Source of the DNA: Umezawaea tangerina
GTDB lineage: Bacteria > Actinomycetota > Actinomycetes > Mycobacteriales > Pseudonocardiaceae
Direction: 5' to 3'
NCBI RefSeq assembly: GCF_003002815.1
Contig: NZ_PVTF01000001.1
Location: 372,001-436,000 of the forward strand
Length of the DNA: 64,000 nt
The translations under genes were made by a program, and so were the position numbers. Below the pieces are notes generated by a model. The model was not told the origin of the DNA and made no database searches. It worked only from the letters and a program-made list of their open reading frames with translations. Position 1 is the first letter of the stretch, and every line of letters begins with the position of its first letter. Of this stretch, positions 1 to 64,000 are shown piece by piece.

Positions 1-1653
1 GACGACGACCTCGCGGTGATCTTCCACCGCGAGGACGGGCTGGCCGAGAACCTCACCTACGGCGAGCTGCGCCGCCGGGTGGCCGCCGTGCGGGCCGGTC
101 TCGTCGCGCTGGGCGTCGCGAAGGGCGACCGGGTGGTCGCCCTGGTGCCCAACTCGCCGGAGGCGCTCATCGCCTTCCTGGCGGCCGCGAGCCTGGGCGC
201 CACGTGGTCGTCGTGCTCACCGGACTTCGGCGCGCGCGCCATCTCCGACCGGTTCACCCAGATCGAGCCCACGGTGCTGATCGCCGTCGACGGCTACCGG
301 TACAACGGCCGCGCGTTCGACGTGCGCCCGACCGTGGACAAGCTGCGGTCCGAGATCGGCTCCCTGAAGGCCACCGTGCTGGTCGACTACACCGGCGGCG
401 CGCTGCCGGACGCGGTCGGCTGGGCGGACCTGCTGGCCGAGCACGACGGCGCGCCCATGGCGTACGAGCCGGTGCCGTTCGACCACCCGCTGTGGGTCCT
501 GTACTCCTCCGGCACCACCGGGCTGCCCAAGGGCATCGTCCAGGGGCACGGCGGGATCGTGCTGGAGCACCTGAAGATGCTCGGCCTGCACGCCGACCTC
601 GGCCCCGGCGACCGCTTCTTCTGGTTCACCACCACCGGCTGGATGATGTGGAACTACGTCATCGCGGGCCTGCTCGTGGGCACGACCGTCGTCCTGTTCG
701 ACGGCAGCCCCGGCTACCCCGACCTGAACGCGCTGTGGCACCTGGCGGAGCAGCACCGGGTCACCTACTTCGGCACCTCCGCGCCGTACATCCAGTCGTG
801 CCTCAAGGAGGAGCTGCGCCCCGGCGAGCGCTACGACCTCACCGGGCTGCGCGTCGTCGGCTCCACCGGCGCCCCGCTCACCCCCGAGGGCTTCCGCTGG
901 ATCGCCGACGCCATCGGCGAGGACGTCCAGATCGCCAGCGTCTCCGGCGGCACCGACCTCTGCACGGCCTTCGTCTGCGCCGCCCCCGACCTCCCGGTGT
1001 GGCTCGGCGAGCTCTCCTGCCGCGCGCTCGGCGCCGCCGTCACCGCCTACGACGAGGCGGGCCACGAGGTCGTCGACCAGGTCGGCGAGCTCGTCGTCAC
1101 CAAGCCCATGCCGTCCATGCCGGTGTTCTTCTGGGGCGACGACGACGGCTCCCGGCTCCGCGAGGCCTACTTCGAGGACTTCCCCGGCGTCTGGCGCCAC
1201 GGCGACTGGATCCGCATCACCCCGCGCGGCTCGTCGGTCATCTACGGCCGCAGCGACTCCACCCTCAACCGCGGCGGCGTCCGCATGGGCACCAGCGAGT
1301 TCTACCGCGTCGTCGAAGCCGTCCCCGGCGTCGCCGACTCCCTCGTCATCGACACCTCCGGCGCGGGCCTCACCGACGGCCAGCTCCTCTGCTTCCTGGT
1401 CCTGGCCGACGGCACCGCGCTGGAAGACGTCGAACCCACCCTCCGCAAGGACCTCCGCACCAACCTGTCACCGAGACACGTCCCCGACAGGTTCATCACC
1501 GTCACCGAGATCCCCCGCACCCTCAACGGCAAGAAGTGCGAGGTCCCCGTCAAGAAGATCCTGGCAGGCACCCCACCCACCAGCGCCGTGAGCCTCGACG
1601 CCCTCCGCAATCCCGACTCCCTCACCCCATTCCTCGACCTCGCCCCGAACTAG
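1..1653 (+). CDS. Acetoacetate--CoA ligase (acetoacetyl-CoA synthetase), 5' end cut off
   Basis: The reading frame is open from the first base, so the gene begins before the window; 550 residues are present and about 100 N-terminal residues are missing compared with the usual ~650. This is an ANL-superfamily adenylating enzyme that activates acetoacetate with ATP and CoA in the cytosol. The AMP-binding P-loop YSSGTTGLPKG is clear, followed by a W-rich substrate region (WFTTTGWMMWNY), the SGGTD motif, and the C-terminal hinge and catalytic-lysine region (PRTLNGKKCEVPVKK). The tryptophan pattern fits acetoacetyl-CoA synthetase better than acetyl-CoA synthetase. A hairpin follows the stop. Substrate is inferred from family resemblance. 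Confidence 0.88.
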   Translation, partial: DDDLAVIFHREDGLAENLTYGELRRRVAAVRAGLVALGVAKGDRVVALVPNSPEALIAFLAAASLGATWSSCSPDFGARAISDRFTQIEPTVLIAVDGYRYNGRAFDVRPTVDKLRSEIGSLKATVLVDYTGGALPDAVGWADLLAEHDGAPMAYEPVPFDHPLWVLYSSGTTGLPKGIVQGHGGIVLEHLKMLGLHADLGPGDRFFWFTTTGWMMWNYVIAGLLVGTTVVLFDGSPGYPDLNALWHLAEQHRVTYFGTSAPYIQSCLKEELRPGERYDLTGLRVVGSTGAPLTPEGFRWIADAIGEDVQIASVSGGTDLCTAFVCAAPDLPVWLGELSCRALGAAVTAYDEAGHEVVDQVGELVVTKPMPSMPVFFWGDDDGSRLREAYFEDFPGVWRHGDWIRITPRGSSVIYGRSDSTLNRGGVRMGTSEFYRVVEAVPGVADSLVIDTSGAGLTDGQLLCFLVLADGTALEDVEPTLRKDLRTNLSPRHVPDRFITVTEIPRTLNGKKCEVPVKKILAGTPPTSAVSLDALRNPDSLTPFLDLAPN

Positions 1654-1672
1654 TCGACGAGACGAAGATCAC

Positions 1673-1724
1673 GATCATGCGCGTCACGCCCCGTTAACCC
1701 GCGTTCCGGCGTGACCGCATGATC
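1673..1724. terminator. Near-perfect inverted repeat after the acyl-CoA ligase gene
   Basis: Arms at 1673-1690 and 1708-1724 (GATCATGCG...GTCACGCC) are complementary apart from one bulged base. It lies just past the stop at 1653 and has no T-run; a GC-type terminator is the likeliest role. Confidence 0.55.
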
Positions 1725-1794
1725 GGTGCTTGAGTCGTTGACCAGGGGATACGAGGTGCGGAGGGGGTGGCTGAGGCGTTAGAGGGGGGCCGTT

Positions 1795-1824
1795 TTGCTT
1801 GTCAGGTGGGGGCATGTGTAATCT
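1795..1824 (+). promoter_or_regulatory. Probable promoter of the tRNA-Ser/tRNA-Arg pair
   Basis: TTGCTT (1795-1800) and TAATCT (1819-1824), 18 bases apart, resemble vegetative -35 and -10 boxes. The predicted start is about 15 bases ahead of the mature tRNA-Ser 5' end. Confidence 0.5.
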
Positions 1825-1847
1825 ATGCGTCGTAGCCGAGGGCTCCG

Positions 1848-1937
1848 GGAGGCTTCGCCTAGTCTGGTCTATGGCGCCGCACTGCTAATGCGGTTTGGGT
1901 TTATCGCCCATCCCGGGTTCAAATCCCGGAGCCTCCG
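1848..1937 (+). tRNA. tRNA-Ser (anticodon GCT)
   Basis: 90-nt class II tRNA with acceptor stem GGAGGCT/AGCCTCC, anticodon loop CTGCTAA between CCGCA/TGCGG, a long variable arm and a GGGTTCAAATCCC T-arm. It reads AGC/AGT serine codons. CCA is not encoded. Confidence 0.95.
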
Positions 1938-1974
1938 CAACACCCGGCCTCGGCCGGGTGACAACTGAATACAC

Positions 1975-2047
1975 GCGCCCGTAGCTCAACGGATAGAGCA
2001 TCTGACTACGGATCAGAAGGTTAGGGGTTCGAATCCCTTCGGGCGCA
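1975..2047 (+). tRNA. tRNA-Arg (anticodon ACG)
   Basis: 73-nt tRNA with acceptor GCGCCCG/CGGGCGC, anticodon loop CTACGGA between TCTGA/TCAGA and T-loop GGTTCGAATCC. A34 is the expected target for deamination to inosine by TadA, encoded at 28670 in this window. It lies 37 nt after tRNA-Ser, so the two are probably co-transcribed. Confidence 0.95.
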
Positions 2048-2054
2048 TCTGGAG

Positions 2055-2088
2055 AGAGTCCCCGTCGAGTTCGCTCGACGGGGACTCT
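2055..2088 (+). terminator. Perfect 15-bp hairpin with TTCG loop after tRNA-Arg
   Basis: Arms 2055-2069 and 2074-2088 are exactly complementary around a TTCG tetraloop, a very stable stem only 7 nt beyond the tRNA. It is followed by GTCGTTT. Probable intrinsic terminator of the tRNA unit. Confidence 0.8.
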
Positions 2089-2110
2089 GTCGTTTGACGG
2101 CTGGAAACGA

Positions 2111-2148
2111 ATGTGGGCCCCGACGGACGTACCCGTCGGGGCCCACAT
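2111..2148. terminator. Perfect 16-bp hairpin between the tRNA unit and the kinase gene
   Basis: Arms 2111-2126 and 2133-2148 (ATGTGGGCCCCGACGG and its complement) enclose a 6-nt loop. It sits 13 nt beyond the stop of the leftward kinase gene, so it most likely terminates that operon. Confidence 0.75.
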
Positions 2149-2160
2149 CGGTTCGAGGGG

Positions 2161-4644
2161 TCAGTTGTTGGTGTTGTCCTCGACCCTGACCGCTGGCAGG
2201 AAGCTGGGGATCGTGTCGTCCAGCAAGGCCGTTCTGGGGACCTCGTGGTGTTCGGTCGGCTTGGGCAGGCGGACGGTGTCCTCCGGGTCGAGCAGAGCGC
2301 TCGCTGACGATTCGATGATCGTGTGCGTCGTCGTCTTGGTGTGGCGTCGTGCGCCCAGCGCGCCGGGGCCAACTGGCATCGAGCCCTGGTCGGTGGTGGT
2401 CACAACGGTGGCGATCCTGCTGATGGCGCGTTCCAGCCACTTGGCGGGGTGGTCGTCGCCGTCGAATTCCACTCGTCGGTTCGGGAACACCGAGATGAGG
2501 TTGTGGACCAACTGGACGACGGCCTCCGGCAGATCGGGGAGGAGTTCGTCGAGCCTGGTGCAGGAAGCGCCGTCCTGGATCTGCTTGGCGATCTCCTTCG
2601 CGCCGGATCCCTGGTCGAGGTGCTGGTACGGGGGACGGCCGGTCAGCAGGAAGTACCAGGTCGCGCCAACCGAGTAGAGGTCGGCGAGTTCCGGGTCGTG
2701 GCTGGCGCGCAGCAGGACCTCTGGTGCTGTGTACATCGGAGTGCCGCCGACCGCGCCGGTGTCCTCGGTCTGGTTGAGGAGGCGGGCGAAACCCCAGTCG
2801 ACCAGTACCAAGGTCGGCCCGTCGAGCACCGCGTTCGTCGGCTTGATGTCGCCGTGGGTGACGTTCTCGCTGTGCGCGTAAACGAGCGCTCTGGTGAGTT
2901 GCCGAATGTGGTCGATCGAGTGCTGGAGGGTGTAGCCGTCGCCACCCCGTTCGGCGGTCTTCGTGATCCAGTGCACGAGGCTGCCGGGGGAGTAGAGCGG
3001 CGAGACGGTCCAGAGGTAGCCGGACTCGACGCCCGAGGTGATGATCTGGCCGATGTTCGCGTTGTCCAGCCTCCGTGCAGCGTCGACCTCGCGCTGCCAC
3101 ATCCTCCGCAACGGGCTTCGACGCACGAGCCTGTTGTCGCCGTCCGCGTCGCGGACGGCCTTGATGACGACGCGCTCGTTGGTCTGGAGGTCGCGCCCCA
3201 TGAGCATCCGGCCGAACGCACCCCTGTCAGCGCCCTCCAACGGTTCCACCGCCCGGAAGCGCTCGTCGAACAGGTGTCCGATCAGCTCGCGGTCCTCGTC
3301 GGTCCAGTCGTCCGGGATGGGCGGCGGGTCGGCGGGGCGGTCTTGCGCACTGACTGGGGGGTTTCCGCGTTGCGAGGGCATGTCGATCGACGGCGGTTCG
3401 GTGCCCAGTCGCTCGAACTCGGCTTCCACCCACAGGCGCTGCCGTTCGGCCTCGATCTTCGTCGACGACTCGGCGCGCAACCTGGCCAAGTCGACATCGA
3501 GGCTCTGGTCGATGCGTTCGCGAGCCAGTACGCGGTCAAGAGACTCGCGGTGGCGCTGTGCGGTGTACGTGATCTCCCGCTCCCGCCGTTCGCGGCTCGC
3601 CATCACCGTCATGTCGTACCCGGTCCGACCTCGCCATATCTTGAGCAGCAGGGGGATGAGGTCCAGCAGCACGCAGAAGATGACGATCAACCAGTGCATG
3701 AACATCGCGGTGGTGTCGCGGGTGGTGAAGTCGAGCATCGCGCGCCACCGGGCGGGTACGCCGTCGCTGGCCTTGGCGGCTGCCTGGGCGGTGTCGAGGT
3801 CGGCGGTGAGCTTGCCGTCGAGCTCGGCGATGCGATCGTCCAGATTCGTGCTCTGAGCGGCCAAGGCGGTCTTGGCCTCGGTCAACTTCGCCTCCGCGGC
3901 CGCGTGCTCGCTGTCGCGCACGGCCGTTTTGTCGCCATCGCCACCGGCCCCGGTGATCTCACCCGACTGCACCAACTCCTGGCACCCGCGCGGATCGCGT
4001 TCGCACGCCGCGAGTCGACGGGTCCGGTCGGCTTCCGCCTGTGCCGCCGCGACATCCGTGTCGAGCTTGGCCCTGTCCGCTTTGAGGCCCTTGAGTTCGG
4101 CCATTCGGCCGTTCGGGTTGCCGTCGGTCCCGACAACGAGCACGCGGGAGTCGGTGACCTGCTGGGAGATGGTGTCCCGCATCGTCCGTTCGACGTCGTC
4201 GTGGAAAATGGCCAGTGCACCCGCCTCGGCGATGATGAAACCGATAAGGCACGCGCAGAGCCCGCGCACCACGTAGCTGAAAGCCCCGCGCGCTTTGCCG
4301 TTCGGGTCGGCCGGTTTCGATGCTATGGCGCGGTCGAACGCGGCGATGAACAGTCCCCACACCGCGGTGTACGGCGCCGCCGTGCCGAAGTCCGGCACCA
4401 CTCCCATACCCACCGCGGCGAGCGTGAACAGCCCCCACGCGATGACGCCGTTGAGCAGGACGAACAATCCCGACAACTGGTAGGAAGACCGGTCGTGGCG
4501 GTCGCGGACTCCGCGCCACGAGGCGCCCCCGAGCCACACGAACCCGTTGCCGAGCCACCAGATGGGCATGACGGGCCAGCGAGGTCGTGCTGTGGCGAGG
4601 ACGTCGTCGGCGTGCTGGGAATTCGGTTTGTCCACAGTGGTCAT
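2161..4644 (-). CDS. DUF4407 membrane protein fused to a Ser/Thr protein kinase
   Basis: An 827-residue fusion. Residues ~25-340 resemble DUF4407: predicted membrane segments near 57-80, 88-104, 122-145 and 313-336, with a ~165-residue Ala/Glu/Lys coiled coil (~150-305) between the last two. That topology would put the coil outside and the termini inside; Cys214 and Cys221 could form a disulfide. A second charged helical stretch (~345-410) leads to a Hanks-type kinase (~460-735). Its glycine loop is G471-G478, with Lys495 in VVIKAV, Glu519 in the C-helix, a catalytic loop HGDIKPTN (Asp599, Asn604), a DWG triplet in place of DFG (Asp616) and APE at 640-642. All catalytic residues are kept, so activity is likely. 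The C-tail (~740-827) is Thr-rich and may be phosphorylated. It lies 53 nt downstream of an FHA-protein gene in the same orientation. Function is unknown; transmembrane signalling is inference. Confidence 0.8.
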   Translation of the reverse strand: MTTVDKPNSQHADDVLATARPRWPVMPIWWLGNGFVWLGGASWRGVRDRHDRSSYQLSGLFVLLNGVIAWGLFTLAAVGMGVVPDFGTAAPYTAVWGLFIAAFDRAIASKPADPNGKARGAFSYVVRGLCACLIGFIIAEAGALAIFHDDVERTMRDTISQQVTDSRVLVVGTDGNPNGRMAELKGLKADRAKLDTDVAAAQAEADRTRRLAACERDPRGCQELVQSGEITGAGGDGDKTAVRDSEHAAAEAKLTEAKTALAAQSTNLDDRIAELDGKLTADLDTAQAAAKASDGVPARWRAMLDFTTRDTTAMFMHWLIVIFCVLLDLIPLLLKIWRGRTGYDMTVMASRERREREITYTAQRHRESLDRVLARERIDQSLDVDLARLRAESSTKIEAERQRLWVEAEFERLGTEPPSIDMPSQRGNPPVSAQDRPADPPPIPDDWTDEDRELIGHLFDERFRAVEPLEGADRGAFGRMLMGRDLQTNERVVIKAVRDADGDNRLVRRSPLRRMWQREVDAARRLDNANIGQIITSGVESGYLWTVSPLYSPGSLVHWITKTAERGGDGYTLQHSIDHIRQLTRALVYAHSENVTHGDIKPTNAVLDGPTLVLVDWGFARLLNQTEDTGAVGGTPMYTAPEVLLRASHDPELADLYSVGATWYFLLTGRPPYQHLDQGSGAKEIAKQIQDGASCTRLDELLPDLPEAVVQLVHNLISVFPNRRVEFDGDDHPAKWLERAISRIATVVTTTDQGSMPVGPGALGARRHTKTTTHTIIESSASALLDPEDTVRLPKPTEHHEVPRTALLDDTIPSFLPAVRVEDNTNN

Positions 4645-4697
4645 ACCTCGTTCGGATTACCGGGTGGTGGGTGTGGTCCGCCGTTGTCCACGACAAG

Positions 4698-5486
4698 TCA
4701 GACGCTGTCGTAGAGCTCCAATCGCAAGCGCACCGTTCGGCCGAGCCCGAGGATGTCGCCGTGGTGCAGCACACCCATTTCCGTGGTCCTTGAGTTGATG
4801 GTCATGCCGTTCGCGCTGTCCAGGTCCTCCACCGTGAAGCCGTCGGCGCGTGGACGGATGCGTGCGTGCTGCCGGGAAACAGTGGGTGCGTCCACCACGA
4901 TCTGGCACAGTTGTGCGTCTCGACCTATGACGCCTCCACCGGCAGGTAGCCGTAGGTGCGCTCCGGGTTCTGCCACCTGCACCAATCGCGCGCTGCGGCG
5001 ACTGGCCGTCGGGGGCTCCGGGGGTGCCTCGCCGTCGAAAAGACGGGTGGAGGGGACGGGTGTTCGCGCGCTGGTCGCTGTGACCCGCACCCGGCCGCGG
5101 ACGACCGTGTCGTCGTCCACGTACTCGCGTATCCGCACCCGGCGGCCGTCCACACCGGCCAGGAGCAGGTTCACCTCTCGTTCGTCTTCGATGAGGTCCT
5201 TGCCGACCAACCCCTTGTCGGCCTTGTGGAGGCCTATCGAGACGAACTCCGCTCCTCCTGACTCCGGGTGGGGCAGGCGGACCACGGCTCGGGCGATGCG
5301 GTGCAGAAGAGCTTGTCTCCGATTTTGGTATTCACCGTCCATCTCGGACACGGCGGGTTTCGCCAACTGCCTGCGCCCTTTCGCCCAAGCAGCGCGCGCG
5401 TGCTCCACGTCCCAGTTCCACCCGCGGTGTCGTGAAAGGGCGAACACAGCGGCGCAACTGGTCAGGATGATGAGCGCAGCCCACAT
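4698..5486 (-). CDS. Membrane-anchored FHA-domain protein, partner of the kinase gene
   Basis: 262 residues. An N-terminal hydrophobic segment (~2-18) is followed by a charged linker, an uncharacterised middle region (~50-150) and a C-terminal FHA domain (~175-255). The domain has the expected phosphothreonine-binding signature: GRD, then SRQHARI, then a distal SANGMTIN. FHA domains bind phosphothreonine, so the obvious partner is the kinase encoded immediately downstream, whose Thr-rich tail is a candidate ligand. This gene is first in the operon; the AT-richer upstream region holds repeated CATTCG motifs. The domain call is secure; the kinase partnership is inferred from adjacency. Confidence 0.85.
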   Translation of the reverse strand: MWAALIILTSCAAVFALSRHRGWNWDVEHARAAWAKGRRQLAKPAVSEMDGEYQNRRQALLHRIARAVVRLPHPESGGAEFVSIGLHKADKGLVGKDLIEDEREVNLLLAGVDGRRVRIREYVDDDTVVRGRVRVTATSARTPVPSTRLFDGEAPPEPPTASRRSARLVQVAEPGAHLRLPAGGGVIGRDAQLCQIVVDAPTVSRQHARIRPRADGFTVEDLDSANGMTINSRTTEMGVLHHGDILGLGRTVRLRLELYDSV

Positions 5487-5529
5487 GGCGCATCACATTC
5501 CTTCAAGGGTTGACCTGAGAAACAATCAT

Positions 5530-5743
5530 CATTCGAATCGAGGGCAGCCCAATGGGGGCGCTGTTCGCGCGTTTACCCCCAGGTTGCGGTGTCGTCTGTC
5601 GTCGTACCGCGTATCGACTGAGGGTGTCGGATTGTTTCAGTGCTGCGGATATTCATTCGAAGGTGTGATAAACGGACCGCAGGCGTCTCGAAACTGCGGT
5701 GCTCATTCGGCATGTGTTGCACGTTCGAATGAGACCGCATTCG
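5530..5743. promoter_or_regulatory. Cluster of CATTCG motifs upstream of the FHA-kinase operon
   Basis: The ~290-nt gap 5487-5776 has no gene and is visibly poorer in G+C than its surroundings. CATTCG occurs at 5530, 5654, 5704 and 5738 and in reverse (CGAATG) at 5726. The pair CTCATTCG (5702-5709)/CGAATGAG (5726-5733) forms an inverted repeat with a 16-nt spacer. This could be an operator array for the leftward operon. Confidence 0.4.
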
Positions 5744-5776
5744 TGCGGAGTTGATCCCGTGGCTGCGCGGCCGGAG

Positions 5777-6328
5777 TTACTCCGGGTCCGTTGCCTTCCT
5801 GGGTTTGTCGGGGATGGCGATGAGGGTGATGACGTGGCGGGTGCGGGGGGTGGGGGGTGTGGGTGTGCCTGCGCGGGCTAGGACTGCGGTTTCAATTTCT
5901 TCGATCATGGTGGCGAATTCCTCTTCCGTGGCCCACACGGCTGCCTGGCGGTAGACGACGCCGTCCTCGGGTGGGGTGGCGCCTGGTTGGGTCAGGTAGC
6001 GGTCGAAGTCGCCCAGCAGCGCTGTGGTGAACGTGGTGAACGACCTGCGGTGGTCCTCGGTGGTCATGGCGGCGCGGGCGGCCGGGTCGACGACGGCCTC
6101 TTCCTTGCGGATGCGGTAGCTGCGTTCGACGGTGCCGCGCACCCGCTTCTCGCCGACCACCTCGAGCACGCCCGCGTCCGTGAGCACGGCGATGTGGCGG
6201 TACATCGTCGCGGGTGGGATGTCGGGCAAGCGCTCGCGCAGCTGGGCGGTGGTGAGCGGGTCGGCGTCGAAGAGCGCCTGCAGCACGCGCATCCGGACTG
6301 GGTGGAGGAGGAGGTCCGCGGTTGCCAT
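5777..6328 (-). CDS. Winged-helix transcriptional regulator (ArsR/PadR-like)
   Basis: 183 residues. The N-terminal ~85 residues form a winged helix: an HPVRMRVLQAL start, a turn at LTTAQLRERL, recognition helix PPATMYRHIAVLTDAGVL and a wing ending in RSYRI. The remaining ~95 residues resemble the effector half of actinobacterial HTH regulators that sense small molecules, with FATMIEEIETAV as its most conserved-looking helix. It is transcribed away from the CPBP gene, and GTTCTCA motifs lie in the shared promoter region. Autoregulation and control of the CPBP gene are likely but inferred. The ligand is unknown. Confidence 0.8.
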   Translation of the reverse strand: MATADLLLHPVRMRVLQALFDADPLTTAQLRERLPDIPPATMYRHIAVLTDAGVLEVVGEKRVRGTVERSYRIRKEEAVVDPAARAAMTTEDHRRSFTTFTTALLGDFDRYLTQPGATPPEDGVVYRQAAVWATEEEFATMIEEIETAVLARAGTPTPPTPRTRHVITLIAIPDKPRKATDPE

Positions 6329-6334
6329 GCGTTC

Positions 6335-6399
6335 ATGTTCTCATATACGGTAATGTTCTCACAGATGATAAAGTTCCCATCAGTGAGAGTGATGAGAAC
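6335..6399. promoter_or_regulatory. Candidate operators (ATGTTCTCA repeats) between regulator and CPBP gene
   Basis: ATGTTCTCA occurs at 6335-6343 and again at 6353-6361, exactly 18 nt apart; the reverse form TGAGAAC is at 6393-6399. All lie in the divergent promoter region, as expected for binding sites of the adjacent winged-helix regulator. Confidence 0.5.
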
Positions 6400-6423
6400 C
6401 CGAACCCCTGGAAGGGGAGAGAA

Positions 6424-7263
6424 GTGGCCACCGTTACCCCTGCTCGTCACCGCGGCGACCTCGCGCTGTTCTGGACCACGACGTTCGCGACGACCTGGGC
6501 GTTCTGGCTCGTGGCGATCGTGCTCGGCGGGTCGCCGACCAGTTCGCCGACCGTGATCCCCTACGTGCTCGGCGGGTTCGGGCCGGTGGTGGGGGCGGTC
6601 GCGGTGCGGATCCGACGGCGGCGGCGCGGGGAGCCGGTGCCCGCGCACACCGTGAAGACCCGGCTGAACGTCTGGGTGCCGGTCCTGCTGGTCCTGGCGG
6701 TGGCGACGGTGGTGGCGGGCGCGGTGCTCGCCGACCTCCTGGGCGGGCCCGCGGTGAGCCTCACCGAAGGTGAGGAGCTGGTGGCGAAGGTGGGTGGGCC
6801 CGTGGCGTTCTTCGTCAGCATGCTGATCGGCGGCCCGCTGGCCGAGGAGCCCGGTTGGCGCGGCACGGCCTACCCGCGGCTGCGGGCGTCGATGAGCCCG
6901 TTGCGGGCGGGTCTGCTGATGGGGGTCGTCTGGGCGGTGTGGCACCTGCCGCTGTTCCTCGTCTCCGGCACGGTGCAGGCCGGGTTCGGGCTGGTCAGCT
7001 GGAGCGGGCTGCTGTTCACGCTGAGCGTGGTCCCGATGGCGCTGCTGACGGGGTACGCCTACGAGCGCGGGGGTGTCCTGGCGTCGATCGCGGTGCACCT
7101 CGGCGTGAACGCGACGATGGCGCTGCTGACCGCCTACTCCCCGGTGACGCAGGCGGTCGTCCTGGCGGTGCAGGTCGTGGCCGTCGGCGCGCTGCTCGCG
7201 GCACGGCGCGGTCGCAACGGCGACCTGCCCGCCCGCGCGCTGCCTGCACCGGTCGGGCGCTGA
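6424..7263 (+). CDS. CPBP-family intramembrane (CAAX-type) protease
   Basis: Polytopic membrane protein of about 279 residues with the CPBP/Rce1 signatures: EEPGWRG (the EExxxR motif), then WAVWHLPLF carrying a catalytic His, and a later HLGVN segment with a third metal/base residue. Family members cleave within or near the membrane or act in bacteriocin self-protection; the substrate here is unknown. A GTG start at 6424 is preferred over an upstream in-frame ATG at 6322 because GGGGAGAG lies just before it. The upstream start would also run through the putative operators and overlap the divergent gene. Confidence 0.85.
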   Translation: MATVTPARHRGDLALFWTTTFATTWAFWLVAIVLGGSPTSSPTVIPYVLGGFGPVVGAVAVRIRRRRRGEPVPAHTVKTRLNVWVPVLLVLAVATVVAGAVLADLLGGPAVSLTEGEELVAKVGGPVAFFVSMLIGGPLAEEPGWRGTAYPRLRASMSPLRAGLLMGVVWAVWHLPLFLVSGTVQAGFGLVSWSGLLFTLSVVPMALLTGYAYERGGVLASIAVHLGVNATMALLTAYSPVTQAVVLAVQVVAVGALLAARRGRNGDLPARALPAPVGR

Positions 7264-7356
7264 GCCCGATCCGTTGTGGACTCGTGCCTGCCGGGGTTGG
7301 TGGTGGGCGTGAGAACGTTGTGGTTGTCGGTGACCACGGCGGGCGGGAGGTGCGGG

Positions 7357-7818
7357 GTGGCTCTGGCGGTGACGGTCACCGGGGCACGGGCCGTGGAGCA
7401 CCTGACCGCCGAGGAGCTCGTCGAGGTCTTCGAGGCCTACGTGCTGCCGTTCGCGGTGCCCGGAGCGCACTTCTACCTGGGCGGGGCGGTGGGCGTGGAC
7501 ACCGCGGCGCTGGACTGGCTGGCCGAGGTGAGCAAGGCGGACGTGTCGGTGGTCGTGCCGAGGACCGTGCGCGACCAGCCCGACGAGGCCGCCGACGTGA
7601 TCGTGAAGTGGCGCGAGGCCGGGCGGTTGGCGGAGCTGGTGGAGCTGGACACCGACGAGGTCGGGACGGACGGCTACCTGGAGCGCAACCGGTGGATGGT
7701 GGACCGGTCGGAGCTGGTCATCGGCTTCCCGCGCAGCGGCGACCAGGGCAGCGGGACCGGGTACACGCTCGGGTACGCGGCGTCCAAGGGCAAGGCGCTG
7801 CTGGTCGTGCCGATCTGA
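7357..7818 (+). CDS. SLOG/DprA-like Rossmann-fold protein of unknown function
   Basis: 153 residues from the GTG at 7357, which has GGGAGG just upstream; an earlier in-frame ATG at 7276 would add a poorly matching leader. The pattern matches SLOG (SMF/DprA-LOG) proteins: an initial strand ending in TGAR, the loop YLGGAVGVDTAALDWLAE, then ERNRWMVDRSELVIGFP and a GTGYTLGYAASKGKALLVV ending. Such folds bind nucleotides or nucleic acids and recur in DNA uptake, cytokinin activation and defence systems. Nothing nearby identifies the ligand. Confidence 0.65.
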   Translation: MALAVTVTGARAVEHLTAEELVEVFEAYVLPFAVPGAHFYLGGAVGVDTAALDWLAEVSKADVSVVVPRTVRDQPDEAADVIVKWREAGRLAELVELDTDEVGTDGYLERNRWMVDRSELVIGFPRSGDQGSGTGYTLGYAASKGKALLVVPI

Positions 7819-7885
7819 GCGGCACCGTCGGCTGAGCGGGTGTTATTCCGCCGCAAGACGGGCGCGGGGTGGGATCGTTCGGTTC

Positions 7886-8221
7886 ATGCGCAACGAGGAG
7901 ATCATGCAGCGGGCCATCGGCGTGCTGACGCTGATGCACGGCGGCGAGGGTGAGGCGGACGACCTGCGCCTCGCGCTGAAGCTCCTCCAGGAGGACGTGT
8001 TCAGCTACTCGGTGGCGGTCCCGGACGGCAGTACGGAGGACATGGCCGAGTTCGTCCGGGTGGCGCTGGAGCAGGTGATGGCGCGGGTGGCGGCGTTCAC
8101 CGCGGGGCTGACGCTGGGGTTCCAGGCGGTCGCGCACGCCTACGAGGAGCAGTGCGAGGACGCGAACGTGCCGGGTGTGCTGCAACAGCTGGCGTTGCGG
8201 CTGGAGGCGCAGGAGAGCTGA
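7886..8221 (+). CDS. Small helical hypothetical protein
   Basis: 111 residues, acidic and mostly helical by composition, with no recognised motif. The start at 7886 (MRNEEIMQRA) has no strong ribosome-binding site; a second in-frame ATG lies at 7904. It is followed after one base by a perfect hairpin, consistent with a real transcription unit. Function unknown. Confidence 0.55.
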   Translation: MRNEEIMQRAIGVLTLMHGGEGEADDLRLALKLLQEDVFSYSVAVPDGSTEDMAEFVRVALEQVMARVAAFTAGLTLGFQAVAHAYEEQCEDANVPGVLQQLALRLEAQES

Positions 8222-8249
8222 GGAACGGCCTGCCGGGGCAGGCCGTTCC
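8222..8249. terminator. Bidirectional hairpin between convergent genes
   Basis: Perfect 13-bp stem, 8222-8234 with 8237-8249, immediately after one stop codon and 8 nt from the stop of the convergent SGNH gene. Confidence 0.7.
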
Positions 8250-8257
8250 CCGTGCGG

Positions 8258-9157
8258 TCAGCGCAGCTCGCACTCCACGAGCGCGGCGAAGGCCGCCTGG
8301 CCCGCCCTGCTGGGGTGCAGGACCGCGACGACGCCTTCCTGGCCGGGCGTGAAGACGGCCTCGAGGCCGCGGTAGAACGGGGTGTCCGCCTGGCACATCG
8401 AGTGGCCCTCGAGCTCGGTCCGCAGGGTGCCGCCGTCGGTGAACGCGCTGGCGTACGCCGCGTTCACGCCCTGGGCACGGGCGTCGCTGGTCGCGGTGCG
8501 CAGCGCTTGGTCGACGCTCGTGGCGACCGTCGCACCGTCGGTCCGCTCCTGCGGGGTGAGGATGCCGTCGCCGCAGATCGGGTCGAGCGCCACGCCGGTG
8601 GCGTTCTCACCGGGGTTGAACTGGCGGCCGTAGCCGCTGAGCACGATCCGCGCCCGCGGGCTGCGGGCCTTGATCTCGCCGAGCAGCGCCGTGAGCTTGG
8701 CCGTCATGGCCGGCAGCCGGTCGAGCAGGGCCTGCGTACCGGCTCCCGCGCAGTCCGACTGGATGCACTGGCCCGCGTAGGCGGCGAACTCGATGTCGTT
8801 CCCGCCCATCGTCATCAGGACCAGGTTCGTGTCCGCCTTGAGGGCGTCCAGCTGCGGCGGTTCTTCCTTGAAAGTGGTGCTCAGATCGGCGATCGCCGCA
8901 CCGCTGCACGTCACGTTGGTGAAGTCGACCTGCTTGCCGCGAGCCCGCAGACCGGCCACCACGACGGCCGATCCCGAATTGGCGCTGCGGTAGCAGTTCC
9001 CGTCGGTCCCCGCCTCGTAGTCACCCGCTCCGACACCCGACGCGTACGAGTCGCCGAGTGCCACGACCTGCAGCGGACGGTGCGAACCAGCCTGGGCCGC
9101 CGGTACCACGACCAGCGAAAGAACGCCCGCGAGCACCGCTGTGCAGAGTTTCCTCAT
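8258..9157 (-). CDS. Secreted SGNH/GDSL-family esterase or lipase
   Basis: 299 residues with a Sec signal peptide (MRKLCTAVLAGVLSLVVV... ending near AQAG). SGNH block I is GDSYASG (nucleophile Ser), block III is GGND, and block V is the C-terminal HPSRAGQ with the catalytic His. Six cysteines are spaced as three disulfides, as in the Streptomyces coelicolor secreted SGNH lipases. It should hydrolyse esters outside the cell; the exact substrate cannot be read from sequence. It is convergent with the preceding small gene. Confidence 0.87.
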   Translation of the reverse strand: MRKLCTAVLAGVLSLVVVPAAQAGSHRPLQVVALGDSYASGVGAGDYEAGTDGNCYRSANSGSAVVVAGLRARGKQVDFTNVTCSGAAIADLSTTFKEEPPQLDALKADTNLVLMTMGGNDIEFAAYAGQCIQSDCAGAGTQALLDRLPAMTAKLTALLGEIKARSPRARIVLSGYGRQFNPGENATGVALDPICGDGILTPQERTDGATVATSVDQALRTATSDARAQGVNAAYASAFTDGGTLRTELEGHSMCQADTPFYRGLEAVFTPGQEGVVAVLHPSRAGQAAFAALVECELR

Positions 9158-9252
9158 CTTGCCCCCATCCGATTAACGCCGAATGCGTCGGAAGTTAGCA
9201 CGATGGGAATTGACAATCGGTTGCACGAATGGCCAAATGAGATAAGGGCTTG

Positions 9253-10068
9253 TCAGGCCGACAGTTCGGCGAGAATCGAATCGGTGAACGCGGGCCACGT
9301 CTGGACCGCCCATTTCCCGAATGCCCGGTCCGCCAGTGCCACGCACGCCGCTCCCGCGACCGGGTCGACCCACAGGAAGGTGCCGCTCTGCCCGAAGTGG
9401 CCGAACGTCGACGGCGAGCTCGACGCCCCCGTCCAATGCGGCGACTTGTCGCCGCGGATCTCGAACCCGAGCCCCCAGTCGTTCTCGCGCTGGTTGCCGT
9501 AACCGGGCAGGACACCGGACAGGCCGGGGAACACCACCGCCGTCGCCTCGGCGACCAGCCCCTCCGACACGAGCTTCGGCGCCTGCAGCTCGGCGGCGAA
9601 CAGGCCGAGGTCGGTCACCGTCGACACCGCGCCCGCCGCGGGGCTGCCGTCCAGCGCCGTGGCCGTCATCCCGAGCGGCTGGAGCACGCCCTCCGCCAGG
9701 TAGTCGGCGAACGCGATCCCGGTCGCCTCGGCCACGGTCTCGGCCAGCACCTCGAAGCCGGTGTTGGAGTAGATCCGCCTGCTGCCCGGCGTCGCCTGGG
9801 CGGTGCGGCTGTCGAACGCGAGTCCGGAGGCGTGGGCGATGAGATGCCGCACGGTGGACCCCTCGGGCCCGGCGGGCTGGTCCCACTCGACCGCGCCCTC
9901 CTCCACGGCGACCAGCACGGCGTACGCCACCAGCGGTTTCGTCACCGACGCCAGGGCGAACGGCCGGTCCACCTCGCCGTGGCCGCCCAGCACCCGCCCG
10001 TCGGCGGAGACGACCGCGGCCGCCGCGTTGTCGACCGGCCACTCGGACACCGCGCGCAGGCTCTCCAT
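9253..10068 (-). CDS. Serine hydrolase of the class C beta-lactamase fold
   Basis: 271 residues without a signal peptide. It has SVTK (SxxK nucleophile motif) near residue 40, YSNTGF (YxN motif) and a C-terminal HFGQSG, matching the beta-lactamase/esterase EstB-like family rather than true AmpC enzymes. A cytosolic esterase, amidase or peptidase role is likely; beta-lactam resistance should not be assumed. It is divergent from the RNase Z gene, with only 23 nt between start codons. Confidence 0.8.
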   Translation of the reverse strand: MESLRAVSEWPVDNAAAAVVSADGRVLGGHGEVDRPFALASVTKPLVAYAVLVAVEEGAVEWDQPAGPEGSTVRHLIAHASGLAFDSRTAQATPGSRRIYSNTGFEVLAETVAEATGIAFADYLAEGVLQPLGMTATALDGSPAAGAVSTVTDLGLFAAELQAPKLVSEGLVAEATAVVFPGLSGVLPGYGNQRENDWGLGFEIRGDKSPHWTGASSSPSTFGHFGQSGTFLWVDPVAGAACVALADRAFGKWAVQTWPAFTDSILAELSA

Positions 10069-10091
10069 GGCCCCAACGTTAACGTCGTGCG

Positions 10092-10994
10092 GTGTCGATC
10101 CGTGAGTTGATCGTGCTGGGCACCGCCAGCCAGGTCCCGACCCGTGCGCGCAACCACAACGGCTACCTGCTGCGCTGGGACGCCGAGGGCCTGCTGTTCG
10201 ACCCCGGCGACGGCGCCCAGCGGCAGATGCTGATGGCGGGCGCGGCGGCGAGCGACATCACCCGGATCTGCGTCACGCACTTCCACGGCGACCACTGCCT
10301 CGGCCTGCCCGGCATCGTGCAGCGGCTGTCGCTGGACAAGGTGACCCGCCCGGTGTTCGCGCACTACCCGGCGTCCGGGCAGCACTTCTTCGACCGGCTG
10401 CGGCACGCCAGCTCGTTCTACGACGTCACCGACATCCGCCAGGAGCCGGTGCACGACGGGGGCGTGCTCGCGACGGGACCGTTCGGCACGGTCGAGGCGC
10501 GCAGGCTGGACCACTCGCTGGACACCTTCGGCTACCGGCTCGTCGAGCCGGACGGCCGCCGGATCCTGCCGGACCTGTTGGAGCAGCACGGCATCGCGGG
10601 GCCGCGGGTGCGCGAGCTCCAGGAACGCGGGGTGCTCGGCGACGTGACCCTGGAGCAGGTGAGCACCCCGCGACCGGGCCAGCGGTTCGCGTTCGTCATG
10701 GACACCCGGCTGTGCGACGGGGTGTACGCGCTGGCCGAGAACGCCGACATGCTCGTGATCGAGTCGACCTACCTGCACGAGGACGAGCGGCACGCGGTCG
10801 CGCACGGCCACCTGACCGCCCGGCAGGCCGCGACGGTCGCCGCGGAGTCCGGGGTGCGCAAGCTCGTGCTCACCCACTTCTCCCAGCGCTACCCGGACCC
10901 GACGCGGTTCCAGGCGGAGGCGGCCGAGGTGTTCGACGGCGAGGTCGTGGTCGCTAGGGACCTCCAGCGGATCCCGGTCCCCAAGCGCGGCTGA
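10092..10994 (+). CDS. rnz: Ribonuclease Z (tRNA 3'-processing endonuclease)
   Basis: 300 residues from a GTG start. It has the metallo-beta-lactamase metal motif [13 protein letters not shown] (His63, His65, Asp67, His68), a later HSLDTFGYR segment, an Asp in FVMDTR and a C-terminal LTHFSQRY. These are the RNase Z signatures. It cleaves 3' trailers from pre-tRNAs, which matters here because none of the window's tRNA genes encodes CCA. Its 3' end overlaps the convergent epimerase gene by 41 nt. Confidence 0.9.
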
Positions 10995-11871
10995 GCCACT
11001 GGTCGCGGACCAGGTCGTCGAGCGCCGAGTGCCTCGGCCGCCAGCCCAGCACCTCCCGCGCCCGGCTCGTGTCCGCCCGCAGCACGGGCACCTCTCCCTC
11101 GTGCGCGGGCGCGTGCGCGAGGGGCACGGGTCTGCCGGTGACCCGCTCGACCGCGGCGACGACGTCCCGCACGGAGGCCGCCGTCGCGCCGATGTTGAAC
11201 ACGTCGTGGTGCCCGACGTCGATGTGCCCCAACGCGAGCACGGCGGCCGAGGCGATGTCCCGGACGTGCACGAAGTCGCGGACCGCCGAGCCGTCGCCGA
11301 ACACCGTCAGCGCCCCCACCCGTCCGGCCGCGGCCTCGACCGCCCGCGTGACCACGCGGGTGGTGTCCGGGTCGCCGCCGCCCGCGGCGTTGAACAGCCG
11401 CAGGGTGGCCGCGCCGACCAGGCCCGCCCGCGCGGCCCACGCCACCGCGTCCTCGGCGGCGGCCTTGGAGGCCGAGTACGGGTTGGCGGGCGCTCGCGGG
11501 TCGTCCTCGGTGAGCGGGTGCGCGGCGGGGGCGTAGACCGTGCCGGTGGAGGCGAACACCAGCCGCTCGGGCCGGGCGGCGAGGACGTTGAGCGTGCCCG
11601 TGACGTTGAGGTCGTAGTAGCGCAGCGGCTGCTCGAACGACTCCCGCACCCGGCCGACCGCCGCGAGGTGCACGACCGCGTCCACGTCCGCCGCGGCGCG
11701 CGCGACGGCGGCGCGGTCCAGCAGGTCGCCGTGGACGGCCTCGACCCCGTCCGGACCGGACGTGGTGTGCGTGAGAACCCGTGGCTCGTGACCAGTGGCC
11801 AACAGGTGTGCGACGACCGCGCGGCCGATGAAACCGCTCGCGCCCGTGACCAGGACCCTCATGTCGCCCAT
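10954..11871 (-). CDS. NAD-dependent epimerase/dehydratase (GalE-like extended SDR)
   Basis: 305 residues with an N-terminal Rossmann motif VTGASGFIG, a HLAAVG strand, a catalytic Tyr-Lys pair in NPYSASK and a Ser/Thr in FASTGTVY. It is typical of nucleotide-sugar 4-epimerases and dehydratases acting in polysaccharide or glycosyl donor synthesis. A second ATG nine bases in (11862) has a GGGATGGG sequence upstream and may be the true start. No sugar-pathway neighbours are present to fix the substrate. Confidence 0.85.
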
Positions 11872-11985
11872 CCCAGCAGAACGATCCCCGATCGGCTTAC
11901 GTACAACTGGCCAAAACTGCCCCTAAAGGTCTCGATCGGGTGGACCGATATAACCCAAGTGAGTTACCCGCATCCAGCTGTGCAC

Positions 11986-12189
11986 ATGAGCATCGATGGC
12001 GCCTTGGCCGGGCACGCCGACCTGATGGCCAAGCGCCAGCGGTTCCTCGAGGACGCCGCGGCGATCGTCGCCGCCGCTCCCGCTTCGGAGGACGAGCTGT
12101 CCTCGCTCCACATCGCGTTCCCGAGGCCCAAGGGCGCACGGGCGTTCCTCAACCGTGTTGACCAGGTACTTCGCGACGCCGCTCGCTGA
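11986..12189 (+). CDS. Small hypothetical protein
   Basis: 67 residues from the ATG at 11986, Ala-rich and helical, ending in RPKGARAFLNRVDQVLRDAA. No clear ribosome-binding site precedes it and no family is recognised. A hairpin 12 nt past the stop supports a real transcription unit. Confidence 0.45.
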   Translation: MSIDGALAGHADLMAKRQRFLEDAAAIVAAAPASEDELSSLHIAFPRPKGARAFLNRVDQVLRDAAR

Positions 12190-12200
12190 TCCGCAGGTCC

Positions 12201-12228
12201 GGGACAGCCGTTGTCGGGGGGCTGTCCC
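12201..12228 (+). terminator. Hairpin after the 67-residue gene
   Basis: GGGACAGCC (12201-12209) pairs with GGCTGTCCC (12220-12228); 10-nt loop. Confidence 0.6.
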
Positions 12229-12350
12229 CCGACTTTCACGCGGTTGTTGCCGGACCGTGCTTCGCCGATCCACCCGGGTGCATCTACAGTGCGGATCACC
12301 CGGCGCTCGCCGGTGCTCTCCTCTGCTTCTCTTCAAAGCGAGTCTCGGCG

Positions 12351-13778
12351 ATGAATACTGTCTTCTCCGCGCTCCACGAGCGCCTTCGCACGTTGTTCGG
12401 CGACCGCAAGGTCGTGCTCGCCGGGGGTACGCGACTGAGTAGTCGCGTGACCGAGCTGCACCAGCTCGGTGCTCGCCATACGCTCGTCCTGTCGACTGAC
12501 GACCACGCCCCGCTGCACGACTCCGAGGTGGCCCGCTGGGTGCCGCTCGGGATCGCGGGCGGGTTCGTCGCGGTGGAGCAGCGCAGGCTGACCGGGCTGC
12601 TGGAGAACCCGTCCGCCGAGGTCAGGAGCGTCCTGGACGACTTCGACCCGGACGGCGAGGCGCTGGTCGTCAGCACCCCGTACATCTCCACGGCCGAGTT
12701 CGCGGGCCGCCCGGTGCTCAACCACCGCCGCCAGGCGTGGGTCGAGCTGGAGAACAAGACCACGATCGACGCGCTGTGGGACGAGCTGTCCGCGCCGCGC
12801 GCCCCCGCCGTGGTCCTCGACCTCGACTTCGACGCCCTCTGGCAGGCGACCGTCGAGCTCGACCGCGGCGCGGGCGTCGTGTGGTCCGGCGACGGGCCCG
12901 AGATCAACGGCGGTGCGAACTTCGTCCGCCGCGTCCGGTCCCGCGAAGAGGCCGCCGACGCGTTCAAGGTGCTCGCCCGCAAGTGCGACTTCGTCCGCGT
13001 GATGCCGTTCCTGGAAGGGATCCCGGTCAGCGTGCACGGGATCGTGTTCCCGGACGGCACCGCCGTGCTCCGCCCGATCGAGATGGTCGTGCCGCGCCGC
13101 GCGGGCTCGGCGAGGTTCCTCTACGCGGGCTGCGCGTCCTACTACGACCCGCCCGCGTGGATCCGCGACGAGATGCGCAACCTGGCCCGCCGGGTCGGCG
13201 AGCGGCTGCGCGAGACGGTCGACTACCGCGGCACGTTCACCCTCGACGGCATCGCCACCGAGGACGGCTTCCTGCCGACGGAGATCAACACCCGCTACGG
13301 CGGCGCGATGGTCTGCTTCGAGGACGCCCTGCCGCAGCTGCCGCTGTCGCTGGTCCAGGTCGCCCTGGTGGCGGGCCACGACCTCGGCGTCTCGTCGATG
13401 GAGTTCGAGGAGCTGCTGCTCGCCGCGGCGGACGGCTTCCGGGCGGGCTCGGTCGGCGCGAACGTCCGCGCGGTCAACCCGACCGAGGTCGTGGAACGGC
13501 CGGTCGTCTTCACCGACTGGTCGTGCCGCTTCGCGCACCCGGAGGAGGCGCCGCAGGCCACGTTGCGGCTGCGCCCGTCGCCGCTCGGGGCCCGGCTGGA
13601 GGTCGACTTCCACGCCGAGCAGGTGCCCGGCGGCCGTCCGGTCGCCGCGCTCACGGTGGCCGCGTTCGCGCTGGCCGACCAGGAGTGGGGCACCAACCTC
13701 GGCCCGCTGGAGCCCGCGATCCCGATGGGCGAGGACGTCCTGACGACCGTCGAGCTGGGCGAAGCCGTCACGGCTTAG
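12351..13778 (+). CDS. ATP-grasp-fold protein of unknown substrate
   Basis: 475 residues. The central and C-terminal parts look like an ATP-grasp ligase: RVMPFLEGIPVSVHGIV resembles the central ATP-grasp domain, and GTFTLDGIATEDG followed by PTEINTRYGG is the metal-binding E-x-N-x-R segment. The N-terminal ~130 residues would be a pre-ATP-grasp Rossmann-like domain (KVVLAGGT, STDDHAPL). Such enzymes join a carboxylate to an amine, thiol or another nucleophile. It stands alone before a convergent gene, so the substrate is unknown. Confidence 0.7.
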   Translation: MNTVFSALHERLRTLFGDRKVVLAGGTRLSSRVTELHQLGARHTLVLSTDDHAPLHDSEVARWVPLGIAGGFVAVEQRRLTGLLENPSAEVRSVLDDFDPDGEALVVSTPYISTAEFAGRPVLNHRRQAWVELENKTTIDALWDELSAPRAPAVVLDLDFDALWQATVELDRGAGVVWSGDGPEINGGANFVRRVRSREEAADAFKVLARKCDFVRVMPFLEGIPVSVHGIVFPDGTAVLRPIEMVVPRRAGSARFLYAGCASYYDPPAWIRDEMRNLARRVGERLRETVDYRGTFTLDGIATEDGFLPTEINTRYGGAMVCFEDALPQLPLSLVQVALVAGHDLGVSSMEFEELLLAAADGFRAGSVGANVRAVNPTEVVERPVVFTDWSCRFAHPEEAPQATLRLRPSPLGARLEVDFHAEQVPGGRPVAALTVAAFALADQEWGTNLGPLEPAIPMGEDVLTTVELGEAVTA

Positions 13779-13781
13779 GGG

Positions 13782-14588
13782 CTAGTACCCCGGTTGGCCT
13801 TCCGCGCTCTCCTCGCCGTAGGCGGCGCGGAAGGCCAACCGGTAGCCCATCAGCGCCATCGTCAGGTCGCCGGGCTGGTTCGGCGGGAACTCCTCGTCCT
13901 CGTAGGCGCGCAACAGGTCCGGGTGGTCCTGGGCGGCGCCCAGCAGCGCCCAGTGGTCGGACTCCTGGCCCTGCACGAGGTGGTGGGCGACCGCGGCCGC
14001 GTCGACGAGCACGGCGGAGGCCTGGCGGCTCGCGCCGTGTGCGATGCCCCACACCACGTGCGCGGTCTGGGTCGGCACGACCTCGGGCACCGCGGTCGCC
14101 AGCGCGACCACGCACGCCACCTCGGCGTTGCTCAGCGACTCGAACACCTTCGGCGCCGCTTTCGCGACGGCGTAACGGGTCTGGGTGACCCAGTCCGGGG
14201 ACAGCCGGGGCAGCTCGCGGCCGACCGCGTTCCACCGGCGCCAGGTGCGCTTGCCGTCCTCGGTGAACCCGCACCCCGCCAGCGCCAGCGCGGCCAGCAG
14301 GAAGATCACCCGGTCGCGGGCGTCCGGCGCGACCTTGTAGTTCGCGCCCAGCTCGGCCAGGAACGGCACGGCGAACGCGCTGGCCTCCGACACGGTGTCC
14401 TCGGGCAGGAGCCTGGCGACGAGCCCGTCGAGGGCGGTCGCCCGGACGTCCGGGTCCTCGTCGGTCACCCGGCGCAGCAGCTCGTCGACCCCGCGCGCGG
14501 TCCCGCGCCCGTCCGACAAGTCGTTCCAGGGCACGGCTTCCAGACCACGCAACGGATCCGGCCGTTGCCAGGCGGGCGGCAGCTCCAT
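13782..14588 (-). CDS. Helical-repeat-like hypothetical protein
   Basis: 268 residues from the ATG at 14588 (MELPPAWQRPDPLRG). An early stretch (LLRRVTDEDPDVRATALDGLVARL) has the look of a HEAT-type repeat; the rest is helical and Ala-rich without catalytic motifs. A much longer open frame continues upstream but is the antisense of the methyltransferase gene. It is divergent from that methyltransferase, with 96 nt between starts. Function unknown. Confidence 0.6.
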   Translation of the reverse strand: MELPPAWQRPDPLRGLEAVPWNDLSDGRGTARGVDELLRRVTDEDPDVRATALDGLVARLLPEDTVSEASAFAVPFLAELGANYKVAPDARDRVIFLLAALALAGCGFTEDGKRTWRRWNAVGRELPRLSPDWVTQTRYAVAKAAPKVFESLSNAEVACVVALATAVPEVVPTQTAHVVWGIAHGASRQASAVLVDAAAVAHHLVQGQESDHWALLGAAQDHPDLLRAYEDEEFPPNQPGDLTMALMGYRLAFRAAYGEESAEGQPGY

Positions 14589-14684
14589 AGCCGGGAACCT
14601 ACGGGATGCCGTGTGCGCTGCGGTGTCGCCGGGCTGACGGGTCGTCTGCGACAACGGGTGACACCCGCCCGTACGATCACGCTC

Positions 14685-15917
14685 GTGCCGGCGCCCGTAC
14701 CCCTCCGCGGTGCCACCTACCGGGTGGCGGACCTGTTCTCCGGAGCCGGTGGGATGAGCCTCGGCTTCCACGCCCACCCCGACTTCGCGGTCGTCGGCGC
14801 CGCCGACGCCCAGATCGGCAAGCCCTCGTCGAAGCTGGGGTCGTTGCGCTGCAACGGCACCTACCGGGCGAACATCGGCATCGACCCGCTGGAGCTGGAC
14901 CTGGCCGCGGTCGACCCGGCGGTGGTGCGCGAGGCCTGGGGGCTGCGGCGCGGTGAGCTGGACGTCCTGGTGGCGTGCCCGCCGTGCTCGGGGTTCAGCC
15001 GCACGACCGCGGCCAACCACCTGCGCGACGACCCGCGCAACTCGCTGGTGGGCAGGGTGGCGGCGTTCGCGGCCGAGCTGCGGCCTCGCGTGGTGCTGAT
15101 GGAGAACGCCCGCGAGCTGGTCAAGGGCAGGCAGCGGCACCACCTCCAGGGCCTGGCCGACGAGCTGGAGAAGCTCGGCTACCGGGTCGCGGCCGGGTCG
15201 CACCTGCTGTCCCGCTTCGGCCTGCCGCAACTGCGCGAGCGGGCGCTGGTGGTGGCGGTCGACGCCGGGCTGCCGCTGCGGACCCTGGAGGACATGTGGG
15301 ACGGCTGGGAGGTGCGGCCGTCGGCGATCACCGTGCGCCGGGCCATCTCGCGGCTGCCCGCGGTGCCCGCCGGGTTCGCGCACCCGAAGGACCCGACGCA
15401 CGTGTCGCCGTCGTTCCGCCAGGACCGGACGCTGCACCGGATGCGCGCGATCCCGGTGGACGGCGGCTCGTGGGCGGACCTCGTGGGGTCCGAGGCGACG
15501 GCCGCGCTGCTCAACCCGGCCCAGCTCAAGATCATCGAGACCGGCCGGTGGGGGTCGCACCCGGACGTCTACGGGCGCATGTGGTGGGACGAGCCCGCCC
15601 GCACGATCAAGCGCGAGTGCGCGCACGTCGGCAACGGCCGGTACGCGCACCCGCAGCAGCACCGGCTGTGCACCGTGCGCGAGATGGCGCTGCTCCAGGG
15701 GTTCCCGCGCCGGTTCCGGTTCGACGTGTCCATCCTGGGCAACGCCTACCGGCACATCGGCGACGCCGTGCCGCCGATGATCGCCTACCAGCTCGCGGGC
15801 CTGGTGCGGTGGATCCTCGGCGGCCAGGAGCCCGACGCCGCCGCGTTCTGCCTGCCGGGCACGTCGCTGCGCGCGGGGGACATCCGACCCGCGGAACGGG
15901 CCGAGCTCGTCGCCTGA
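14685..15917 (+). CDS. Solitary C5 cytosine DNA methyltransferase
   Basis: 410 residues from the GTG at 14685. It carries the ordered C5-MTase motifs: DLFSGAGGMSLGF (I, AdoMet), PPCSGFS with catalytic Cys101 (IV), ENARELVKGRQ (VI, with ENA in place of ENV), QLRERALVV (VIII, QxRxR), a target-recognition region (~220-320), LLQGFP (IX) and IGDAVPP (X, variant of GNAVPP). No restriction endonuclease, Vsr nickase or second methyltransferase is seen nearby, so it appears to be an orphan enzyme. Recognition sequence unknown. Confidence 0.87.
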   Translation: MPAPVPLRGATYRVADLFSGAGGMSLGFHAHPDFAVVGAADAQIGKPSSKLGSLRCNGTYRANIGIDPLELDLAAVDPAVVREAWGLRRGELDVLVACPPCSGFSRTTAANHLRDDPRNSLVGRVAAFAAELRPRVVLMENARELVKGRQRHHLQGLADELEKLGYRVAAGSHLLSRFGLPQLRERALVVAVDAGLPLRTLEDMWDGWEVRPSAITVRRAISRLPAVPAGFAHPKDPTHVSPSFRQDRTLHRMRAIPVDGGSWADLVGSEATAALLNPAQLKIIETGRWGSHPDVYGRMWWDEPARTIKRECAHVGNGRYAHPQQHRLCTVREMALLQGFPRRFRFDVSILGNAYRHIGDAVPPMIAYQLAGLVRWILGGQEPDAAAFCLPGTSLRAGDIRPAERAELVA

Positions 15918-16649
15918 TCACCGGGTCAGGTGACGAGCCGACCCTGTTCCGGTGAAGAGTGCGACCTGCCGTTGCCGGGTGGTGCCGTCCTGTGTGGAAT
16001 TGCCCGCACCAGGGCCGCGCGACGGGAGTCCCGCCGTGCGGGCCGGTGCACCCGTCGGTCCGGTCGTGACGCACCAAAGGTGAGGCCCGGTGCGCGACCG
16101 GTGGACAGCACCGTGGTGGTGAGGCCCCGTTCTTCGTTCGGGTGGTGGGCCGCCGGTTCGACCTCGGCGGACGCCAGCGGAACGGTCACGCCCGCCACCC
16201 ACGAGCTCGCTGCGGCGGTGCGGGCGGGCGGTGGATCACGCGGATCCGCCGCCCGTGCGCCGATCCCGAGGATCACCGTTCGGTAACAGTGTGACCACAG
16301 ATCGGTCAGTCCTTAACCGTTGAATCCTCAATAACAGCGTTCGACCTGGGGAAACGTCGGAATGGACCACGCGGTCTGTCTGGCAACATGGACGGGTTCA
16401 GCACCGTGGACGAGATCATCCGGTGCCATTTGATCGTCCACTGTGGACGTTTTACTCGCGTTGTAGCTGTTCGTAGCTGTCGACGCACGACGTGTAACCC
16501 GAACTCGATCGGGGGTAACCCGATCGGATAGTGTTCCGCCGATTCCTGTCGGATCCGCGTGAATAGGGGGTCCTGCGCCCCTGCTGGACGACAGATCCCA
16601 CTTCTTTTCTCACCCGATTCGGGCTAGTTAGAGAGCTTGAAGGAGATCC
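15918..16649. other. 732-base gene-free stretch before the surface-protein gene
   Basis: The first ~370 bases are GC-rich with open frames on both strands, but these have no good ribosome-binding site, no motifs and shadow each other; I see no supportable gene. From about 16287 the sequence becomes clearly more AT-rich and probably holds the promoter of the surface-protein gene, including a palindrome at 16506-16526. Confidence 0.5.
16506..16526. promoter_or_regulatory. 21-bp palindrome upstream of the surface-protein gene
   Basis: CGATCGGG (16506-16513) and CCCGATCG (16519-16526) flank GGTAA. It lies 124 nt before the start codon and could be an operator or a leader hairpin. Confidence 0.4.
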
Positions 16650-17891
16650 ATGGCATCCCGGTTGAGCGCGTCGCGCGTTGGTGCGGCAGTCCTCGGCGCC
16701 TCCATCGCCCTGCTGGCTTCGGCCATCCCGGCTTCGGCTGAGGTCCACGTCAAGCCCAAGGGCGAATGGGACCAGGAGGGCATCGGCGTTTTCCTGGAGG
16801 GCAACGGGAACTCGCTGACCACGAGCCTCATCGGCCTCCAGATCGACAACACCGACACCAAGGTCCAGTCCTACTGCGTCGAGCTCCCGACCCCCCTCAA
16901 GGGCGGTCACGGGCTCAAGGAGGTCGCGTGGGACAAGCACCCCAACCCGAAGACGAAGTTCAAGGAGAACGCCGCCAAGGTCAGCTGGATCCTGCAGAAC
17001 AGCTTCCCCCTGGTGAAGGCGGAGGACCTCGGGAAGGTCGACGCCCTCAAGGGCCACGACATCAGCGAGAAGGAAGCCATCGCGGCCACCCAGGCGGCGA
17101 TCTGGCACTTCAGCGATGACGCCAAGCTCGACAAGGGCAAGGTCGTCAAGTCCGACGACAAGGACACCAAGGGCGACGTCCTCGCCGTCTACGAGTACCT
17201 GACCGGCGACGCCAACAAGGGCAACGTCGAGCAGCCGACCCCGACGCTGGCGCTCGACCCGGCCGACAAGACCGGTGCCCCCGGCGACCTGATCGGCCCG
17301 TTCACCATCACGACCACCGCGGGTGAGGTCGTCCTCAAGGCCGACCTGCCGCAGGGCGTCACGCTGGCGGACAAGGACGGCAACACGCTGTCCGACCCGC
17401 AGGGCGGCACCTTCGCCGTCAAGGACGCGGGCACCAAGACCAAGGAGTTCTGGGTCAAGGTCCCGGCCGACGCCGCCGACGGCAAGGCCTCCTTCTCCGT
17501 CGAGGCGAACGCCACCCTCACCCAGGGCCGCCTGTTCGTCAGCAGCAACGACCAGCTGCAGACGCAGTCCCTGATCGTGGCCTCCCCGTCGAAGGTCAGC
17601 CTCAAGGCTCCGGGCACCGCGTCCTGGAAGGCGGGCGAGGTGACCCCGCCGTCCAGCACGTCGGAGTCGGCCCCGCCGACCTCCACCACGGAGACCGCGC
17701 CGCCGTCGGAGACGCCGCCCACCACGACCACCCAGCCCGTCCCGGCCGGTGGCAGCAGCGGTGAGACCGGTGGTCTCGCCAGCACCGGTGCGTCGATCTT
17801 CGTGCCGCTCGTCATCGGCATCGTGCTCGTCGGCGGTGGCGCCGGCGCGCTGCTGGTGATGCGCCGTCGCAAGTCGACCCCGCAGCAGTAG
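16650..17891 (+). CDS. Thioester-forming LAXTG cell-wall surface protein
   Basis: 413 residues. A Sec signal (residues 1-~30, ending ASAEV) precedes a thioester (TQXA) domain: the Cys in SYCVE and the Gln in TQAAIWHFSD can form an internal Cys-Gln thioester, a feature of surface adhesins that bind host or matrix amines. A second beta-rich domain (~190-310) and a Pro/Thr/Ser stalk (~330-375) follow. The C-terminal sorting signal is LASTG, a hydrophobic stretch and MRRRK. LAxTG is the motif used by actinobacterial class E sortases, so the protein should be covalently anchored to peptidoglycan. The ATG is preceded by AAGGAG. No sortase gene lies in the window. Confidence 0.88.
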   Translation: MASRLSASRVGAAVLGASIALLASAIPASAEVHVKPKGEWDQEGIGVFLEGNGNSLTTSLIGLQIDNTDTKVQSYCVELPTPLKGGHGLKEVAWDKHPNPKTKFKENAAKVSWILQNSFPLVKAEDLGKVDALKGHDISEKEAIAATQAAIWHFSDDAKLDKGKVVKSDDKDTKGDVLAVYEYLTGDANKGNVEQPTPTLALDPADKTGAPGDLIGPFTITTTAGEVVLKADLPQGVTLADKDGNTLSDPQGGTFAVKDAGTKTKEFWVKVPADAADGKASFSVEANATLTQGRLFVSSNDQLQTQSLIVASPSKVSLKAPGTASWKAGEVTPPSSTSESAPPTSTTETAPPSETPPTTTTQPVPAGGSSGETGGLASTGASIFVPLVIGIVLVGGGAGALLVMRRRKSTPQQ

Positions 17892-17907
17892 TCCGACCCG
17901 CACGCCC

Positions 17908-17943
17908 CGACGCCCCCGTGAGCACCCGCTCACGGGGGCGTCG
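17908..17943. terminator. Bidirectional 16-bp hairpin terminator
   Basis: Perfect arms 17908-17923 and 17928-17943 around ACCC, between the stops of two convergent genes. Confidence 0.75.
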
Positions 17944-17948
17944 TCGTG

Positions 17949-19281
17949 CTACCGGCGGGCGATGCCCGCCACCGAGATGTCGCCGTCCGCGACGGCCACG
18001 TCCCTGGCCGAGGAGGCGCCGGACAGCAGCACCCGGACCGGGTCGCGGAAGTGCCCGACCAGCTCCACCCGCTGCACCGGCTTCGCGGTCGGGATGACCG
18101 CCTCCGCCGTCCAGGTGCGACCCGGCACCACCCGGTAGGTGGTGACGTTCGGCTTGCCGTCCTCGGTCGCGTAGACCCGCCACGTGGTCGGGGACAGCGG
18201 CTCCATCTCGCGCACCCGCAGCCCGCGCGCGACCTCCTCGGTCTGCCAGCGGACCCCGTTCCACCACGACAGGTTGTCGTGCAGCGGGCCACCCGCCTCG
18301 TCGCCGCCGAACCAGAGCACGAACGGCCTGCCGAGCGCCGTGCCGACGAGCTGGACGTAGTCCGGGGACTTGACCGCGCCCGGCAGCGCCAACGGCGTCT
18401 CGGCGACCTTCAGGTACCGCTCCTGGTCGGCGTCGTCGACCTGCGTGCCCAGGTCACGGCCGCCCGCGGAGGAGAAGTGCAGGGTCCGCGGGTCGAACCA
18501 GGTGTAGTAGACGTTGCGGTGGTAGCGGTCGTGCAGGTGCCCCTCGGGGCCGCCGCCCGCCAGCGTGTAGACGATCCGCACCCGGCCGTCCGGCTCCTGC
18601 CGCAGCTGCCCGATGTAGACCTCGTTCATGTTGTCCGCCCGGTCGGTGGAGCCGATGGCGAACGGGTTCCCGGTCAGCTCCGCGGAGGTCCGCCAGGTCG
18701 CGCCGTCGTCCCTGGACACCACGTACTTACTGCACGGGACGGGTGTCGGTCGGGACCGAGGGCGTCAGGTCGTGCGCGGTCTCCCGGAAGAAGACGAAGA
18801 TCGTGCCGTCGGCCAGCACGAACGGCATCGGGTAGGTAGCCGCGTCCGTCGAGATCACCCGCTCGGACCAGACGCCCTCCGACGAGTGCGCCTCCGGTGA
18901 CCGGTTGAGCACCAGCTCGACGTTGTGCCTGCCGCGGAACGAGAGCAGGTGCCCGTCCCCGGCCTGCACGAGCGTGGGGTAGTTGTGCGAGTCGGAGTCG
19001 CCGTCGGCGTACTTGACCGGCGACGACCACGTGCCGGACCGGTGGTCGAACGACTGGGCGTAGTTGTCCTCGTACCGCCCCGCCCAGGACACGAAGGTCC
19101 TCTTCGCGACGGGGTCGTACAGCCCTCCCGCCACGGGGCGGCGGTCACTGCGGGCCGCGACCGAGGTGGCCGTGGTGGCCGTTGTGAACTTCACGGTCCT
19201 CTCCGGGGTGGCGTGCACCGGAGCGGTCAGGACCGAGAGCGCCAGCAACGGCGGCGCCATCAGGCGCATGAGCCGAAACAT
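17949..19281 (-). pseudogene. Secreted BNR/sialidase-like repeat protein, frameshifted
   Basis: Two reading frames form one protein. The first (start 19281, with GGAGG at 19291-19296) has a signal peptide (MFRLMRLMAPPLLALSVLT) and beta-propeller-like strands; it ends at a TAA near 18727 after DTRPVQ. The second frame resumes at once with YVVSRDDGATWRTS, containing an Asp-box (SRDDGATW) typical of BNR/sialidase propellers, and runs to 17949. Skipping one base at the junction restores a continuous protein of about 440 residues. This is either a genuine +1 frameshift or a base error. No sialidase catalytic residues can be assigned with confidence. If intact, it would be an extracellular glycan-binding or glycan-degrading protein. 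Confidence 0.7.
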
Positions 19282-19482
19282 CTGTGCGTTCCTCCTGGTG
19301 ATGGCCGTGTGATACGGCCGACCAGGCGGCGGCGCGGTCATCCTCGCACGCGACACGGGGGCGACGTCCAGAGTTGACCGGGCCGATCTTCGGCATCGGG
19401 CGTAGCGTGACCGCCGTCCGTTTGGCAGTGGGGGATCGGAGGTCTGCTCCGGTACCCTTCCCCAGGAGTGCGAAGGAGCACC

Positions 19483-19656
19483 ATGAACTTCGATGAGATC
19501 AAGAACAAGGCCAGCGAGCTTCTGGAGCAGAACCACGAGAAGGTCGACCAGGGCATCGACAAGGCCGCCGAGTTCGCGGCGGGCAAGTTCGGGCACGACG
19601 ACCAGATCAAGTCTGTTGCCGAGAAGGCCAAGGACTTCCTCCCGGGTGGGCAGTGA
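19483..19656 (+). CDS. Rv0909/MT0933-family antitoxin-like small protein
   Basis: 57 residues from the ATG at 19483 with GAAGGAG five bases upstream. The sequence (NFDEIKNKASELLEQNHEKV, then a GIDKAAEFA segment) is the amphipathic, charged helical type annotated as MT0933-like antitoxin. In M. tuberculosis Rv0909 pairs with the toxin Rv0910, but here the next gene is a glycolipid-binding-domain protein, so a toxin-antitoxin role is not supported by context. The stop overlaps the next start. Confidence 0.75.
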   Translation: MNFDEIKNKASELLEQNHEKVDQGIDKAAEFAAGKFGHDDQIKSVAEKAKDFLPGGQ

Positions 19657-20294
19657 ACTCGTTCAACACGGATGAGCGGGTAGCCCCCCAGGGGGAGACC
19701 CGCCCTCCCTCAGCGTCCGCACGCCGTCCCGAGATGGTGACCTGGCAGGGCTACCGGGAGCCCCGGCTCGAGCAGGTCCGCCTGCTCCTGTCCGACCAGC
19801 GGCGCCTCCGCGCGTCCGGACGACTCGTCACAGCAGGACCCGACGAGGCCTTCAGCGCCTCGTTCGAGGTCGGCGTCGGCGAAGAGGGCACGGTGAAGCG
19901 GCTGCTGCTGCGCAGCGCCACCGTGGAAGAGGAGAAGCAGATCTCACTGAGCCGGACCGCCGACGGCGCCTGGCTCGTGGACAGCGGCAAGGGATCCGAA
20001 CGCGCCGAGTTCGACGGCGCGATGGACGTGGACGTGCAGTTCGTCGTGCTGTTCAACTCGATCCCCATCCGGCGGCTGGGACTGCACCGGGAAGCCGGGG
20101 AGCACGTGCTGCCGGTGGTGCGGGTGTCGTTGCCGGACCTGTCGGTGAGGGTTGTGGAGCAGACCTACCGGACGGTGTCGGTGGGGGAGGAGACGTCGGT
20201 GGTGAACTTCAGTTCGGGGGAGTTCTCGGCGGATGTCGTGGTGGACGGGGCGGGGATCGTGCTGGATTACCCGGAGGTCTCGCACCGGATTTGA
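19653..20294 (+). CDS. Putative glycolipid-binding domain protein (DUF1089 type)
   Basis: 213 residues from a GTG that overlaps the preceding TGA, implying translational coupling; an alternative ATG at 19734 lacks a ribosome-binding site. The C-terminal half matches the Glycolipid_bind family pattern: DVDVQFVVLFNSIPIRRL, LPDLSVRVVEQTY, FSSGEFSADVVVD and a final VLDYPEVS. It has no signal peptide, so it is cytosolic. The ligand is predicted only from the family name and no activity can be assigned. Confidence 0.72.
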   Translation: MNSFNTDERVAPQGETRPPSASARRPEMVTWQGYREPRLEQVRLLLSDQRRLRASGRLVTAGPDEAFSASFEVGVGEEGTVKRLLLRSATVEEEKQISLSRTADGAWLVDSGKGSERAEFDGAMDVDVQFVVLFNSIPIRRLGLHREAGEHVLPVVRVSLPDLSVRVVEQTYRTVSVGEETSVVNFSSGEFSADVVVDGAGIVLDYPEVSHRI

Positions 20295-20385
20295 GGGTTG
20301 GGGCTTGGCGGTTGGGTGTGTTGTGTCCACCGACTGGTGAAGCCCGGTCCTGGGTTGTGGTGCGCTTGTGGCTGAGCCCTGTCCT

Positions 20386-20444
20386 CGTGTGTGTTCCGGG
20401 GTTTCCGCCGCTGAGAAGCCTGGCCTCCGTGTGTGTTCCGGGGT
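20386..20444. repeat. 17-bp direct repeat pair
   Basis: CGTGTGTGTTCCGGGGT occurs at 20386-20402 and 20428-20444. It lies within the 465-base gene-free stretch 20295-20759 together with the features at 20493 and 20583. Confidence 0.6.
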
Positions 20445-20492
20445 GCCCACCCTCCCCCGCGAAGCCCGGCTCCCGGCGCGCAATTGTCTCAA

Positions 20493-20549
20493 TGCCCTGC
20501 CCTAGTTTGTCAAGACGGTAAAGCTGTCTTGACAAACTAGGGCAGGGCA
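20493..20549. terminator. Perfect 24-bp hairpin between convergent genes
   Basis: Arms 20493-20516 and 20526-20549 are exactly complementary (CCCTAGTTTGTCAAGAC core) with a 9-nt loop. It could be a bidirectional terminator for the + strand gene ending at 20294 and the thiolase gene ending at 20760, but its length and distance from both stops also fit a small palindromic repeat element. Confidence 0.55.
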
Positions 20550-20582
20550 GGAGGGCGCTGTGTATCGGGGGCAGGGGTAGGT

Positions 20583-20737
20583 CTGGCTTCGCCAGCATCG
20601 AGCTGCGCTCGACACGGCATCCTCGGCTTCGCCGTCGGACAAGGCATCGGCTGGCGCCGACAAGGCCCCAGGCGCTCCGCGCCGGATGCGCGCTGGCGGG
20701 CTTCGCCCATTGGCGGTCCGTGCGTGCTCGCTTCGCG
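20583..20737. repeat. Array of seven short stem-loops
   Basis: Seven consecutive mini-palindromes: 20583-20595, 20598-20612, 20624-20634, 20647-20660, 20671-20683, 20698-20708 and 20729-20737. Each has a 3-6 bp stem around a 3-4 nt loop, mostly TTC (for example CTGGCTTCGCCAG and GGGCTTCGCCC). No reading frame explains them. Confidence 0.5.
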
Positions 20738-20759
20738 TCGGTGGGTAGGTGTTTGCTGG

Positions 20760-21947
20760 TCAGGCGCGGATGGCGATGGCCATGGCTTGGCCGACGCCGA
20801 CGCATGCGGCTGCTACGCCCAGGCCGCCGCCGCGGGCGCGTAGGTGGCGGCAGAGGTCGAAGATGATGCGGGGCATGGAGGCGCCCAAGGGGTGGCCGTA
20901 GGCGATGGCGCCGCCGTGGACGTTGACCTTTTCGGGGTCGATTTCGGGTAGGTGGTGCAGGACTGAGAGGGCCATGGCGGCGAAGGCCTCGTTGATCTCC
21001 CAGAGGACCACGTCCGAGGCGGTGAAGTTGCGGCGGGCCATGAGTTTGCGGATGGCGGTGATGGGGGCGAGGGTGAAGTGGCGGGGGTCGGTGGCGGTGG
21101 TGGTGCTGCCGATGATCTCGGCCAAGGGGTCCAGGCCGAGGTGGGTGGCGGTGTCGTCGGTGCCCATGAGAGCCGCTGCGGCGCCGTCGTTGAGGGGGGA
21201 GGAGTTGCCCGCGGTAACGGGGCCGTCGGAGGAGAAGGCGGACTTGAGCTTGCGCAGGCGTTCGGTGCTGGTCTCCGGGCGGACGGACTCGTCGCGGCGG
21301 AGGGCGGAGCCGTCGGGGAGTTGGACGGGGAAGGCGAAGCCGTCGTGGACGCCCGCGTCCCAAGCGGCGGCGGCGCGGCGGTGCGAGCGGAGTGCGAAGG
21401 CGTCCATCCGGTCGCGGGTGATCCCCAGCTCGACCGCGACGTCCTCGGCCGCCCTGCCCAGCGGAACGGTCCACTCGGTGGGCATCCGCGGGTTGACGAG
21501 GCGCCAGCCGAGGGCGGTGGGGGCGGGTTCCATGCGGTCCGGGAAGGGTTTGTCGGACTTCGGGACCACGAAGGGGGCGCGGGTCATGCCCTCCACGCCG
21601 CCGGCGATGAGGAGGTCGGCGTCGCCGAGGGAGAGGGCGCGGGCGGCCTGGACGACGGCCTCGCCGCCGGAGGCGCAGAGGCGGTTGACGGTGGCGCCGG
21701 GGACGCTGGTGGGCAGGCCCGCGAGCAGGGCGGCCATGCGGGCGACGTTGCGGTTCTCCTCGCCCGCGCCGTTGGTGTTGCCGAGCAGGACGTCGTCGAC
21801 GCTGGCCGGGTCCAAGCGGTCGTGGTGCCTGCGGAGCAGCTCGACGATCGGCAACGCGGCCAGGTCGTCCACCCTGACCCCGGACAACCCGCCCCGGTAG
21901 CGGCCGAACGGGGTGCGGGCTACGTCGAGGACCAGGGCTCGCGACAT
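20760..21947 (-). CDS. Thiolase (acetyl-CoA C-acyltransferase)
   Basis: 395 residues. The acyl-accepting Cys91 is in NRLCASGG, the His motif is HGGAIAYGHPLGAS, and the second catalytic Cys is near the C-terminus (AACVGVGQ, departing from the common CxGGGxG). The RDRMDAFALRSH segment is typical of beta-ketoadipyl-CoA/3-ketoacyl-CoA thiolases. It would cleave 3-oxoacyl-CoA in fatty or aromatic acid breakdown in the cytosol. No beta-oxidation partners are adjacent. It is the first gene of a run of leftward genes but is separated from the next by 39 nt. Confidence 0.9.
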   Translation of the reverse strand: MSRALVLDVARTPFGRYRGGLSGVRVDDLAALPIVELLRRHHDRLDPASVDDVLLGNTNGAGEENRNVARMAALLAGLPTSVPGATVNRLCASGGEAVVQAARALSLGDADLLIAGGVEGMTRAPFVVPKSDKPFPDRMEPAPTALGWRLVNPRMPTEWTVPLGRAAEDVAVELGITRDRMDAFALRSHRRAAAAWDAGVHDGFAFPVQLPDGSALRRDESVRPETSTERLRKLKSAFSSDGPVTAGNSSPLNDGAAAALMGTDDTATHLGLDPLAEIIGSTTTATDPRHFTLAPITAIRKLMARRNFTASDVVLWEINEAFAAMALSVLHHLPEIDPEKVNVHGGAIAYGHPLGASMPRIIFDLCRHLRARGGGLGVAAACVGVGQAMAIAIRA

Positions 21948-21986
21948 GGGTCCATCCTGCCCCGGAACGCCCGGTTCCGCGCTTCG

Positions 21987-23888
21987 CTACTCGGCGACGA
22001 AGAACGACACGAAAGCCGAGGACGGGCGGGTGGAGGACTCGGTGCTGAAGGCCTTGACCTCGATCATGTGCGGACCCGCGGACAACGAGCCGGTGTTGAG
22101 CGCGAGCCGCCACTGACCGGCGACCGCGGGGCCGTCGACGGTGGTCGGGACGCCCGCGACCTCGTCGCCGTCGAGGCGGACGGTGAACCCGGCCAGACCC
22201 GGCAGGCGCGCGGTGGTCCGCCTGCCCTCCAGGCCGTCCAGCACGACGTCGAGCACGAGCCTGCCCCGTTGCAGCGGCTTGCCGTCCGGGATGGGCTGGC
22301 CGCTCGCGTCGAGCACCTTCCCGTTGACCCGCGCCAGGTCCAGCTCGACGCCGTTCAACGCCTCCGTCGGGGTGCTCGGCGGTGCGACGGTGGGCGCGCC
22401 GGGTCGGGGCACCAGTTCGAGGTCGACGTGGGACAGCTGGATCCGCATCGGGGACGGGGGCAGCACGCTGACGGTGAGGTGGTCGTCGGGGCCGAGGAGC
22501 GCCAGCGACTCCGGTGGCAGGTCGGCGACCACGGGGTAGCCGCTGTCCGCGCGCCACGCCGTGTCCGGCACGGCGGGCCGCAGCGGCACCGTGACCGAGT
22601 TGCCGATCAGGGCGTTGAACTGGGGCGCGACCCCGGAGCCGTCGGTGTGCACGATGGTCATCCGCAGTCTGCCGCCCAGCACGTCCGGCACCAGCTTGGG
22701 GTTCGCGGTCGTCGTCGGGGGAGCGGCACCGAGGTCGGCCCGGATGGGCGGTGGGGGCACGAGCGGCGGGGTCGCGGCGGGCTTGCCGACGAAGCCGACC
22801 AGGTCCACGTGCACGCGTTCGCCGGACGGGCCGACGATGGAGACCAGCGCGGTCGCCTCGGTCCACTGCGGCGCCACCTCGCCCTTCGCGACGAGCGCGC
22901 CGTCGCGCAGCACGCGGACGCCGTCGCGGCGCAGCACGACCTCCCAGCGCTGGCTGATGCCCAGCTTCGCGGCGGGCACCGGGTGCGGCTGCTCGCCGGT
23001 GGGCGCGATCCGCGGCGTGCCCGGCGCGACCAGCACCTGCGCGGTCGTGCTGCCCGCGCTGGAGGCGATCCGGGCGCGGACGCTGCCGGGAGGGAGGCCG
23101 GGGGCGTCGACGGCCCGGTCGGACACCTGCTCGGCGGGGGTACCGGACACGGTGCTGACGGGGCCGGGCACGAGGTCGAGGAACAGCTCGCCGTCCACGC
23201 CGGGAGCGTCGGTCTCCACGACGAACCGGCCGAGCTCGTCGGCGTCGGCCAGCGCGAACGGCGTCCGCGACCGCAGCGCCACCGGCGCGGCGGCGCAGTT
23301 GCTGCTGATCACCAGCCGCCGGGCGTCATCACCCTGGCCGGGGGTGGCGCGCGCGCAGTTCTCCCGCGTCGCCAGCCGCCACCGGGTCGGGTCGGGGGCG
23401 TTGGCCTGGTCGAACCGGTCCAGCAGCGCGTACTTGTCGTCCGAGGACCGGTCGGTGACCGGTGTGCCGGACCCGGCCGTGGGCGCCGAGCGCCTGCCGA
23501 ACTGGTCGACCGAGCGGACCTCGACGCGGTACTTCACGCCGTCGTCGAGGCCGTTGAGCTGGGCGAGCGGCTGCGCCACCAGCACCGAGTGGTCGAGGGC
23601 GTCGTCCTTGCCCCACCGCACCTCGAACCCCGGTGACCCGCCGGTCCAGCGCAGCTGGAGCCGCTGCGGACCGGTCTGCACCACGAGGCGTTCCGGAGCC
23701 TGCGGCTTCTCCGTCGACGACGGCAGCACGACCCCCTGTCCGGCGAACTGCGTCAACGACGTCGGCGGAGGTGGGACCGGGGTCGTCGTCACCGACGGGC
23801 CGGTCAGCCCCGTGCCCCGCAGGACCGCGATCGTCCCGCCGATCAGCACGAGACCGGCGGCCACCACGGCGATCCGACGACGGTCCAT
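21987..23888 (-). CDS. Membrane-anchored extracellular Fn3-domain protein (paralogue 1)
   Basis: 633 residues. One N-terminal membrane anchor (residues ~6-26, after MDRRRIAVV) precedes a Pro/Thr spacer, a fibronectin type III-like domain (~60-140: APERLVVQT..., YRVEVRSVDQFGRRSAP) and long beta-rich regions. The C-terminal ~60 residues form another sandwich (WRLALNTGSLSAGPHMIEVKAF). It has the same plan as the gene immediately upstream in transcription order (23944-25764). Probably an exported surface protein; ligand unknown. Confidence 0.7.
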   Translation of the reverse strand: MDRRRIAVVAAGLVLIGGTIAVLRGTGLTGPSVTTTPVPPPPTSLTQFAGQGVVLPSSTEKPQAPERLVVQTGPQRLQLRWTGGSPGFEVRWGKDDALDHSVLVAQPLAQLNGLDDGVKYRVEVRSVDQFGRRSAPTAGSGTPVTDRSSDDKYALLDRFDQANAPDPTRWRLATRENCARATPGQGDDARRLVISSNCAAAPVALRSRTPFALADADELGRFVVETDAPGVDGELFLDLVPGPVSTVSGTPAEQVSDRAVDAPGLPPGSVRARIASSAGSTTAQVLVAPGTPRIAPTGEQPHPVPAAKLGISQRWEVVLRRDGVRVLRDGALVAKGEVAPQWTEATALVSIVGPSGERVHVDLVGFVGKPAATPPLVPPPPIRADLGAAPPTTTANPKLVPDVLGGRLRMTIVHTDGSGVAPQFNALIGNSVTVPLRPAVPDTAWRADSGYPVVADLPPESLALLGPDDHLTVSVLPPSPMRIQLSHVDLELVPRPGAPTVAPPSTPTEALNGVELDLARVNGKVLDASGQPIPDGKPLQRGRLVLDVVLDGLEGRRTTARLPGLAGFTVRLDGDEVAGVPTTVDGPAVAGQWRLALNTGSLSAGPHMIEVKAFSTESSTRPSSAFVSFFVAE

Positions 23889-23943
23889 GGCGTCAAGCTA
23901 GGCGGACTCCCGAGCGGGGTCACTAGTCGTTGTCGAGCCGAGA

Positions 23944-25764
23944 TCAACCGGTCCGGATCTCGAACGACTGCTGGGTGTCCCTGGTGGGCACCGCGGGGTC
24001 GACCGGCTGCACCCGCGCGGACACCTTGTGCGCGCCCGCGCTCAGCCCGGTGGCGTCCAGCCAGAACTCGTACCGCCCGCCCGCGGACGGGCCTCCTGCC
24101 GTGGTGGGCAGCGTGACCAGGGGTTGGCCGTCGAGCTCGACGACGATCCCGGCCGTGGGCGCGATGACGTGGTCGTGGTCGCCGACCAGCTCGACGACGA
24201 GCCGGATCTTGCCGCCCTCGGGGAACCGCGTGGGCGGGCTGGTGTTCGACTCGTGCGTGACGCCCAGCCGCGGCGTCGCGACCTTCGGGACGGTCGGGCC
24301 CAGGTCGGCGAGCTTCGGCAGCTTGCGCGGGGGCGCGTCCGGCTTGTCGCGCAGGACGACGCTCGCGCTCACCGAGTCGATGTCGGTGGTCGACGTGAGC
24401 CGCAGCTTCGGGCTGTCTCCGATGGCCGGGTCGGGCAGCGGGAAGTCCGCGTACAGCGTCGTCGACACGGTCGGCCCGACCGCGCCCCAGGGGAACATCG
24501 GCTTCGCGACCACCTCCCGGTCGCCGAGGTGCACGGTCACCCGCGCGTCGTTGTTGCCGTACACGCCCGCCACGACCCGCAGCGACTCCGCCCTGCCGAA
24601 CTGCACGGACGACAGGGTGCCCAACGTCGTGGCGTACGGCTCCCGCGACGACGGGCCCAACGTGATGATCGACGTGGACTGCGGGTTCTCCGCGGCGCCG
24701 CCGACGCCGAACGAGTCGATCGTGGTGCCCTTCGCGTCCCGGAACGCCAGCCGGGCCCGCGCCACCTTCCACGGCACGGCCGCCGGTGCCGCCGCCATCA
24801 CCTCGCCGTCGCGCAGCGCCACCAGCGCGTCCGGCAGGATCCGCAGCTCCCAGCGGTGCCGCACCCCGGTGGACGGCACGATCGACCGCCCGCTCACCGG
24901 CACGACCCGCGACGTGCTCGGCACGTCGACGCCCTGGCTGAAGCTCGCGCCGAACGGGTTGACGTGCATGATCACCGCGCCGGGCGGGATCCGGGTCGGC
25001 GCCGACATGCTGTCGTACATCCCCAGCCACGGCAGGTCGTCGAACGGCTCCGGCAGCAGCGTGATCGACACCTCCTGGTTGAGGCCGTTCGGGTCCGTGC
25101 CGGGACCGTCCATGGTGAGCACGACCCGGCCGACCGCGCCGTCGTCCTTCGGCTCGGACAGCACCAGCTGCATGTTCGACTGGAGCTCGGCGTTGTCGCA
25201 GGTGATCTCCACCCGCTTCACGCCCGGCAGCGACCGCAGCCCGAGGCAGTCGTCCGCGCCGAGCGCGCGCCACCGGTGCGACGACAGCGCGGCGGGCCCG
25301 TCGAAGTGGTCGACCGGCGCCACCAGGTGGTCGGCCCACGCCTCGTTGTACTGCAGCCGCGGCACCGCCTTCATGCTCGCGGGCGCCGACCGGTGGCCCT
25401 CCGCGTCGACCGCCCGCACCTCGATGGTGACCTCGTCGTTCGCGGTCAGCCCGGTGATCTCGGTCTCCGGCACGAGCACCAGCCGGACCTGGTCCGACCA
25501 GCGCACCTCGTAGCCGTAGCCCACCGTCGGCGTCCACGTCGCGCGCAGGCTCGTGACGTCCAGCGAGGTGAGCTTCAGGTCCGACGGCGCCGCCAGCGCC
25601 TGCCGCTCCTCGCGGTACTCCACCCGGTCGTCGACGAACCGCGAGAGGCTGACCGGGCCCGTGGACGTCGGCGCGGGCGGCGACGCCTCGTTGCGCAGCA
25701 CGAACACCGCGCCCACGAGCACGGCGAGCCCACCGAGGAGCGCGATCAACCTGCGACGTTGCAC
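23944..25764 (-). CDS. Membrane-anchored extracellular Fn3-domain protein (paralogue 2)
   Basis: 606 residues with the same layout as the 633-residue neighbour: a Met-charged start (MQRRRLIALL), one membrane anchor (~7-24), a Pro-rich spacer, an Fn3-like domain (~58-135 with YGYEVRW and IEVRAVDAEGHRSAP), beta-rich middle modules and a terminal sandwich (FWLDATGLSAGAHKVSARV). The two genes are 55 nt apart in one orientation and look like a tandem duplication that has diverged. No enzymatic motif is visible. A laminin-G/concanavalin-like module in the middle is possible but not secure. Confidence 0.7.
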   Translation of the reverse strand: MQRRRLIALLGGLAVLVGAVFVLRNEASPPAPTSTGPVSLSRFVDDRVEYREERQALAAPSDLKLTSLDVTSLRATWTPTVGYGYEVRWSDQVRLVLVPETEITGLTANDEVTIEVRAVDAEGHRSAPASMKAVPRLQYNEAWADHLVAPVDHFDGPAALSSHRWRALGADDCLGLRSLPGVKRVEITCDNAELQSNMQLVLSEPKDDGAVGRVVLTMDGPGTDPNGLNQEVSITLLPEPFDDLPWLGMYDSMSAPTRIPPGAVIMHVNPFGASFSQGVDVPSTSRVVPVSGRSIVPSTGVRHRWELRILPDALVALRDGEVMAAAPAAVPWKVARARLAFRDAKGTTIDSFGVGGAAENPQSTSIITLGPSSREPYATTLGTLSSVQFGRAESLRVVAGVYGNNDARVTVHLGDREVVAKPMFPWGAVGPTVSTTLYADFPLPDPAIGDSPKLRLTSTTDIDSVSASVVLRDKPDAPPRKLPKLADLGPTVPKVATPRLGVTHESNTSPPTRFPEGGKIRLVVELVGDHDHVIAPTAGIVVELDGQPLVTLPTTAGGPSAGGRYEFWLDATGLSAGAHKVSARVQPVDPAVPTRDTQQSFEIRTG

Positions 25765-25774
25765 CGGGCCGACA

Positions 25775-26752
25775 TTACGAGGTCTGGGCGCGCGCGGTCG
25801 CTCCGTCCAGCGAAACGATACGGCCTCCCCGCGCGCCCACGGCCCGCAAGGCGTCCCGCGCGCCGGGGGAGTCGAGGTCGATCGTCACGTCGGTGCGCAC
25901 GGCCGACCGCTGCGCGTCCAGCGCCTTCCGCGCGGCGTGCCCCGCCTCGATCGTCTTGGCCAGGCCGCCGGTCGAGGCCAGCGACCCGCGGGCCGCGCCG
26001 AGGCGGCCCAGCGCGTCGTCCACGGCGTCCAGGAGCGCGGTCCGGTTGCCCTCGCACATGGCCTGCGTCAGTTCGGGCCTGGTGCCCGCGACCCTCGTGC
26101 CGTCGGTGAACGAGCCCGCGGCCAGCGCCAGCGCCAGCGGCCCGCCGTCGGCGCCCACGGCCGCCAGCACCGCGGCCAGGACGTGGGGCAGGTGCGAGAT
26201 CCGGCCGACCGCGGCGTCGTGCTCGGCCGTGCTCGCCGGGACCACGTGCGCCTCGACGGCCAGCGCGAACGCGACCACCTCGGCCAGCACGGCCATGTCG
26301 GAGTCGTCCTCCACCGCCACCACCCAGGCGGCACCGCGGAAGAGGTCCGCCCGCCCCGCGCCCCACCCGGACGTGGACGTGCCCGCCATCGGATGCCCAC
26401 CCACGTACCTGGTCCGGGGCGCCAGCCGTCGGACCGCGTCGTGCACCGGCCCCTTCACGCTCACCACATCGGTCAGCTTCGCCGTGGGCACGACCGCCGC
26501 CACCCGCCTGAGCACCTCGTCGACCGCCGGCAGCGGCACCGCGACGACCACCAGCGCGTCCGCCGCCCTCGCCCGCTCCAACGCGACGTCCAGGTCCCCG
26601 CCCGCGTCGAACCCCTCCGCTCTCGCCGCCGTCACGTCGTCCGACGACCTCGTCGCCCCCCACGCCGTCCAGCCCGCCGCCTTGGCGGCGCGCAGCACCG
26701 AGCCACCGATCAACCCCAGTCCGAGCACGCACAGGTCAGGCACGGGGCCCAT
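25775..26752 (-). CDS. tyrA: Prephenate dehydrogenase (tyrosine biosynthesis)
   Basis: About 325 residues. A Rossmann NAD motif GLGLIGGS opens the protein; GGHPMAGTSTSGW carries the active-site His and Gly-rich loop, and SHLPHVLA holds the second conserved His. It oxidatively decarboxylates prephenate (or arogenate) to the tyrosine precursor. It is a monofunctional TyrA without chorismate mutase or ACT domains. Starts at 26773, 26752 (ATG) and 26743 (GTG) are all possible; 26752 is chosen because AGG lies directly upstream and family members start close to the glycine loop. It is tightly spaced upstream of the Fn3 pair. Confidence 0.88.
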   Translation of the reverse strand: MGPVPDLCVLGLGLIGGSVLRAAKAAGWTAWGATRSSDDVTAARAEGFDAGGDLDVALERARAADALVVVAVPLPAVDEVLRRVAAVVPTAKLTDVVSVKGPVHDAVRRLAPRTRYVGGHPMAGTSTSGWGAGRADLFRGAAWVVAVEDDSDMAVLAEVVAFALAVEAHVVPASTAEHDAAVGRISHLPHVLAAVLAAVGADGGPLALALAAGSFTDGTRVAGTRPELTQAMCEGNRTALLDAVDDALGRLGAARGSLASTGGLAKTIEAGHAARKALDAQRSAVRTDVTIDLDSPGARDALRAVGARGGRIVSLDGATARAQTS

Positions 26753-26871
26753 CCTGCCGGCGCGGGGCGGCAAAGCGGAGCAGCGACCGATCTTGGCGGC
26801 TCACGCCCCGGACCTGTCGGTGCGGGGATCCGGAACTGCCGGGTTCGGGGGTCCCCCGACGGCGACCGCGG

Positions 26872-28095
26872 CTACCGCAGGGCGTCCAGGGCGAAAGCGG
26901 CGTAGAGGGTCACGCCGTGTTCCATGGCGGTGTCGTCGAACAGGACGCGGTTCGAGTGGTTGGCCTCGGCGGTGGCGAGGTCGACGGTCGGGGGGCAGGC
27001 GCCGAGGAACGCCATGGCGCCGGGGACCTGGTTGAGGATGTAGGAGAAGTCCTCGGCGCCCATGAGCGGGTCGAGCATGGGCTCGGAGTAGGACTGGCCG
27101 ATGGTGGCGGTGGCGAGGTCGAGGACGTGGGGGCCGACGGTGTCGTCGTTCACGGTGACCGGGTAGCCGGGGACGACGGTGACCTCGGCGGTGCAGCCGT
27201 GGGCCGCGGCGACGTGCTCGCAGACCTGGCGGATCTCCTTGTGCACCAACGCCCTGGTGGCCTCGGACAGCGTGCGGATGGTGCCCTCCATCAGCGCCGT
27301 CTCGGGGATGATGTTGGTGGTGGTGCCCGCCTTGAGGTGGGCGACGGTGACGACCGCGGGCTCGTGGACGCTGATCTTCCTGGCTACCATCGTCTGCAGG
27401 GCGCCGACCATCGCGGCGGTCGGCGGGATGGGGTCGATGGCGTCGTGCGGCATGCCGCCGTGCCCGCCGCGGCCGGTGACGGTGACGTGGAAGGTGTCCG
27501 CCGACGCCATGATCGGGCCAGGACGGCAGGTGATGACGCCGGAGCGCAGGGTGGACGTGATGTGGATGGCGAGCGCTTTCCCCACGCGCGGGCCCGCGGC
27601 GTCGAGCAGGCCCTCGTCGAGCATGATCCTGGCGCCGTGCTGGCCCTCCTCGCCCGGCTGGAACATGAACACGACCCGGCCCGCCAGCTCGTCGCGGCGC
27701 GCGCTGAGCAGCCTGGCCGCCGACGCGAGCATCGCCACGTGCGTGTCGTGGCCGCAGGCGTGCATCGTGCCGTCGACCTCGGAGGCGTAGTCGAGACCGG
27801 TGTCCTCCTGCAACGGCAACGCGTCCATGTCGCCGCGCAGCAGCACGGTCGGCCCCGGCCGGGCGCCTTCGAGGACGGCGACGACCGAGCTGAGCCCCCG
27901 CCCGGTCGTGACCGCGAGGGGCAGGTCCGCCAGCTCGGCCAGCACGGCGGCCTGGGTGACCGGCAGGTCCAGGCCCTGCTCGGGGTGGCGGTGGATCGTC
28001 CTGCGCAGCGCGGTGGTCCGCGGCTGCAGCGCGCGGGCCTCCTCGAGCAGGCCGGCGAAGCGCGGTTCCTGGGTCTGCGGCAGCGTTGTGCTCAT
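26872..28095 (-). CDS. M20-family amidohydrolase (N-acyl amino acid deacylase type)
   Basis: About 407 residues from the ATG at 28095; an upstream in-frame start at 28122 is less convincing. Metal and catalytic motifs are RGDMDALP, ACGHDTHVAML and QPGEEGQHGA, as in hippurate hydrolase/N-acyl-L-amino acid amidohydrolases of peptidase family M20D. It contains the usual dimerisation insert around GRGGHGGMPHD. It should cleave an acyl-amide bond of amino acids in the cytosol. It is divergent from the tadA operon. Confidence 0.87.
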   Translation of the reverse strand: MSTTLPQTQEPRFAGLLEEARALQPRTTALRRTIHRHPEQGLDLPVTQAAVLAELADLPLAVTTGRGLSSVVAVLEGARPGPTVLLRGDMDALPLQEDTGLDYASEVDGTMHACGHDTHVAMLASAARLLSARRDELAGRVVFMFQPGEEGQHGARIMLDEGLLDAAGPRVGKALAIHITSTLRSGVITCRPGPIMASADTFHVTVTGRGGHGGMPHDAIDPIPPTAAMVGALQTMVARKISVHEPAVVTVAHLKAGTTTNIIPETALMEGTIRTLSEATRALVHKEIRQVCEHVAAAHGCTAEVTVVPGYPVTVNDDTVGPHVLDLATATIGQSYSEPMLDPLMGAEDFSYILNQVPGAMAFLGACPPTVDLATAEANHSNRVLFDDTAMEHGVTLYAAFALDALR

Positions 28096-28184
28096 GGGTC
28101 GATACTGACATCGGACGGTCACCCGGCGCTGCTCCTGGAGGCCCCGTGCTACCGGGTCGGTCGACTGCCCCCTACGGTGTCACC

Positions 28185-28673
28185 ATGGCAGAGCAGGAGC
28201 CGGTCAACGGCTTCGCTGTCGCGGTCGTCCGGGAGGACGGCCGTTGGCGGTGCAGCACGATGGACAGCTCCGCGCTGTCCGAACTGGACGCGGCGATCAC
28301 CGAGCTGCGCCAACTCCGCTCGACAGGCGCGGCCTTCGGCCTGCTCGCCGTCGACGACGAGTTCTTCATCATCCTGCGACCGGTGCCCGGCGGGGTGTCG
28401 CTGCTGCTGTCCGACGCCGCCGCGGCCCTCGACTACGACATCGCGGCGGACGTCCTCGACCTGCTGCGGGTCGACCCGCCGGACGAGGAGGACGAGGAGC
28501 TGTGGCCCGAGGGCGACCTCGGCGTGCTCAGCGACCTCGGGATGCCGAAGCACGAGATGCAGATCGTCGTGGACGAGGTGGACCTCTACCCGGACGAGCA
28601 GCTGCAGATGATCGCGCAGCGCTGCGGGTTCGACCAGGAGTTCACCAAGCTGCTCGACAAGATCCAGGCGTGA
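28185..28673 (+). CDS. tRNA adenosine deaminase-associated protein
   Basis: 162 residues from the ATG at 28185. It is acidic, with a conserved core (FAVAVVREDGRWRC, LLAVDDEFFIILRP) and a C-terminal helical segment (DQEFTKLLDKIQA). Proteins of this type sit directly upstream of tadA across actinobacteria and are named for that position; biochemical role unknown. Its TGA overlaps the GTG of tadA, implying translational coupling. Confidence 0.82.
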   Translation: MAEQEPVNGFAVAVVREDGRWRCSTMDSSALSELDAAITELRQLRSTGAAFGLLAVDDEFFIILRPVPGGVSLLLSDAAAALDYDIAADVLDLLRVDPPDEEDEELWPEGDLGVLSDLGMPKHEMQIVVDEVDLYPDEQLQMIAQRCGFDQEFTKLLDKIQA

Positions 28674-29134
28674 CCGCCGACCACGAGGACATGGTCCGCG
28701 CCGCACTCGCCGTCGCCCGCCGGGCCTCGGCGACCGGTGACATCCCCGTAGGCGCGGTCGTGTTCGGCCCGGACGGCACCGAGCTCGCGGCGGCGTGCAA
28801 CGCCCGCGAGGCCACCGGCGACCCCACCGCGCACGCCGAGGTGCTCGCCCTCCGCGCCGCCGCGGCCGCCCACGGCGACGGCTGGCGGCTGTCCGGCTGC
28901 ACCCTGGCGGTCACCGTCGAGCCGTGCACGATGTGCGCGGGCGCCCTCGTGCTCGCCCGCGTCGACAAGGTCGTCTTCGGCGCCTGGGAACCCCGCACCG
29001 GCGCCGTCGGCTCGCTGTGGGACGTCGTCCGCGACCGCCGCCTCAACCACCGCCCCGAGGTCGTCGGCGGCGTTCTCGAGGACGACTGCGCCTCCCTGCT
29101 CGCCGACTTCTTCGCCGACCACCGGGCCGTGTGA
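28670..29134 (+). CDS. tadA: tRNA-specific adenosine deaminase (A34 to inosine)
   Basis: 154 residues from a GTG overlapping the previous stop. Zinc-deaminase motifs are HAEV (His ligand and proton-shuttle Glu) and PCTMCAGAL (two Cys ligands). TadA converts A34 of tRNA-Arg(ACG) to inosine; a tRNA-Arg(ACG) gene is present at 1975-2047. Essential housekeeping function in most bacteria. Confidence 0.92.
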   Translation: MTADHEDMVRAALAVARRASATGDIPVGAVVFGPDGTELAAACNAREATGDPTAHAEVLALRAAAAAHGDGWRLSGCTLAVTVEPCTMCAGALVLARVDKVVFGAWEPRTGAVGSLWDVVRDRRLNHRPEVVGGVLEDDCASLLADFFADHRAV

Positions 29135-29179
29135 CCCTCCGCACGGTTCGCACGGGTCCGTTCGGGGCAACCGGAGGAC

Positions 29180-29386
29180 ATGAGCATCGTGGACAAGGCG
29201 AAGGACAAGGCGCAGCAGCTGATCGGTGAGGTCAAGGAGAAGATCGGCGACCACACCGACAACCAGAGCCTCAAGGTCGAGGGCCAGGCCGACCAGGTCG
29301 CGGGCCACACCAAGGAAGCCGGTCACGACGCGCGCGACAGGGCTGTCGACGGCGTCGACAACCTCAAGGACAAGTTCAACCGCTAG
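29180..29386 (+). CDS. CsbD-family small stress protein
   Basis: 68 residues, hydrophilic and helical (MSIVDKAKDKAQQLIGEVKE, then VEGQADQVAGHTKEAG), the CsbD-like repeat pattern associated with stress responses. It lies 45 nt after tadA and is followed by a strong hairpin. Confidence 0.82.
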   Translation: MSIVDKAKDKAQQLIGEVKEKIGDHTDNQSLKVEGQADQVAGHTKEAGHDARDRAVDGVDNLKDKFNR

Positions 29387-29396
29387 AGCCCTTCGC

Positions 29397-29433
29397 GCTG
29401 CCCCCGCGACCCGCACCGGGACGCGGGGGCAGC
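29397..29433 (+). terminator. Hairpin terminator after the CsbD gene
   Basis: GCTGCCCCCGCG (29397-29408) pairs perfectly with CGCGGGGGCAGC (29422-29433). Confidence 0.75.
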
Positions 29434-29508
29434 CGCGTGCCGGGGGTTCTCGATCACCACACCACCCCGATTTCAGTCCTCGGGCACCCGTCTTGTATTG
29501 TTCTCGGC

Positions 29509-29593
29509 GGTGGCGTGTCCGAGCGGCCGAAGGAGCACGCCTCGAAAGCGTGTGAAGTGAAAGCTTCCGTGGGTTCAAATCCCACCGCCACCG
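29509..29593 (+). tRNA. tRNA-Ser (anticodon CGA)
   Basis: 85-nt class II tRNA with acceptor GGTGGCG/CGCCACC, anticodon loop CTCGAAA, a long variable arm and T-arm GGGTTCAAATCCC. It reads UCG codons. Its 3' half, from the anticodon onward, is repeated 629 bp downstream. Confidence 0.95.
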
Positions 29594-29679
29594 CTCAGTC
29601 GGAGAGCCCCGCACCTCACGAGGTGCGGGGCTCTCCGCGTTCCGGTGGCACTAGCCCTGGTCAGCCGGTCGAGACTGAG
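29543..29679 (+). repeat. Left copy of a 137-bp repeat starting at the tRNA-Ser anticodon
   Basis: Bases 29543-29679 match 30172-30308 at a constant offset of 629 with about eight mismatches and no gaps. The repeat covers the tRNA 3' half, its terminator and ~40 bp beyond. Identity begins at the anticodon, as in many integrative-element attachment sites, but unlike those it runs well past the tRNA. Confidence 0.85.
29600..29637 (+). terminator. 17-bp hairpin terminator of tRNA-Ser(CGA)
   Basis: Arms 29600-29616 and 29621-29637 pair perfectly around CACG. The duplicate at 30229-30266 keeps full pairing through a matched G-to-A and C-to-T change. Confidence 0.8.
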
Positions 29680-29858
29680 CTTCCACCTTGGCCAGAGTCG
29701 ACTGCGGCGCACGTGCAACGTGTCCTGTTGACGTCGCAGTCAAGGACAAATGGAGCCTTGCTGCGCCGCGGATTTCCAGACCATGCTGGCACAGGACACC
29801 GACTACACAGCTCGACTTGCAGACAGGCACCACCGCCATGGAGGGGGAGGTGGTGCCC

Positions 29859-30038
29859 ATGACTCCGGAGGTCATGCAAGTGAGTGGTGTTGTCGGTGTG
29901 GTGGTGGCGCTCAGGTGGCTCACCGAGTTCGTGGTGATCGTTTGGTCGTTGCGGGCCGATGAGCAGGGTCGCAGACATGCGATCCGTCTCCTCGAACACT
30001 TGAGGTGGACTCGTCGTGAGCGTCGTAAGCCACCGTGA
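29859..30038 (+). CDS. Small single-pass membrane protein inside the tRNA-repeat interval
   Basis: 59 residues from the ATG at 29859, chosen because GAGGGGGAGG sits 8 bases upstream; an in-frame ATG at 29838 lacks this. A hydrophobic segment (~8-27: VSGVVGVVVALRWLTEFVVI) is followed by a basic cytoplasmic tail (RRHAIRLLEHLRWTRRERRK). It is the only plausible gene in the interval between the two repeat copies, where G+C content is lower than in neighbours. No family recognised. Confidence 0.5.
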   Translation: MTPEVMQVSGVVGVVVALRWLTEFVVIVWSLRADEQGRRHAIRLLEHLRWTRRERRKPP

Positions 30039-30071
30039 CCCCCTGACGTCTCCCCCTGACGCCGGGGGGTC
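30037..30071 (+). terminator. Possible hairpin after the small membrane-protein ORF
   Basis: GACCCCC (30037-30043) can pair with GGGGGTC (30065-30071), with an inner CGTC/GACG pair. Moderate strength only. Confidence 0.35.
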
Positions 30072-30137
30072 GGCCTTAACGGGTACTTGGCGCTTTCGTA
30101 GGGGCTCAGTTCGGGTCTTAGTTCAGGTGCGTACGGC

Positions 30138-30222
30138 GGTGGCAACACCACGAACGCCAAGTGGCAGACCGCGAAAGTGTGTGAAGTGAAAGCTTCCGTG
30201 GGTTCAAATCCCACCGCCACCG
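30138..30222 (+). pseudogene. Degenerate tRNA-Ser copy
   Basis: At the same 629-bp offset the 5' acceptor GGTGGC is also conserved (30138-30143), but the D-arm and 5' anticodon arm are replaced or decayed, with under half the bases matching. The 3' half, from the anticodon CGA through the CGCCACC acceptor, is intact. It should not fold as a functional tRNA. Confidence 0.6.
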
Positions 30223-30308
30223 CTCAGTCGAAGAGCCCCGCACCTCACGAGGTGCGGGGCTCTTCGCGTTCTGGTCGCGCTAGCCCTGGTCAGCCGGTCG
30301 GAACTGAG
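30172..30308 (+). repeat. Right copy of the 137-bp tRNA-Ser/terminator repeat
   Basis: Second copy of 29543-29679. Differences include a compensated base pair in the terminator stem. Confidence 0.85.
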
Positions 30309-30420
30309 GTCACCACAGCGGATTGGGGGCAGCCCCCAGCGGTAGGGGTGGGCTGGCCCCAGGTCGGATCGGCTGGTTGGCCGGATCGTTTGCGGGAAAC
30401 CGAATTCCTAGGTTTGGCAC

Positions 30421-31350
30421 ATGGTCAAACACCCCGTTCCCCTGCGCCGCAAGGCGATCGCCCTCACCTCCGCGGTGCTCATGGCCGCCGCGCTCACGGC
30501 GTGCGCCACCCCGACCGCCGCGAGCAGCCCGTCGTCGAGCGCGCCCGCGAGCACGTCCGCGGCCTCGTCGAGCACGTCCACGCCCGTCGAGTTCCAGACG
30601 CGCAAGGTGACGAACGCCGAGCACGAGCTGGTCTTCCACGTCGTCGACGGCAAGCTGCCCGCACTGGTCCTGGACGCGGGCGGCGGCCTGAGCTCGTCGT
30701 ACTGGAAGGACCTGGCGCCGCGGCTGGCGAAGGCCACCGGGTCGAAGGTCATCACCTACGACCGCGCGGGGGAGGGCGAGAGCGACGAGGTGTCGGGGCC
30801 GTGGCGGGTGGAGAACGCGGTGTCGGACCTGGAAGCCGGGCTCAAGGAGCTCGGGGTCACGAAGGACGTGGTGCTGGTCTCGCACTCGATCGCGGGTGAG
30901 GTCGCCACCACCTTCGTGAACAAGAACCCCGGCTGGGTCTCCGGCGCGGTCCTCGTGGACGCGAACGTGCCCGACTTCTTCTCCGACGAGATGCTGACGG
31001 CGTTCGCCCCGGTCGTCGAGGAGCAGAAGGCCGCGCTGATGGCCCAGCCCTCGACCAAGAAGAACCGCCAGCTGCTCGCCGTGATGGTCGACTACGCCCC
31101 CGTCCACCGCGCCTTCCACAAGCTGACCTGGCCCAAGGACGTGCCGGTGAACGTGGTCGTCTCGGGCGGGACCCCGTTCGACAGCCCCGACGCGGCGCAG
31201 CTGTGGCGCGACGCCGAGGCCCGCTTCGCCCAGGCCGCGCCGAACCGCAAGCACGTGGTCGCCGAGAACACCTCGCACGAGGACATCGTGACCCAGCGGC
31301 CGGACGTCATCACCGACGCGATCGACGACGTCCTCAAGGGCATCCGCTAG
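30421..31350 (+). CDS. Lipoprotein alpha/beta hydrolase
   Basis: 309 residues. A lipoprotein signal peptide ends in LTAC (Cys28), then a Ser/Thr-rich spacer (~33-58). The alpha/beta hydrolase core follows: LDAGGGLSSSYW oxyanion strand, YDRAGEGES, nucleophile elbow SHSIAGE, an acid strand near VVVSGGTP and the catalytic His in NTSHEDIV. It should be an extracytoplasmic esterase or lipase tethered to the membrane. Its stop overlaps that of the convergent P450 gene by four bases. Confidence 0.85.
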   Translation: MVKHPVPLRRKAIALTSAVLMAAALTACATPTAASSPSSSAPASTSAASSSTSTPVEFQTRKVTNAEHELVFHVVDGKLPALVLDAGGGLSSSYWKDLAPRLAKATGSKVITYDRAGEGESDEVSGPWRVENAVSDLEAGLKELGVTKDVVLVSHSIAGEVATTFVNKNPGWVSGAVLVDANVPDFFSDEMLTAFAPVVEEQKAALMAQPSTKKNRQLLAVMVDYAPVHRAFHKLTWPKDVPVNVVVSGGTPFDSPDAAQLWRDAEARFAQAAPNRKHVVAENTSHEDIVTQRPDVITDAIDDVLKGIR

Positions 31351-32456
31351 CCCAGTCGCACCGGCAGCGAGCGCAGGCCGCGGAACAGCGGCGAGTGCTG
31401 GTAGCGCAGGTCCTCGGCGGTGAGCTCCCACGTCGGGAAGCGGTCGAGCAGCTTCCCGAACGCGATCTCGCCCTCCAGCCTGGCCAGCGGGGCGCCGAGG
31501 CAGAAGTGGGCGCCGTGGCCGAACGCCAGGTGGCCGCCGGGCCTGGTCGGGTCGAACTCGTCGGGGCGGCCGAAGCGGGCCGGGTCGCGGTCGGCCGCGG
31601 CGAGCGAGATGAGCACGACCCCTTGCTCGGGGATGGGCACCCCGCCGATCTCCACGGGTTCGGCGGTGAACCGCGGGGTGGCGGTGACCAGCGGGCCGTC
31701 GTAGCGCAGGAGCTCCTCCACGGCGCCGGGCAGCCGGGAGCGGTCCGCGCGCAGCGCCGCCAGCTCCTCCGGGTGGCGCAGCAGCACCAGCACCCCGGTG
31801 GAGATCAGGTTCGCCGTCGTCTCGTACCCGGCGGTCAGCACCAGCAGCGCGGTCGACACCAGTTCGGCGTCGTCGAGCCCGGAGTGCACCAGCGCGCCCA
31901 GCAGGTCGTCGGCCGGGGCGGTCCGCTTGGTCTCGACCAGCCCGCCGAAGTAGGCGGTCATCTCGCGGGACGCGGCCTCGAACTCCTGGTCGTGGCTGTC
32001 GGTCGACAGCACCGCGCCCCACGCCCCGAGCACGTCCCGGTCGGCCTCGGGGACGCCGAGCAGCTCGCAGATCACCAGGAACGGCAGCGGCAGCGCGAGG
32101 GCCGCGACCAGGTCGACCTCGCCGGTCATCGACTCCAGCAGCCGGTCGGTGGTGGCTTCGATCCCCGATCGCAGCCCCTCGACCCGGCGAGCGGTGAACG
32201 TCCTGGTCAACGGCTTGCGCAACCGGGCGTGCTCGGCGCCATCGCTGTTGAGCATGTGGGCCAGGGGCTGCTCGCCCGGCGGTGTGGAGCGCTTGCGCAG
32301 CCGGGGGTCGGCCAGCGCGGCCCTCGCCTCCGCGTACCCGGTGACGACCCAGATCTCCCGCCCGCCGGGATCGGTGACCCGCTCGACCGGTGCCCTCGCC
32401 CGCGAGCGGGCGAGCACCGGGTGCGGGTCGGCGTAGTACTGCTCGCTGAAGAACAT
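31347..32456 (-). CDS. Cytochrome P450
   Basis: About 369 residues from the ATG at 32456, selected because GGGGGG lies six bases upstream; a second ATG at 32462 abuts that sequence. P450 signatures: I-helix AGYETTAN with the oxygen-activating Thr, K-helix ELLRYD (ExxR), and heme loop FGHGAHFCLGAPLARLE with the Cys ligand. It is a soluble bacterial class I enzyme that needs ferredoxin and reductase from elsewhere. No biosynthetic cluster surrounds it, so the substrate is open. The upstream region carries an SOS box, a leader ORF and a hairpin, suggesting unusual control. Confidence 0.88.
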   Translation of the reverse strand: MFFSEQYYADPHPVLARSRARAPVERVTDPGGREIWVVTGYAEARAALADPRLRKRSTPPGEQPLAHMLNSDGAEHARLRKPLTRTFTARRVEGLRSGIEATTDRLLESMTGEVDLVAALALPLPFLVICELLGVPEADRDVLGAWGAVLSTDSHDQEFEAASREMTAYFGGLVETKRTAPADDLLGALVHSGLDDAELVSTALLVLTAGYETTANLISTGVLVLLRHPEELAALRADRSRLPGAVEELLRYDGPLVTATPRFTAEPVEIGGVPIPEQGVVLISLAAADRDPARFGRPDEFDPTRPGGHLAFGHGAHFCLGAPLARLEGEIAFGKLLDRFPTWELTAEDLRYQHSPLFRGLRSLPVRLG

Positions 32457-32530
32457 CCGCATCCCCCCAAGGACCGATGTTCCCGTGATCGGGAGGCGGG
32501 CGATAGGTCCACTACGGGGGTGCGCACAGC

Positions 32531-32570
32531 ACGAGGCGCCTGCCACCTCGTCAGGTCGCAGGCGCCTCGT
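32531..32570 (-). terminator. Attenuator-like hairpin in the P450 leader
   Basis: A perfect 13-bp stem (ACGAGGCGCCTGC, 32531-32543, with 32558-32570) has an inner ACCT/AGGT pairing. On the minus strand its first arm lies inside the leader ORF, whose stop codon is in the loop, so ribosomes on the leader would block its formation. No T-run follows. Confidence 0.5.
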
Positions 32571-32619
32571 CCTTGATCCGCTGTGTGGTGCCGGCGCTGG
32601 GAGGGCCACCGGCTCGCAC
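32551..32619 (-). CDS. Putative 22-residue leader peptide upstream of the P450 gene
   Basis: A GTG-started ORF of 22 codons (begins MRAGGPPSAG, ends KDEAPAT) on the minus strand. It starts only about ten bases after a TAGGCT -10 box and ends within the hairpin at 32531-32570. There is no run of one amino acid, so any sensed signal is unclear. Real translation is not proven. Confidence 0.4.
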   Translation of the reverse strand: MRAGGPPSAGTTQRIKDEAPAT

Positions 32620-32629
32620 CCTCGAGATC

Positions 32630-32659
32630 AGCCTAGCGCATCTTCGAACACACGTTCGA
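32630..32659 (-). promoter_or_regulatory. SOS (LexA) box and -10 element of a leftward promoter
   Basis: TCGAACACACGTTCGA at 32644-32659 matches the mycobacterial/actinobacterial LexA consensus TCGAAC-N4-GTTCGA at every defined base. On the minus strand TAGGCT (32635-32630) follows nine bases later as a -10 box, so LexA would cover the -35 region. The palindrome is symmetric, so control of the rightward nuclease gene (start 32852) is a less likely alternative. The 389-base gap 32463-32851 otherwise holds only the leader features and the nuclease promoter. Confidence 0.6.
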
Positions 32660-32851
32660 GTGATCCTGTCACCTTTTGGTTGCGACGCGGACCGCGAAGC
32701 GTGAGGTGACCATACCTATCCACGCGTGCCGGCTGTTCGTTACCGAAGATGTCAACCTCCCGATCGGCGGGTTAACCGTTAGTTACTGCACCTTCCTTCG
32801 TTCACTCGATCCGGGGAGGATCTGCGGACCCGCCAACATCCGGAGGACGTT

Positions 32852-35332
32852 TTGAGACCATCACTGCCCCGCGTCGGACTGGCGGTCACCGCCGCCACCG
32901 CCGTGACGCTGGCCGTGGCGCTGCCGGTGACCGCGAACGCCGTGCCGAGCCCGGACGCGCTCATCGCCGAGGTGTACGGCGGTGGGGGCAACTCCGGCGC
33001 GACGCTCACCCAGGACTTCGTCGAGCTGGCCAACAAGGGCACCGCGCCGGTCTCCCTGGACGGCTGGAGCGTGCAGTACCTGCCCGCGAGCGCCAGCGCG
33101 GCCAGCACGTGGCAGCTCACCCCGCTGGCGGGCTCGGTGGCCGCGGGCGGTCGCTACCTGGTCGGCGAGGCGAAGGGGACCGGCGGCACGGTCGAGCTGC
33201 CGACGACCGACGCCACCGGCACGATCGCCATGGCCGCGGGCGGTGGCACGGTCGCGCTCGTCTCCGGCACCACCGCGCTGACCTGCAAGACCGCCGCGGA
33301 CTGCGCCGCCGACACCCGCGTGAAGGACCTGGTCGGCTACGGCTCCGCGACCGTCGTCCGCGAGGGAGCGCCGACCGCCACGCCGGCCAACACGACCTCC
33401 GCGGCCCGCGGTGCCGCGCTGGCCGACACCGACGACAACGCCGCCGACTTCACCGTCGGCGCGCCCACGCCGGTCAACAGCAAGGGCCAGACGCCCGGTG
33501 GTGGCACCCCCGATCCCGACCCGGATCCGGACCCCGTGCCGGGTGACAAGCGGATCCACGACATCCAGGGCCCCGGCCGGGTGTCACCGCTGCTCGGCCA
33601 GCAGGTCGTGGGCGTGCCCGGCGTCGTGACCGGCACCCGCACGTCCGGCGACCGCGGGTTCTGGATCCAGGACGCGCAGGCCGACGCCGACCCGCGCACC
33701 AGCGAGGGCGTCTTCGTCTACACCAACGCCGTCCCGTTCACCGTCGTGCCGGGCGACTCCGTGCTGGTCAACGGCACCGTGGCCGAGTACCGGCCCGGTG
33801 GCGACACCGGCACCAACCAGACCCTGACCGAGATCGCCACGCCCACGAGGATCTCCGTCGTGTCGCAGGGCAACCCGGTCCCCGCTCCCGAGGTGATCAC
33901 CGCTACGTCGATCCCCGAGGCCTATGCCCCGGACGCCGGCGGCGCGACCATCGAGACCATCCCCCTGGAGCCGGCCAAGTACGCGCTCGACTTCCTGGAG
34001 TCCCGCGAGGGCCAGCTCGTCCAGGTCGACGACGTCCGCTTCACCGGTCCGACCAACGAGTTCGGCGAGGGCTGGATCACCACCAAGCCCCTGCAGAACC
34101 CGGCGGTCCGCGGCGGCACCGTGTACACCGGCTACGACCAGCCCAACAGCGGTCGGCTGAAGGTCAAGGCGGGCAGCGCGGCGCTGCCGACGGCCAACAC
34201 CGGCGACGTGCTCAAGGGTGCGACCGTGGGCGCGCTGGAGTACACGAACTTCGGCGGCTACACGCTGGCGACCACCTCGCTGGGCACCTACACCTCCGGT
34301 GGCATCAAGCCGGAGGTGACCGGCTCGCAGAAGCAGAGCGAGCTGTCGGTCGCCACCTACAACGTGGAGAACCTGGCCCCGACCAACCCGCAGGCCAAGT
34401 TCGACCGGCTCGCGGGCGCGGTCGTGACCAACCTGAAGAGCCCGGACGTCGTGGTGCTGGAGGAGATCCAGGACAACAACGGCGCCACCGACGACGGCAC
34501 GGTCGCGGCCGACGTGACGCTGGCGAAGTTCGTCGACGCCATCGCCGCGGCGGGCGGCCCGCGCTACCAGTCGCGGTCCATCAACCCCGGCAACAAGACC
34601 GACGGCGGTGAGCCGGGCGGCAACATCCGGGTCGCGTTCCTGTTCAACCCGGCGCGGGTGTCGTTCGTGGACAAGCCCGGCGGCGACACGACCACCCCGG
34701 TCGCGGTCGTGAAGGACAAGGGCCGGGCCGCGCTGTCGGTCTCGCCCGGTCGCGTCGACCCGGCGAACCCGGCGTGGGCGAGCAGCCGCAAGCCGCTCGC
34801 GGGCCAGTTCACCTTCCGCGGTCGCACCGTGTTCGTGGTCGCCAACCACTTCAACTCCAAGGGCGGCGACCAGGCGATGCACGGCCGCTTCCAGCCGCCC
34901 GCCCGCAGCTCCGAGGTGCAGCGGCAGCAGCAGGCCGCGGTGCTGCGCGCGTTCGTGGACCAGGTGCAGGCGATCGACAAGGGCGCGAACATCGTGCTCG
35001 CCGGTGACATCAACGACTACCAGTTCTCACCCGCGGTGCAGAAGCTGACCGCGGGCGGGGCCGTCGTGGACCTCATCGGCACCCTGCCGCCCGCTGAGCG
35101 CTACAGCTACGTGTTCGAGGGCAACGCCCAGGTGCTCGACCACATCTTCCTGAGCAAGAACGTCAAGCGCTTCGGCTACGACGTCGTCCACATCAACGCG
35201 GAGTTCGCCGACCAGGCGAGCGACCACGACCCGCAGGTGGTGAAGGTGCGGCCCAGCACGGGCAGCGCGCTCGCCGACGAGATCCTGTTCCTGGTCGAGG
35301 ACCTGCTGGAGCACCTCCAGCGCCAGGTCTGA
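32852..35332 (+). CDS. Secreted ExeM/NucH-type endonuclease with lamin-tail domain
   Basis: 826 residues from a TTG start with CGGAGG seven bases upstream. A signal peptide (~1-31) is followed by a lamin-tail domain (~33-145: IAEVYGGGGNSG, DFVELANKG, LDGWSVQY), a Pro/Asp hinge (~215-232: DPDPDPDP) and an OB-like region (~235-480). The C-terminal endonuclease/exonuclease/phosphatase domain (~495-805) shows VATYNVENL, VVLEEIQD, VANHFNSKG, LAGDINDY and SDHDPQV. These give the catalytic Asn, Glu, His, Asp-Asn and terminal Asp-His expected of DNase I-like nucleases. Extracellular DNA degradation is the likely role. A strong hairpin follows the stop. Confidence 0.88.
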   Translation: MRPSLPRVGLAVTAATAVTLAVALPVTANAVPSPDALIAEVYGGGGNSGATLTQDFVELANKGTAPVSLDGWSVQYLPASASAASTWQLTPLAGSVAAGGRYLVGEAKGTGGTVELPTTDATGTIAMAAGGGTVALVSGTTALTCKTAADCAADTRVKDLVGYGSATVVREGAPTATPANTTSAARGAALADTDDNAADFTVGAPTPVNSKGQTPGGGTPDPDPDPDPVPGDKRIHDIQGPGRVSPLLGQQVVGVPGVVTGTRTSGDRGFWIQDAQADADPRTSEGVFVYTNAVPFTVVPGDSVLVNGTVAEYRPGGDTGTNQTLTEIATPTRISVVSQGNPVPAPEVITATSIPEAYAPDAGGATIETIPLEPAKYALDFLESREGQLVQVDDVRFTGPTNEFGEGWITTKPLQNPAVRGGTVYTGYDQPNSGRLKVKAGSAALPTANTGDVLKGATVGALEYTNFGGYTLATTSLGTYTSGGIKPEVTGSQKQSELSVATYNVENLAPTNPQAKFDRLAGAVVTNLKSPDVVVLEEIQDNNGATDDGTVAADVTLAKFVDAIAAAGGPRYQSRSINPGNKTDGGEPGGNIRVAFLFNPARVSFVDKPGGDTTTPVAVVKDKGRAALSVSPGRVDPANPAWASSRKPLAGQFTFRGRTVFVVANHFNSKGGDQAMHGRFQPPARSSEVQRQQQAAVLRAFVDQVQAIDKGANIVLAGDINDYQFSPAVQKLTAGGAVVDLIGTLPPAERYSYVFEGNAQVLDHIFLSKNVKRFGYDVVHINAEFADQASDHDPQVVKVRPSTGSALADEILFLVEDLLEHLQRQV

Positions 35333-35341
35333 CGTTCCGGG

Positions 35342-35371
35342 GGACGGGGCCCGCTCCGGCGGGCCCCGTCC
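35342..35371. terminator. 13-bp hairpin between nuclease and GPP34 genes
   Basis: GGACGGGGCCCGC (35342-35354) pairs with 35359-35371 around TCCG; shared by two convergent genes. Confidence 0.75.
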
Positions 35372-35377
35372 GCGTCC

Positions 35378-36031
35378 TCAGGAGCCGCTGGAGCCCGAGG
35401 AGGACGCCACGACGACGGCGGCGGTGACGGCGGCCTGGATCGCCTGCACGGCCTTCTTCACGGCCACGCCCACCCAGTCGCCCTCGCTGATCTCCTTGGC
35501 GCGCGCCTTGAGCGCCTTCTTGTCGCCCTCCACGACCTTCGGCACCACGCCGATGGCGTGCAGGAGCGCGATCAACGTCCCGGCCCGCTCGCTCGGCTGC
35601 TGACCGCCCACGAGCGCCGCGGTCAGCTCCGCCCGCACGGAGTCCTCGTGCGCCGAGTCGACCGCGGGCCACGTCTTGCGCGGGAACAGCCCGAGCACCT
35701 TGTCCTTCTCCTGCTTGATGAGCCCGCGCCCGGTCAGCGCCTCCAGCACGGCCTCCCGCACGTGCTTGGTCAACGCCTCGACGGCCCGCTGCGGCTTCGC
35801 GGGGGCCTTCTCCGCCAACCGCGCCAGGCCCGCCTCCAGCACCGGCTCGTCGAGCGAGGCGGTGTCCATCACGTGCAGCTTCCCGCCGTCCTCCGCGACC
35901 CGTCCGGCGGCGACCAGGTCCACCAGCACCGCACCCGCGAGCGCGTGGTCGGTGGAGGTGCCGTCCGTGATCAGCTTGCCGGAGTCGTCGTCCAGCAGGA
36001 GCAGCAGCAGGTCCTCGGCGAGAGTAGGCAT
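35378..36031 (-). CDS. GPP34 (GOLPH3-like) family protein
   Basis: 217 residues from the ATG at 36031 (MPTLAEDLLLLLLDDDSGKL). The opening LAEDLLLLLLDD, the LAGAVLVDLVAAGR helix and the LIALLHAIGVVPKV segment are typical of bacterial GPP34 proteins, homologues of the eukaryotic PI4P-binding Golgi protein GOLPH3. They are abundant in actinomycetes; role unknown. The tail is Val/Ala- and Ser-rich. Confidence 0.82.
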   Translation of the reverse strand: MPTLAEDLLLLLLDDDSGKLITDGTSTDHALAGAVLVDLVAAGRVAEDGGKLHVMDTASLDEPVLEAGLARLAEKAPAKPQRAVEALTKHVREAVLEALTGRGLIKQEKDKVLGLFPRKTWPAVDSAHEDSVRAELTAALVGGQQPSERAGTLIALLHAIGVVPKVVEGDKKALKARAKEISEGDWVGVAVKKAVQAIQAAVTAAVVVASSSGSSGS

Positions 36032-36120
36032 GACCTCGACGCTAGCGCAGACCACGGCTTCCCGAACCCCGGATCGGCGAGTGCCGGACCCGCCCCCGCG
36101 GTCCCGGCCAGAATGCCCCG

Positions 36121-36789
36121 ATGACCGTGGAGTTCCCCGCCGTGTGGGCCGCCTCCGCCCTCGGCGAGCACCGCCCGTGCGAGGACACCTACGGGCGCTT
36201 CCCGTACAGCGGCGTCCCGTCGTTGGACCACCTGGCGTTCACCGGGGCGTTCGAGTGGTTCGGCGACCTCGGCGAGCCGGTGGACGACAAGTTCACGGCC
36301 GCGTTGCGCGAGGTCGAACGGGCCGCGGCGGCCGCGGGCGTCCCGCTGCCCGCCGACTTCCTGACCTACCAGAGCAGGTCGAGGATCCGCGTCGCGCTGG
36401 ACGGGGTGTCCTGCTGCTGGGGCGACCTCTCCGACCTCATGCCGAGCCCGTTCGAACCGGGCGCCCACCTCCTGCGCTTCCTGCGCGACCAGCAGGACTG
36501 CGTCATCTGGTACCTCTACCTGCGGCCCGGCCAGGACGCCTTCGTCGTGCACTCCCACGAGCTGGCCTACCACCTGGACCACCCGTTCGAGGACGACAGC
36601 TGGGAACCGCTGCCCGAGCTGTCCGCGGAGGAGCTGGCCGCCGAGGTGTCGTGGTGCGCGCCGTCGTTCGAGCAGTTCGCCTACCGCTTCTGGATCGAGA
36701 ACCGGCTGCACGAGGTGCTCACCGACGGCGGCCGCGACCTGGAGCCCGCCGAACGCGACTACCTGGACCGGTACCCGCCGCGCCGATGA
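36121..36789 (+). CDS. SUKH/SMI1-KNR4-like hypothetical protein
   Basis: 222 residues, cytosolic, rich in Trp, Asp and Glu. The stretch AGVPLPADFLTYQ resembles the start of SUKH (SMI1/KNR4) domains, often immunity proteins, and the end (FEQFAYRFWIENRLHE) is also reminiscent of that family. No toxin gene is adjacent. The family call is tentative. A hairpin lies just after the stop. Confidence 0.55.
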   Translation: MTVEFPAVWAASALGEHRPCEDTYGRFPYSGVPSLDHLAFTGAFEWFGDLGEPVDDKFTAALREVERAAAAAGVPLPADFLTYQSRSRIRVALDGVSCCWGDLSDLMPSPFEPGAHLLRFLRDQQDCVIWYLYLRPGQDAFVVHSHELAYHLDHPFEDDSWEPLPELSAEELAAEVSWCAPSFEQFAYRFWIENRLHEVLTDGGRDLEPAERDYLDRYPPRR

Positions 36790-36804
36790 CCCCCGAACGC
36801 AGCA

Positions 36805-36835
36805 ACGCCCCGGACGTGGAACACGTCCGGGGCGT
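36805..36835. terminator. 14-bp hairpin between the hypothetical gene and tRNA-Ser(GGA)
   Basis: ACGCCCCGGACGTG (36805-36818) pairs with 36822-36835 around GAA; it can terminate both the rightward gene and the leftward tRNA. Confidence 0.75.
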
Positions 36836-36842
36836 CGACCTG

Positions 36843-36927
36843 CGGAGGATACGGGATTTGAACCCGTGAGGGGGTTAACCCAACACGATTTCCAGTCGTG
36901 CGCACTAGGCCACTATGCGAATCCTCC
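36843..36927 (-). tRNA. tRNA-Ser (anticodon GGA)
   Basis: 85-nt class II tRNA on the minus strand with acceptor GGAGGAT/ATCCTCC, anticodon loop CTGGAAA, a long variable arm and T-arm GGGTTCAAATCCC. It reads UCC/UCU. Confidence 0.95.
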
Positions 36928-37001
36928 GTGGTCCAGCCTAGCGGACCCCCGTGGCCCGAACCAAAACGGGGTCGGGGCGGCGGGTGCGGATCACGACCGG
37001 T

Positions 37002-37108
37002 TACACTTGCGCCGGACCTCGTGCGGTACTCATCTCGCGAATCTCCCCAGGGCCGGAAGGCAGCAAGGATAAGCGGGCTCTGGTAGGTGCACGGGGTCCC
37101 CTTTTTTT
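37002..37108 (+). ncRNA. ffs: Small signal recognition particle RNA (4.5S type) with promoter -10
   Basis: The invariant apical domain is visible as CAGGGCCGGAAGGCAGCAAG (GGAA tetraloop) around 37049-37068. The RNA is closed by GGACCTCGTGC (37014-37024) pairing with GCACGGGGTCC (37089-37099) and ends in a T-run at 37102-37108. TACACT (37002-37007) is a likely -10 box. It lies directly upstream of dnaX, as in many actinobacteria. Confidence 0.88.
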
Positions 37109-37177
37109 GCCCTGGTCCGAGCCGGTCCGCTCCCAGTGCGTCCAGAGCTGTCGTACCCCACCGGTAGGGTCTCGCAC

Positions 37178-39214
37178 GTGGCGCTCGCCCTATACCGCAA
37201 GTACCGACCGGCCACCTTCGCCGAGGTGGTCGGGCAGGAGCACGTCACCGATCCGCTGCGCACGGCGCTCGGAGCGGGCCGGATCAACCACGCGTACCTG
37301 TTCTCCGGGCCGCGCGGCTGCGGCAAGACGTCCAGTGCCCGGATCCTGGCCCGCTCGCTGAACTGCGCGAAGGGCCCGACGCCCGACCCGTGCGGCGAGT
37401 GCAACTCGTGCGTCGGGCTGGCGCCGAACGGGTCCGGCACGGTCGACGTGGTGGAGCTCGACGCGGCCAGCCACGGTGGTGTGGACGACGCCCGCGAGCT
37501 GCGGGACAAGGCGTTCTACGCCCCGGCCGAGGCCAAGTACCGGGTGTTCATCGTCGACGAGGCGCACATGGTCACGACGCAGGGCTTCAACGCCCTGCTG
37601 AAGATCGTGGAGGAGCCGCCGGAGCACCTGATCTTCATCTTCGCGACCACCGAGCCGGACAAGGTGCTGCCGACCATCCGGTCGCGCACGCACCACTACC
37701 CGTTCCGGCTGATCCCGCCGGGCGCGATGCGCTCGCTGCTGGAGCGCAACTGCGCGGCCGAGGGCGTGACCGTGGCCCCGGCGGTGTTCCCGCTGGTCAT
37801 CCGCGCGGGCGGTGGTTCGGCGCGCGACACGCAGTCGGTGCTCGACCAGCTGCTGTCCGGCGCGGGTCCGGAGGGCGTGACCTACGAGGGCGCCATCGCG
37901 CTGCTCGGGGTCACCGACGTGGCCCTGATCGACGACGCGGTGGACGGGCTGGGCAACGGCGACGGCGCCGCGGTGTTCGGCACGATCGACCGGCTCGTCG
38001 AGGCGGGCCACGACCCGCGCCGCTTCGCCTCCGACCTGCTCGAACGGCTGCGCGACCTGGTGCTGCTGTGCGCGGTGCCCGACGCCGCGGACCGCGGGCT
38101 GGTGGCCGCGCCCGAGGACGAGCTGGTCCGGATGGTCGAGCAGGCCAAGAGGATCGGCCCGGCGACGCTGACCAGGTTCGCCGAGATCGTGCACACCGGC
38201 CTGGTGGACATGCGCGGCGCGACCGCGGCCCGGCTCGTGCTGGAACTGGTCTGCGCGCGGATGCTGCTGCCCGCGGCGAGCTCCACCGAGGCCGCCGTGC
38301 TGCAGCGCGTCGAGCAGTTGGAGAAGCGCGGACCGGCCCCGGCCGCCGCCGTGGCCCCGGCCGCCGTGGCCCCGGCCGCGTCGGCCCCGGCGCAGCAGGC
38401 GCCCGCGCAGGCCCCCCAGGCCGCGCCCCCGGCGCCCGCGAACGGCAAGCCCGCCTTCCAGCGCCCGTCCCAGCGCGCCGCCGAACCGGAGCCCGCCCCC
38501 GCGGAGCCGGTGGCCACGCGCCCCGCGGCGCCGACGAGGCCCGCGGTCGTGCCGCCGAGCCGTCCGGCCGCCGCCGCGCCGACCCCCGAACCCGCCGCGC
38601 CCGAGCCGGAGGCCCCGAGCGCGGGCCTCGACGTGGCCGCGGTCCGCCGCCGGTGGTCCGAGCTGGTCGCGGCCGTGCGGTCGATCAACACCGTCACGGC
38701 GGCGATGCTCGCCAACGCGATGGTGACGGACGTGGACGGCATGTCGGTCGTCATCTCGCACCCGTCGGCCCCGGTCGCGGGCAGGCTCACCGACGCCCGC
38801 GCGGTCGGTGCCCTCACCCAGGCGTTCGCCGCGGTCCTGAGCGGGTCGTGGCAGGTCACCGTCGTGCACGGCGACCCGGCGGCGGCCGGTCCCGCGCGCC
38901 CGGAGAAGACGAAGGCCGCCAGGCCCGCGCCGACGCGGCCGAGCCAGGCCGGCAAGGCGGCGGCCGTGCAGCCGCCGCAGCGCCAGTCGTCGGGCCGTCC
39001 GCCCGCCGACGACGTGCCGCCGCCTCCGGAGCCGCCGGACCTCGACGAACCCCCTCTGCCGCCGGAGCCGGTGGACGAGGAGGAGATGCTGGCCGAGGCG
39101 TCGCTGCCGACCGACCCCGATGCTCCGCGCCAGGACCCCGAGGCCGCTGTGCTGCAGCTCCTGGCCGATGAGCTGGGGGCGCGTCCCCTGAAGACGGAGC
39201 GCGCCAAGCGCTGA
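37178..39214 (+). CDS. dnaX: DNA polymerase III subunit gamma/tau
   Basis: 678 residues from the GTG at 37178 (MALALYRKYRPATFAEVVGQ). Clamp-loader AAA+ features: Walker A SGPRGCGKTS, a zinc-binding Cys cluster (NCAKGP, PCGECNSC), Walker B VFIVDEAHM, sensor 1 FATTEPDKVLPTIRSR and an SRC-like arginine. Domain III runs to ~370, then a long Ala/Pro linker (~380-490), a tau-specific domain (~495-580) and a Pro/Asp/Glu-rich tail. It loads the beta clamp and couples polymerases to helicase. I see no A-rich slippery site, so a separate gamma form is not indicated. Confidence 0.93.
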   Translation: MALALYRKYRPATFAEVVGQEHVTDPLRTALGAGRINHAYLFSGPRGCGKTSSARILARSLNCAKGPTPDPCGECNSCVGLAPNGSGTVDVVELDAASHGGVDDARELRDKAFYAPAEAKYRVFIVDEAHMVTTQGFNALLKIVEEPPEHLIFIFATTEPDKVLPTIRSRTHHYPFRLIPPGAMRSLLERNCAAEGVTVAPAVFPLVIRAGGGSARDTQSVLDQLLSGAGPEGVTYEGAIALLGVTDVALIDDAVDGLGNGDGAAVFGTIDRLVEAGHDPRRFASDLLERLRDLVLLCAVPDAADRGLVAAPEDELVRMVEQAKRIGPATLTRFAEIVHTGLVDMRGATAARLVLELVCARMLLPAASSTEAAVLQRVEQLEKRGPAPAAAVAPAAVAPAASAPAQQAPAQAPQAAPPAPANGKPAFQRPSQRAAEPEPAPAEPVATRPAAPTRPAVVPPSRPAAAAPTPEPAAPEPEAPSAGLDVAAVRRRWSELVAAVRSINTVTAAMLANAMVTDVDGMSVVISHPSAPVAGRLTDARAVGALTQAFAAVLSGSWQVTVVHGDPAAAGPARPEKTKAARPAPTRPSQAGKAAAVQPPQRQSSGRPPADDVPPPPEPPDLDEPPLPPEPVDEEEMLAEASLPTDPDAPRQDPEAAVLQLLADELGARPLKTERAKR

Positions 39215-39338
39215 GTACTACCCCGGTCTGAGGGGCGTACCGCGCTCGCGGTACGCCGAGGTGTCTGCGGCGGTACGACGATCTTGGGGCGTCATCGGAC
39301 GACTCTTGGGAAACCACAAGCGATCCCCAGGAGCAGCG

Positions 39339-40268
39339 ATGATCGAGGTAGCGAACCTCACCAAGCGGTACGGGGCCAAGACCGCGGTCGACGGGCTCAC
39401 CTTCACCGTCCGGCCCGGCACGGTGACCGGGTTCCTCGGTCCCAACGGCGCGGGCAAGTCGACGACCATGCGGATGCTCGTCGGCCTGGACACGCCGACG
39501 TCCGGCACGGCGAAGGTCAACGGCAAGGTCTACGCCGAGCACAGGGCGCCGCTGCGGGAGATCGGGGTCCTGCTGGAGGCCCGCGCGGTGCACCCCGGCC
39601 GCTCCGCCCGCGACCACCTGCTGGCCATCGGTGCCACGCACGGCATCACCGCCCAGCGGGTGGACGAGGTGCTGGAGCTGGTCGGCCTCACCGAGGTGGC
39701 CCGGCGCCGGGTCGGCAACTTCTCGCTCGGCATGGGCCAGCGGCTGGGCATCGCCGTGGCGCTGCTGGGCGACCCGCACACCGTCATGCTGGACGAGCCG
39801 GTCAACGGCCTCGACCCGGACGGCATCAAGTGGATCCGCACCCTCCTCAAGGGGCTGGCCGCCGAGGGCCGCACGGTCTTCATCTCCTCGCACCTGATGA
39901 GCGAGATGGCGCTGACCGCCGAGCACCTGATCGTCGTCGGCCGCGGCAGGCTCATCGCCGACGTGTCGGTCGCCGACCTCATCGCCTCCGCCACCCGCGG
40001 CGTGCACGTCCTGAGCCCGCGCTCGACCGACCTGGTCCGCCTGCTCAACGGCGACGGCGTGAAGATCAGCTCGGTCGGCGGCGGCGTGCTCGACGTGGTC
40101 GGCCTGTCCACCGAGGACATCGCCCTGCGCGCCCTGGCCGCCGGGATCCCGATCTACGAGCTCACCCCCCAGCGCGCGTCGCTGGAGGAGGCCTACATGG
40201 AGTTGACCGAGGAGTCCGTCGAGTACCACGGCGGCACCACCACCACGTCGTTCGGAAAGGCAGCCTGA
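39339..40268 (+). CDS. ABC transporter ATP-binding protein (DrrA/BcrA-like exporter)
   Basis: 309 residues from the ATG at 39339. Walker A GPNGAGKST, signature FSLGMGQR (variant of LSGGQ), Walker B HTVMLDEPVNGLDP and a switch His in SSHLMSE. The FSLGMGQR/EPVNGLDP pattern is typical of bacitracin- or lantibiotic-type exporter ATPases. Its stop overlaps the start of the permease gene (TGATG), so the two form one transporter. The two-component genes directly downstream suggest antibiotic or cell-envelope stress sensing. Confidence 0.87.
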   Translation: MIEVANLTKRYGAKTAVDGLTFTVRPGTVTGFLGPNGAGKSTTMRMLVGLDTPTSGTAKVNGKVYAEHRAPLREIGVLLEARAVHPGRSARDHLLAIGATHGITAQRVDEVLELVGLTEVARRRVGNFSLGMGQRLGIAVALLGDPHTVMLDEPVNGLDPDGIKWIRTLLKGLAAEGRTVFISSHLMSEMALTAEHLIVVGRGRLIADVSVADLIASATRGVHVLSPRSTDLVRLLNGDGVKISSVGGGVLDVVGLSTEDIALRALAAGIPIYELTPQRASLEEAYMELTEESVEYHGGTTTTSFGKAA

Positions 40269-41104
40269 TGAGCACCACGACGATGGAACGACCGGTGGCC
40301 AGGACGGCCGTCGACGAGCCCGAACCGCGCCTGCGCTTCACCGGGGTGCTGCGCAGCGAGTGGGTGAAGCTGCGCAGCGTCCGGTCCAGCGCCATGACGC
40401 TGCTGGGTGCCGCGGTCGCCATGCTCAGCGCTGGCCTGGTCTTCGCCTCCACGCGGACCAGCGGCGGCAACGGGCCCGGTCCGCGGGACCTGGTCGACCC
40501 CACGGCGATCTCGTTGGCGGGCGTCAACATCGCGCAGCTGATCATCGGCGTGCTGGGCGTGATGATCGTGTCCAGCGAGTACTCGACCGGCATGATCCGG
40601 TCCACGCTGACCGGCGTTCCCTCCCGGCTGCCGGTGCTCGCCGCCAAGGTCTCCGTCGTCATCGGCACGGTCTTCCCGGCCATGCTGCTGACCGCGCTGA
40701 CCGCGTTCCTCGGCGGCCAGGCGATCATGGGCGGCGCCGACCTGCCGACCGCGGCGCTGGGCGACCCCGGTGTGCTCAAGGCGGTCATCGGCTCCGCCGC
40801 CGCGCTGACCGGCATCGCCGTGATCGGCGTCGCGCTCGGGTCGATCCTGCGCAGCACCGCGGGAGCCCTCTCCACGCTGTTCGGCCTCGTGTTCCTGGCG
40901 CCCGGCCTCGGCCAGCTGCTGCTGCCGACCTCGTGGCGCGACGACGTGCTGAAGTTCCTGCCCTCCAACGCGGGCGGTTCGTTCACCAGCGTCGTGCCCC
41001 CGGCCGACGGCCTGGGCACCACGGCGGGCGTGCTGGTCTTCGCCGCCTGGGTGGTCGTGCCGCTGATCGCCGCCGCCGTGCTGCTGCGCGGCCGTGACGC
41101 GTGA
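40268..41104 (+). CDS. ABC transporter permease
   Basis: 278 residues with about six hydrophobic segments after an Arg/Glu-rich N-terminal ~35 residues. RSEWVKLRSVRS is the amphipathic lead-in common to ABC-2 exporters. It is translationally coupled to the ATPase upstream. Substrate unknown; peptide or antibiotic export is inferred from the family. Confidence 0.82.
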   Translation: MSTTTMERPVARTAVDEPEPRLRFTGVLRSEWVKLRSVRSSAMTLLGAAVAMLSAGLVFASTRTSGGNGPGPRDLVDPTAISLAGVNIAQLIIGVLGVMIVSSEYSTGMIRSTLTGVPSRLPVLAAKVSVVIGTVFPAMLLTALTAFLGGQAIMGGADLPTAALGDPGVLKAVIGSAAALTGIAVIGVALGSILRSTAGALSTLFGLVFLAPGLGQLLLPTSWRDDVLKFLPSNAGGSFTSVVPPADGLGTTAGVLVFAAWVVVPLIAAAVLLRGRDA

Positions 41105-41122
41105 CCGGCCTAGGGTGACGGG

Positions 41123-42289
41123 GTGTCCACGGTGAAGAGGTTCCGCGCGACGACGCGGAGGCACCCGACCGCCGTGGACGCCGTCGGTGCCGCGTTCCTC
41201 TACTTCGTCGCCGCCGCCCCGCACGGCCCCGGCTCGGTGCCGGTGTTCCGGTCGCCCGCGGTCCTCGCGCTGCTGGGACTGGGGTTCGCGGCGCTGGTGG
41301 TCCGCCGCAGGTGGCCGTTGGCGACGCTGGCCGTCGCCACGGCGGTGGTCGTGCCCGCGGTCGCGGTGGGCGCCCAGATCGAGCCGTTCCTGATCCCGGT
41401 CGTGGTCGCCACCTACACGGTCGCGGTCCGCACCGACCGGTGGACGGCGCTGCGGTCCGCGGTGCCCACGGCCCTGTTCCTGGTCCTGGTGGTCGTCCTG
41501 CTGACACCCACCCCCGGCTTCACGCTGGAGAGCTTCGCCCGGTTCGCCTGGATCGGCATGGCGGCGGCGATCGGCGACGCGGTCCGCAGCCGCCGGGCGA
41601 ACATCGCGGCCATCGAGGAGCGCGCGGTGCGGGCCGAGCGGACCCGCGAGGAGGAGGCCCGCCGCCGGGTCGCCGAGGAGCGGCTGCACATCGCCCGCGA
41701 GCTGCACGACGTGGTCGCGCACCACATCGCGGTGATCAACGTGCAGGCCGGGGTGGCGGGCCACCTGATCACCTCGCAGCCCGAGGCCGCCGCCGAGGCG
41801 CTGGCCCACGTCCGCCGGTCCAGCCGGGCCGTGCTGGACGAGCTGGGCGGCCTGCTCGGCGTGCTGCGCAGGCCGGAGGAGTCGAACACGCCCACCGAGC
41901 CCGCCCCCGGCGTGGCGCAGCTGGAGTCGCTGGTCGGCTCGTTCCGCGCCTCCGGCCTCGACCTGCGCTCGACGTTGTCCGGCGAGGTCCGCGACCTGCC
42001 CGCCACGGTCGACCTGGTCGCCTACCGGGTCGTGCAGGAGGCGCTGACCAACGCCCACCGGTACGGCACCGGCTCGGCGCGCCTCTCGGTGTCCTACACG
42101 GAGTCCGAGATCATCCTGGAGATCACCAACGCGGTCGGTGAGGCCCGCGAGGGCGGCACCGGCCTCGGCCTCGTCGGCATGGGGGAGCGGGCGGGCGCGG
42201 TCGGCGGCACCATCCAGGCGGGCCCCGACGGCGGCGACCGCTTCCGCGTCCTGGCGACCCTGCCACTGCACCTCGGGAAGAAGCCATGA
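41123..42289 (+). CDS. Sensor histidine kinase (NarL-type partner, HisKA_3)
   Basis: 388 residues. About five membrane segments occupy residues 20-150 with almost no extracellular loop, typical of intramembrane-sensing kinases. The dimerisation domain has the phospho-acceptor His195 in ARELHDVVAHH, and the HATPase_c domain ends with GTGLGLVGMGERAGAVGG. It overlaps the response regulator gene by four bases and follows the ABC exporter by 18 nt, so all four genes probably act as one sensing and export module. Confidence 0.9.
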   Translation: MSTVKRFRATTRRHPTAVDAVGAAFLYFVAAAPHGPGSVPVFRSPAVLALLGLGFAALVVRRRWPLATLAVATAVVVPAVAVGAQIEPFLIPVVVATYTVAVRTDRWTALRSAVPTALFLVLVVVLLTPTPGFTLESFARFAWIGMAAAIGDAVRSRRANIAAIEERAVRAERTREEEARRRVAEERLHIARELHDVVAHHIAVINVQAGVAGHLITSQPEAAAEALAHVRRSSRAVLDELGGLLGVLRRPEESNTPTEPAPGVAQLESLVGSFRASGLDLRSTLSGEVRDLPATVDLVAYRVVQEALTNAHRYGTGSARLSVSYTESEIILEITNAVGEAREGGTGLGLVGMGERAGAVGGTIQAGPDGGDRFRVLATLPLHLGKKP

Positions 42290-42945
42290 CGATCCGCGTC
42301 CTGCTCGCCGACGACCAGGCGCTCATCCGCGCCGGGTTCCGCGTCCTCATCGACTCCGCCCCGGACCTGGAGGTCGTCGGCGAGGCGACCAACGGGCTGG
42401 AGGCGCTGGAGCTGGTCCGCACCACCCGCGCCGACGTGGTGCTGATGGACATCCGGATGCCCGAGCTGGACGGGCTGGAGGCGACCCGCCGGATCAGCGA
42501 GGACGAGGACCTCGCGGGCGTGAAGGTGCTGATCCTGACCACGTTCGAGATCGACGACTACGTCGCCAAGGCGATCAGGGCCGGTGCCAGCGGGTTCCTC
42601 GGCAAGGGCGTCGAACCGGCCGAGCTGCTGACCGCGATCCGGACCGTCGCCGAGGGCGACGCCCTGCTGTCCCCGAAGGCGACCCAGTCGCTGATCAGCC
42701 AGTTCCTGTCCCAGCCCACGACGAACGCGGCCACCCCGGAACGCCTGACCGTGCTGACCCAGCGCGAGCGCGAGGTGGTCGCCCTGGTCGCGAACGGCCT
42801 GTCCAACGACGACATCGCCGCCCGCCTGTTCGTCTCGCCGCTCACCGCGAAGACCCACGTCAACCGCGCGATGACCAAGCTCCAGGCCCGCGACCGCGCC
42901 CAGCTCGTCGTGATCGCCTACCAGACGGGCCTGGTGCGGCCCTAG
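42286..42945 (+). CDS. LuxR/NarL-type response regulator
   Basis: 219 residues. The receiver domain has the acidic pair Asp9-Asp10, phospho-acceptor Asp55 (LMDIRMPELDG), a Thr in LTTFE and Lys in GFLGKG. The C-terminal HTH is LTQREREVVALVANGLSND...KTHVNR. The start overlaps the kinase stop (ATGA). Expected to regulate the upstream transporter genes. Confidence 0.92.
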   Translation: MTIRVLLADDQALIRAGFRVLIDSAPDLEVVGEATNGLEALELVRTTRADVVLMDIRMPELDGLEATRRISEDEDLAGVKVLILTTFEIDDYVAKAIRAGASGFLGKGVEPAELLTAIRTVAEGDALLSPKATQSLISQFLSQPTTNAATPERLTVLTQREREVVALVANGLSNDDIAARLFVSPLTAKTHVNRAMTKLQARDRAQLVVIAYQTGLVRP

Positions 42946-43778
42946 CGCCCCACGTAGGTCAGGATCGAGGCCGCGATGGCGTTCGCGTACCGCTGCTTGC
43001 CGTCCTCGCTGCTGAGCACGGCGGCCTCGGCGGCGTCGCGCATGTTGCCGCACTCGACGAACACCGCGGGCCGCTCGGACAGGTTCAGCCCGGCCAGGTC
43101 GTCGCGCCCGTCCAGGCCGTCGCGGCCGATGTAGTTGGCCGGGGAGAACCCGGCCGCGACCATGCCGTCGCGCAGCACCGACGCGAGCCGCGCGGACGGC
43201 TCGCCCTGCGCCTCGTTGAGCGCGGGCGCCGGGTAGGCGACGTGGAAGCCGTTGGCCCCGGCCGCCTCCGAGCCGTCGGCGTGGATCGACACGACCGCCG
43301 CGGCGTTCGCGCGGTTGCCGATGGCCGTCCGCTCGTCCACGCACGGCCCGACGCCGGTGTCGTTCTCGCGGGTCAGCACGACGGTCACGCCCTTGGCGGC
43401 CAGCACGGCGCGCACCCGCTGGGTGACGTCCCAGGTGAACGCGTGCTCGGGGTAGCCCGCGTTGGTCTGGGTGCCGGTCGTGTCGCACGCCTTCACCTGC
43501 CCGCCACCCGCCGGGACCTGGGCGTTGATCACGTCCGGGCTGGCCGCGTTGCCGCCGTTGTGGCCGGGGTTCAGCACGACCACGACCTCCTCGCGCGGCG
43601 GTGCGGGCGAGGTCGTCGTGGTGGGGGCGGGGGTCGTCGTGGTGGTCGCGGCGGGGATGTCGACCGACGGGATCGGGTCCAGCAGCGGGGCGCGCGTGGC
43701 GGCCGGGGCCTCGCTGCCGCAGCCCGCCAGCAGGAGTCCGACCACCGTCACCACCATCCACCCGCGCACGCCGCACAC
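42942..43778 (-). CDS. Lipoprotein N-acetylmuramoyl-L-alanine amidase (amidase_3)
   Basis: 278 residues. A lipoprotein signal ends in LLAGC (Cys20), followed by a Thr/Pro-rich spacer (~45-62). The zinc-dependent amidase domain shows [11 protein letters not shown] (first His), a Glu near TRENDTG, SIHADGS (His) and the catalytic Glu in [10 protein letters not shown]. It cleaves the stem peptide from peptidoglycan outside the membrane. Its position divergent from YbaB-recR matches the Rv3717 amidase locus of M. tuberculosis. It overlaps the response-regulator gene by four bases, tail to tail. Confidence 0.88.
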
Positions 43779-43839
43779 GGTGCCAGACCGGACGCGACTA
43801 CGCTCGGGGGCGGTGGCAAATCCGACGAGAGGAACCGCG

Positions 43840-44187
43840 GTGCAACCCGGTCAGCCCAACATGCAGCAGATCCTCCAGCAGGCGCAGAAGATGCAGCAGC
43901 AGCTGGTCACCGCGCAGGAGGAACTCGCCGACGCCGAGGTCACCGGCACGGCCGGTGGCGGTCTGGTGACCGCCGTCGTGTCCGGCGCGGGCGAGCTGAA
44001 GAGCCTGGAGATCGACCCGAAGGTCGTCGACCCCGACGACACCGAGACGCTGGCGGACCTCGTGGTCGCCGCCGTGCGCGACGCCAACCGCGCCGCCCAG
44101 GAGCTCGCCGCCCAGAAGATGGGCCCACTCGCGGGTGGCATGGGCGGCATGGGTGACTTCGGCGGTCTTGGCGGGTTGCTCGGCTGA
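43840..44187 (+). CDS. YbaB/EbfC nucleoid-associated protein
   Basis: 115 residues from the GTG at 43840 with GAGAGGA upstream. The Gln/Met-rich N-terminal helix ([15 protein letters not shown]), the [20 protein letters not shown] beta core and a Gly/Met-rich tail define the family. It forms dimers that bind DNA. Its TGA overlaps the recR ATG, the classical ybaB-recR arrangement. Confidence 0.9.
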
Positions 44188-44795
44188 TGTACGAAGGTCC
44201 CGTTCAGGACTTGATCGACGAACTCGGCAGGCTGCCGGGCGTCGGGCCCAAGAGCGCGCAGCGCATCGCCTTCCACCTGCTGGCGGCCGAGCCGGCCGAC
44301 ATCGGGCGGCTTCAGGACGCCCTGCAGAAGGTCAAGGAGGGCGTCGTGTTCTGCGACGTCTGCGGCAACGTCTCCGCCGAGACCACCTGCCGCATCTGCC
44401 GCGACACGCGCAGGGACGTGACGCTCATCTGCGTGGTCGAGGAACCGAAGGACGTGCTCGCGGTCGAGCGCACCCGCGAGTTCAAGGGCCGCTACCACGT
44501 CCTGGGCGGGGCCCTCGACCCGTTGTCCGGCGTCGGCCCCGACCAGCTGCGCATTCGCCAGCTGCTCCAGCGGATCGGCAACCAGGTCGACGGCAAGGAC
44601 GTCGCGGAGATCATCATCGCGACCGACCCCAACACCGAGGGCGAGGCGACCGCGACCTACCTGGTCCGCATGCTCCGCGACTTCCCCGGCCTCACCGTCA
44701 CCCGCCTGGCCTCCGGCCTGCCCATGGGCGGCGACCTGGAGTTCGCCGACGAGCTGACGCTGGGCCGGGCGATGTCCGGCAGGCGGGTCGTCTGA
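44187..44795 (+). CDS. recR: Recombination mediator RecR
   Basis: 202 residues. Helix-hairpin-helix [11 protein letters not shown], Cys4 zinc finger [22 protein letters not shown] core with [13 protein letters not shown] and [11 protein letters not shown], and a C-terminal Walker-like [18 protein letters not shown]. It works with RecO in loading RecA at gaps. Coupled to ybaB by a one-base overlap. Confidence 0.94.
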
Positions 44796-44799
44796 CGCC

Positions 44800-45276
44800 G
44801 TGAGACTGGTCGCTGTGGACGGTCCGTCGGGCGCGGGAAAGTCCACAGTGGCCAGGACCCTCGCCCTGGAGCTGGGCGCACTGGTCGTCCCGACGGACCA
44901 CTTCGCCACCTGGGACGACCCCGTCTCCTGGTGGCCGCGCCTGGTCGAGGGCGTCCTGGATCCCTTGGCACGCGGCGAAACCGGCCGCTACCGCAGGACG
45001 GACTGGACGGACGGGTGGCCGAAACCCGGCGACTGGCTCACCGTCGACCCGCCGGAGGTCCTGATCGTCGAGGGCGTCTCCTCGGCCCGCCGCTCCATCG
45101 CCCCCAGGCTCGACCTGGCCGTGTGGGTCGACGGTCCCGATGAGACCGAACGCCTGGAACGCGCGGTCCGCCGCGACGGCGAACGCAGCCGCGCCCACCT
45201 GCGCCGCTGGCAGGAGTTCGAACGCGGCTGGTTCGCCGTGGACGACACCCGGTCGAGGGCGGACCGGATCGTCTAG
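44800..45276 (+). CDS. Uridine kinase-like P-loop kinase
   Basis: 158 residues from a GTG five bases after recR. Walker A GPSGAGKST, then DHFATWDDP (acidic substrate-binding residues, like the uridine kinase DxFY motif) and LIVEGVSS (Walker B). It is shorter than true uridine kinases (~210), so nucleoside phosphorylation is likely but specificity is uncertain. Probably co-transcribed with ybaB-recR. Confidence 0.75.
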   Translation: MRLVAVDGPSGAGKSTVARTLALELGALVVPTDHFATWDDPVSWWPRLVEGVLDPLARGETGRYRRTDWTDGWPKPGDWLTVDPPEVLIVEGVSSARRSIAPRLDLAVWVDGPDETERLERAVRRDGERSRAHLRRWQEFERGWFAVDDTRSRADRIV

Positions 45277-45277
45277 C

Positions 45278-45338
45278 GCGGTGACCGCGGGAAATTTCGC
45301 CTGAGCCCGGAAACGCCCCCGAGGGGTGCGGTCACCGC
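45278..45338. terminator. Inverted repeat between convergent genes
   Basis: GCGGTGACCGC (45278-45288) pairs with GCGGTCACCGC (45328-45338); 39-nt loop. It separates the P-loop kinase gene from the convergent SARP gene. Confidence 0.5.
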
Positions 45339-45339
45339 A

Positions 45340-48300
45340 TTAGCCCAGCAGGCTTCGCAGCGGGTGCGCTTCCGGGGCCCCGATCTCCGCGAACAGCTCC
45401 AGGGCCTCCCGCCACTTCCCCGGCGCCCCTTCCACGTCCCCCACCAGCTGCAGCGCCCGCGCGTGCACCAACCGCTGCCCCGTCACGGCGCTGAGTTCCA
45501 CGGCCCGCCGCGCGCACTCGCCCGCCTCGCGTTCCGCGCCCTTCTCCAGGTGCAGCCTGCCCAGCAGCACCAGCACGTCCACCTCGGCGATCCTCAGCCG
45601 GTAGGACCGCGCGCTGTCGTGGGCCAACGACGCCGACGCCATCGCCTCGTCCAACCGCTGCGCGGTCCGGTACGCCTGCGCCATCCCCTTGCGGGCCGCG
45701 CAGATCCCCCACGGGTAGCTCGTCTCCTCGGCGATCCGCAGCGCCTCGGTGTGCTGCCGCAGCGCCTCGACGTGCTCCTCCAGCCCGTTCAACGCCTCCC
45801 CGAGCACGTTGCGCGCGTCGCACACGCCCTTGAGGTTCCCCGACTCCTCCGCCGTCTCCAACGCCTGCCGCGCCTCGGACACCGCCTCGGCGCACCACCC
45901 GCGCATCGTGTGCGCCTGCGCCAGCCCCTCGTGCGGGAGGTTCGCGAACCCGCGGGCGGCGGCCTGCTCGTAGAGGACGCCCGCGCGGTCGAACAGCTCG
46001 GCCGCCCGGTCCGGGTACCCCTGCAGCAGGTGCACCTCGCCGAGCGCCCGGTAGCTGTTGGCCTGGGTCATCCACGCGTCCAGCCGGGTGCCGACCTCCA
46101 ACGACCCCTCGAACGAGTCGACCGCCCGGTCCAGCTGCCCGAGCAGCAGGTACACGCCGCCGAGGTTGAGCTGGGCGATCCCCTCCTGCTGCGGCGCGCC
46201 GATCTCGCGGGTGATGGCGAGCGCGCGTTCCAGGTGGTGCGCGGCCTGCTCCAGCTCGCCCAGGTCGATGTAGACGCTGCCGAGGTTGGACAGCACGGCG
46301 GCCTCGGCGGCGGGGGCGGTGACCCCGCGCTGCTGGATCGGGAACGTCCGCCGGTAGTAGTCGACGGCGACCCGGTGCTGGCCGATGCCCCAGTACAGGG
46401 TGCCGAGCGAGGACAGCATCGCGACCTCGCCGATCTCGTCGCGGATGCTCTGCGCCACCGCCAGCCCGGCCTTCGCGGTCGCCAGCCACTCCACCGGCAG
46501 GCCCTGCACGTAGAAGTAGCGCCGCAGCGCGTCGGCGAGCTGCCAGCAGTCGGCGCTCGGGTCGCGGTCGGCGGCGTGCACGACCAGCGCGACGAGGTTG
46601 GCGCGTTCGGCGTCGAGCCAGGCGAGGGCGTCGTCGGGGGCGATGAAGGTCTGCGGGGTGACGTCGGACTGCGACGCGGTGCGGGGCAACCGCATCAGGG
46701 TGTTCTTCAGCGCGTCGGTCGCGTTGTCGACCGACCGGATCGCCCAGTCGATGAGCCGCCGGAACGCCAGGGTGCTCTTGGCGGCGCCGTCCTCGAACGC
46801 CAGCCGCTCGGCGGCGTAGTCGCGGAGCAGGTCGTGGAACTGGTAGCGGCCGGGGGCGTGGTTGTCGACCAGGTTCGCGGTGGCGAGCCGGTCGAGCCGT
46901 CTTCGGGCGTCCTGCGTGGTCAGCCCGCCGAGCGCGGCCGCGACGTCGGCCGTCATGTCGGTGCCGGGCGCGATGCTGAGCAGCCGGAACAGCTGCGCCA
47001 GCTCCGGTTTGAGCGCCGCGTAGGACAGGTCGAACGCGGCGTGCACGGCCGCCCGCTCGTCGCCCTCGACGGTGAGCGCGGCCAGCCGGTTGCCCGCCCG
47101 CAGCTCCTCCACGTAGGAGGCGATGGTGACCTCGGGGCGGCTGAGCAGGTTCGCCGAGGCGATCCGCAGCGCGAGCGGCAGGTGCGCGCACAGCGCGGCG
47201 AGCTCCTCGGCGGCGGCGTCCTGGCTGTCCACGACGTCCTCGCCGAGCATGCCCGACAGCAGCGACCTGGCCTCGTCGTCGTCGAGCACGTCGAGCCGCA
47301 CGTTGCTGGCCGCGTGGCTGACGGCCAGGCCGCGCAGGGTGTCGCGGCTGGTCACGAGCACCGCGCAGCCGGGCGAGCCGGGCAGCAGCGGGCGGATCTG
47401 CTCGGCGTTGGCCGCGTTGTCCAGCACCAGCAGGACCTGCTGGTCGGTCATCCGCGACCGGAACATCGCCTCCTGCTCGTCCTGGTCCAGCGGCACGGCC
47501 TCCGGTGCGACGCCGAGCGCCCGCAGGAACCGGGGGAGCACGTCCATCGCGCTCAGCGGCGCACCCGGCGCGTACCCACGCAGGTTCACGTACAGCTGCC
47601 CGTCGGGGAAGTCCGCCCGCATCTTGTGCGCGGCGTGCACCGCCAACGCGGTCTTGCCCACGCCCGGCGGGCCCGCCAGCGTGACGACCGGCACGCCCTG
47701 CGCGGTCCGCAGCAGCGCCTCGATGAGCACCACGGCCTGCGCGCGGCCGACGAAGTCGCCGATGTCGGCGGGCAGCTGGGCGGGCACGACCCGGTCCCGC
47801 TTGGCCAGCGGGGACGCCGCCTTCACCAGCTGGAGCTCGGGCGCGCCCACCAGCACCTGCTGGTGCACCCGGCGCAGCTCGTCGCCGGGGTCGATGCCGA
47901 GCTCCTCGGCCAGCTGGTCGCGGACGCGGTGGTAGGCGGCGAGCGCGTCGGCCTGCCTGCCCGAGCGGTAGAGCGCCAGCATCAGCTGCGCCCACAGCCG
48001 TTCGCGCAGCGAGTGCTCCGCGGTCAGCCGGGACAGCTCCGGCACCAGGTCGGCGTGCCTGCCGAGGTCGAGGTCCACCTCGACGCGGCGCTCGACCACG
48101 TGCAGCCTGCGCTCGCCCAGCCTCGGCACCTCGTCGCGGTGCAGGATCTCCGACGGCACGTCCAGCAGCGCCGGGCCGCGCCACAGCGCCAGCGCGGTCG
48201 TGAACAGGCCCGACGCCGCGGCCAGGTTGCCCAGCGCCCGCTCCTGCTCGCCCTGCTCGGCCAGGCCGCCGAACCGGACGAGGTCGATGGTCTTCTCGTC

Positions 48301-48582
48301 CACGTCGATCAGGTAGCCGTCGGGCGCGGTCCGGATGGGCACCTGCGGCCCGAGCACCTGCCGCAGCCGCATCACGTAGGTCTGCAGGGTGCCGCGCGCG
48401 CGGGCGGGCGGGTCGGCGCCCCAGACGTGCTCGGCCAGCTCGTCCACCGAGACGGCGGAGCCCGCCTTCAGCAGCAGCGACACCAGCAGCGACCGCTGCC
48501 GCCCGGCGCGCACCGGGATCAGCTCGCCGTCGATCACCACCTGGAGCGGTCCGAGGAGGCGGAACTCGAGCTGCGAGCCCAT
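45340..48582 (-). CDS. AfsR/SARP-family regulator with NB-ARC and TPR domains
   Basis: 1080 residues from the ATG at 48582, preceded by GGAGG; an earlier in-frame ATG at 48618 is less well placed. The layout is an OmpR-like winged helix (~1-95: LEFRLLGPLQVV, SVDELAEHVWG), a BTAD (~100-245), an NB-ARC ATPase (~290-560: Walker A GPPGVGKTA, Walker B VLLVLDNAAN, HLPLALRIA) and a long TPR array (~680-1065). These are STAND-type switches that bind direct-repeat promoters and commonly govern secondary metabolism or morphology. It is divergent from the oligopeptide transporter operon, its likeliest nearby target. No biosynthetic cluster is in the window. Confidence 0.9.
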   Translation of the reverse strand: MGSQLEFRLLGPLQVVIDGELIPVRAGRQRSLLVSLLLKAGSAVSVDELAEHVWGADPPARARGTLQTYVMRLRQVLGPQVPIRTAPDGYLIDVDEKTIDLVRFGGLAEQGEQERALGNLAAASGLFTTALALWRGPALLDVPSEILHRDEVPRLGERRLHVVERRVEVDLDLGRHADLVPELSRLTAEHSLRERLWAQLMLALYRSGRQADALAAYHRVRDQLAEELGIDPGDELRRVHQQVLVGAPELQLVKAASPLAKRDRVVPAQLPADIGDFVGRAQAVVLIEALLRTAQGVPVVTLAGPPGVGKTALAVHAAHKMRADFPDGQLYVNLRGYAPGAPLSAMDVLPRFLRALGVAPEAVPLDQDEQEAMFRSRMTDQQVLLVLDNAANAEQIRPLLPGSPGCAVLVTSRDTLRGLAVSHAASNVRLDVLDDDEARSLLSGMLGEDVVDSQDAAAEELAALCAHLPLALRIASANLLSRPEVTIASYVEELRAGNRLAALTVEGDERAAVHAAFDLSYAALKPELAQLFRLLSIAPGTDMTADVAAALGGLTTQDARRRLDRLATANLVDNHAPGRYQFHDLLRDYAAERLAFEDGAAKSTLAFRRLIDWAIRSVDNATDALKNTLMRLPRTASQSDVTPQTFIAPDDALAWLDAERANLVALVVHAADRDPSADCWQLADALRRYFYVQGLPVEWLATAKAGLAVAQSIRDEIGEVAMLSSLGTLYWGIGQHRVAVDYYRRTFPIQQRGVTAPAAEAAVLSNLGSVYIDLGELEQAAHHLERALAITREIGAPQQEGIAQLNLGGVYLLLGQLDRAVDSFEGSLEVGTRLDAWMTQANSYRALGEVHLLQGYPDRAAELFDRAGVLYEQAAARGFANLPHEGLAQAHTMRGWCAEAVSEARQALETAEESGNLKGVCDARNVLGEALNGLEEHVEALRQHTEALRIAEETSYPWGICAARKGMAQAYRTAQRLDEAMASASLAHDSARSYRLRIAEVDVLVLLGRLHLEKGAEREAGECARRAVELSAVTGQRLVHARALQLVGDVEGAPGKWREALELFAEIGAPEAHPLRSLLG

Positions 48583-48813
48583 CCGCGACCTCCTCCGCAA
48601 CAGTGACAGGGCGAACATCTCCCGTTGTACAGCCTAGGAGAGCGCTCACCGGATCGTCCGTGGTCACGTTGGGTCAGCGGGTGTGCGCCGGACGTACCAC
48701 AATGGCCCCTCGCGTGGCCGTATCGTGACCTCTGCGGTTCCGGAAGGGCAACTTGCACCGGTTAGGGTCGGCGACCACACCGTGAGATTGTCGGATTCAC
48801 CAAGGGGTGTTTG

Positions 48814-50496
48814 ATGCTTCAATCCCGAACGGCTCGGAGGCGCTGGCTGGCCGCGATCGGCCTGGTCAGCGTCTCTGCGCTCGCCTTGTCCGCCTGCGCC
48901 CAGTCCGACCGCGGGACCGACAGCTCCGGATCCGGCAAAGTAGGTGGCACCTTCACGTTCGGTGCGGCCGGCGCGCCGAAGCTGTTCGACCCGTTCTACG
49001 CGACGGACGGCGAGACGTTCCGCGTCGCCCGCCAGATGTTCAACGGGCTGACCACGTTCAAGCCGGGCACCGCCGAGCCCGCTCCCGAGCTCGCGGAGAG
49101 CTGGTCGCCGAGCTCGGACGGTCTGACGTGGACCTTCAAGCTGCGCCAGAACGTCAAGTTCCACGACGGCACGCCGTTCAACGCCGAGGCCGTGTGCGCG
49201 AACTTCGACCGCTGGTACAACCAGAAGGGCGCGGGCACCTCCGACGCCGTGTCCCAGTACTACGTGGACAACTTCGGCGGTTTCGCCGACGGTGCGAAGC
49301 CCTCCCTGTACAAGTCGTGCAGCGCGAAGGACGCCAACACCGCCGAGGTCGTGCTGACCAGCTCGACGTCGAAGTTCCCGGACATCCTGGGCCTCCCGTC
49401 GTTCTCGATGCAGAGCCCGACGGCGCTGAAGCAGTACGACGCCGACAACGTGCAGGCGCAGGGCGACTCGTTCACCTTCCCCGCCTACGCCACGGACCAC
49501 CCCACCGGCACGGGCCCGTTCAAGTTCGGCTCGTACGACAAGGCGAACAACACGATCGAGCTCGTCCGCAACGACGACTACTGGGGCGAGAAGACGAAGC
49601 TGGACAAGCTCGTCTTCCGCATCATCCCGGACGAGACCGCCCGCAAGCAGGCCCTCAAGTCCGGTGACATCGACGGGTACGACTTCCCGGCCGCCGCCGA
49701 CTGGGAAGGCCTAAAGAAGGACGGCTTCAACGTCCAGATCCGGCCCGCGTTCAACGTCATGTACTTCGGCATCAACCAGGCCGGGAACCCGAAGCTCCAG
49801 GACCTCAAGGTCCGCCAGGCGCTGGCCTACGCCATCAACCGCGAGCAGCTCGTGAAGTCGCAGCTGCCCGAGGGCGCCAAGGTCGCGGACGAGTTCATCC
49901 CGGAGACCGTCGGCGGCTACGCCAAGGACGTCACGAAGTACGAGTACAACGTCGACAAGGCCAAGTCGCTGCTCGCCGAGGCGGGCGCTTCCGACCTGAC
50001 CCTGAAGTTCTACTGGCCCAGCGAGGTCACCCGCCCGTACATGCCCAGCCCGAAGGACATCTTCGGCGCCATCTCCGGTGACCTGGAGAAGGCGGGCATC
50101 AAGGTCGAGGCCATCACCAAGCCGTGGAACGGCGGTTACCTCACCGACGTCGACCAGCACGTGCCGGACGTCTTCCTGCTCGGCTGGACCGGCGACACCG
50201 GTAGCGCCGACAACTGGATCGGCACGTTCTTCGGCAACCCGGAGAACCGCTTCAGCACCGGCAAGTCGCCGTGGGGCGCCACCCTCGCGGCGGACCTGAA
50301 GAAGGCCGACTCCACCCCGGACCGCGACGCCCGCCTGAAGGTGTACGAGGGGATCAACAAGCAGATCATGTCCGAGTACCTGCCCGCGATCCCGATCTCG
50401 CACTCCCCGCCCGCGCTGGTCGTCAAGTCGGACGTCAAGGGCATCGTGCCCAGTCCGCTCACCGACGAGAAGTTCGGTCCGGTCAGCAAGGGCTGA
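48814..50496 (+). CDS. Oligopeptide ABC transporter substrate-binding lipoprotein
   Basis: 560 residues from the ATG at 48814. A lipoprotein signal ends in LSAC (Cys28), followed by an SBP_bac_5 (DppA/OppA) domain: VARQMFNGLTTF, PELAESWSPSSDGLTWTFKL, HPTGTGPFKFG, and the late LGWTGDTGSADNWIGTFF. It captures peptides outside the membrane and delivers them to the permeases encoded next. First gene of a five-gene operon; divergent from the SARP gene, with a 231-nt shared control region. Confidence 0.92.
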   Translation: MLQSRTARRRWLAAIGLVSVSALALSACAQSDRGTDSSGSGKVGGTFTFGAAGAPKLFDPFYATDGETFRVARQMFNGLTTFKPGTAEPAPELAESWSPSSDGLTWTFKLRQNVKFHDGTPFNAEAVCANFDRWYNQKGAGTSDAVSQYYVDNFGGFADGAKPSLYKSCSAKDANTAEVVLTSSTSKFPDILGLPSFSMQSPTALKQYDADNVQAQGDSFTFPAYATDHPTGTGPFKFGSYDKANNTIELVRNDDYWGEKTKLDKLVFRIIPDETARKQALKSGDIDGYDFPAAADWEGLKKDGFNVQIRPAFNVMYFGINQAGNPKLQDLKVRQALAYAINREQLVKSQLPEGAKVADEFIPETVGGYAKDVTKYEYNVDKAKSLLAEAGASDLTLKFYWPSEVTRPYMPSPKDIFGAISGDLEKAGIKVEAITKPWNGGYLTDVDQHVPDVFLLGWTGDTGSADNWIGTFFGNPENRFSTGKSPWGATLAADLKKADSTPDRDARLKVYEGINKQIMSEYLPAIPISHSPPALVVKSDVKGIVPSPLTDEKFGPVSKG

Positions 50497-50530
50497 TCCA
50501 GCCCACTAACGAGAACAACGGGGTAGGTAC

Positions 50531-51535
50531 GTGCTCCGCTACACCGTACGGCGGCTTATCCAGCTGCTCGGCGTGGTGCTGGTGCTCTCGTTGCTCGTCT
50601 TCGCGTGGTTGCGCGCACTCCCAGGAGGGCCGGCTTCGGCCCTCCTGGGGGACCGCGGGACCGACGAGTCGCGGGCGGCGTTGAACAAGCAACTCGGTCT
50701 CGACCAGCCGATCTTCATCCAGTACTTCAAGTTCCTCGGCCGAGCCCTCACCGGGGACTTCGGCAACTCGACCGGTGTCCAGCCCGGCGACTCCGTGGTC
50801 GACATCTTCGTCCAGCGGTTCCCGGCGACCATCGAGCTCAGCGTCTTCGCGATCATCCTCGCGGTGATCGTCGGCATCCCGCTCGGCTACGTCGCGGCCA
50901 AGCGCCGCGGCACCTGGTTCGACAACCTCAGCGTCGGCGGGTCCCTGATCGGTGTCGCCGTCCCGGTCTTCTTCCTCGCCTTCGTGCTCAAGGAGGTCCT
51001 CGCCTCCAAGCTCGGTCTCCCGTCCGTCGGCAGGCAGGACGCCATCGGCGCGACCAGGGTCACCGGTTTCTTCGTGCTCGACGGCATCCTCACGCAGGAG
51101 TGGGACGCGGCGTGGAACGCGCTCAAGCACCTGTTCCTGCCCGCCATCGCGCTCGCCACGATCCCGTTCGCGGTGGTCTTCCGCATCACCAGGGCCGCGG
51201 TGCTCGACGTGATGGACGAGGACTACGTCCGCACGGCCGAGGCCAAGGGCCTCACCGCGCAGGTCGTGCGCAGCCGCCACGTGCTGCGCAACGCGATGCT
51301 CCCGGTCGTCACCACCATCGGCCTGCAGATCGGCGCGCTGCTCGCGGGCGCCGTGCTGACCGAGAAGGTGTTCGCGTTCTCCGGGGTGGGCGAGGCGCTG
51401 GCGCTCGGCTTCGAGCGCCGCGACTACCCGGTCCTGCAGATGCTCATCATGGTCGCCGCGGTCGTGTACGTGGTCGTCAACCTCCTGGTCGACCTGTCCT
51501 ACGCGCTCATCGACCCGCGGATCAGGACGAGGTAG
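50531..51535 (+). CDS. Oligopeptide ABC transporter permease (DppB type)
   Basis: 334 residues from the GTG at 50531. It has the DppB/OppB N-terminus (LRYTVRRLIQLLGVVLVLSL), six membrane segments and the EAA loop DYVRTAEAKGLTAQVVRSRH that contacts the ATPases. It is the second gene of the importer operon, 34 nt from the binding protein. Confidence 0.92.
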   Translation: MLRYTVRRLIQLLGVVLVLSLLVFAWLRALPGGPASALLGDRGTDESRAALNKQLGLDQPIFIQYFKFLGRALTGDFGNSTGVQPGDSVVDIFVQRFPATIELSVFAIILAVIVGIPLGYVAAKRRGTWFDNLSVGGSLIGVAVPVFFLAFVLKEVLASKLGLPSVGRQDAIGATRVTGFFVLDGILTQEWDAAWNALKHLFLPAIALATIPFAVVFRITRAAVLDVMDEDYVRTAEAKGLTAQVVRSRHVLRNAMLPVVTTIGLQIGALLAGAVLTEKVFAFSGVGEALALGFERRDYPVLQMLIMVAAVVYVVVNLLVDLSYALIDPRIRTR

Positions 51536-51539
51536 CGAC

Positions 51540-52475
51540 GTGGCCATCGGAAGTGCGAAGAAAGAGCGCATCGACTCGCTCGCCGAGTCGACCGCCGACG
51601 ACTCCGGGGTGAGCCTCGCGGCCAGCGCGTGGAAGCGCCTGCGCCGCAGCCCCGTGTTCCTGTTCGGCTCCTTCATCATCGTGGCGTTCGTGATCATCGC
51701 GATCATCTCGCCGTGGATCGCCCCCCACGACCCGTCCGCCCGCGACCTCGCGGACCAGGTCATCAAGGCGCGCAACGAGATCCCGAAGCCGCAGCCCGGC
51801 TACCCGCTCGGCGGTGACCTGCAGGGCCGCGACTTCCTGTCCCGCCTGCTCGTCGGCGCCCAGCAGACGTTGCTGGTCGGCGTGTTCGCGACGCTGATCG
51901 GCCTCGTCGGCGGTCTCGCGCTCGGCACGCTCGCGGGCGCGTTCGGCGGCTGGGTCGACTCGCTGGTCATGCGGTTCGTCGACGTGATGCTGTCGATCCC
52001 GCAGCTGCTGCTGGCGTTCGGCATCGGCGCGCTGTTCGCGAAGCCCAACCTGTTCACCGTCATCCTCGCGGTGTCGATCGTGCAGATCCCGGTGTTCGCC
52101 AGACTCCTGCGCGGATCCATGCTCGCGCAGCGGGAGAGCGACCACGTCCTCGCGGCGACGTCGCTGGGCGTGAAGCACGGCGCGATCGTGTTCCGGCACA
52201 TGCTGCCGAACTCGCTCGGCCCGGTCATCGTCCAGTCGACGCTGGTGCTCGCCACGTCGATCATCGACGCGGCCGCGCTGTCGTTCCTCGGCCTCGGCAA
52301 CCCGGACGACCGGATCCCGGAGTGGGGCCAGATGCTCGGCGGCGCCCAGACCGTGATCGACACCCACCCGCAGCTGGCCTTCTGGCCCGCGGGCTGCATC
52401 ATCGCCATCGCGCTCGGCTTCACGCTCGTCGGCGAGTCGCTGCGTGACGCCCTCGATCCGAAGAACCGGCGGTGA
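51540..52475 (+). CDS. Oligopeptide ABC transporter permease (DppC type)
   Basis: 311 residues from the GTG at 51540, four bases after the previous stop. A cytosolic N-terminal ~45 residues lead into the first helix (FLFGSFIIVAFVIIAII), the GGDLQGRDFLSRLLVGAQQT segment typical of DppC, an EAA loop (SDHVLAATSLGVKHG) and the P-W-G-M end (PEWGQMLGGAQ). It forms the channel with DppB. Confidence 0.92.
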   Translation: MAIGSAKKERIDSLAESTADDSGVSLAASAWKRLRRSPVFLFGSFIIVAFVIIAIISPWIAPHDPSARDLADQVIKARNEIPKPQPGYPLGGDLQGRDFLSRLLVGAQQTLLVGVFATLIGLVGGLALGTLAGAFGGWVDSLVMRFVDVMLSIPQLLLAFGIGALFAKPNLFTVILAVSIVQIPVFARLLRGSMLAQRESDHVLAATSLGVKHGAIVFRHMLPNSLGPVIVQSTLVLATSIIDAAALSFLGLGNPDDRIPEWGQMLGGAQTVIDTHPQLAFWPAGCIIAIALGFTLVGESLRDALDPKNRR

Positions 52476-52481
52476 CGTTCG

Positions 52482-54573
<2,092 letters not shown>

Positions 54574-54577
<4 letters not shown>

Positions 54578-54653
54578 GGCGTGTGTCGAAGTCCGTGTTC
54601 GCGGCCGCCTCAGGCGCGACTCCCATCGAACGAGACTTCGACACACGCCCTAG
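54574..54653. mobile_element. 80-bp MITE-like element with perfect terminal inverted repeats
   Basis: CTAGGGCGTGTGTCGAAGTC (54574-54593) and its exact complement (54634-54653) enclose a 40-nt core without coding capacity. CTAG at both ends fits a 4-bp target duplication as made by IS5-type transposases, giving 16-bp inverted repeats. It could move only with a transposase from elsewhere and may also serve as the operon's terminator. Confidence 0.6.
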
Positions 54654-54654
54654 C

Positions 54655-54689
54655 GCGGTGGCCGCTCCCCGGCGGGGAGCGGCCACCGC
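54655..54689. terminator. 16-bp hairpin downstream of the peptide transporter operon
   Basis: Arms 54655-54670 and 54674-54689 pair perfectly around GGC. Confidence 0.7.
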
Positions 54690-54697
54690 ACCAGCGC

Positions 54698-54727
54698 AAC
54701 GGCCCGCGGACCCCTCCGCGGGCCGTT
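54698..54727. terminator. 13-bp hairpin before the TIGR03086 gene end
   Basis: AACGGCCCGCGGA (54698-54710) pairs with 54715-54727 around CCCC. With the preceding stem it insulates two convergent units. Confidence 0.7.
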
Positions 54728-54739
54728 CGCGTTCCGCGG

Positions 54740-55294
54740 TCAGGCGGGCCAGCGCGGCGAGCGCCCCAGCCGTCCCACGAGCCGGTCGGTCACCGACGCC
54801 CCCGCGTCGACCTCCACCGGCGGCGCGAACGCCGAGATCCCGTGCGGGTACCTCGCCACGATCCGCAGCGCGGCCTCGGCCAGGTCCGCCTCCAGCTCGT
54901 ACTCGCGGCCCAGGGACCGGGCCAGGTCCCAGGCGTGCACCAGGTTGTCCACGAAGTGCGCGGCGACCAGCACCCGCCCCTTCTGCGGCCCGTAACCGGG
55001 GAACTCGACGTCGCGGTCCATCAGCCCCGGCGAGCCGAACACGCCCCACGCCAGCTCCATCGTGGCCCGGTAGACCCCCAGCGGGTCGTCGCCCAGCGGC
55101 CGCGACTCCCCGAGGGGCACCCCGCGCGCCCCGGCCGTGAACGACAGCGTCGAGTCGACCTGGTGCTGCACCAGACCGCGCACCGTCCACTCCGTGCACG
55201 GCGTGGCCATGTCCAGCTCCGCCTCCGTCAGGCCCTCGATCAGCTCGACGTTCAGCGCGCAGGCCCGCCGGTCCATCTCCAGCAAGTCCGACAT
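54740..55294 (-). CDS. TIGR03086-type DinB-like metal-binding protein
   Basis: 184 residues from the ATG at 55294. It begins with LLEMDRRACALNVELIEGL and has TPCTEWTVRGLVQHQVDS and HFVDNLVHAWDLAR, the His positions of the DinB/mycothiol-dependent maleylpyruvate isomerase-like fold. These four-helix proteins bind a divalent metal and are often thiol-dependent transferases. It is divergent from a TetR gene, and a palindrome lies between them, so it is probably the regulated target. Confidence 0.82.
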   Translation of the reverse strand: MSDLLEMDRRACALNVELIEGLTEAELDMATPCTEWTVRGLVQHQVDSTLSFTAGARGVPLGESRPLGDDPLGVYRATMELAWGVFGSPGLMDRDVEFPGYGPQKGRVLVAAHFVDNLVHAWDLARSLGREYELEADLAEAALRIVARYPHGISAFAPPVEVDAGASVTDRLVGRLGRSPRWPA

Positions 55295-55319
55295 CCCAAC
55301 CCCCAAGACCAAAGAAACT

Positions 55320-55335
55320 GTACGAACGGTCGTAC
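55320..55335. promoter_or_regulatory. Palindromic operator for the TetR-type regulator
   Basis: GTACGA-ACGG-TCGTAC is a perfect 6+4+6 palindrome between the divergent starts at 55294 and 55376, the usual place for a TetR operator controlling both genes. Confidence 0.65.
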
Positions 55336-55375
55336 TATTACCTGGTGCCCGAACCCTGTCAACAGGAGAGCTACG

Positions 55376-55984
55376 GTGGACCTCGTGACACGCGTGGACG
55401 GCCGGATCGAACGCGGCGAGCAGACCAGGCGCCTCATCCTGCGCCGGGCGGCGGACATCTCGTCGGTCGAAGGCCTCGAAGGCCTCTCGATCGGCAGGCT
55501 CGCGACCGAGCTGGAGATCAGCAAGAGCGGCGTCTTCGCGCACTTCGGCTCGAAGGAGGAGCTCCAGCTGGCCACGGTCGCGCTCGCCACCGACATCTTC
55601 GTCGACCGGGTCGTCAGGCCCGCGTTCCATGGCCCGGCGGGGCTGCCGAGGCTGCGCGCGCTGTGCGAGGGCTGGCTCGACTACTCCGAGCGCCGCACGT
55701 TCCCCGGCGGCTGCTTCTTCGCCGCCGTCCAGCCGGAGTTCAGCTCACGTCCCGGCCGCGTCCGCGACGCCGTCGCCGAGGCGGGCACCAAGTGGACCGC
55801 GCTGATCCGCGACGCCGTGGCGAAGTCCGGTCTCGACGACGACCCGGACCTGCTGGCGTTCGAGCTGATCGCGTTCCTGGAGGCGGCCAACGTCCAGGCC
55901 GTCCTACACGACGCCCCCGGCGCCTACGAGCTGGCCCGCAGGGCCGTGGACGCCCGGCTCACGCGGCCATCGGCGTCGGCGTAG
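55376..55984 (+). CDS. TetR-family transcriptional regulator
   Basis: 202 residues from the GTG at 55376, with AGGAG eight bases upstream. The HTH spans ~12-60 (TRRLILRRAADISSVEGLEG, then LATELEISKSGVFAHFGSKE), followed by a helical ligand-binding region with GWLDYSERRTFPGGCFFAAV, seen in TetR_C_6-like regulators. It probably represses itself and the divergent TIGR03086 gene. Its last 26 bases overlap the convergent DedA gene. Confidence 0.88.
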   Translation: MDLVTRVDGRIERGEQTRRLILRRAADISSVEGLEGLSIGRLATELEISKSGVFAHFGSKEELQLATVALATDIFVDRVVRPAFHGPAGLPRLRALCEGWLDYSERRTFPGGCFFAAVQPEFSSRPGRVRDAVAEAGTKWTALIRDAVAKSGLDDDPDLLAFELIAFLEAANVQAVLHDAPGAYELARRAVDARLTRPSASA

Positions 55985-56549
55985 CGGCGGCGGCCTCCAC
56001 GACCCGCCGCTGGGTCGCCCTGACCAGCATCCCGGCGGGCACGCTGACCAGCAGCGCGACCCCCAGCGAGATCAGCATCGCCAGCACGGGCTCGGTGACG
56101 ACCTGGCCGCCGACGTACCCGAGCAGCGCCGCGTACGCGCTCCACAGCGTCGCGCCGACCACCGCGACCGGCAGGAACCGCCGCCGCGGCCAGCGCAGCG
56201 ACCCGGCCAGCAGCGCCCCGATGATGCCGCCGCCGGGCACGAACCGGATCGCGACCAGGATCGACTCACCCCGGTCGGCCAGCTGACCGGCGGTCCACGA
56301 CACCACCGCCCGCGACCCCGAGCTCCGGTTGAACCGCCGCAACGCGCGCATCCCCAGCCCGCGCCCGATCCCGAAGTTGACGAAGTCCGCGAGCGTGCAG
56401 CCCACCGCCGCCACGACGATCACCCACACCAGCGGCAGCTCGCCCGAGGCGGCCAGCACGCCGTACCCGATCAGAACCGCCTCGGTCGGTGCCAACGGCA
56501 CCACCGCGACCAGGAAGAGCACGAGCAGACTGGCTGTTGCGGCGTCCAT
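55959..56549 (-). CDS. DedA/VTT-family membrane protein (leftward copy)
   Basis: 196 residues from the ATG at 56549. The start VVPLAPTEAVLIGYG replaces the usual G-x-P-x-P-G-E motif, and FGIGRGLGMRALRRF plus VAIRFVPGGGIIGALLAGSL match the VTT domain with its re-entrant loops. DedA proteins act in membrane lipid (undecaprenyl phosphate) handling. Upstream in-frame ATGs at 56606 and 56702 would extend it through two copies of a direct repeat and over the divergent gene, so the shorter form is preferred. Confidence 0.78.
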   Translation of the reverse strand: MDAATASLLVLFLVAVVPLAPTEAVLIGYGVLAASGELPLVWVIVVAAVGCTLADFVNFGIGRGLGMRALRRFNRSSGSRAVVSWTAGQLADRGESILVAIRFVPGGGIIGALLAGSLRWPRRRFLPVAVVGATLWSAYAALLGYVGGQVVTEPVLAMLISLGVALLVSVPAGMLVRATQRRVVEAAAATPTPMAA

Positions 56550-56597
56550 GAACCGTGCAACGCCCGTGCCGTGGAATCGGCGCCCGAGCCGGGAGAC

Positions 56598-56677
56598 CTT
56601 CAGCATTCCCACAGCCACCGCCCGCCCAGGACGCCACGGGCGCGGGAAACCCCTGTGGAACTTCAGCATTCCCTCAG
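56598..56677. repeat. Direct repeat in the divergent DedA promoter region
   Basis: CTTCAGCATTCCC(A/T)CAG occurs at 56598-56614 and 56661-56677, 63 nt apart with one mismatch, between two divergent DedA genes. Possible shared regulator sites. Confidence 0.5.
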
Positions 56678-56696
56678 CTCCTGGCAGGATCCGGAG

Positions 56697-57347
56697 GTGC
56701 ACATCAACGAGTGGCTCCAGACGATCCCGCCGCTGGCGATCATCCTCCTGGTCGGGTTCGTGATCGGCCTGGAAAGCCTCGGCATCCCGCTGCCCGGTGA
56801 GATCGTGCTGGTCAGCGCCTCACTGCTGGCCGCACAGCACGTCGTCAGCCCGGTCGCCGTCGCGGGCGCCGCGATGACCGGCGCGATCGTCGGCGACTCG
56901 ATCGGCTACGCCATCGGCCGCAAGGGCGGCAAACCCCTCTTCGTCTGGGCGGGCCGGAAGTTCCCGAAGCACTTCGGGCCCGCGCACCTCGCGACCGCCG
57001 AGAAGGCGTTCGAGCGCTGGGGCATGTGGGCCGTCTTCTTCGGCCGCTTCATCGCCCTGCTCCGCATCTTCGCGGGCCCGCTCGCGGGCGCCCTGCACAT
57101 GCGCTACTGGAAGTTCCTCACCGCCAACGCCCTCGGCGGCATCGTCTGGGCGGGCGGCACCACCGCCGTCATCTACTACCTCGGCATCGTCGCCGAGAAG
57201 TGGCTCAGCCGCTTCTCCTGGATCGGCCTCCTCGCCGCCGTCCTGTTCGGCATCGGCACCGCCTGGTTCATGAAGCGCCGCGCCGCCAAGGCCGCCGCCG
57301 AACTGGAGTCGGACGCCGAACCCGACCCGGTCTCCAAGCCGGCCTGA
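56697..57347 (+). CDS. DedA/VTT-family membrane protein (rightward copy)
   Basis: 216 residues from the GTG at 56697 (MHINEWLQTIPPLAIILLVG). Clear DedA motifs are GIPLPGEIVLVSASLLA, GDSIGYAIGRKGGK and FFGRFIALLRIFAGPLAGAL with the essential basic and acidic residues. Four to five membrane segments and a charged C-tail follow. Probable undecaprenyl-phosphate or phospholipid flippase. The true start could be an internal codon, as the GGAG lies only two bases before GTG. Confidence 0.85.
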   Translation: MHINEWLQTIPPLAIILLVGFVIGLESLGIPLPGEIVLVSASLLAAQHVVSPVAVAGAAMTGAIVGDSIGYAIGRKGGKPLFVWAGRKFPKHFGPAHLATAEKAFERWGMWAVFFGRFIALLRIFAGPLAGALHMRYWKFLTANALGGIVWAGGTTAVIYYLGIVAEKWLSRFSWIGLLAAVLFGIGTAWFMKRRAAKAAAELESDAEPDPVSKPA

Positions 57348-57349
57348 GA

Positions 57350-57395
57350 ACGCCGATGGCGTGACCACCAGGACGGGTGGCCACGCCATCGGCGT
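57350..57395. terminator. Bidirectional terminator between DedA and leuA
   Basis: ACGCCGATGGCGTG (57350-57363) pairs with 57382-57395; an inner CCACC/GGTGG stem adds stability. Confidence 0.75.
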
Positions 57396-57404
57396 CAGGA
57401 GCCG

Positions 57405-59276
<1,872 letters not shown>

Positions 59277-59283
<7 letters not shown>

Positions 59284-59318
59284 CCGTCACGGCAGCGAAG
59301 CAGGAGGGCACGCGCCAC
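59277..59318 (-). CDS. Leader peptide of leuA
   Basis: A 13-codon ORF starting with GTG encodes MARALLLRCRDGV, with three Leu codons in a row (CTC CTG CTT). It lies 78 nt ahead of leuA and its stop falls within a hairpin. Leucyl-tRNA supply would thus set ribosome position and leuA read-through. Attenuation of leuA in actinobacteria is known; this example is read from sequence only. Confidence 0.65.
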
Positions 59319-59436
59319 GTCCGACACAGTACCCAGAATTCCCGCTCGGCCGGAACCATTCGTCCACATGGTGGAACTTCACCCGAACGTGTCCAGATCG
59401 TGTTTGGTGGAGCATCTCGACGGGAATCTCTTTCAC

Positions 59437-59736
59437 ATGTCCAGATGGCGTACAGGAACTCGCAGCGGCAGCTACACGGCTGCCAGGGTGATCAGCGGTG
59501 TTGGCGCGCTGTTCGCGGTCATCGAGATCGTCTACATCCTGATGATCGTGCTCGGCGCTAACCAGGCCAACGCGTTCTTCTCGTTCGTGAAGTCGCTCGC
59601 CGAGCCCTTGGCGCTCTTCTTCCCGGGCCTGTTCAGCTTCGAGAGCTACAACCTGAGCATCATCATCAACTACGGTCTCGCTGCCGTCTTCTGGCTGGTC
59701 GTCACGGGTCTCATCGCCCGTCTCCTCGCTCGCTAG
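59437..59736 (+). CDS. Small two-segment membrane protein (tandem copy 1)
   Basis: 99 residues from the ATG at 59437. Two hydrophobic segments (~20-42 and ~78-97) are separated by a stretch reading FVKSLAEPLALFFPGLF. It aligns with the next gene along its whole length (SLAEPLALFF versus GWARPLALGF; IIINYGLAAVFWLVV versus VVVNYGVAALFWLVV). No family function known. Confidence 0.72.
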   Translation: MSRWRTGTRSGSYTAARVISGVGALFAVIEIVYILMIVLGANQANAFFSFVKSLAEPLALFFPGLFSFESYNLSIIINYGLAAVFWLVVTGLIARLLAR

Positions 59737-59774
59737 CCTGCTACTGGCCGGTAAGTTCGTGCCACACTGGTGGC

Positions 59775-60095
59775 ATGGCCGAAAACCAGACAGCCGCCGG
59801 TCGCGGCGTCCGCACCAAGGTCGTGGGCGCCGTGGCCGGTGTCGTCGGTTGGGCGGGGCTGGCCGTCGCGCTGGTCCTCGTCGCCCACGTCGTGCTGACC
59901 GTGGGCCACGCCAACCCCGACAACGGCATCACGTCCTTCGTCGCCGGTTGGGCGCGTCCGCTCGCACTGGGCTTCCACGACCTCTTCGCACCGCAGGACG
60001 CGACGCTCGGGGTGGTCGTGAACTACGGCGTCGCCGCGCTCTTCTGGCTCGTGGTCAGGTCACTCGTGCTCAAGCTGGTCCGCAGGCTCGCCTAG
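59775..60095 (+). CDS. Small two-segment membrane protein (tandem copy 2)
   Basis: 106 residues, paralogous to the gene 38 nt upstream, with the same two membrane segments and a basic C-terminus (LVLKLVRRLA). The duplicated pair may form a hetero-oligomer; this is inference. Its 3' end overlaps the convergent nitroreductase gene by 36 nt. Confidence 0.72.
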   Translation: MAENQTAAGRGVRTKVVGAVAGVVGWAGLAVALVLVAHVVLTVGHANPDNGITSFVAGWARPLALGFHDLFAPQDATLGVVVNYGVAALFWLVVRSLVLKLVRRLA

Positions 60096-60650
60096 CTCGA
60101 CCGGCCCGCCCCACGTGCCGCCGAACACCAGCTCGGTCAGCGGACGCCGCCTGCGCGGCCGCGTCTCCCTGGCCTGGAGCTCCTCCGGCAGGTCCGCCAC
60201 GTCACCGAGGTGGCCGAGGGCGATGGCCACCACCGGTTCCACGTCGTCGGGCATCCCGAACTCCGCGCGCGCAGCGTCCTTGTCGAACCCGCCGATCTGG
60301 TGGGTCACCAGCCCGAGGTCCACGGCCTGCAGCACCAGGTTCTGCACCGCCAGCCCCAGCCCGTACACCGTGTTCGGCAGCTCGCCGCGCTCGTCCGCGG
60401 TGACCACGGCCCCGATCAGCAGCACGGACGCGCGGTGCGCCCACGTCCGGTTGCGCGGCCGCAGCGTCGCGAGGATCCGCCGGTGGGTGTCGTCGCCGCG
60501 GTAGCCCAGCAGGAACCGGGCGGGCTGGGTGTTGCCGTGCGAGGCGGCCCACCGCGCGGCCTCCAGCACCACCCGCATCCGCGCGGGCGACACCTCGGCC
60601 ACCGGGTCGAACGCCCGCGGGCTCCACCTCTGCTCGATGGCGGGGATCAT
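60060..60650 (-). CDS. Nitroreductase-family protein
   Basis: 196 residues from the ATG at 60650. It begins AIEQRWSPRAFD (the FMN-phosphate-binding RxSxRxF-like motif), with AARWAASHGNTQPARFL and a GLAVQNLVLQAVDLGLVTHQ helix bearing the dimer/FMN contacts. An FMN-dependent NAD(P)H oxidoreductase is expected. Its start overlaps the stop of the mannosyltransferase gene (TGATG), indicating coupling. Confidence 0.85.
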   Translation of the reverse strand: MIPAIEQRWSPRAFDPVAEVSPARMRVVLEAARWAASHGNTQPARFLLGYRGDDTHRRILATLRPRNRTWAHRASVLLIGAVVTADERGELPNTVYGLGLAVQNLVLQAVDLGLVTHQIGGFDKDAARAEFGMPDDVEPVVAIALGHLGDVADLPEELQARETRPRRRRPLTELVFGGTWGGPVELGEPADQLEHE

Positions 60651-61864
60651 CAGATCGCGTACTGCCAGGCCGTGATCGCGTAGGCGCCGAACCACGCGCT
60701 GAACACCGCGAGCCCCGACAGCAGCGCCACCGCGGTCGACGTCCGCCTCTTCGCGATCGCCAGCGCCGCCGGGACGAGCAGCGTGAACGCGGGCAGCAGC
60801 AGGCGCGCCTTCGAGTTCATCAGGCCGTTCGAGTCGAGGTCCATCAGCAGCACCCCGATCCCGTAGACCAGCAGCGGCCACTCCAGCCTCCGGCGGAAGC
60901 CCAGCACCACCAGCGCGACCGCGATCAGCAGGATCCACACCGTGGTCAGCTCCAGCACCGACCGGGGCTCGCCCAGGTTCGCCAGCGCGAACTTCCAGGT
61001 CGCCGCGCCGCCGTCGAACCGGGAGTCCCAGCCGCGCTGCTGCACGGCGAACCAGCCGTCGAGCTGCCCGGTCCGCGCGGCCACGTAGCCGAGGTAGCCC
61101 AGCAGGCCCAGCGGCGCGAGCAGGCCGCCCACCCACGGCTTCCAGCCGTCCTTGCGGGTGAGCACCGAGACCAGCGCGGCCAGCCCCACGGCCAGCAGCA
61201 GCGCCGCGGCCGTCGGCCGGACCAGGCCCGCCGCCGCCGTGCACAGGCCCGCCAGCACCCACTTCCGCTCCACCACGCCGACCAGCGCCCACGCGGCCAG
61301 CGCGCAGAACGTGGCCTCGGAGTACGTCATCGACAGCACGACCGCCATCGGCGACGCCGCGAACAGCGCCACCAGGACCAGTCCGGCCCTCGGCGAGCCC
61401 TCCCGGATCTTCGACCCGAGCCGGAACAGGCCGTACGCGCAGAACAGCCCGCTCACCAGGCTCACCGTGAACGCCGCGCCGCGCAGCTCGACACCGGGCA
61501 GCCCGTCGACCCAGCGGACCAGCGCGGGGTAACCGGGGAAGAACGCCAGCGGCGTCTCCGCGCTGCGCCTGCCGAACGCGTCGACCAGGTTCCGCGGCAC
61601 ACCCCCGTAACCGCCCTCGGCGATGCCGAGGAACCACTGGCCGTCCCACGAGGTGAGGGCGGTGGTCACGTTCTTGTGCCAGCGGTTTGCCATCAGCTGG
61701 AGCACGAACAGGCCGAGCTCGCGGACGAGGAGGAACACGACGCCGGGGGCCATCTGCAGGGCCACCGGGTGTCTCAGGAACCGCTCCAGCCGCTCGCGCA
61801 GCGCAGGTGCGCCGCTGGGCACGTCCGGGGGAGCTGACACCGCCTCGACTGTCGACACCCGCAC
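60650..61864 (-). CDS. PIG-V-like mannosyltransferase (GT-C fold membrane protein)
   Basis: About 404 residues with eight to ten membrane segments. [16 protein letters not shown] near residue 75 holds the acidic pair of GT-C enzymes, and [17 protein letters not shown] is the PIG-V family motif. It would transfer mannose from polyprenyl-phosphate-mannose to an extracytoplasmic glycolipid. GTG codons at 61858, 61864 and 61882 are all possible starts; 61864 is a compromise. It is divergent from ask. Confidence 0.78.
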
Positions 61865-61901
61865 GAGAGTAGTGCCCGTCACGGGCCCGGCTGTCCACTC
61901 C

Positions 61902-61917
61902 TTGACACAGGTAGGCT
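61902..61917 (+). promoter_or_regulatory. Probable -10 element of the ask-asd operon
   Basis: TAGGCT (61912-61917) sits about 40 bases before the ask start. TTGACA at 61902-61907 is too close to serve as its -35 box. Confidence 0.4.
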
Positions 61918-61957
61918 GCCCGCGACGTGGGAATTTGATCCGCAAGGAGGTCAGTCG

Positions 61958-63223
61958 GTGGCGCTCGTCGTCCAGAAGTACGGCGGTTCCTCGGTCGGAA
62001 GTGCCGAGCGGATCAAACGGGTGGCCGAGCGCATCGTCGCGACCCGCAAGGCGGGCAACGACGTCGTCGTCGCGGTCTCCGCGATGGGCGACTCGACCGA
62101 CGAGCTGCTCGACCTGGCCCGCCAGGTGTCCCCGGTGCCGCCCGCCCGCGAGCTCGACATGCTGCTCACCTCCGGTGAGCGCATCTCGATGTCGCTGCTG
62201 GCGATGGCGATCCACGCGCTGGGCGCCGAGGCGCGGTCCTACACCGGGTCGCAGGCGGGCGTGATCACGACGTCCGTGCACGGCAAGGCGCGCATCATCG
62301 ACGTGACGCCGAGCCGGATCTCCGACGCGCTGGCCGACGGGGCGATCGCGATCGTCGCGGGCTTCCAGGGCGTGAGCCAGGACAGCAAGGAGATCACCAC
62401 CCTCGGTCGGGGCGGCACGGACACGACCGCGGTGGCGCTGGCCGCCGCGCTCAAGGCCGACGTCTGCGAGATCTACACCGATGTGGACGGCGTGTTCACC
62501 GCCGACCCCCGCATCGTGCCCAACGCCAAGCGGCTCGAGACCATCACCTACGAGGAGATGCTCGAGATGGCGGCCTGCGGCGCCAAGGTGCTCATGCTGC
62601 GCTGCGTCGAGTACGCCCGCCGCTACGGCGTCCCCGTGCACGTCCGCTCCTCGTTCAGCAACAAGCCAGGGACCATCGTGTCCGGGTCAGTGGAGGACCA
62701 TCCCGTGGAACAGGCGATGATCACCGGTGTCGCGCACGACCGCTCGGAGGCCAAGGTCACCGTGACCGCGGTGCCCGACCACCCCGGCGTGGCGGCCAAG
62801 ATCTTCCGCGTCGTCGCGCAGGCCGAGATCGACATCGACATGGTCGTGCAGAACATCTCGCGCGCCGCCGACGGCCGCACCGACATCACGTTCACGCTGC
62901 CGAAGGACGACGGCCCGCGCGCCGTCGCGGCGCTGAACAAGGCGCGCGAGGACATCGGCTTCGACGCCGTCCTCTACGACGACCACGTCGGCAAGGTGTC
63001 GCTGATCGGCGCGGGCATGCGCTCGCACCCCGGCGTGACCGCGACGTTCTGCGAGGCGCTGGCCACCGCGGGCGTCAACATCGAGATCATCTCCACCTCG
63101 GAGATCCGCATCTCGGTGATCTGCCGCGACACGCAGCTCGACGACGCCGTGCGCGCGCTGCACGACGCGTTCGAGCTGGGCGGCGACGAAGAGGCCGTGG
63201 TGTACGCGGGGAGTGGACGATGA
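61958..63223 (+). CDS. ask: Aspartate kinase, alpha and (internal start) beta subunits
   Basis: 421 residues from the GTG at 61958, with a perfect AAGGAGG upstream. Kinase motif KYGGSSV opens the protein, then [18 protein letters not shown] and [13 protein letters not shown]. Two C-terminal ACT domains (~265-410) give lysine/threonine feedback control. It phosphorylates aspartate, the first step toward Lys, Met, Thr and diaminopimelate. GGAGGA (62692-62697) followed by an in-frame GTG at 62705 marks the internal start of the beta subunit (172 residues), as in other actinobacterial ask genes. It overlaps asd by four bases. Confidence 0.95.
62692..62707 (+). promoter_or_regulatory. Internal ribosome-binding site for the Ask beta subunit
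   Basis: GGAGGA lies seven bases ahead of an in-frame GTG (62705), exactly where the ACT-domain half begins ([17 protein letters not shown]). Confidence 0.65.
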
Positions 63224-64000
63224 CGGGCCCGGTTCTGGCACTGGTCGGCGCGACGGGTGCCGTCGGCACCGTCATGGTCGACATCATGAACGGCCGCGAA
63301 AGCGTGCCGTGGGGCGAGATCAGGCTGATCGCCTCGGCCCGCTCGGCGGGCAAGAAGATCACCGTGCGCGGCGAGGAGCTGACGGTCGTCGCGCTCTCGC
63401 CCGAGGCGTTCGACGGTGTCGACGTCGCGATGTTCGACGTGCCGGACGAGGTCTCCGCGGAGTGGGCGCCGATCGCGGCGTCGCGCGGCGCGGTGGCCGT
63501 GGACAACTCCGGCGCGTTCCGCATGGACGACGAGGTGCCGCTGGTCGTCCCCGAGGTCAACTCGGACCAGATCTCCAACCGGCCCAAGGGGATCATCGCG
63601 AACCCGAACTGCACGACGCTGTCGATGATGGCGTCCCTCGGTGCCCTGCACCGGGAGTTCGAGCTGCGCGAGCTGGTCGTCGCGTCCTACCAGGCGGCCT
63701 CCGGTGGCGGCCAGGCCGCGATCGACCGGCTGCGCGCGGAGCTGGAAGCGGTGGCGGGCAAGGACGTCGGCGTCCGCGCGGGCGACGTCCGCGAGGTGCT
63801 CGACGCGGCGGGCCTGCCGGTGGCGGACTCCCCGTTCCCGGCTCCGCTGGCGCTGAACGTGATCCCGTGGGCCGGGTCGCTCAAGGACGAGGGCTGGACG
63901 AGCGAGGAGCTCAAGGTCCGCAACGAGTCCCGCAAGATCCTCGGCATCCCGGACCTCAAGGTCTCCGCGACCTGCGTCCGCGTCCCCGTGGTGACCACGC
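63220..64000 (+). CDS. asd: Aspartate-semialdehyde dehydrogenase, 3' end cut off
   Basis: The first 260 residues are present. Rossmann NADP motif GATGAVG, phosphate-binding SARSAGK, and the active-site Cys in ANPNCTT, followed by YQAASGGG. It reduces aspartyl phosphate to the semialdehyde, the step after Ask. The start overlaps the ask stop (ATGA). The gene continues beyond the window; the family is about 340 residues. Confidence 0.95.

Follow-up and report, generated by a model that had tools for sequence, protein, structure and literature searches.

A DUF4407-kinase fusion and its FHA partner form a candidate phospho-signalling cassette at a variable tRNA-Arg site in Umezawaea tangerina

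Two minus-strand genes stand beside a pair of tRNA genes in the 64,000-nucleotide stretch of Umezawaea tangerina DNA analysed here (the window), and the larger of them joins a DUF4407 membrane domain and a Hanks-type kinase domain in one chain of 827 aa (2161..4644; ORF list and Pfam). The DUF4407 domain (PF14362; residues 49-348, 3601..4500, minus strand) scores 187 bits against a curated cut-off of 31.3 (E 6.2e-55), and hydropathy predicts four transmembrane (TM) segments at residues ~60-78, 87-103 (weak), 129-147 and 318-336. Judged from loop charges, the predicted topology puts the coil between the third and fourth segments (residues 149-312) outside the membrane, in agreement with a first-pass annotation made by a model from the sequence alone, and the kinase inside. 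That annotation also pointed to a close Cys pair in the coil, which is present (C214/C221; 3982..4005, minus strand), and cast it as an envelope sensor, a role that finds no support; a structural clasp is likelier because 41 of the 43 DUF4407 proteins tested have at least two cysteines in the coil. Sequence searches of the PDB return no credible relative of DUF4407, and Pfam finds no PASTA match in the fusion.

The kinase domain (residues 474-726, 2467..3225, minus strand; Pfam E 2.8e-33) keeps the catalytic Lys, the HxD Asp, the Asn and the DxG Asp (K495, D599, N604 and D616), with E519 also in place. The canonical HRD and DFG are absent, with HGD (597-599) and DWG (616-618) in their stead, as the first-pass annotation had read them. 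All eight other kinases of this genome that were caught by a motif pattern carry HRD and DFG; DWG or DWA is found in 7/10 of the fused kinases described below, which deprives the substitutions of the singularity first given to them. The C-terminal tail (residues 755-827, 2164..2382, minus strand) contains two LLD..DT motifs and is richer in Thr (13.7%) than the whole protein (7.4%). It had been proposed as a ligand of the FHA protein, a suggestion left unsupported by the repeated acidic-Thr motif, which was picked after looking and recurs in only two of four close relatives.

The second gene encodes a 262-aa protein that bears an FHA domain behind an N-terminal TM segment predicted at residues 1-19 (4698..5486, minus strand; ORF list, Pfam and hydropathy). 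It is the first in transcription order, with the kinase fusion following 53 bp downstream, as originally described; the start of its ORF at 5486 means that the locus end first drawn at 5743 took in ~260 bp of upstream sequence, and the ORFs themselves were right. Given its domain (residues 186-249, 4740..4931, minus strand; Pfam E 6.2e-16 and motif pattern) and the pocket motifs GR, SRxH and NG, the protein looks built to read phosphothreonine and is the candidate reader of the pair. By profile comparison, the closest FHA domains of solved structure belong to mycobacterial Rv1747 and TB39.8, the latter of which we take to be FhaA. The FhaB/FipA equivalog model gives 42.2 bits against a cut-off of 125, and neither Pfam nor the PDB supports an FhaA-like domain in the middle of the protein.

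The pair is a presence/absence insert (2058..5780) at a variable site directly after tRNA-Arg(acg) (1975..2047, plus strand), which forms the left border of that site and is preceded by tRNA-Ser(gct) (1848..1938, plus strand). Genome comparison shows that a congener (G022) has 105 bp there in place of the insert and retains a counterpart of the right-hand neighbour, an HTH_20 regulator gene (5777..6328, minus strand; Pfam). Another genome lacking the insert (G546) has flanks 97-98% identical to those of a carrier (G142), in which both genes are kept in the same order at 54% and 49% identity to the window pair. Integrase genes adjoin the same tRNA-Arg in G555, G109, G126 and G541, a Crp/STAND-like/DUF4407 operon occupies the site in G548 and G088, and a second tRNA context is found in G685, where tRNA-Ala lies 679 bp before the FHA gene. 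No direct (att) repeats were found at the insert ends and no integrase within the insert, which its two genes fill, leaving free stretches of at most ~300 bp and no room for one. Two strong hairpins (2052..2150), probably terminators, separate the tRNA from the stop of the kinase gene (fold energies of -35.2 and -37.6 kcal/mol; 0/200 shuffles as good for either). The first-pass annotation placed the operon in less GC-rich DNA beside two tRNA genes, and both statements are accurate (each of the four 1-kb bins spanning 2001-6000 has a GC of 0.64-0.68, against at least 0.70 in 47 of the 64 window bins), but the dip is not special to the locus; low GC alone says little because other window bins dip equally far, such as 16001-17000 with 0.647.

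A transmembrane kinase accompanied by an FHA protein with mycobacterial nearest relatives could belong to envelope housekeeping, working like mycobacterial PknB with FhaA/MviN to sense wall state and tune wall synthesis, and being merely accessory in this family. Work on PknB, FhaA and MviN has been published, and the likeness extends to an actinobacterial membrane kinase coupled to an FHA reader. Here, however, the predicted extracytoplasmic part is a DUF4407 coil rather than PASTA repeats, the FHA protein falls far below the FhaB/FipA cut-off, and the pair comes and goes at a variable site between nearly identical flanks. Its distribution is also patchy: a protein search of 150 family genomes (E 1e-30) recovers a single further fusion plus three unfused kin, and a Pfam search of 390 family genomes recovers six fusions, the window one included. 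We consider a housekeeping role unlikely.

Ten DUF4407-kinase fusions emerged when 390 genomes of the family, 396 of the phylum and 388 of the class (partly overlapping sets) were searched with Pfam, and both domains are Pfam-confirmed in all ten (the G399 kinase by PK_Tyr_Ser-Thr only). This count covers DUF4407 frames above the cut-off, every one of >700 aa and part of the shorter ones, so that a short fusion could be missed. Within 3 kb, a same-strand FHA gene accompanies 8/10 fusions and 0/59 unfused DUF4407 ORFs, the latter being a non-random sample in which long frames and high scores were taken first. The neighbour profile was built from seven FHA sequences at six fusion loci and also recovered the non-seed loci G416 and G399; FHA is Pfam-confirmed at all eight loci. 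PP2C genes accompany 4/10 fusions (the PP2C profile missed G311), including the two without FHA. This census was the check proposed in the first-pass annotation, and neither outcome that it had named as fatal arose: the DUF4407 match is present, and homologues of the fusion mostly keep their FHA neighbour.

That the FHA gene and the fusion merely happen to be adjacent, sharing no function, is scarcely credible on these counts. FHA genes are scarce (5-18 per genome; 5 in the window genome), so that random placement would yield ~0.06 FHA-bearing loci of ten; the pair order persists in G142 despite marked divergence from the window pair, and in G724, G416 and G594 the FHA gene overlaps that of the fusion. 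What chance has in its favour is that independent origins number only a handful: correction for kinship leaves four independent pairs, of which three favour the fusion-FHA link and none opposes it (sign test p 0.25). The FHA gene may be separated from the fusion by a further ORF in G685 and G399. A single clade of fusions in the DUF4407 tree is rejected (AU p 1.8e-5), and the join therefore arose, or was lost, on more than one occasion. The kinase tree sets all ten fused kinases on one side (support 96; 26 rows, two long branches), a grouping that sits uneasily with many separate joins.

Unfused DUF4407 ORFs are accompanied by vWA genes (19/59), PP2C genes (19/59), kinase-like genes (25/59) and Hanks-type kinase genes (8/59); kinase models matched the kinase-like genes tested only weakly. 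The window genome itself encodes one such vWA/PP2C/kinase-like DUF4407 operon (L030). Signalling operons of several kinds share DUF4407 as their constant component. The first-pass annotation had passed over both the presence/absence insert at the tRNA-Arg site and the further kinds of DUF4407 operon assembled from signalling components. A 237-aa gene of the STAND-like operon resembles a cyclase by eye, a likeness that we do not uphold, as neither Pfam (one relative) nor NCBIfam (three) gives a match.

Three further known types of system resemble parts of this arrangement. TerY-P triads combine vWA, PP2C and a Ser/Thr kinase and are described as including stand-alone anti-phage versions (PMC11090510); kinase/phosphatase sets in conflict contexts, and the vWA, PP2C and kinase-like genes beside unfused DUF4407, recall them, whereas the window locus has no vWA or PP2C found within 3 kb, has an FHA gene and has its kinase fused to DUF4407. 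In KKP, a prophage-borne set, PP2C is followed by two kinases, of which one carries a cold-shock domain and the other an FHA domain (PMC11341870). Ser/Thr kinases, FHA and PP2C thus meet in one mobile set there, and PP2C adjoins the fusion in locus classes B and C; the window locus differs in its single kinase, in the lack of a detected PP2C and in its DUF4407 part, which the KKP description consulted does not mention. The kinase-PP2C-vWA theme of GAP1-N2 conflict systems (PMC7159879) is likewise actinobacterial; its kinases lie beside PP2C and vWA and in some cases bear fused TM helices. Unlike that theme, neither window ORF matches a GTPase in Pfam, and the description consulted names no DUF4407 or FHA partner for it.

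The KKP comparison raises a reading in which DUF4407 is the output, a membrane effector (a pore or a growth-arrest protein) gated by the fused kinase and the FHA protein, as in a kinase-phosphatase toxin-antitoxin set. The constancy of DUF4407 across different signalling operons would suit such a role, as would the toxicity of KKP kinase activity once its phosphatase is blocked (PMC11341870). Against it, no phosphatase that might restrain such an effector turned up within 3 kb in locus classes A, D and E (the profile missed one PP2C that Pfam found in class C), and we regard this reading as doubtful, though a shade less so than the housekeeping one.

A protein search of 394 class genomes gave five unfused kin; the protein searches scored few candidates per genome and the Pfam model did better. 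A single-protein scan of 84,980 genomes, which reaches close kin only and whose blanks therefore carry little weight, gave five loci with kinase-domain matches only. The DUF4407 part matches 3/72,556 plasmid records, with no plasmid record covering 80% of the fusion; 50,697 phage records gave no match, and a pattern search of viral contigs none. The best 25 of 34 PADLOC-DB matches all lie within the kinase part, with none beyond this shared domain and none to the FHA protein. One apparent fusion (G140:C77), suggested by its length, was rejected, having DUF4407 and no kinase match. Pfam assigns DUF4407 no function, and in the open-access literature searched the name occurs in three papers, in each only within tables; no paper describing a DUF4407-kinase-FHA system was found in that literature, consistent with the first description of the system as uncharacterised.

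We propose that the pair is probably a horizontally moving two-gene phospho-signalling (writer-reader) cassette whose membrane module is DUF4407, and which may act as a conflict (defence) system. The proposal draws on features legible in the sequence: the membrane module, the catalytic residues, the FHA pocket motifs, presence/absence at the tRNA site and recurrence elsewhere. The recurrence of the combination in several lineages suggests a signalling or defence system that has yet to be described; the absence of HRD and DFG in the letter, an insert with neither integrase nor terminal repeats, the lack of FHA at 2/10 fusions, the small number of independent events, the grouping of the fused kinases in the kinase tree, the blank phage and viral-contig searches and PADLOC-DB matches confined to kinase domains count against the cassette interpretation. 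The DUF4407 coil would form a helical hairpin on the outer side of the membrane, with the Cys pair clasping it, and a change sensed at the coil, or an altered oligomeric state, could switch on the cytoplasmic kinase. The kinase may then phosphorylate Thr in its own tail or juxtamembrane coil, plus targets, and the FHA protein may dock on those phosphothreonines at the membrane to hold or relay the signal. In relatives, PP2C is fused to the reader or replaces it and would reset the switch. More speculatively, such a device would act at the envelope to defend its host cell from phage or competitors, and not in the everyday growth of the wall, a purpose made likely by the presence of DUF4407 genes in conflict-type operons (vWA/PP2C/kinase-like, and STAND-like with Crp) and at variable sites.

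A broader view, which we offer only tentatively, sees in DUF4407 a membrane component common to an entire class of actinobacterial conflict systems that are mobile. It would combine by turns with a fused kinase and FHA/PP2C, with a vWA-PP2C-kinase set, or with Crp and a STAND-like set, and a single coil would thereby read or execute envelope attack by way of exchangeable signalling parts. The recurring kinase fusions with FHA or PP2C partners provide a concrete handle on DUF4407 function, naming a candidate writer, reader and eraser, and G142 and G546 offer near-identical genomes with and without the insert. If the conflict interpretation is true, the cassette would add a membrane phospho-signalling type to bacterial immunity.

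The window encodes a fusion of DUF4407 (PF14362) and a kinase (827 amino acids, 2161-4644, minus strand) and an FHA protein (262 amino acids, 4698-5486, minus strand). Both were identified by ORF calling and Pfam; the two genes run in the same direction, with the FHA gene upstream and a gap of 53 bp. Pfam bears out the joining of DUF4407 to a Hanks-type kinase proposed in the first-pass annotation, with DUF4407 at residues 49-348 (187 bits) and Pkinase at residues 474-726 (116 bits), and the FHA match covers residues 186-249 of the smaller protein (59 bits). The predicted kinase retains K495, D599, N604 and D616 with HGD and DWG motifs, all confirmed in the sequence as first described. Hydropathy predicts three transmembrane segments, the second weak, followed by a coil of ~165 residues and a fourth segment, and loop charges predict an external coil, as initially proposed, and a kinase on the inner side of the membrane.

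The coil cysteine pair would be a fixed structural clasp, because at least two coil cysteines occur in 41/43 DUF4407 proteins and two occur in each of the ten fusions identified below. The motif LL[DE]x(0-2)[DEG]T occurs twice in the C-terminal tail of the window protein and twice in that of G685, and is absent from the tails of G142 and G724. Shuffled tails of these four proteins (class A, n = 4) gave a mean of 0.024 motifs and never reached four in 20,000 shuffles, for a motif picked after the tails had been seen. Acidic residues before threonine suit actinobacterial kinases.

PF14362 was detected above its cut-off in 70/390 family genomes, 74/388 class genomes and 13/396 phylum genomes. Every such match with a frame >700 amino acids in the family and class sets was fetched and scanned, yielding ten kinase fusions: class A (window, G142, G685 and G724), class B (G594 and G118), class C (G311 and G487), class D (G416) and class E (G399). 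Both domains were confirmed by Pfam in all ten, the G399 kinase via PK_Tyr_Ser-Thr only. The DUF4407 tree requires five changes to account for the fusions and rejects a single fusion clade. Fusions of classes A and C have a short PVG motif just after the kinase domain (window 2359-2382; L009, L115, L114, L180 and L182), which reads SMPVGPGA in the window and NLPVG in class C.

An FHA neighbour, confirmed by Pfam, was found beside 8/10 fusions (window, G142, G685, G724, G594, G118, G416 and G399). A single test for fused and unfused DUF4407 ORFs (same strand, within 3 kb) gave 8/10 versus 0/59 (Fisher P = 5e-9, before any correction for descent). Genomes encode 5 to 18 FHA genes, and random placement predicts ~0.06 such loci of ten. 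Corrected for descent, only four independent pairs are available, with three for the link, none against and one undecided (P = 0.25). The FHA gene of G399 is separated from the fusion by 1.4 kb, and another ORF possibly intervenes in G685 and G399. The downstream partner in G594 and G118 is a single FHA-PP2C chain with a predicted N-terminal transmembrane segment, and both have a further FHA gene upstream. PP2C adjoins the fusions of G487 and G311, where no FHA partner was found.

The pair occupies a variable site beside tRNA-Arg(acg). Congener G022 aligns to window 1501-2057 (92%) and 5781-9700 (87%), with 105 bp in place of 2058-5780, and neither G022 nor congener G060 has a fusion match at E 1e-30. 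Within genus g22, the fusion is present in 1/25 genomes (G142). Its fusion and FHA genes follow the corresponding tRNA-Ser(gct)/tRNA-Arg(acg) pair and keep the order seen in the window; the flanks of G546 are 97-98% identical to those of G142, yet ~5 kb is missing there. A 133-amino-acid, secreted-looking protein without a Pfam match is encoded between the tRNA and kinase genes of G142 (L081:1259-1660, plus strand). Among 24 genomes searched, including this one, the site was inspected in 18 (17 relatives and this one), and the pair is present in two, this genome and G142. The distance from tRNA-Arg to the right-hand conserved gene ranges from ~2 kb to ~31 kb across relatives. Phage-type integrase genes adjoin tRNA-Arg in at least 4/18 (G555, G109, G126 and G541, the four candidates scanned); the window insert contains no integrase gene or end repeat. 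Two of the 18 (G548, L075/L076; G088, L077/L078) carry another operon there, comprising DUF4407, Crp-like and STAND-like genes. The G685 copy has tRNA-Ala 679 bp upstream of its FHA gene, and no tRNA gene was found near the other seven fusion loci scanned alongside it. Taken alone, the DUF4407 tree would fit repeated arrival at one tRNA-Arg site, since the window copy is closer to G685 (99/90) than to the site-sharing G142.

Unfused DUF4407 ORFs have nearby genes for vWA (19/59), PP2C (19/59), kinase-like proteins (25/59) and Hanks-type kinases (8/59). A second DUF4407 gene in this genome (L030, G000:C17, 5131-10432) lies in an operon with vWA (2e-11), PP2C (1e-21) and two kinase-like genes that match kinase models weakly. 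Weakly STAND-like genes (~660-730 amino acids) lie near 9/59, with nSTAND3 below its cut-off in the two scanned and a Crp/cNMP-binding gene in part of the loci. In the tree, ORFs of the vWA type group as a single clade (96/89), and those of the STAND-like type form a separate one (100/98). Four loci (L142, L128, L133 and L136) have a very large opposite-strand gene beside DUF4407; that of L142, the only one scanned, encodes TPR repeats (FxSxx-COOH system TPR model, 293 bits versus a cut-off of 300). At L118:5836-10536, DUF4407 adjoins both a double-GTPase match below its cut-off and an 809-amino-acid protein that appears GAP1-like by eye, a resemblance that Pfam and NCBIfam do not confirm.

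In the largely open-access literature searched, three papers mention DUF4407, as table entries without a function, and one mentions PF14362. No account of a DUF4407-kinase-FHA set was found in that literature. Published work on FhaA/MviN exists. The comparison with conflict-type kinase/phosphatase systems drew on PMC7159879, PMC11090510 and PMC11341870. Anatomy and recurrence back well a reading in which the fusion would act as writer and the FHA protein as phosphothreonine reader. DUF4407 may serve as a sensor or as an effector. Mobile placement and gene company favour a putative role in conflict over wall housekeeping.
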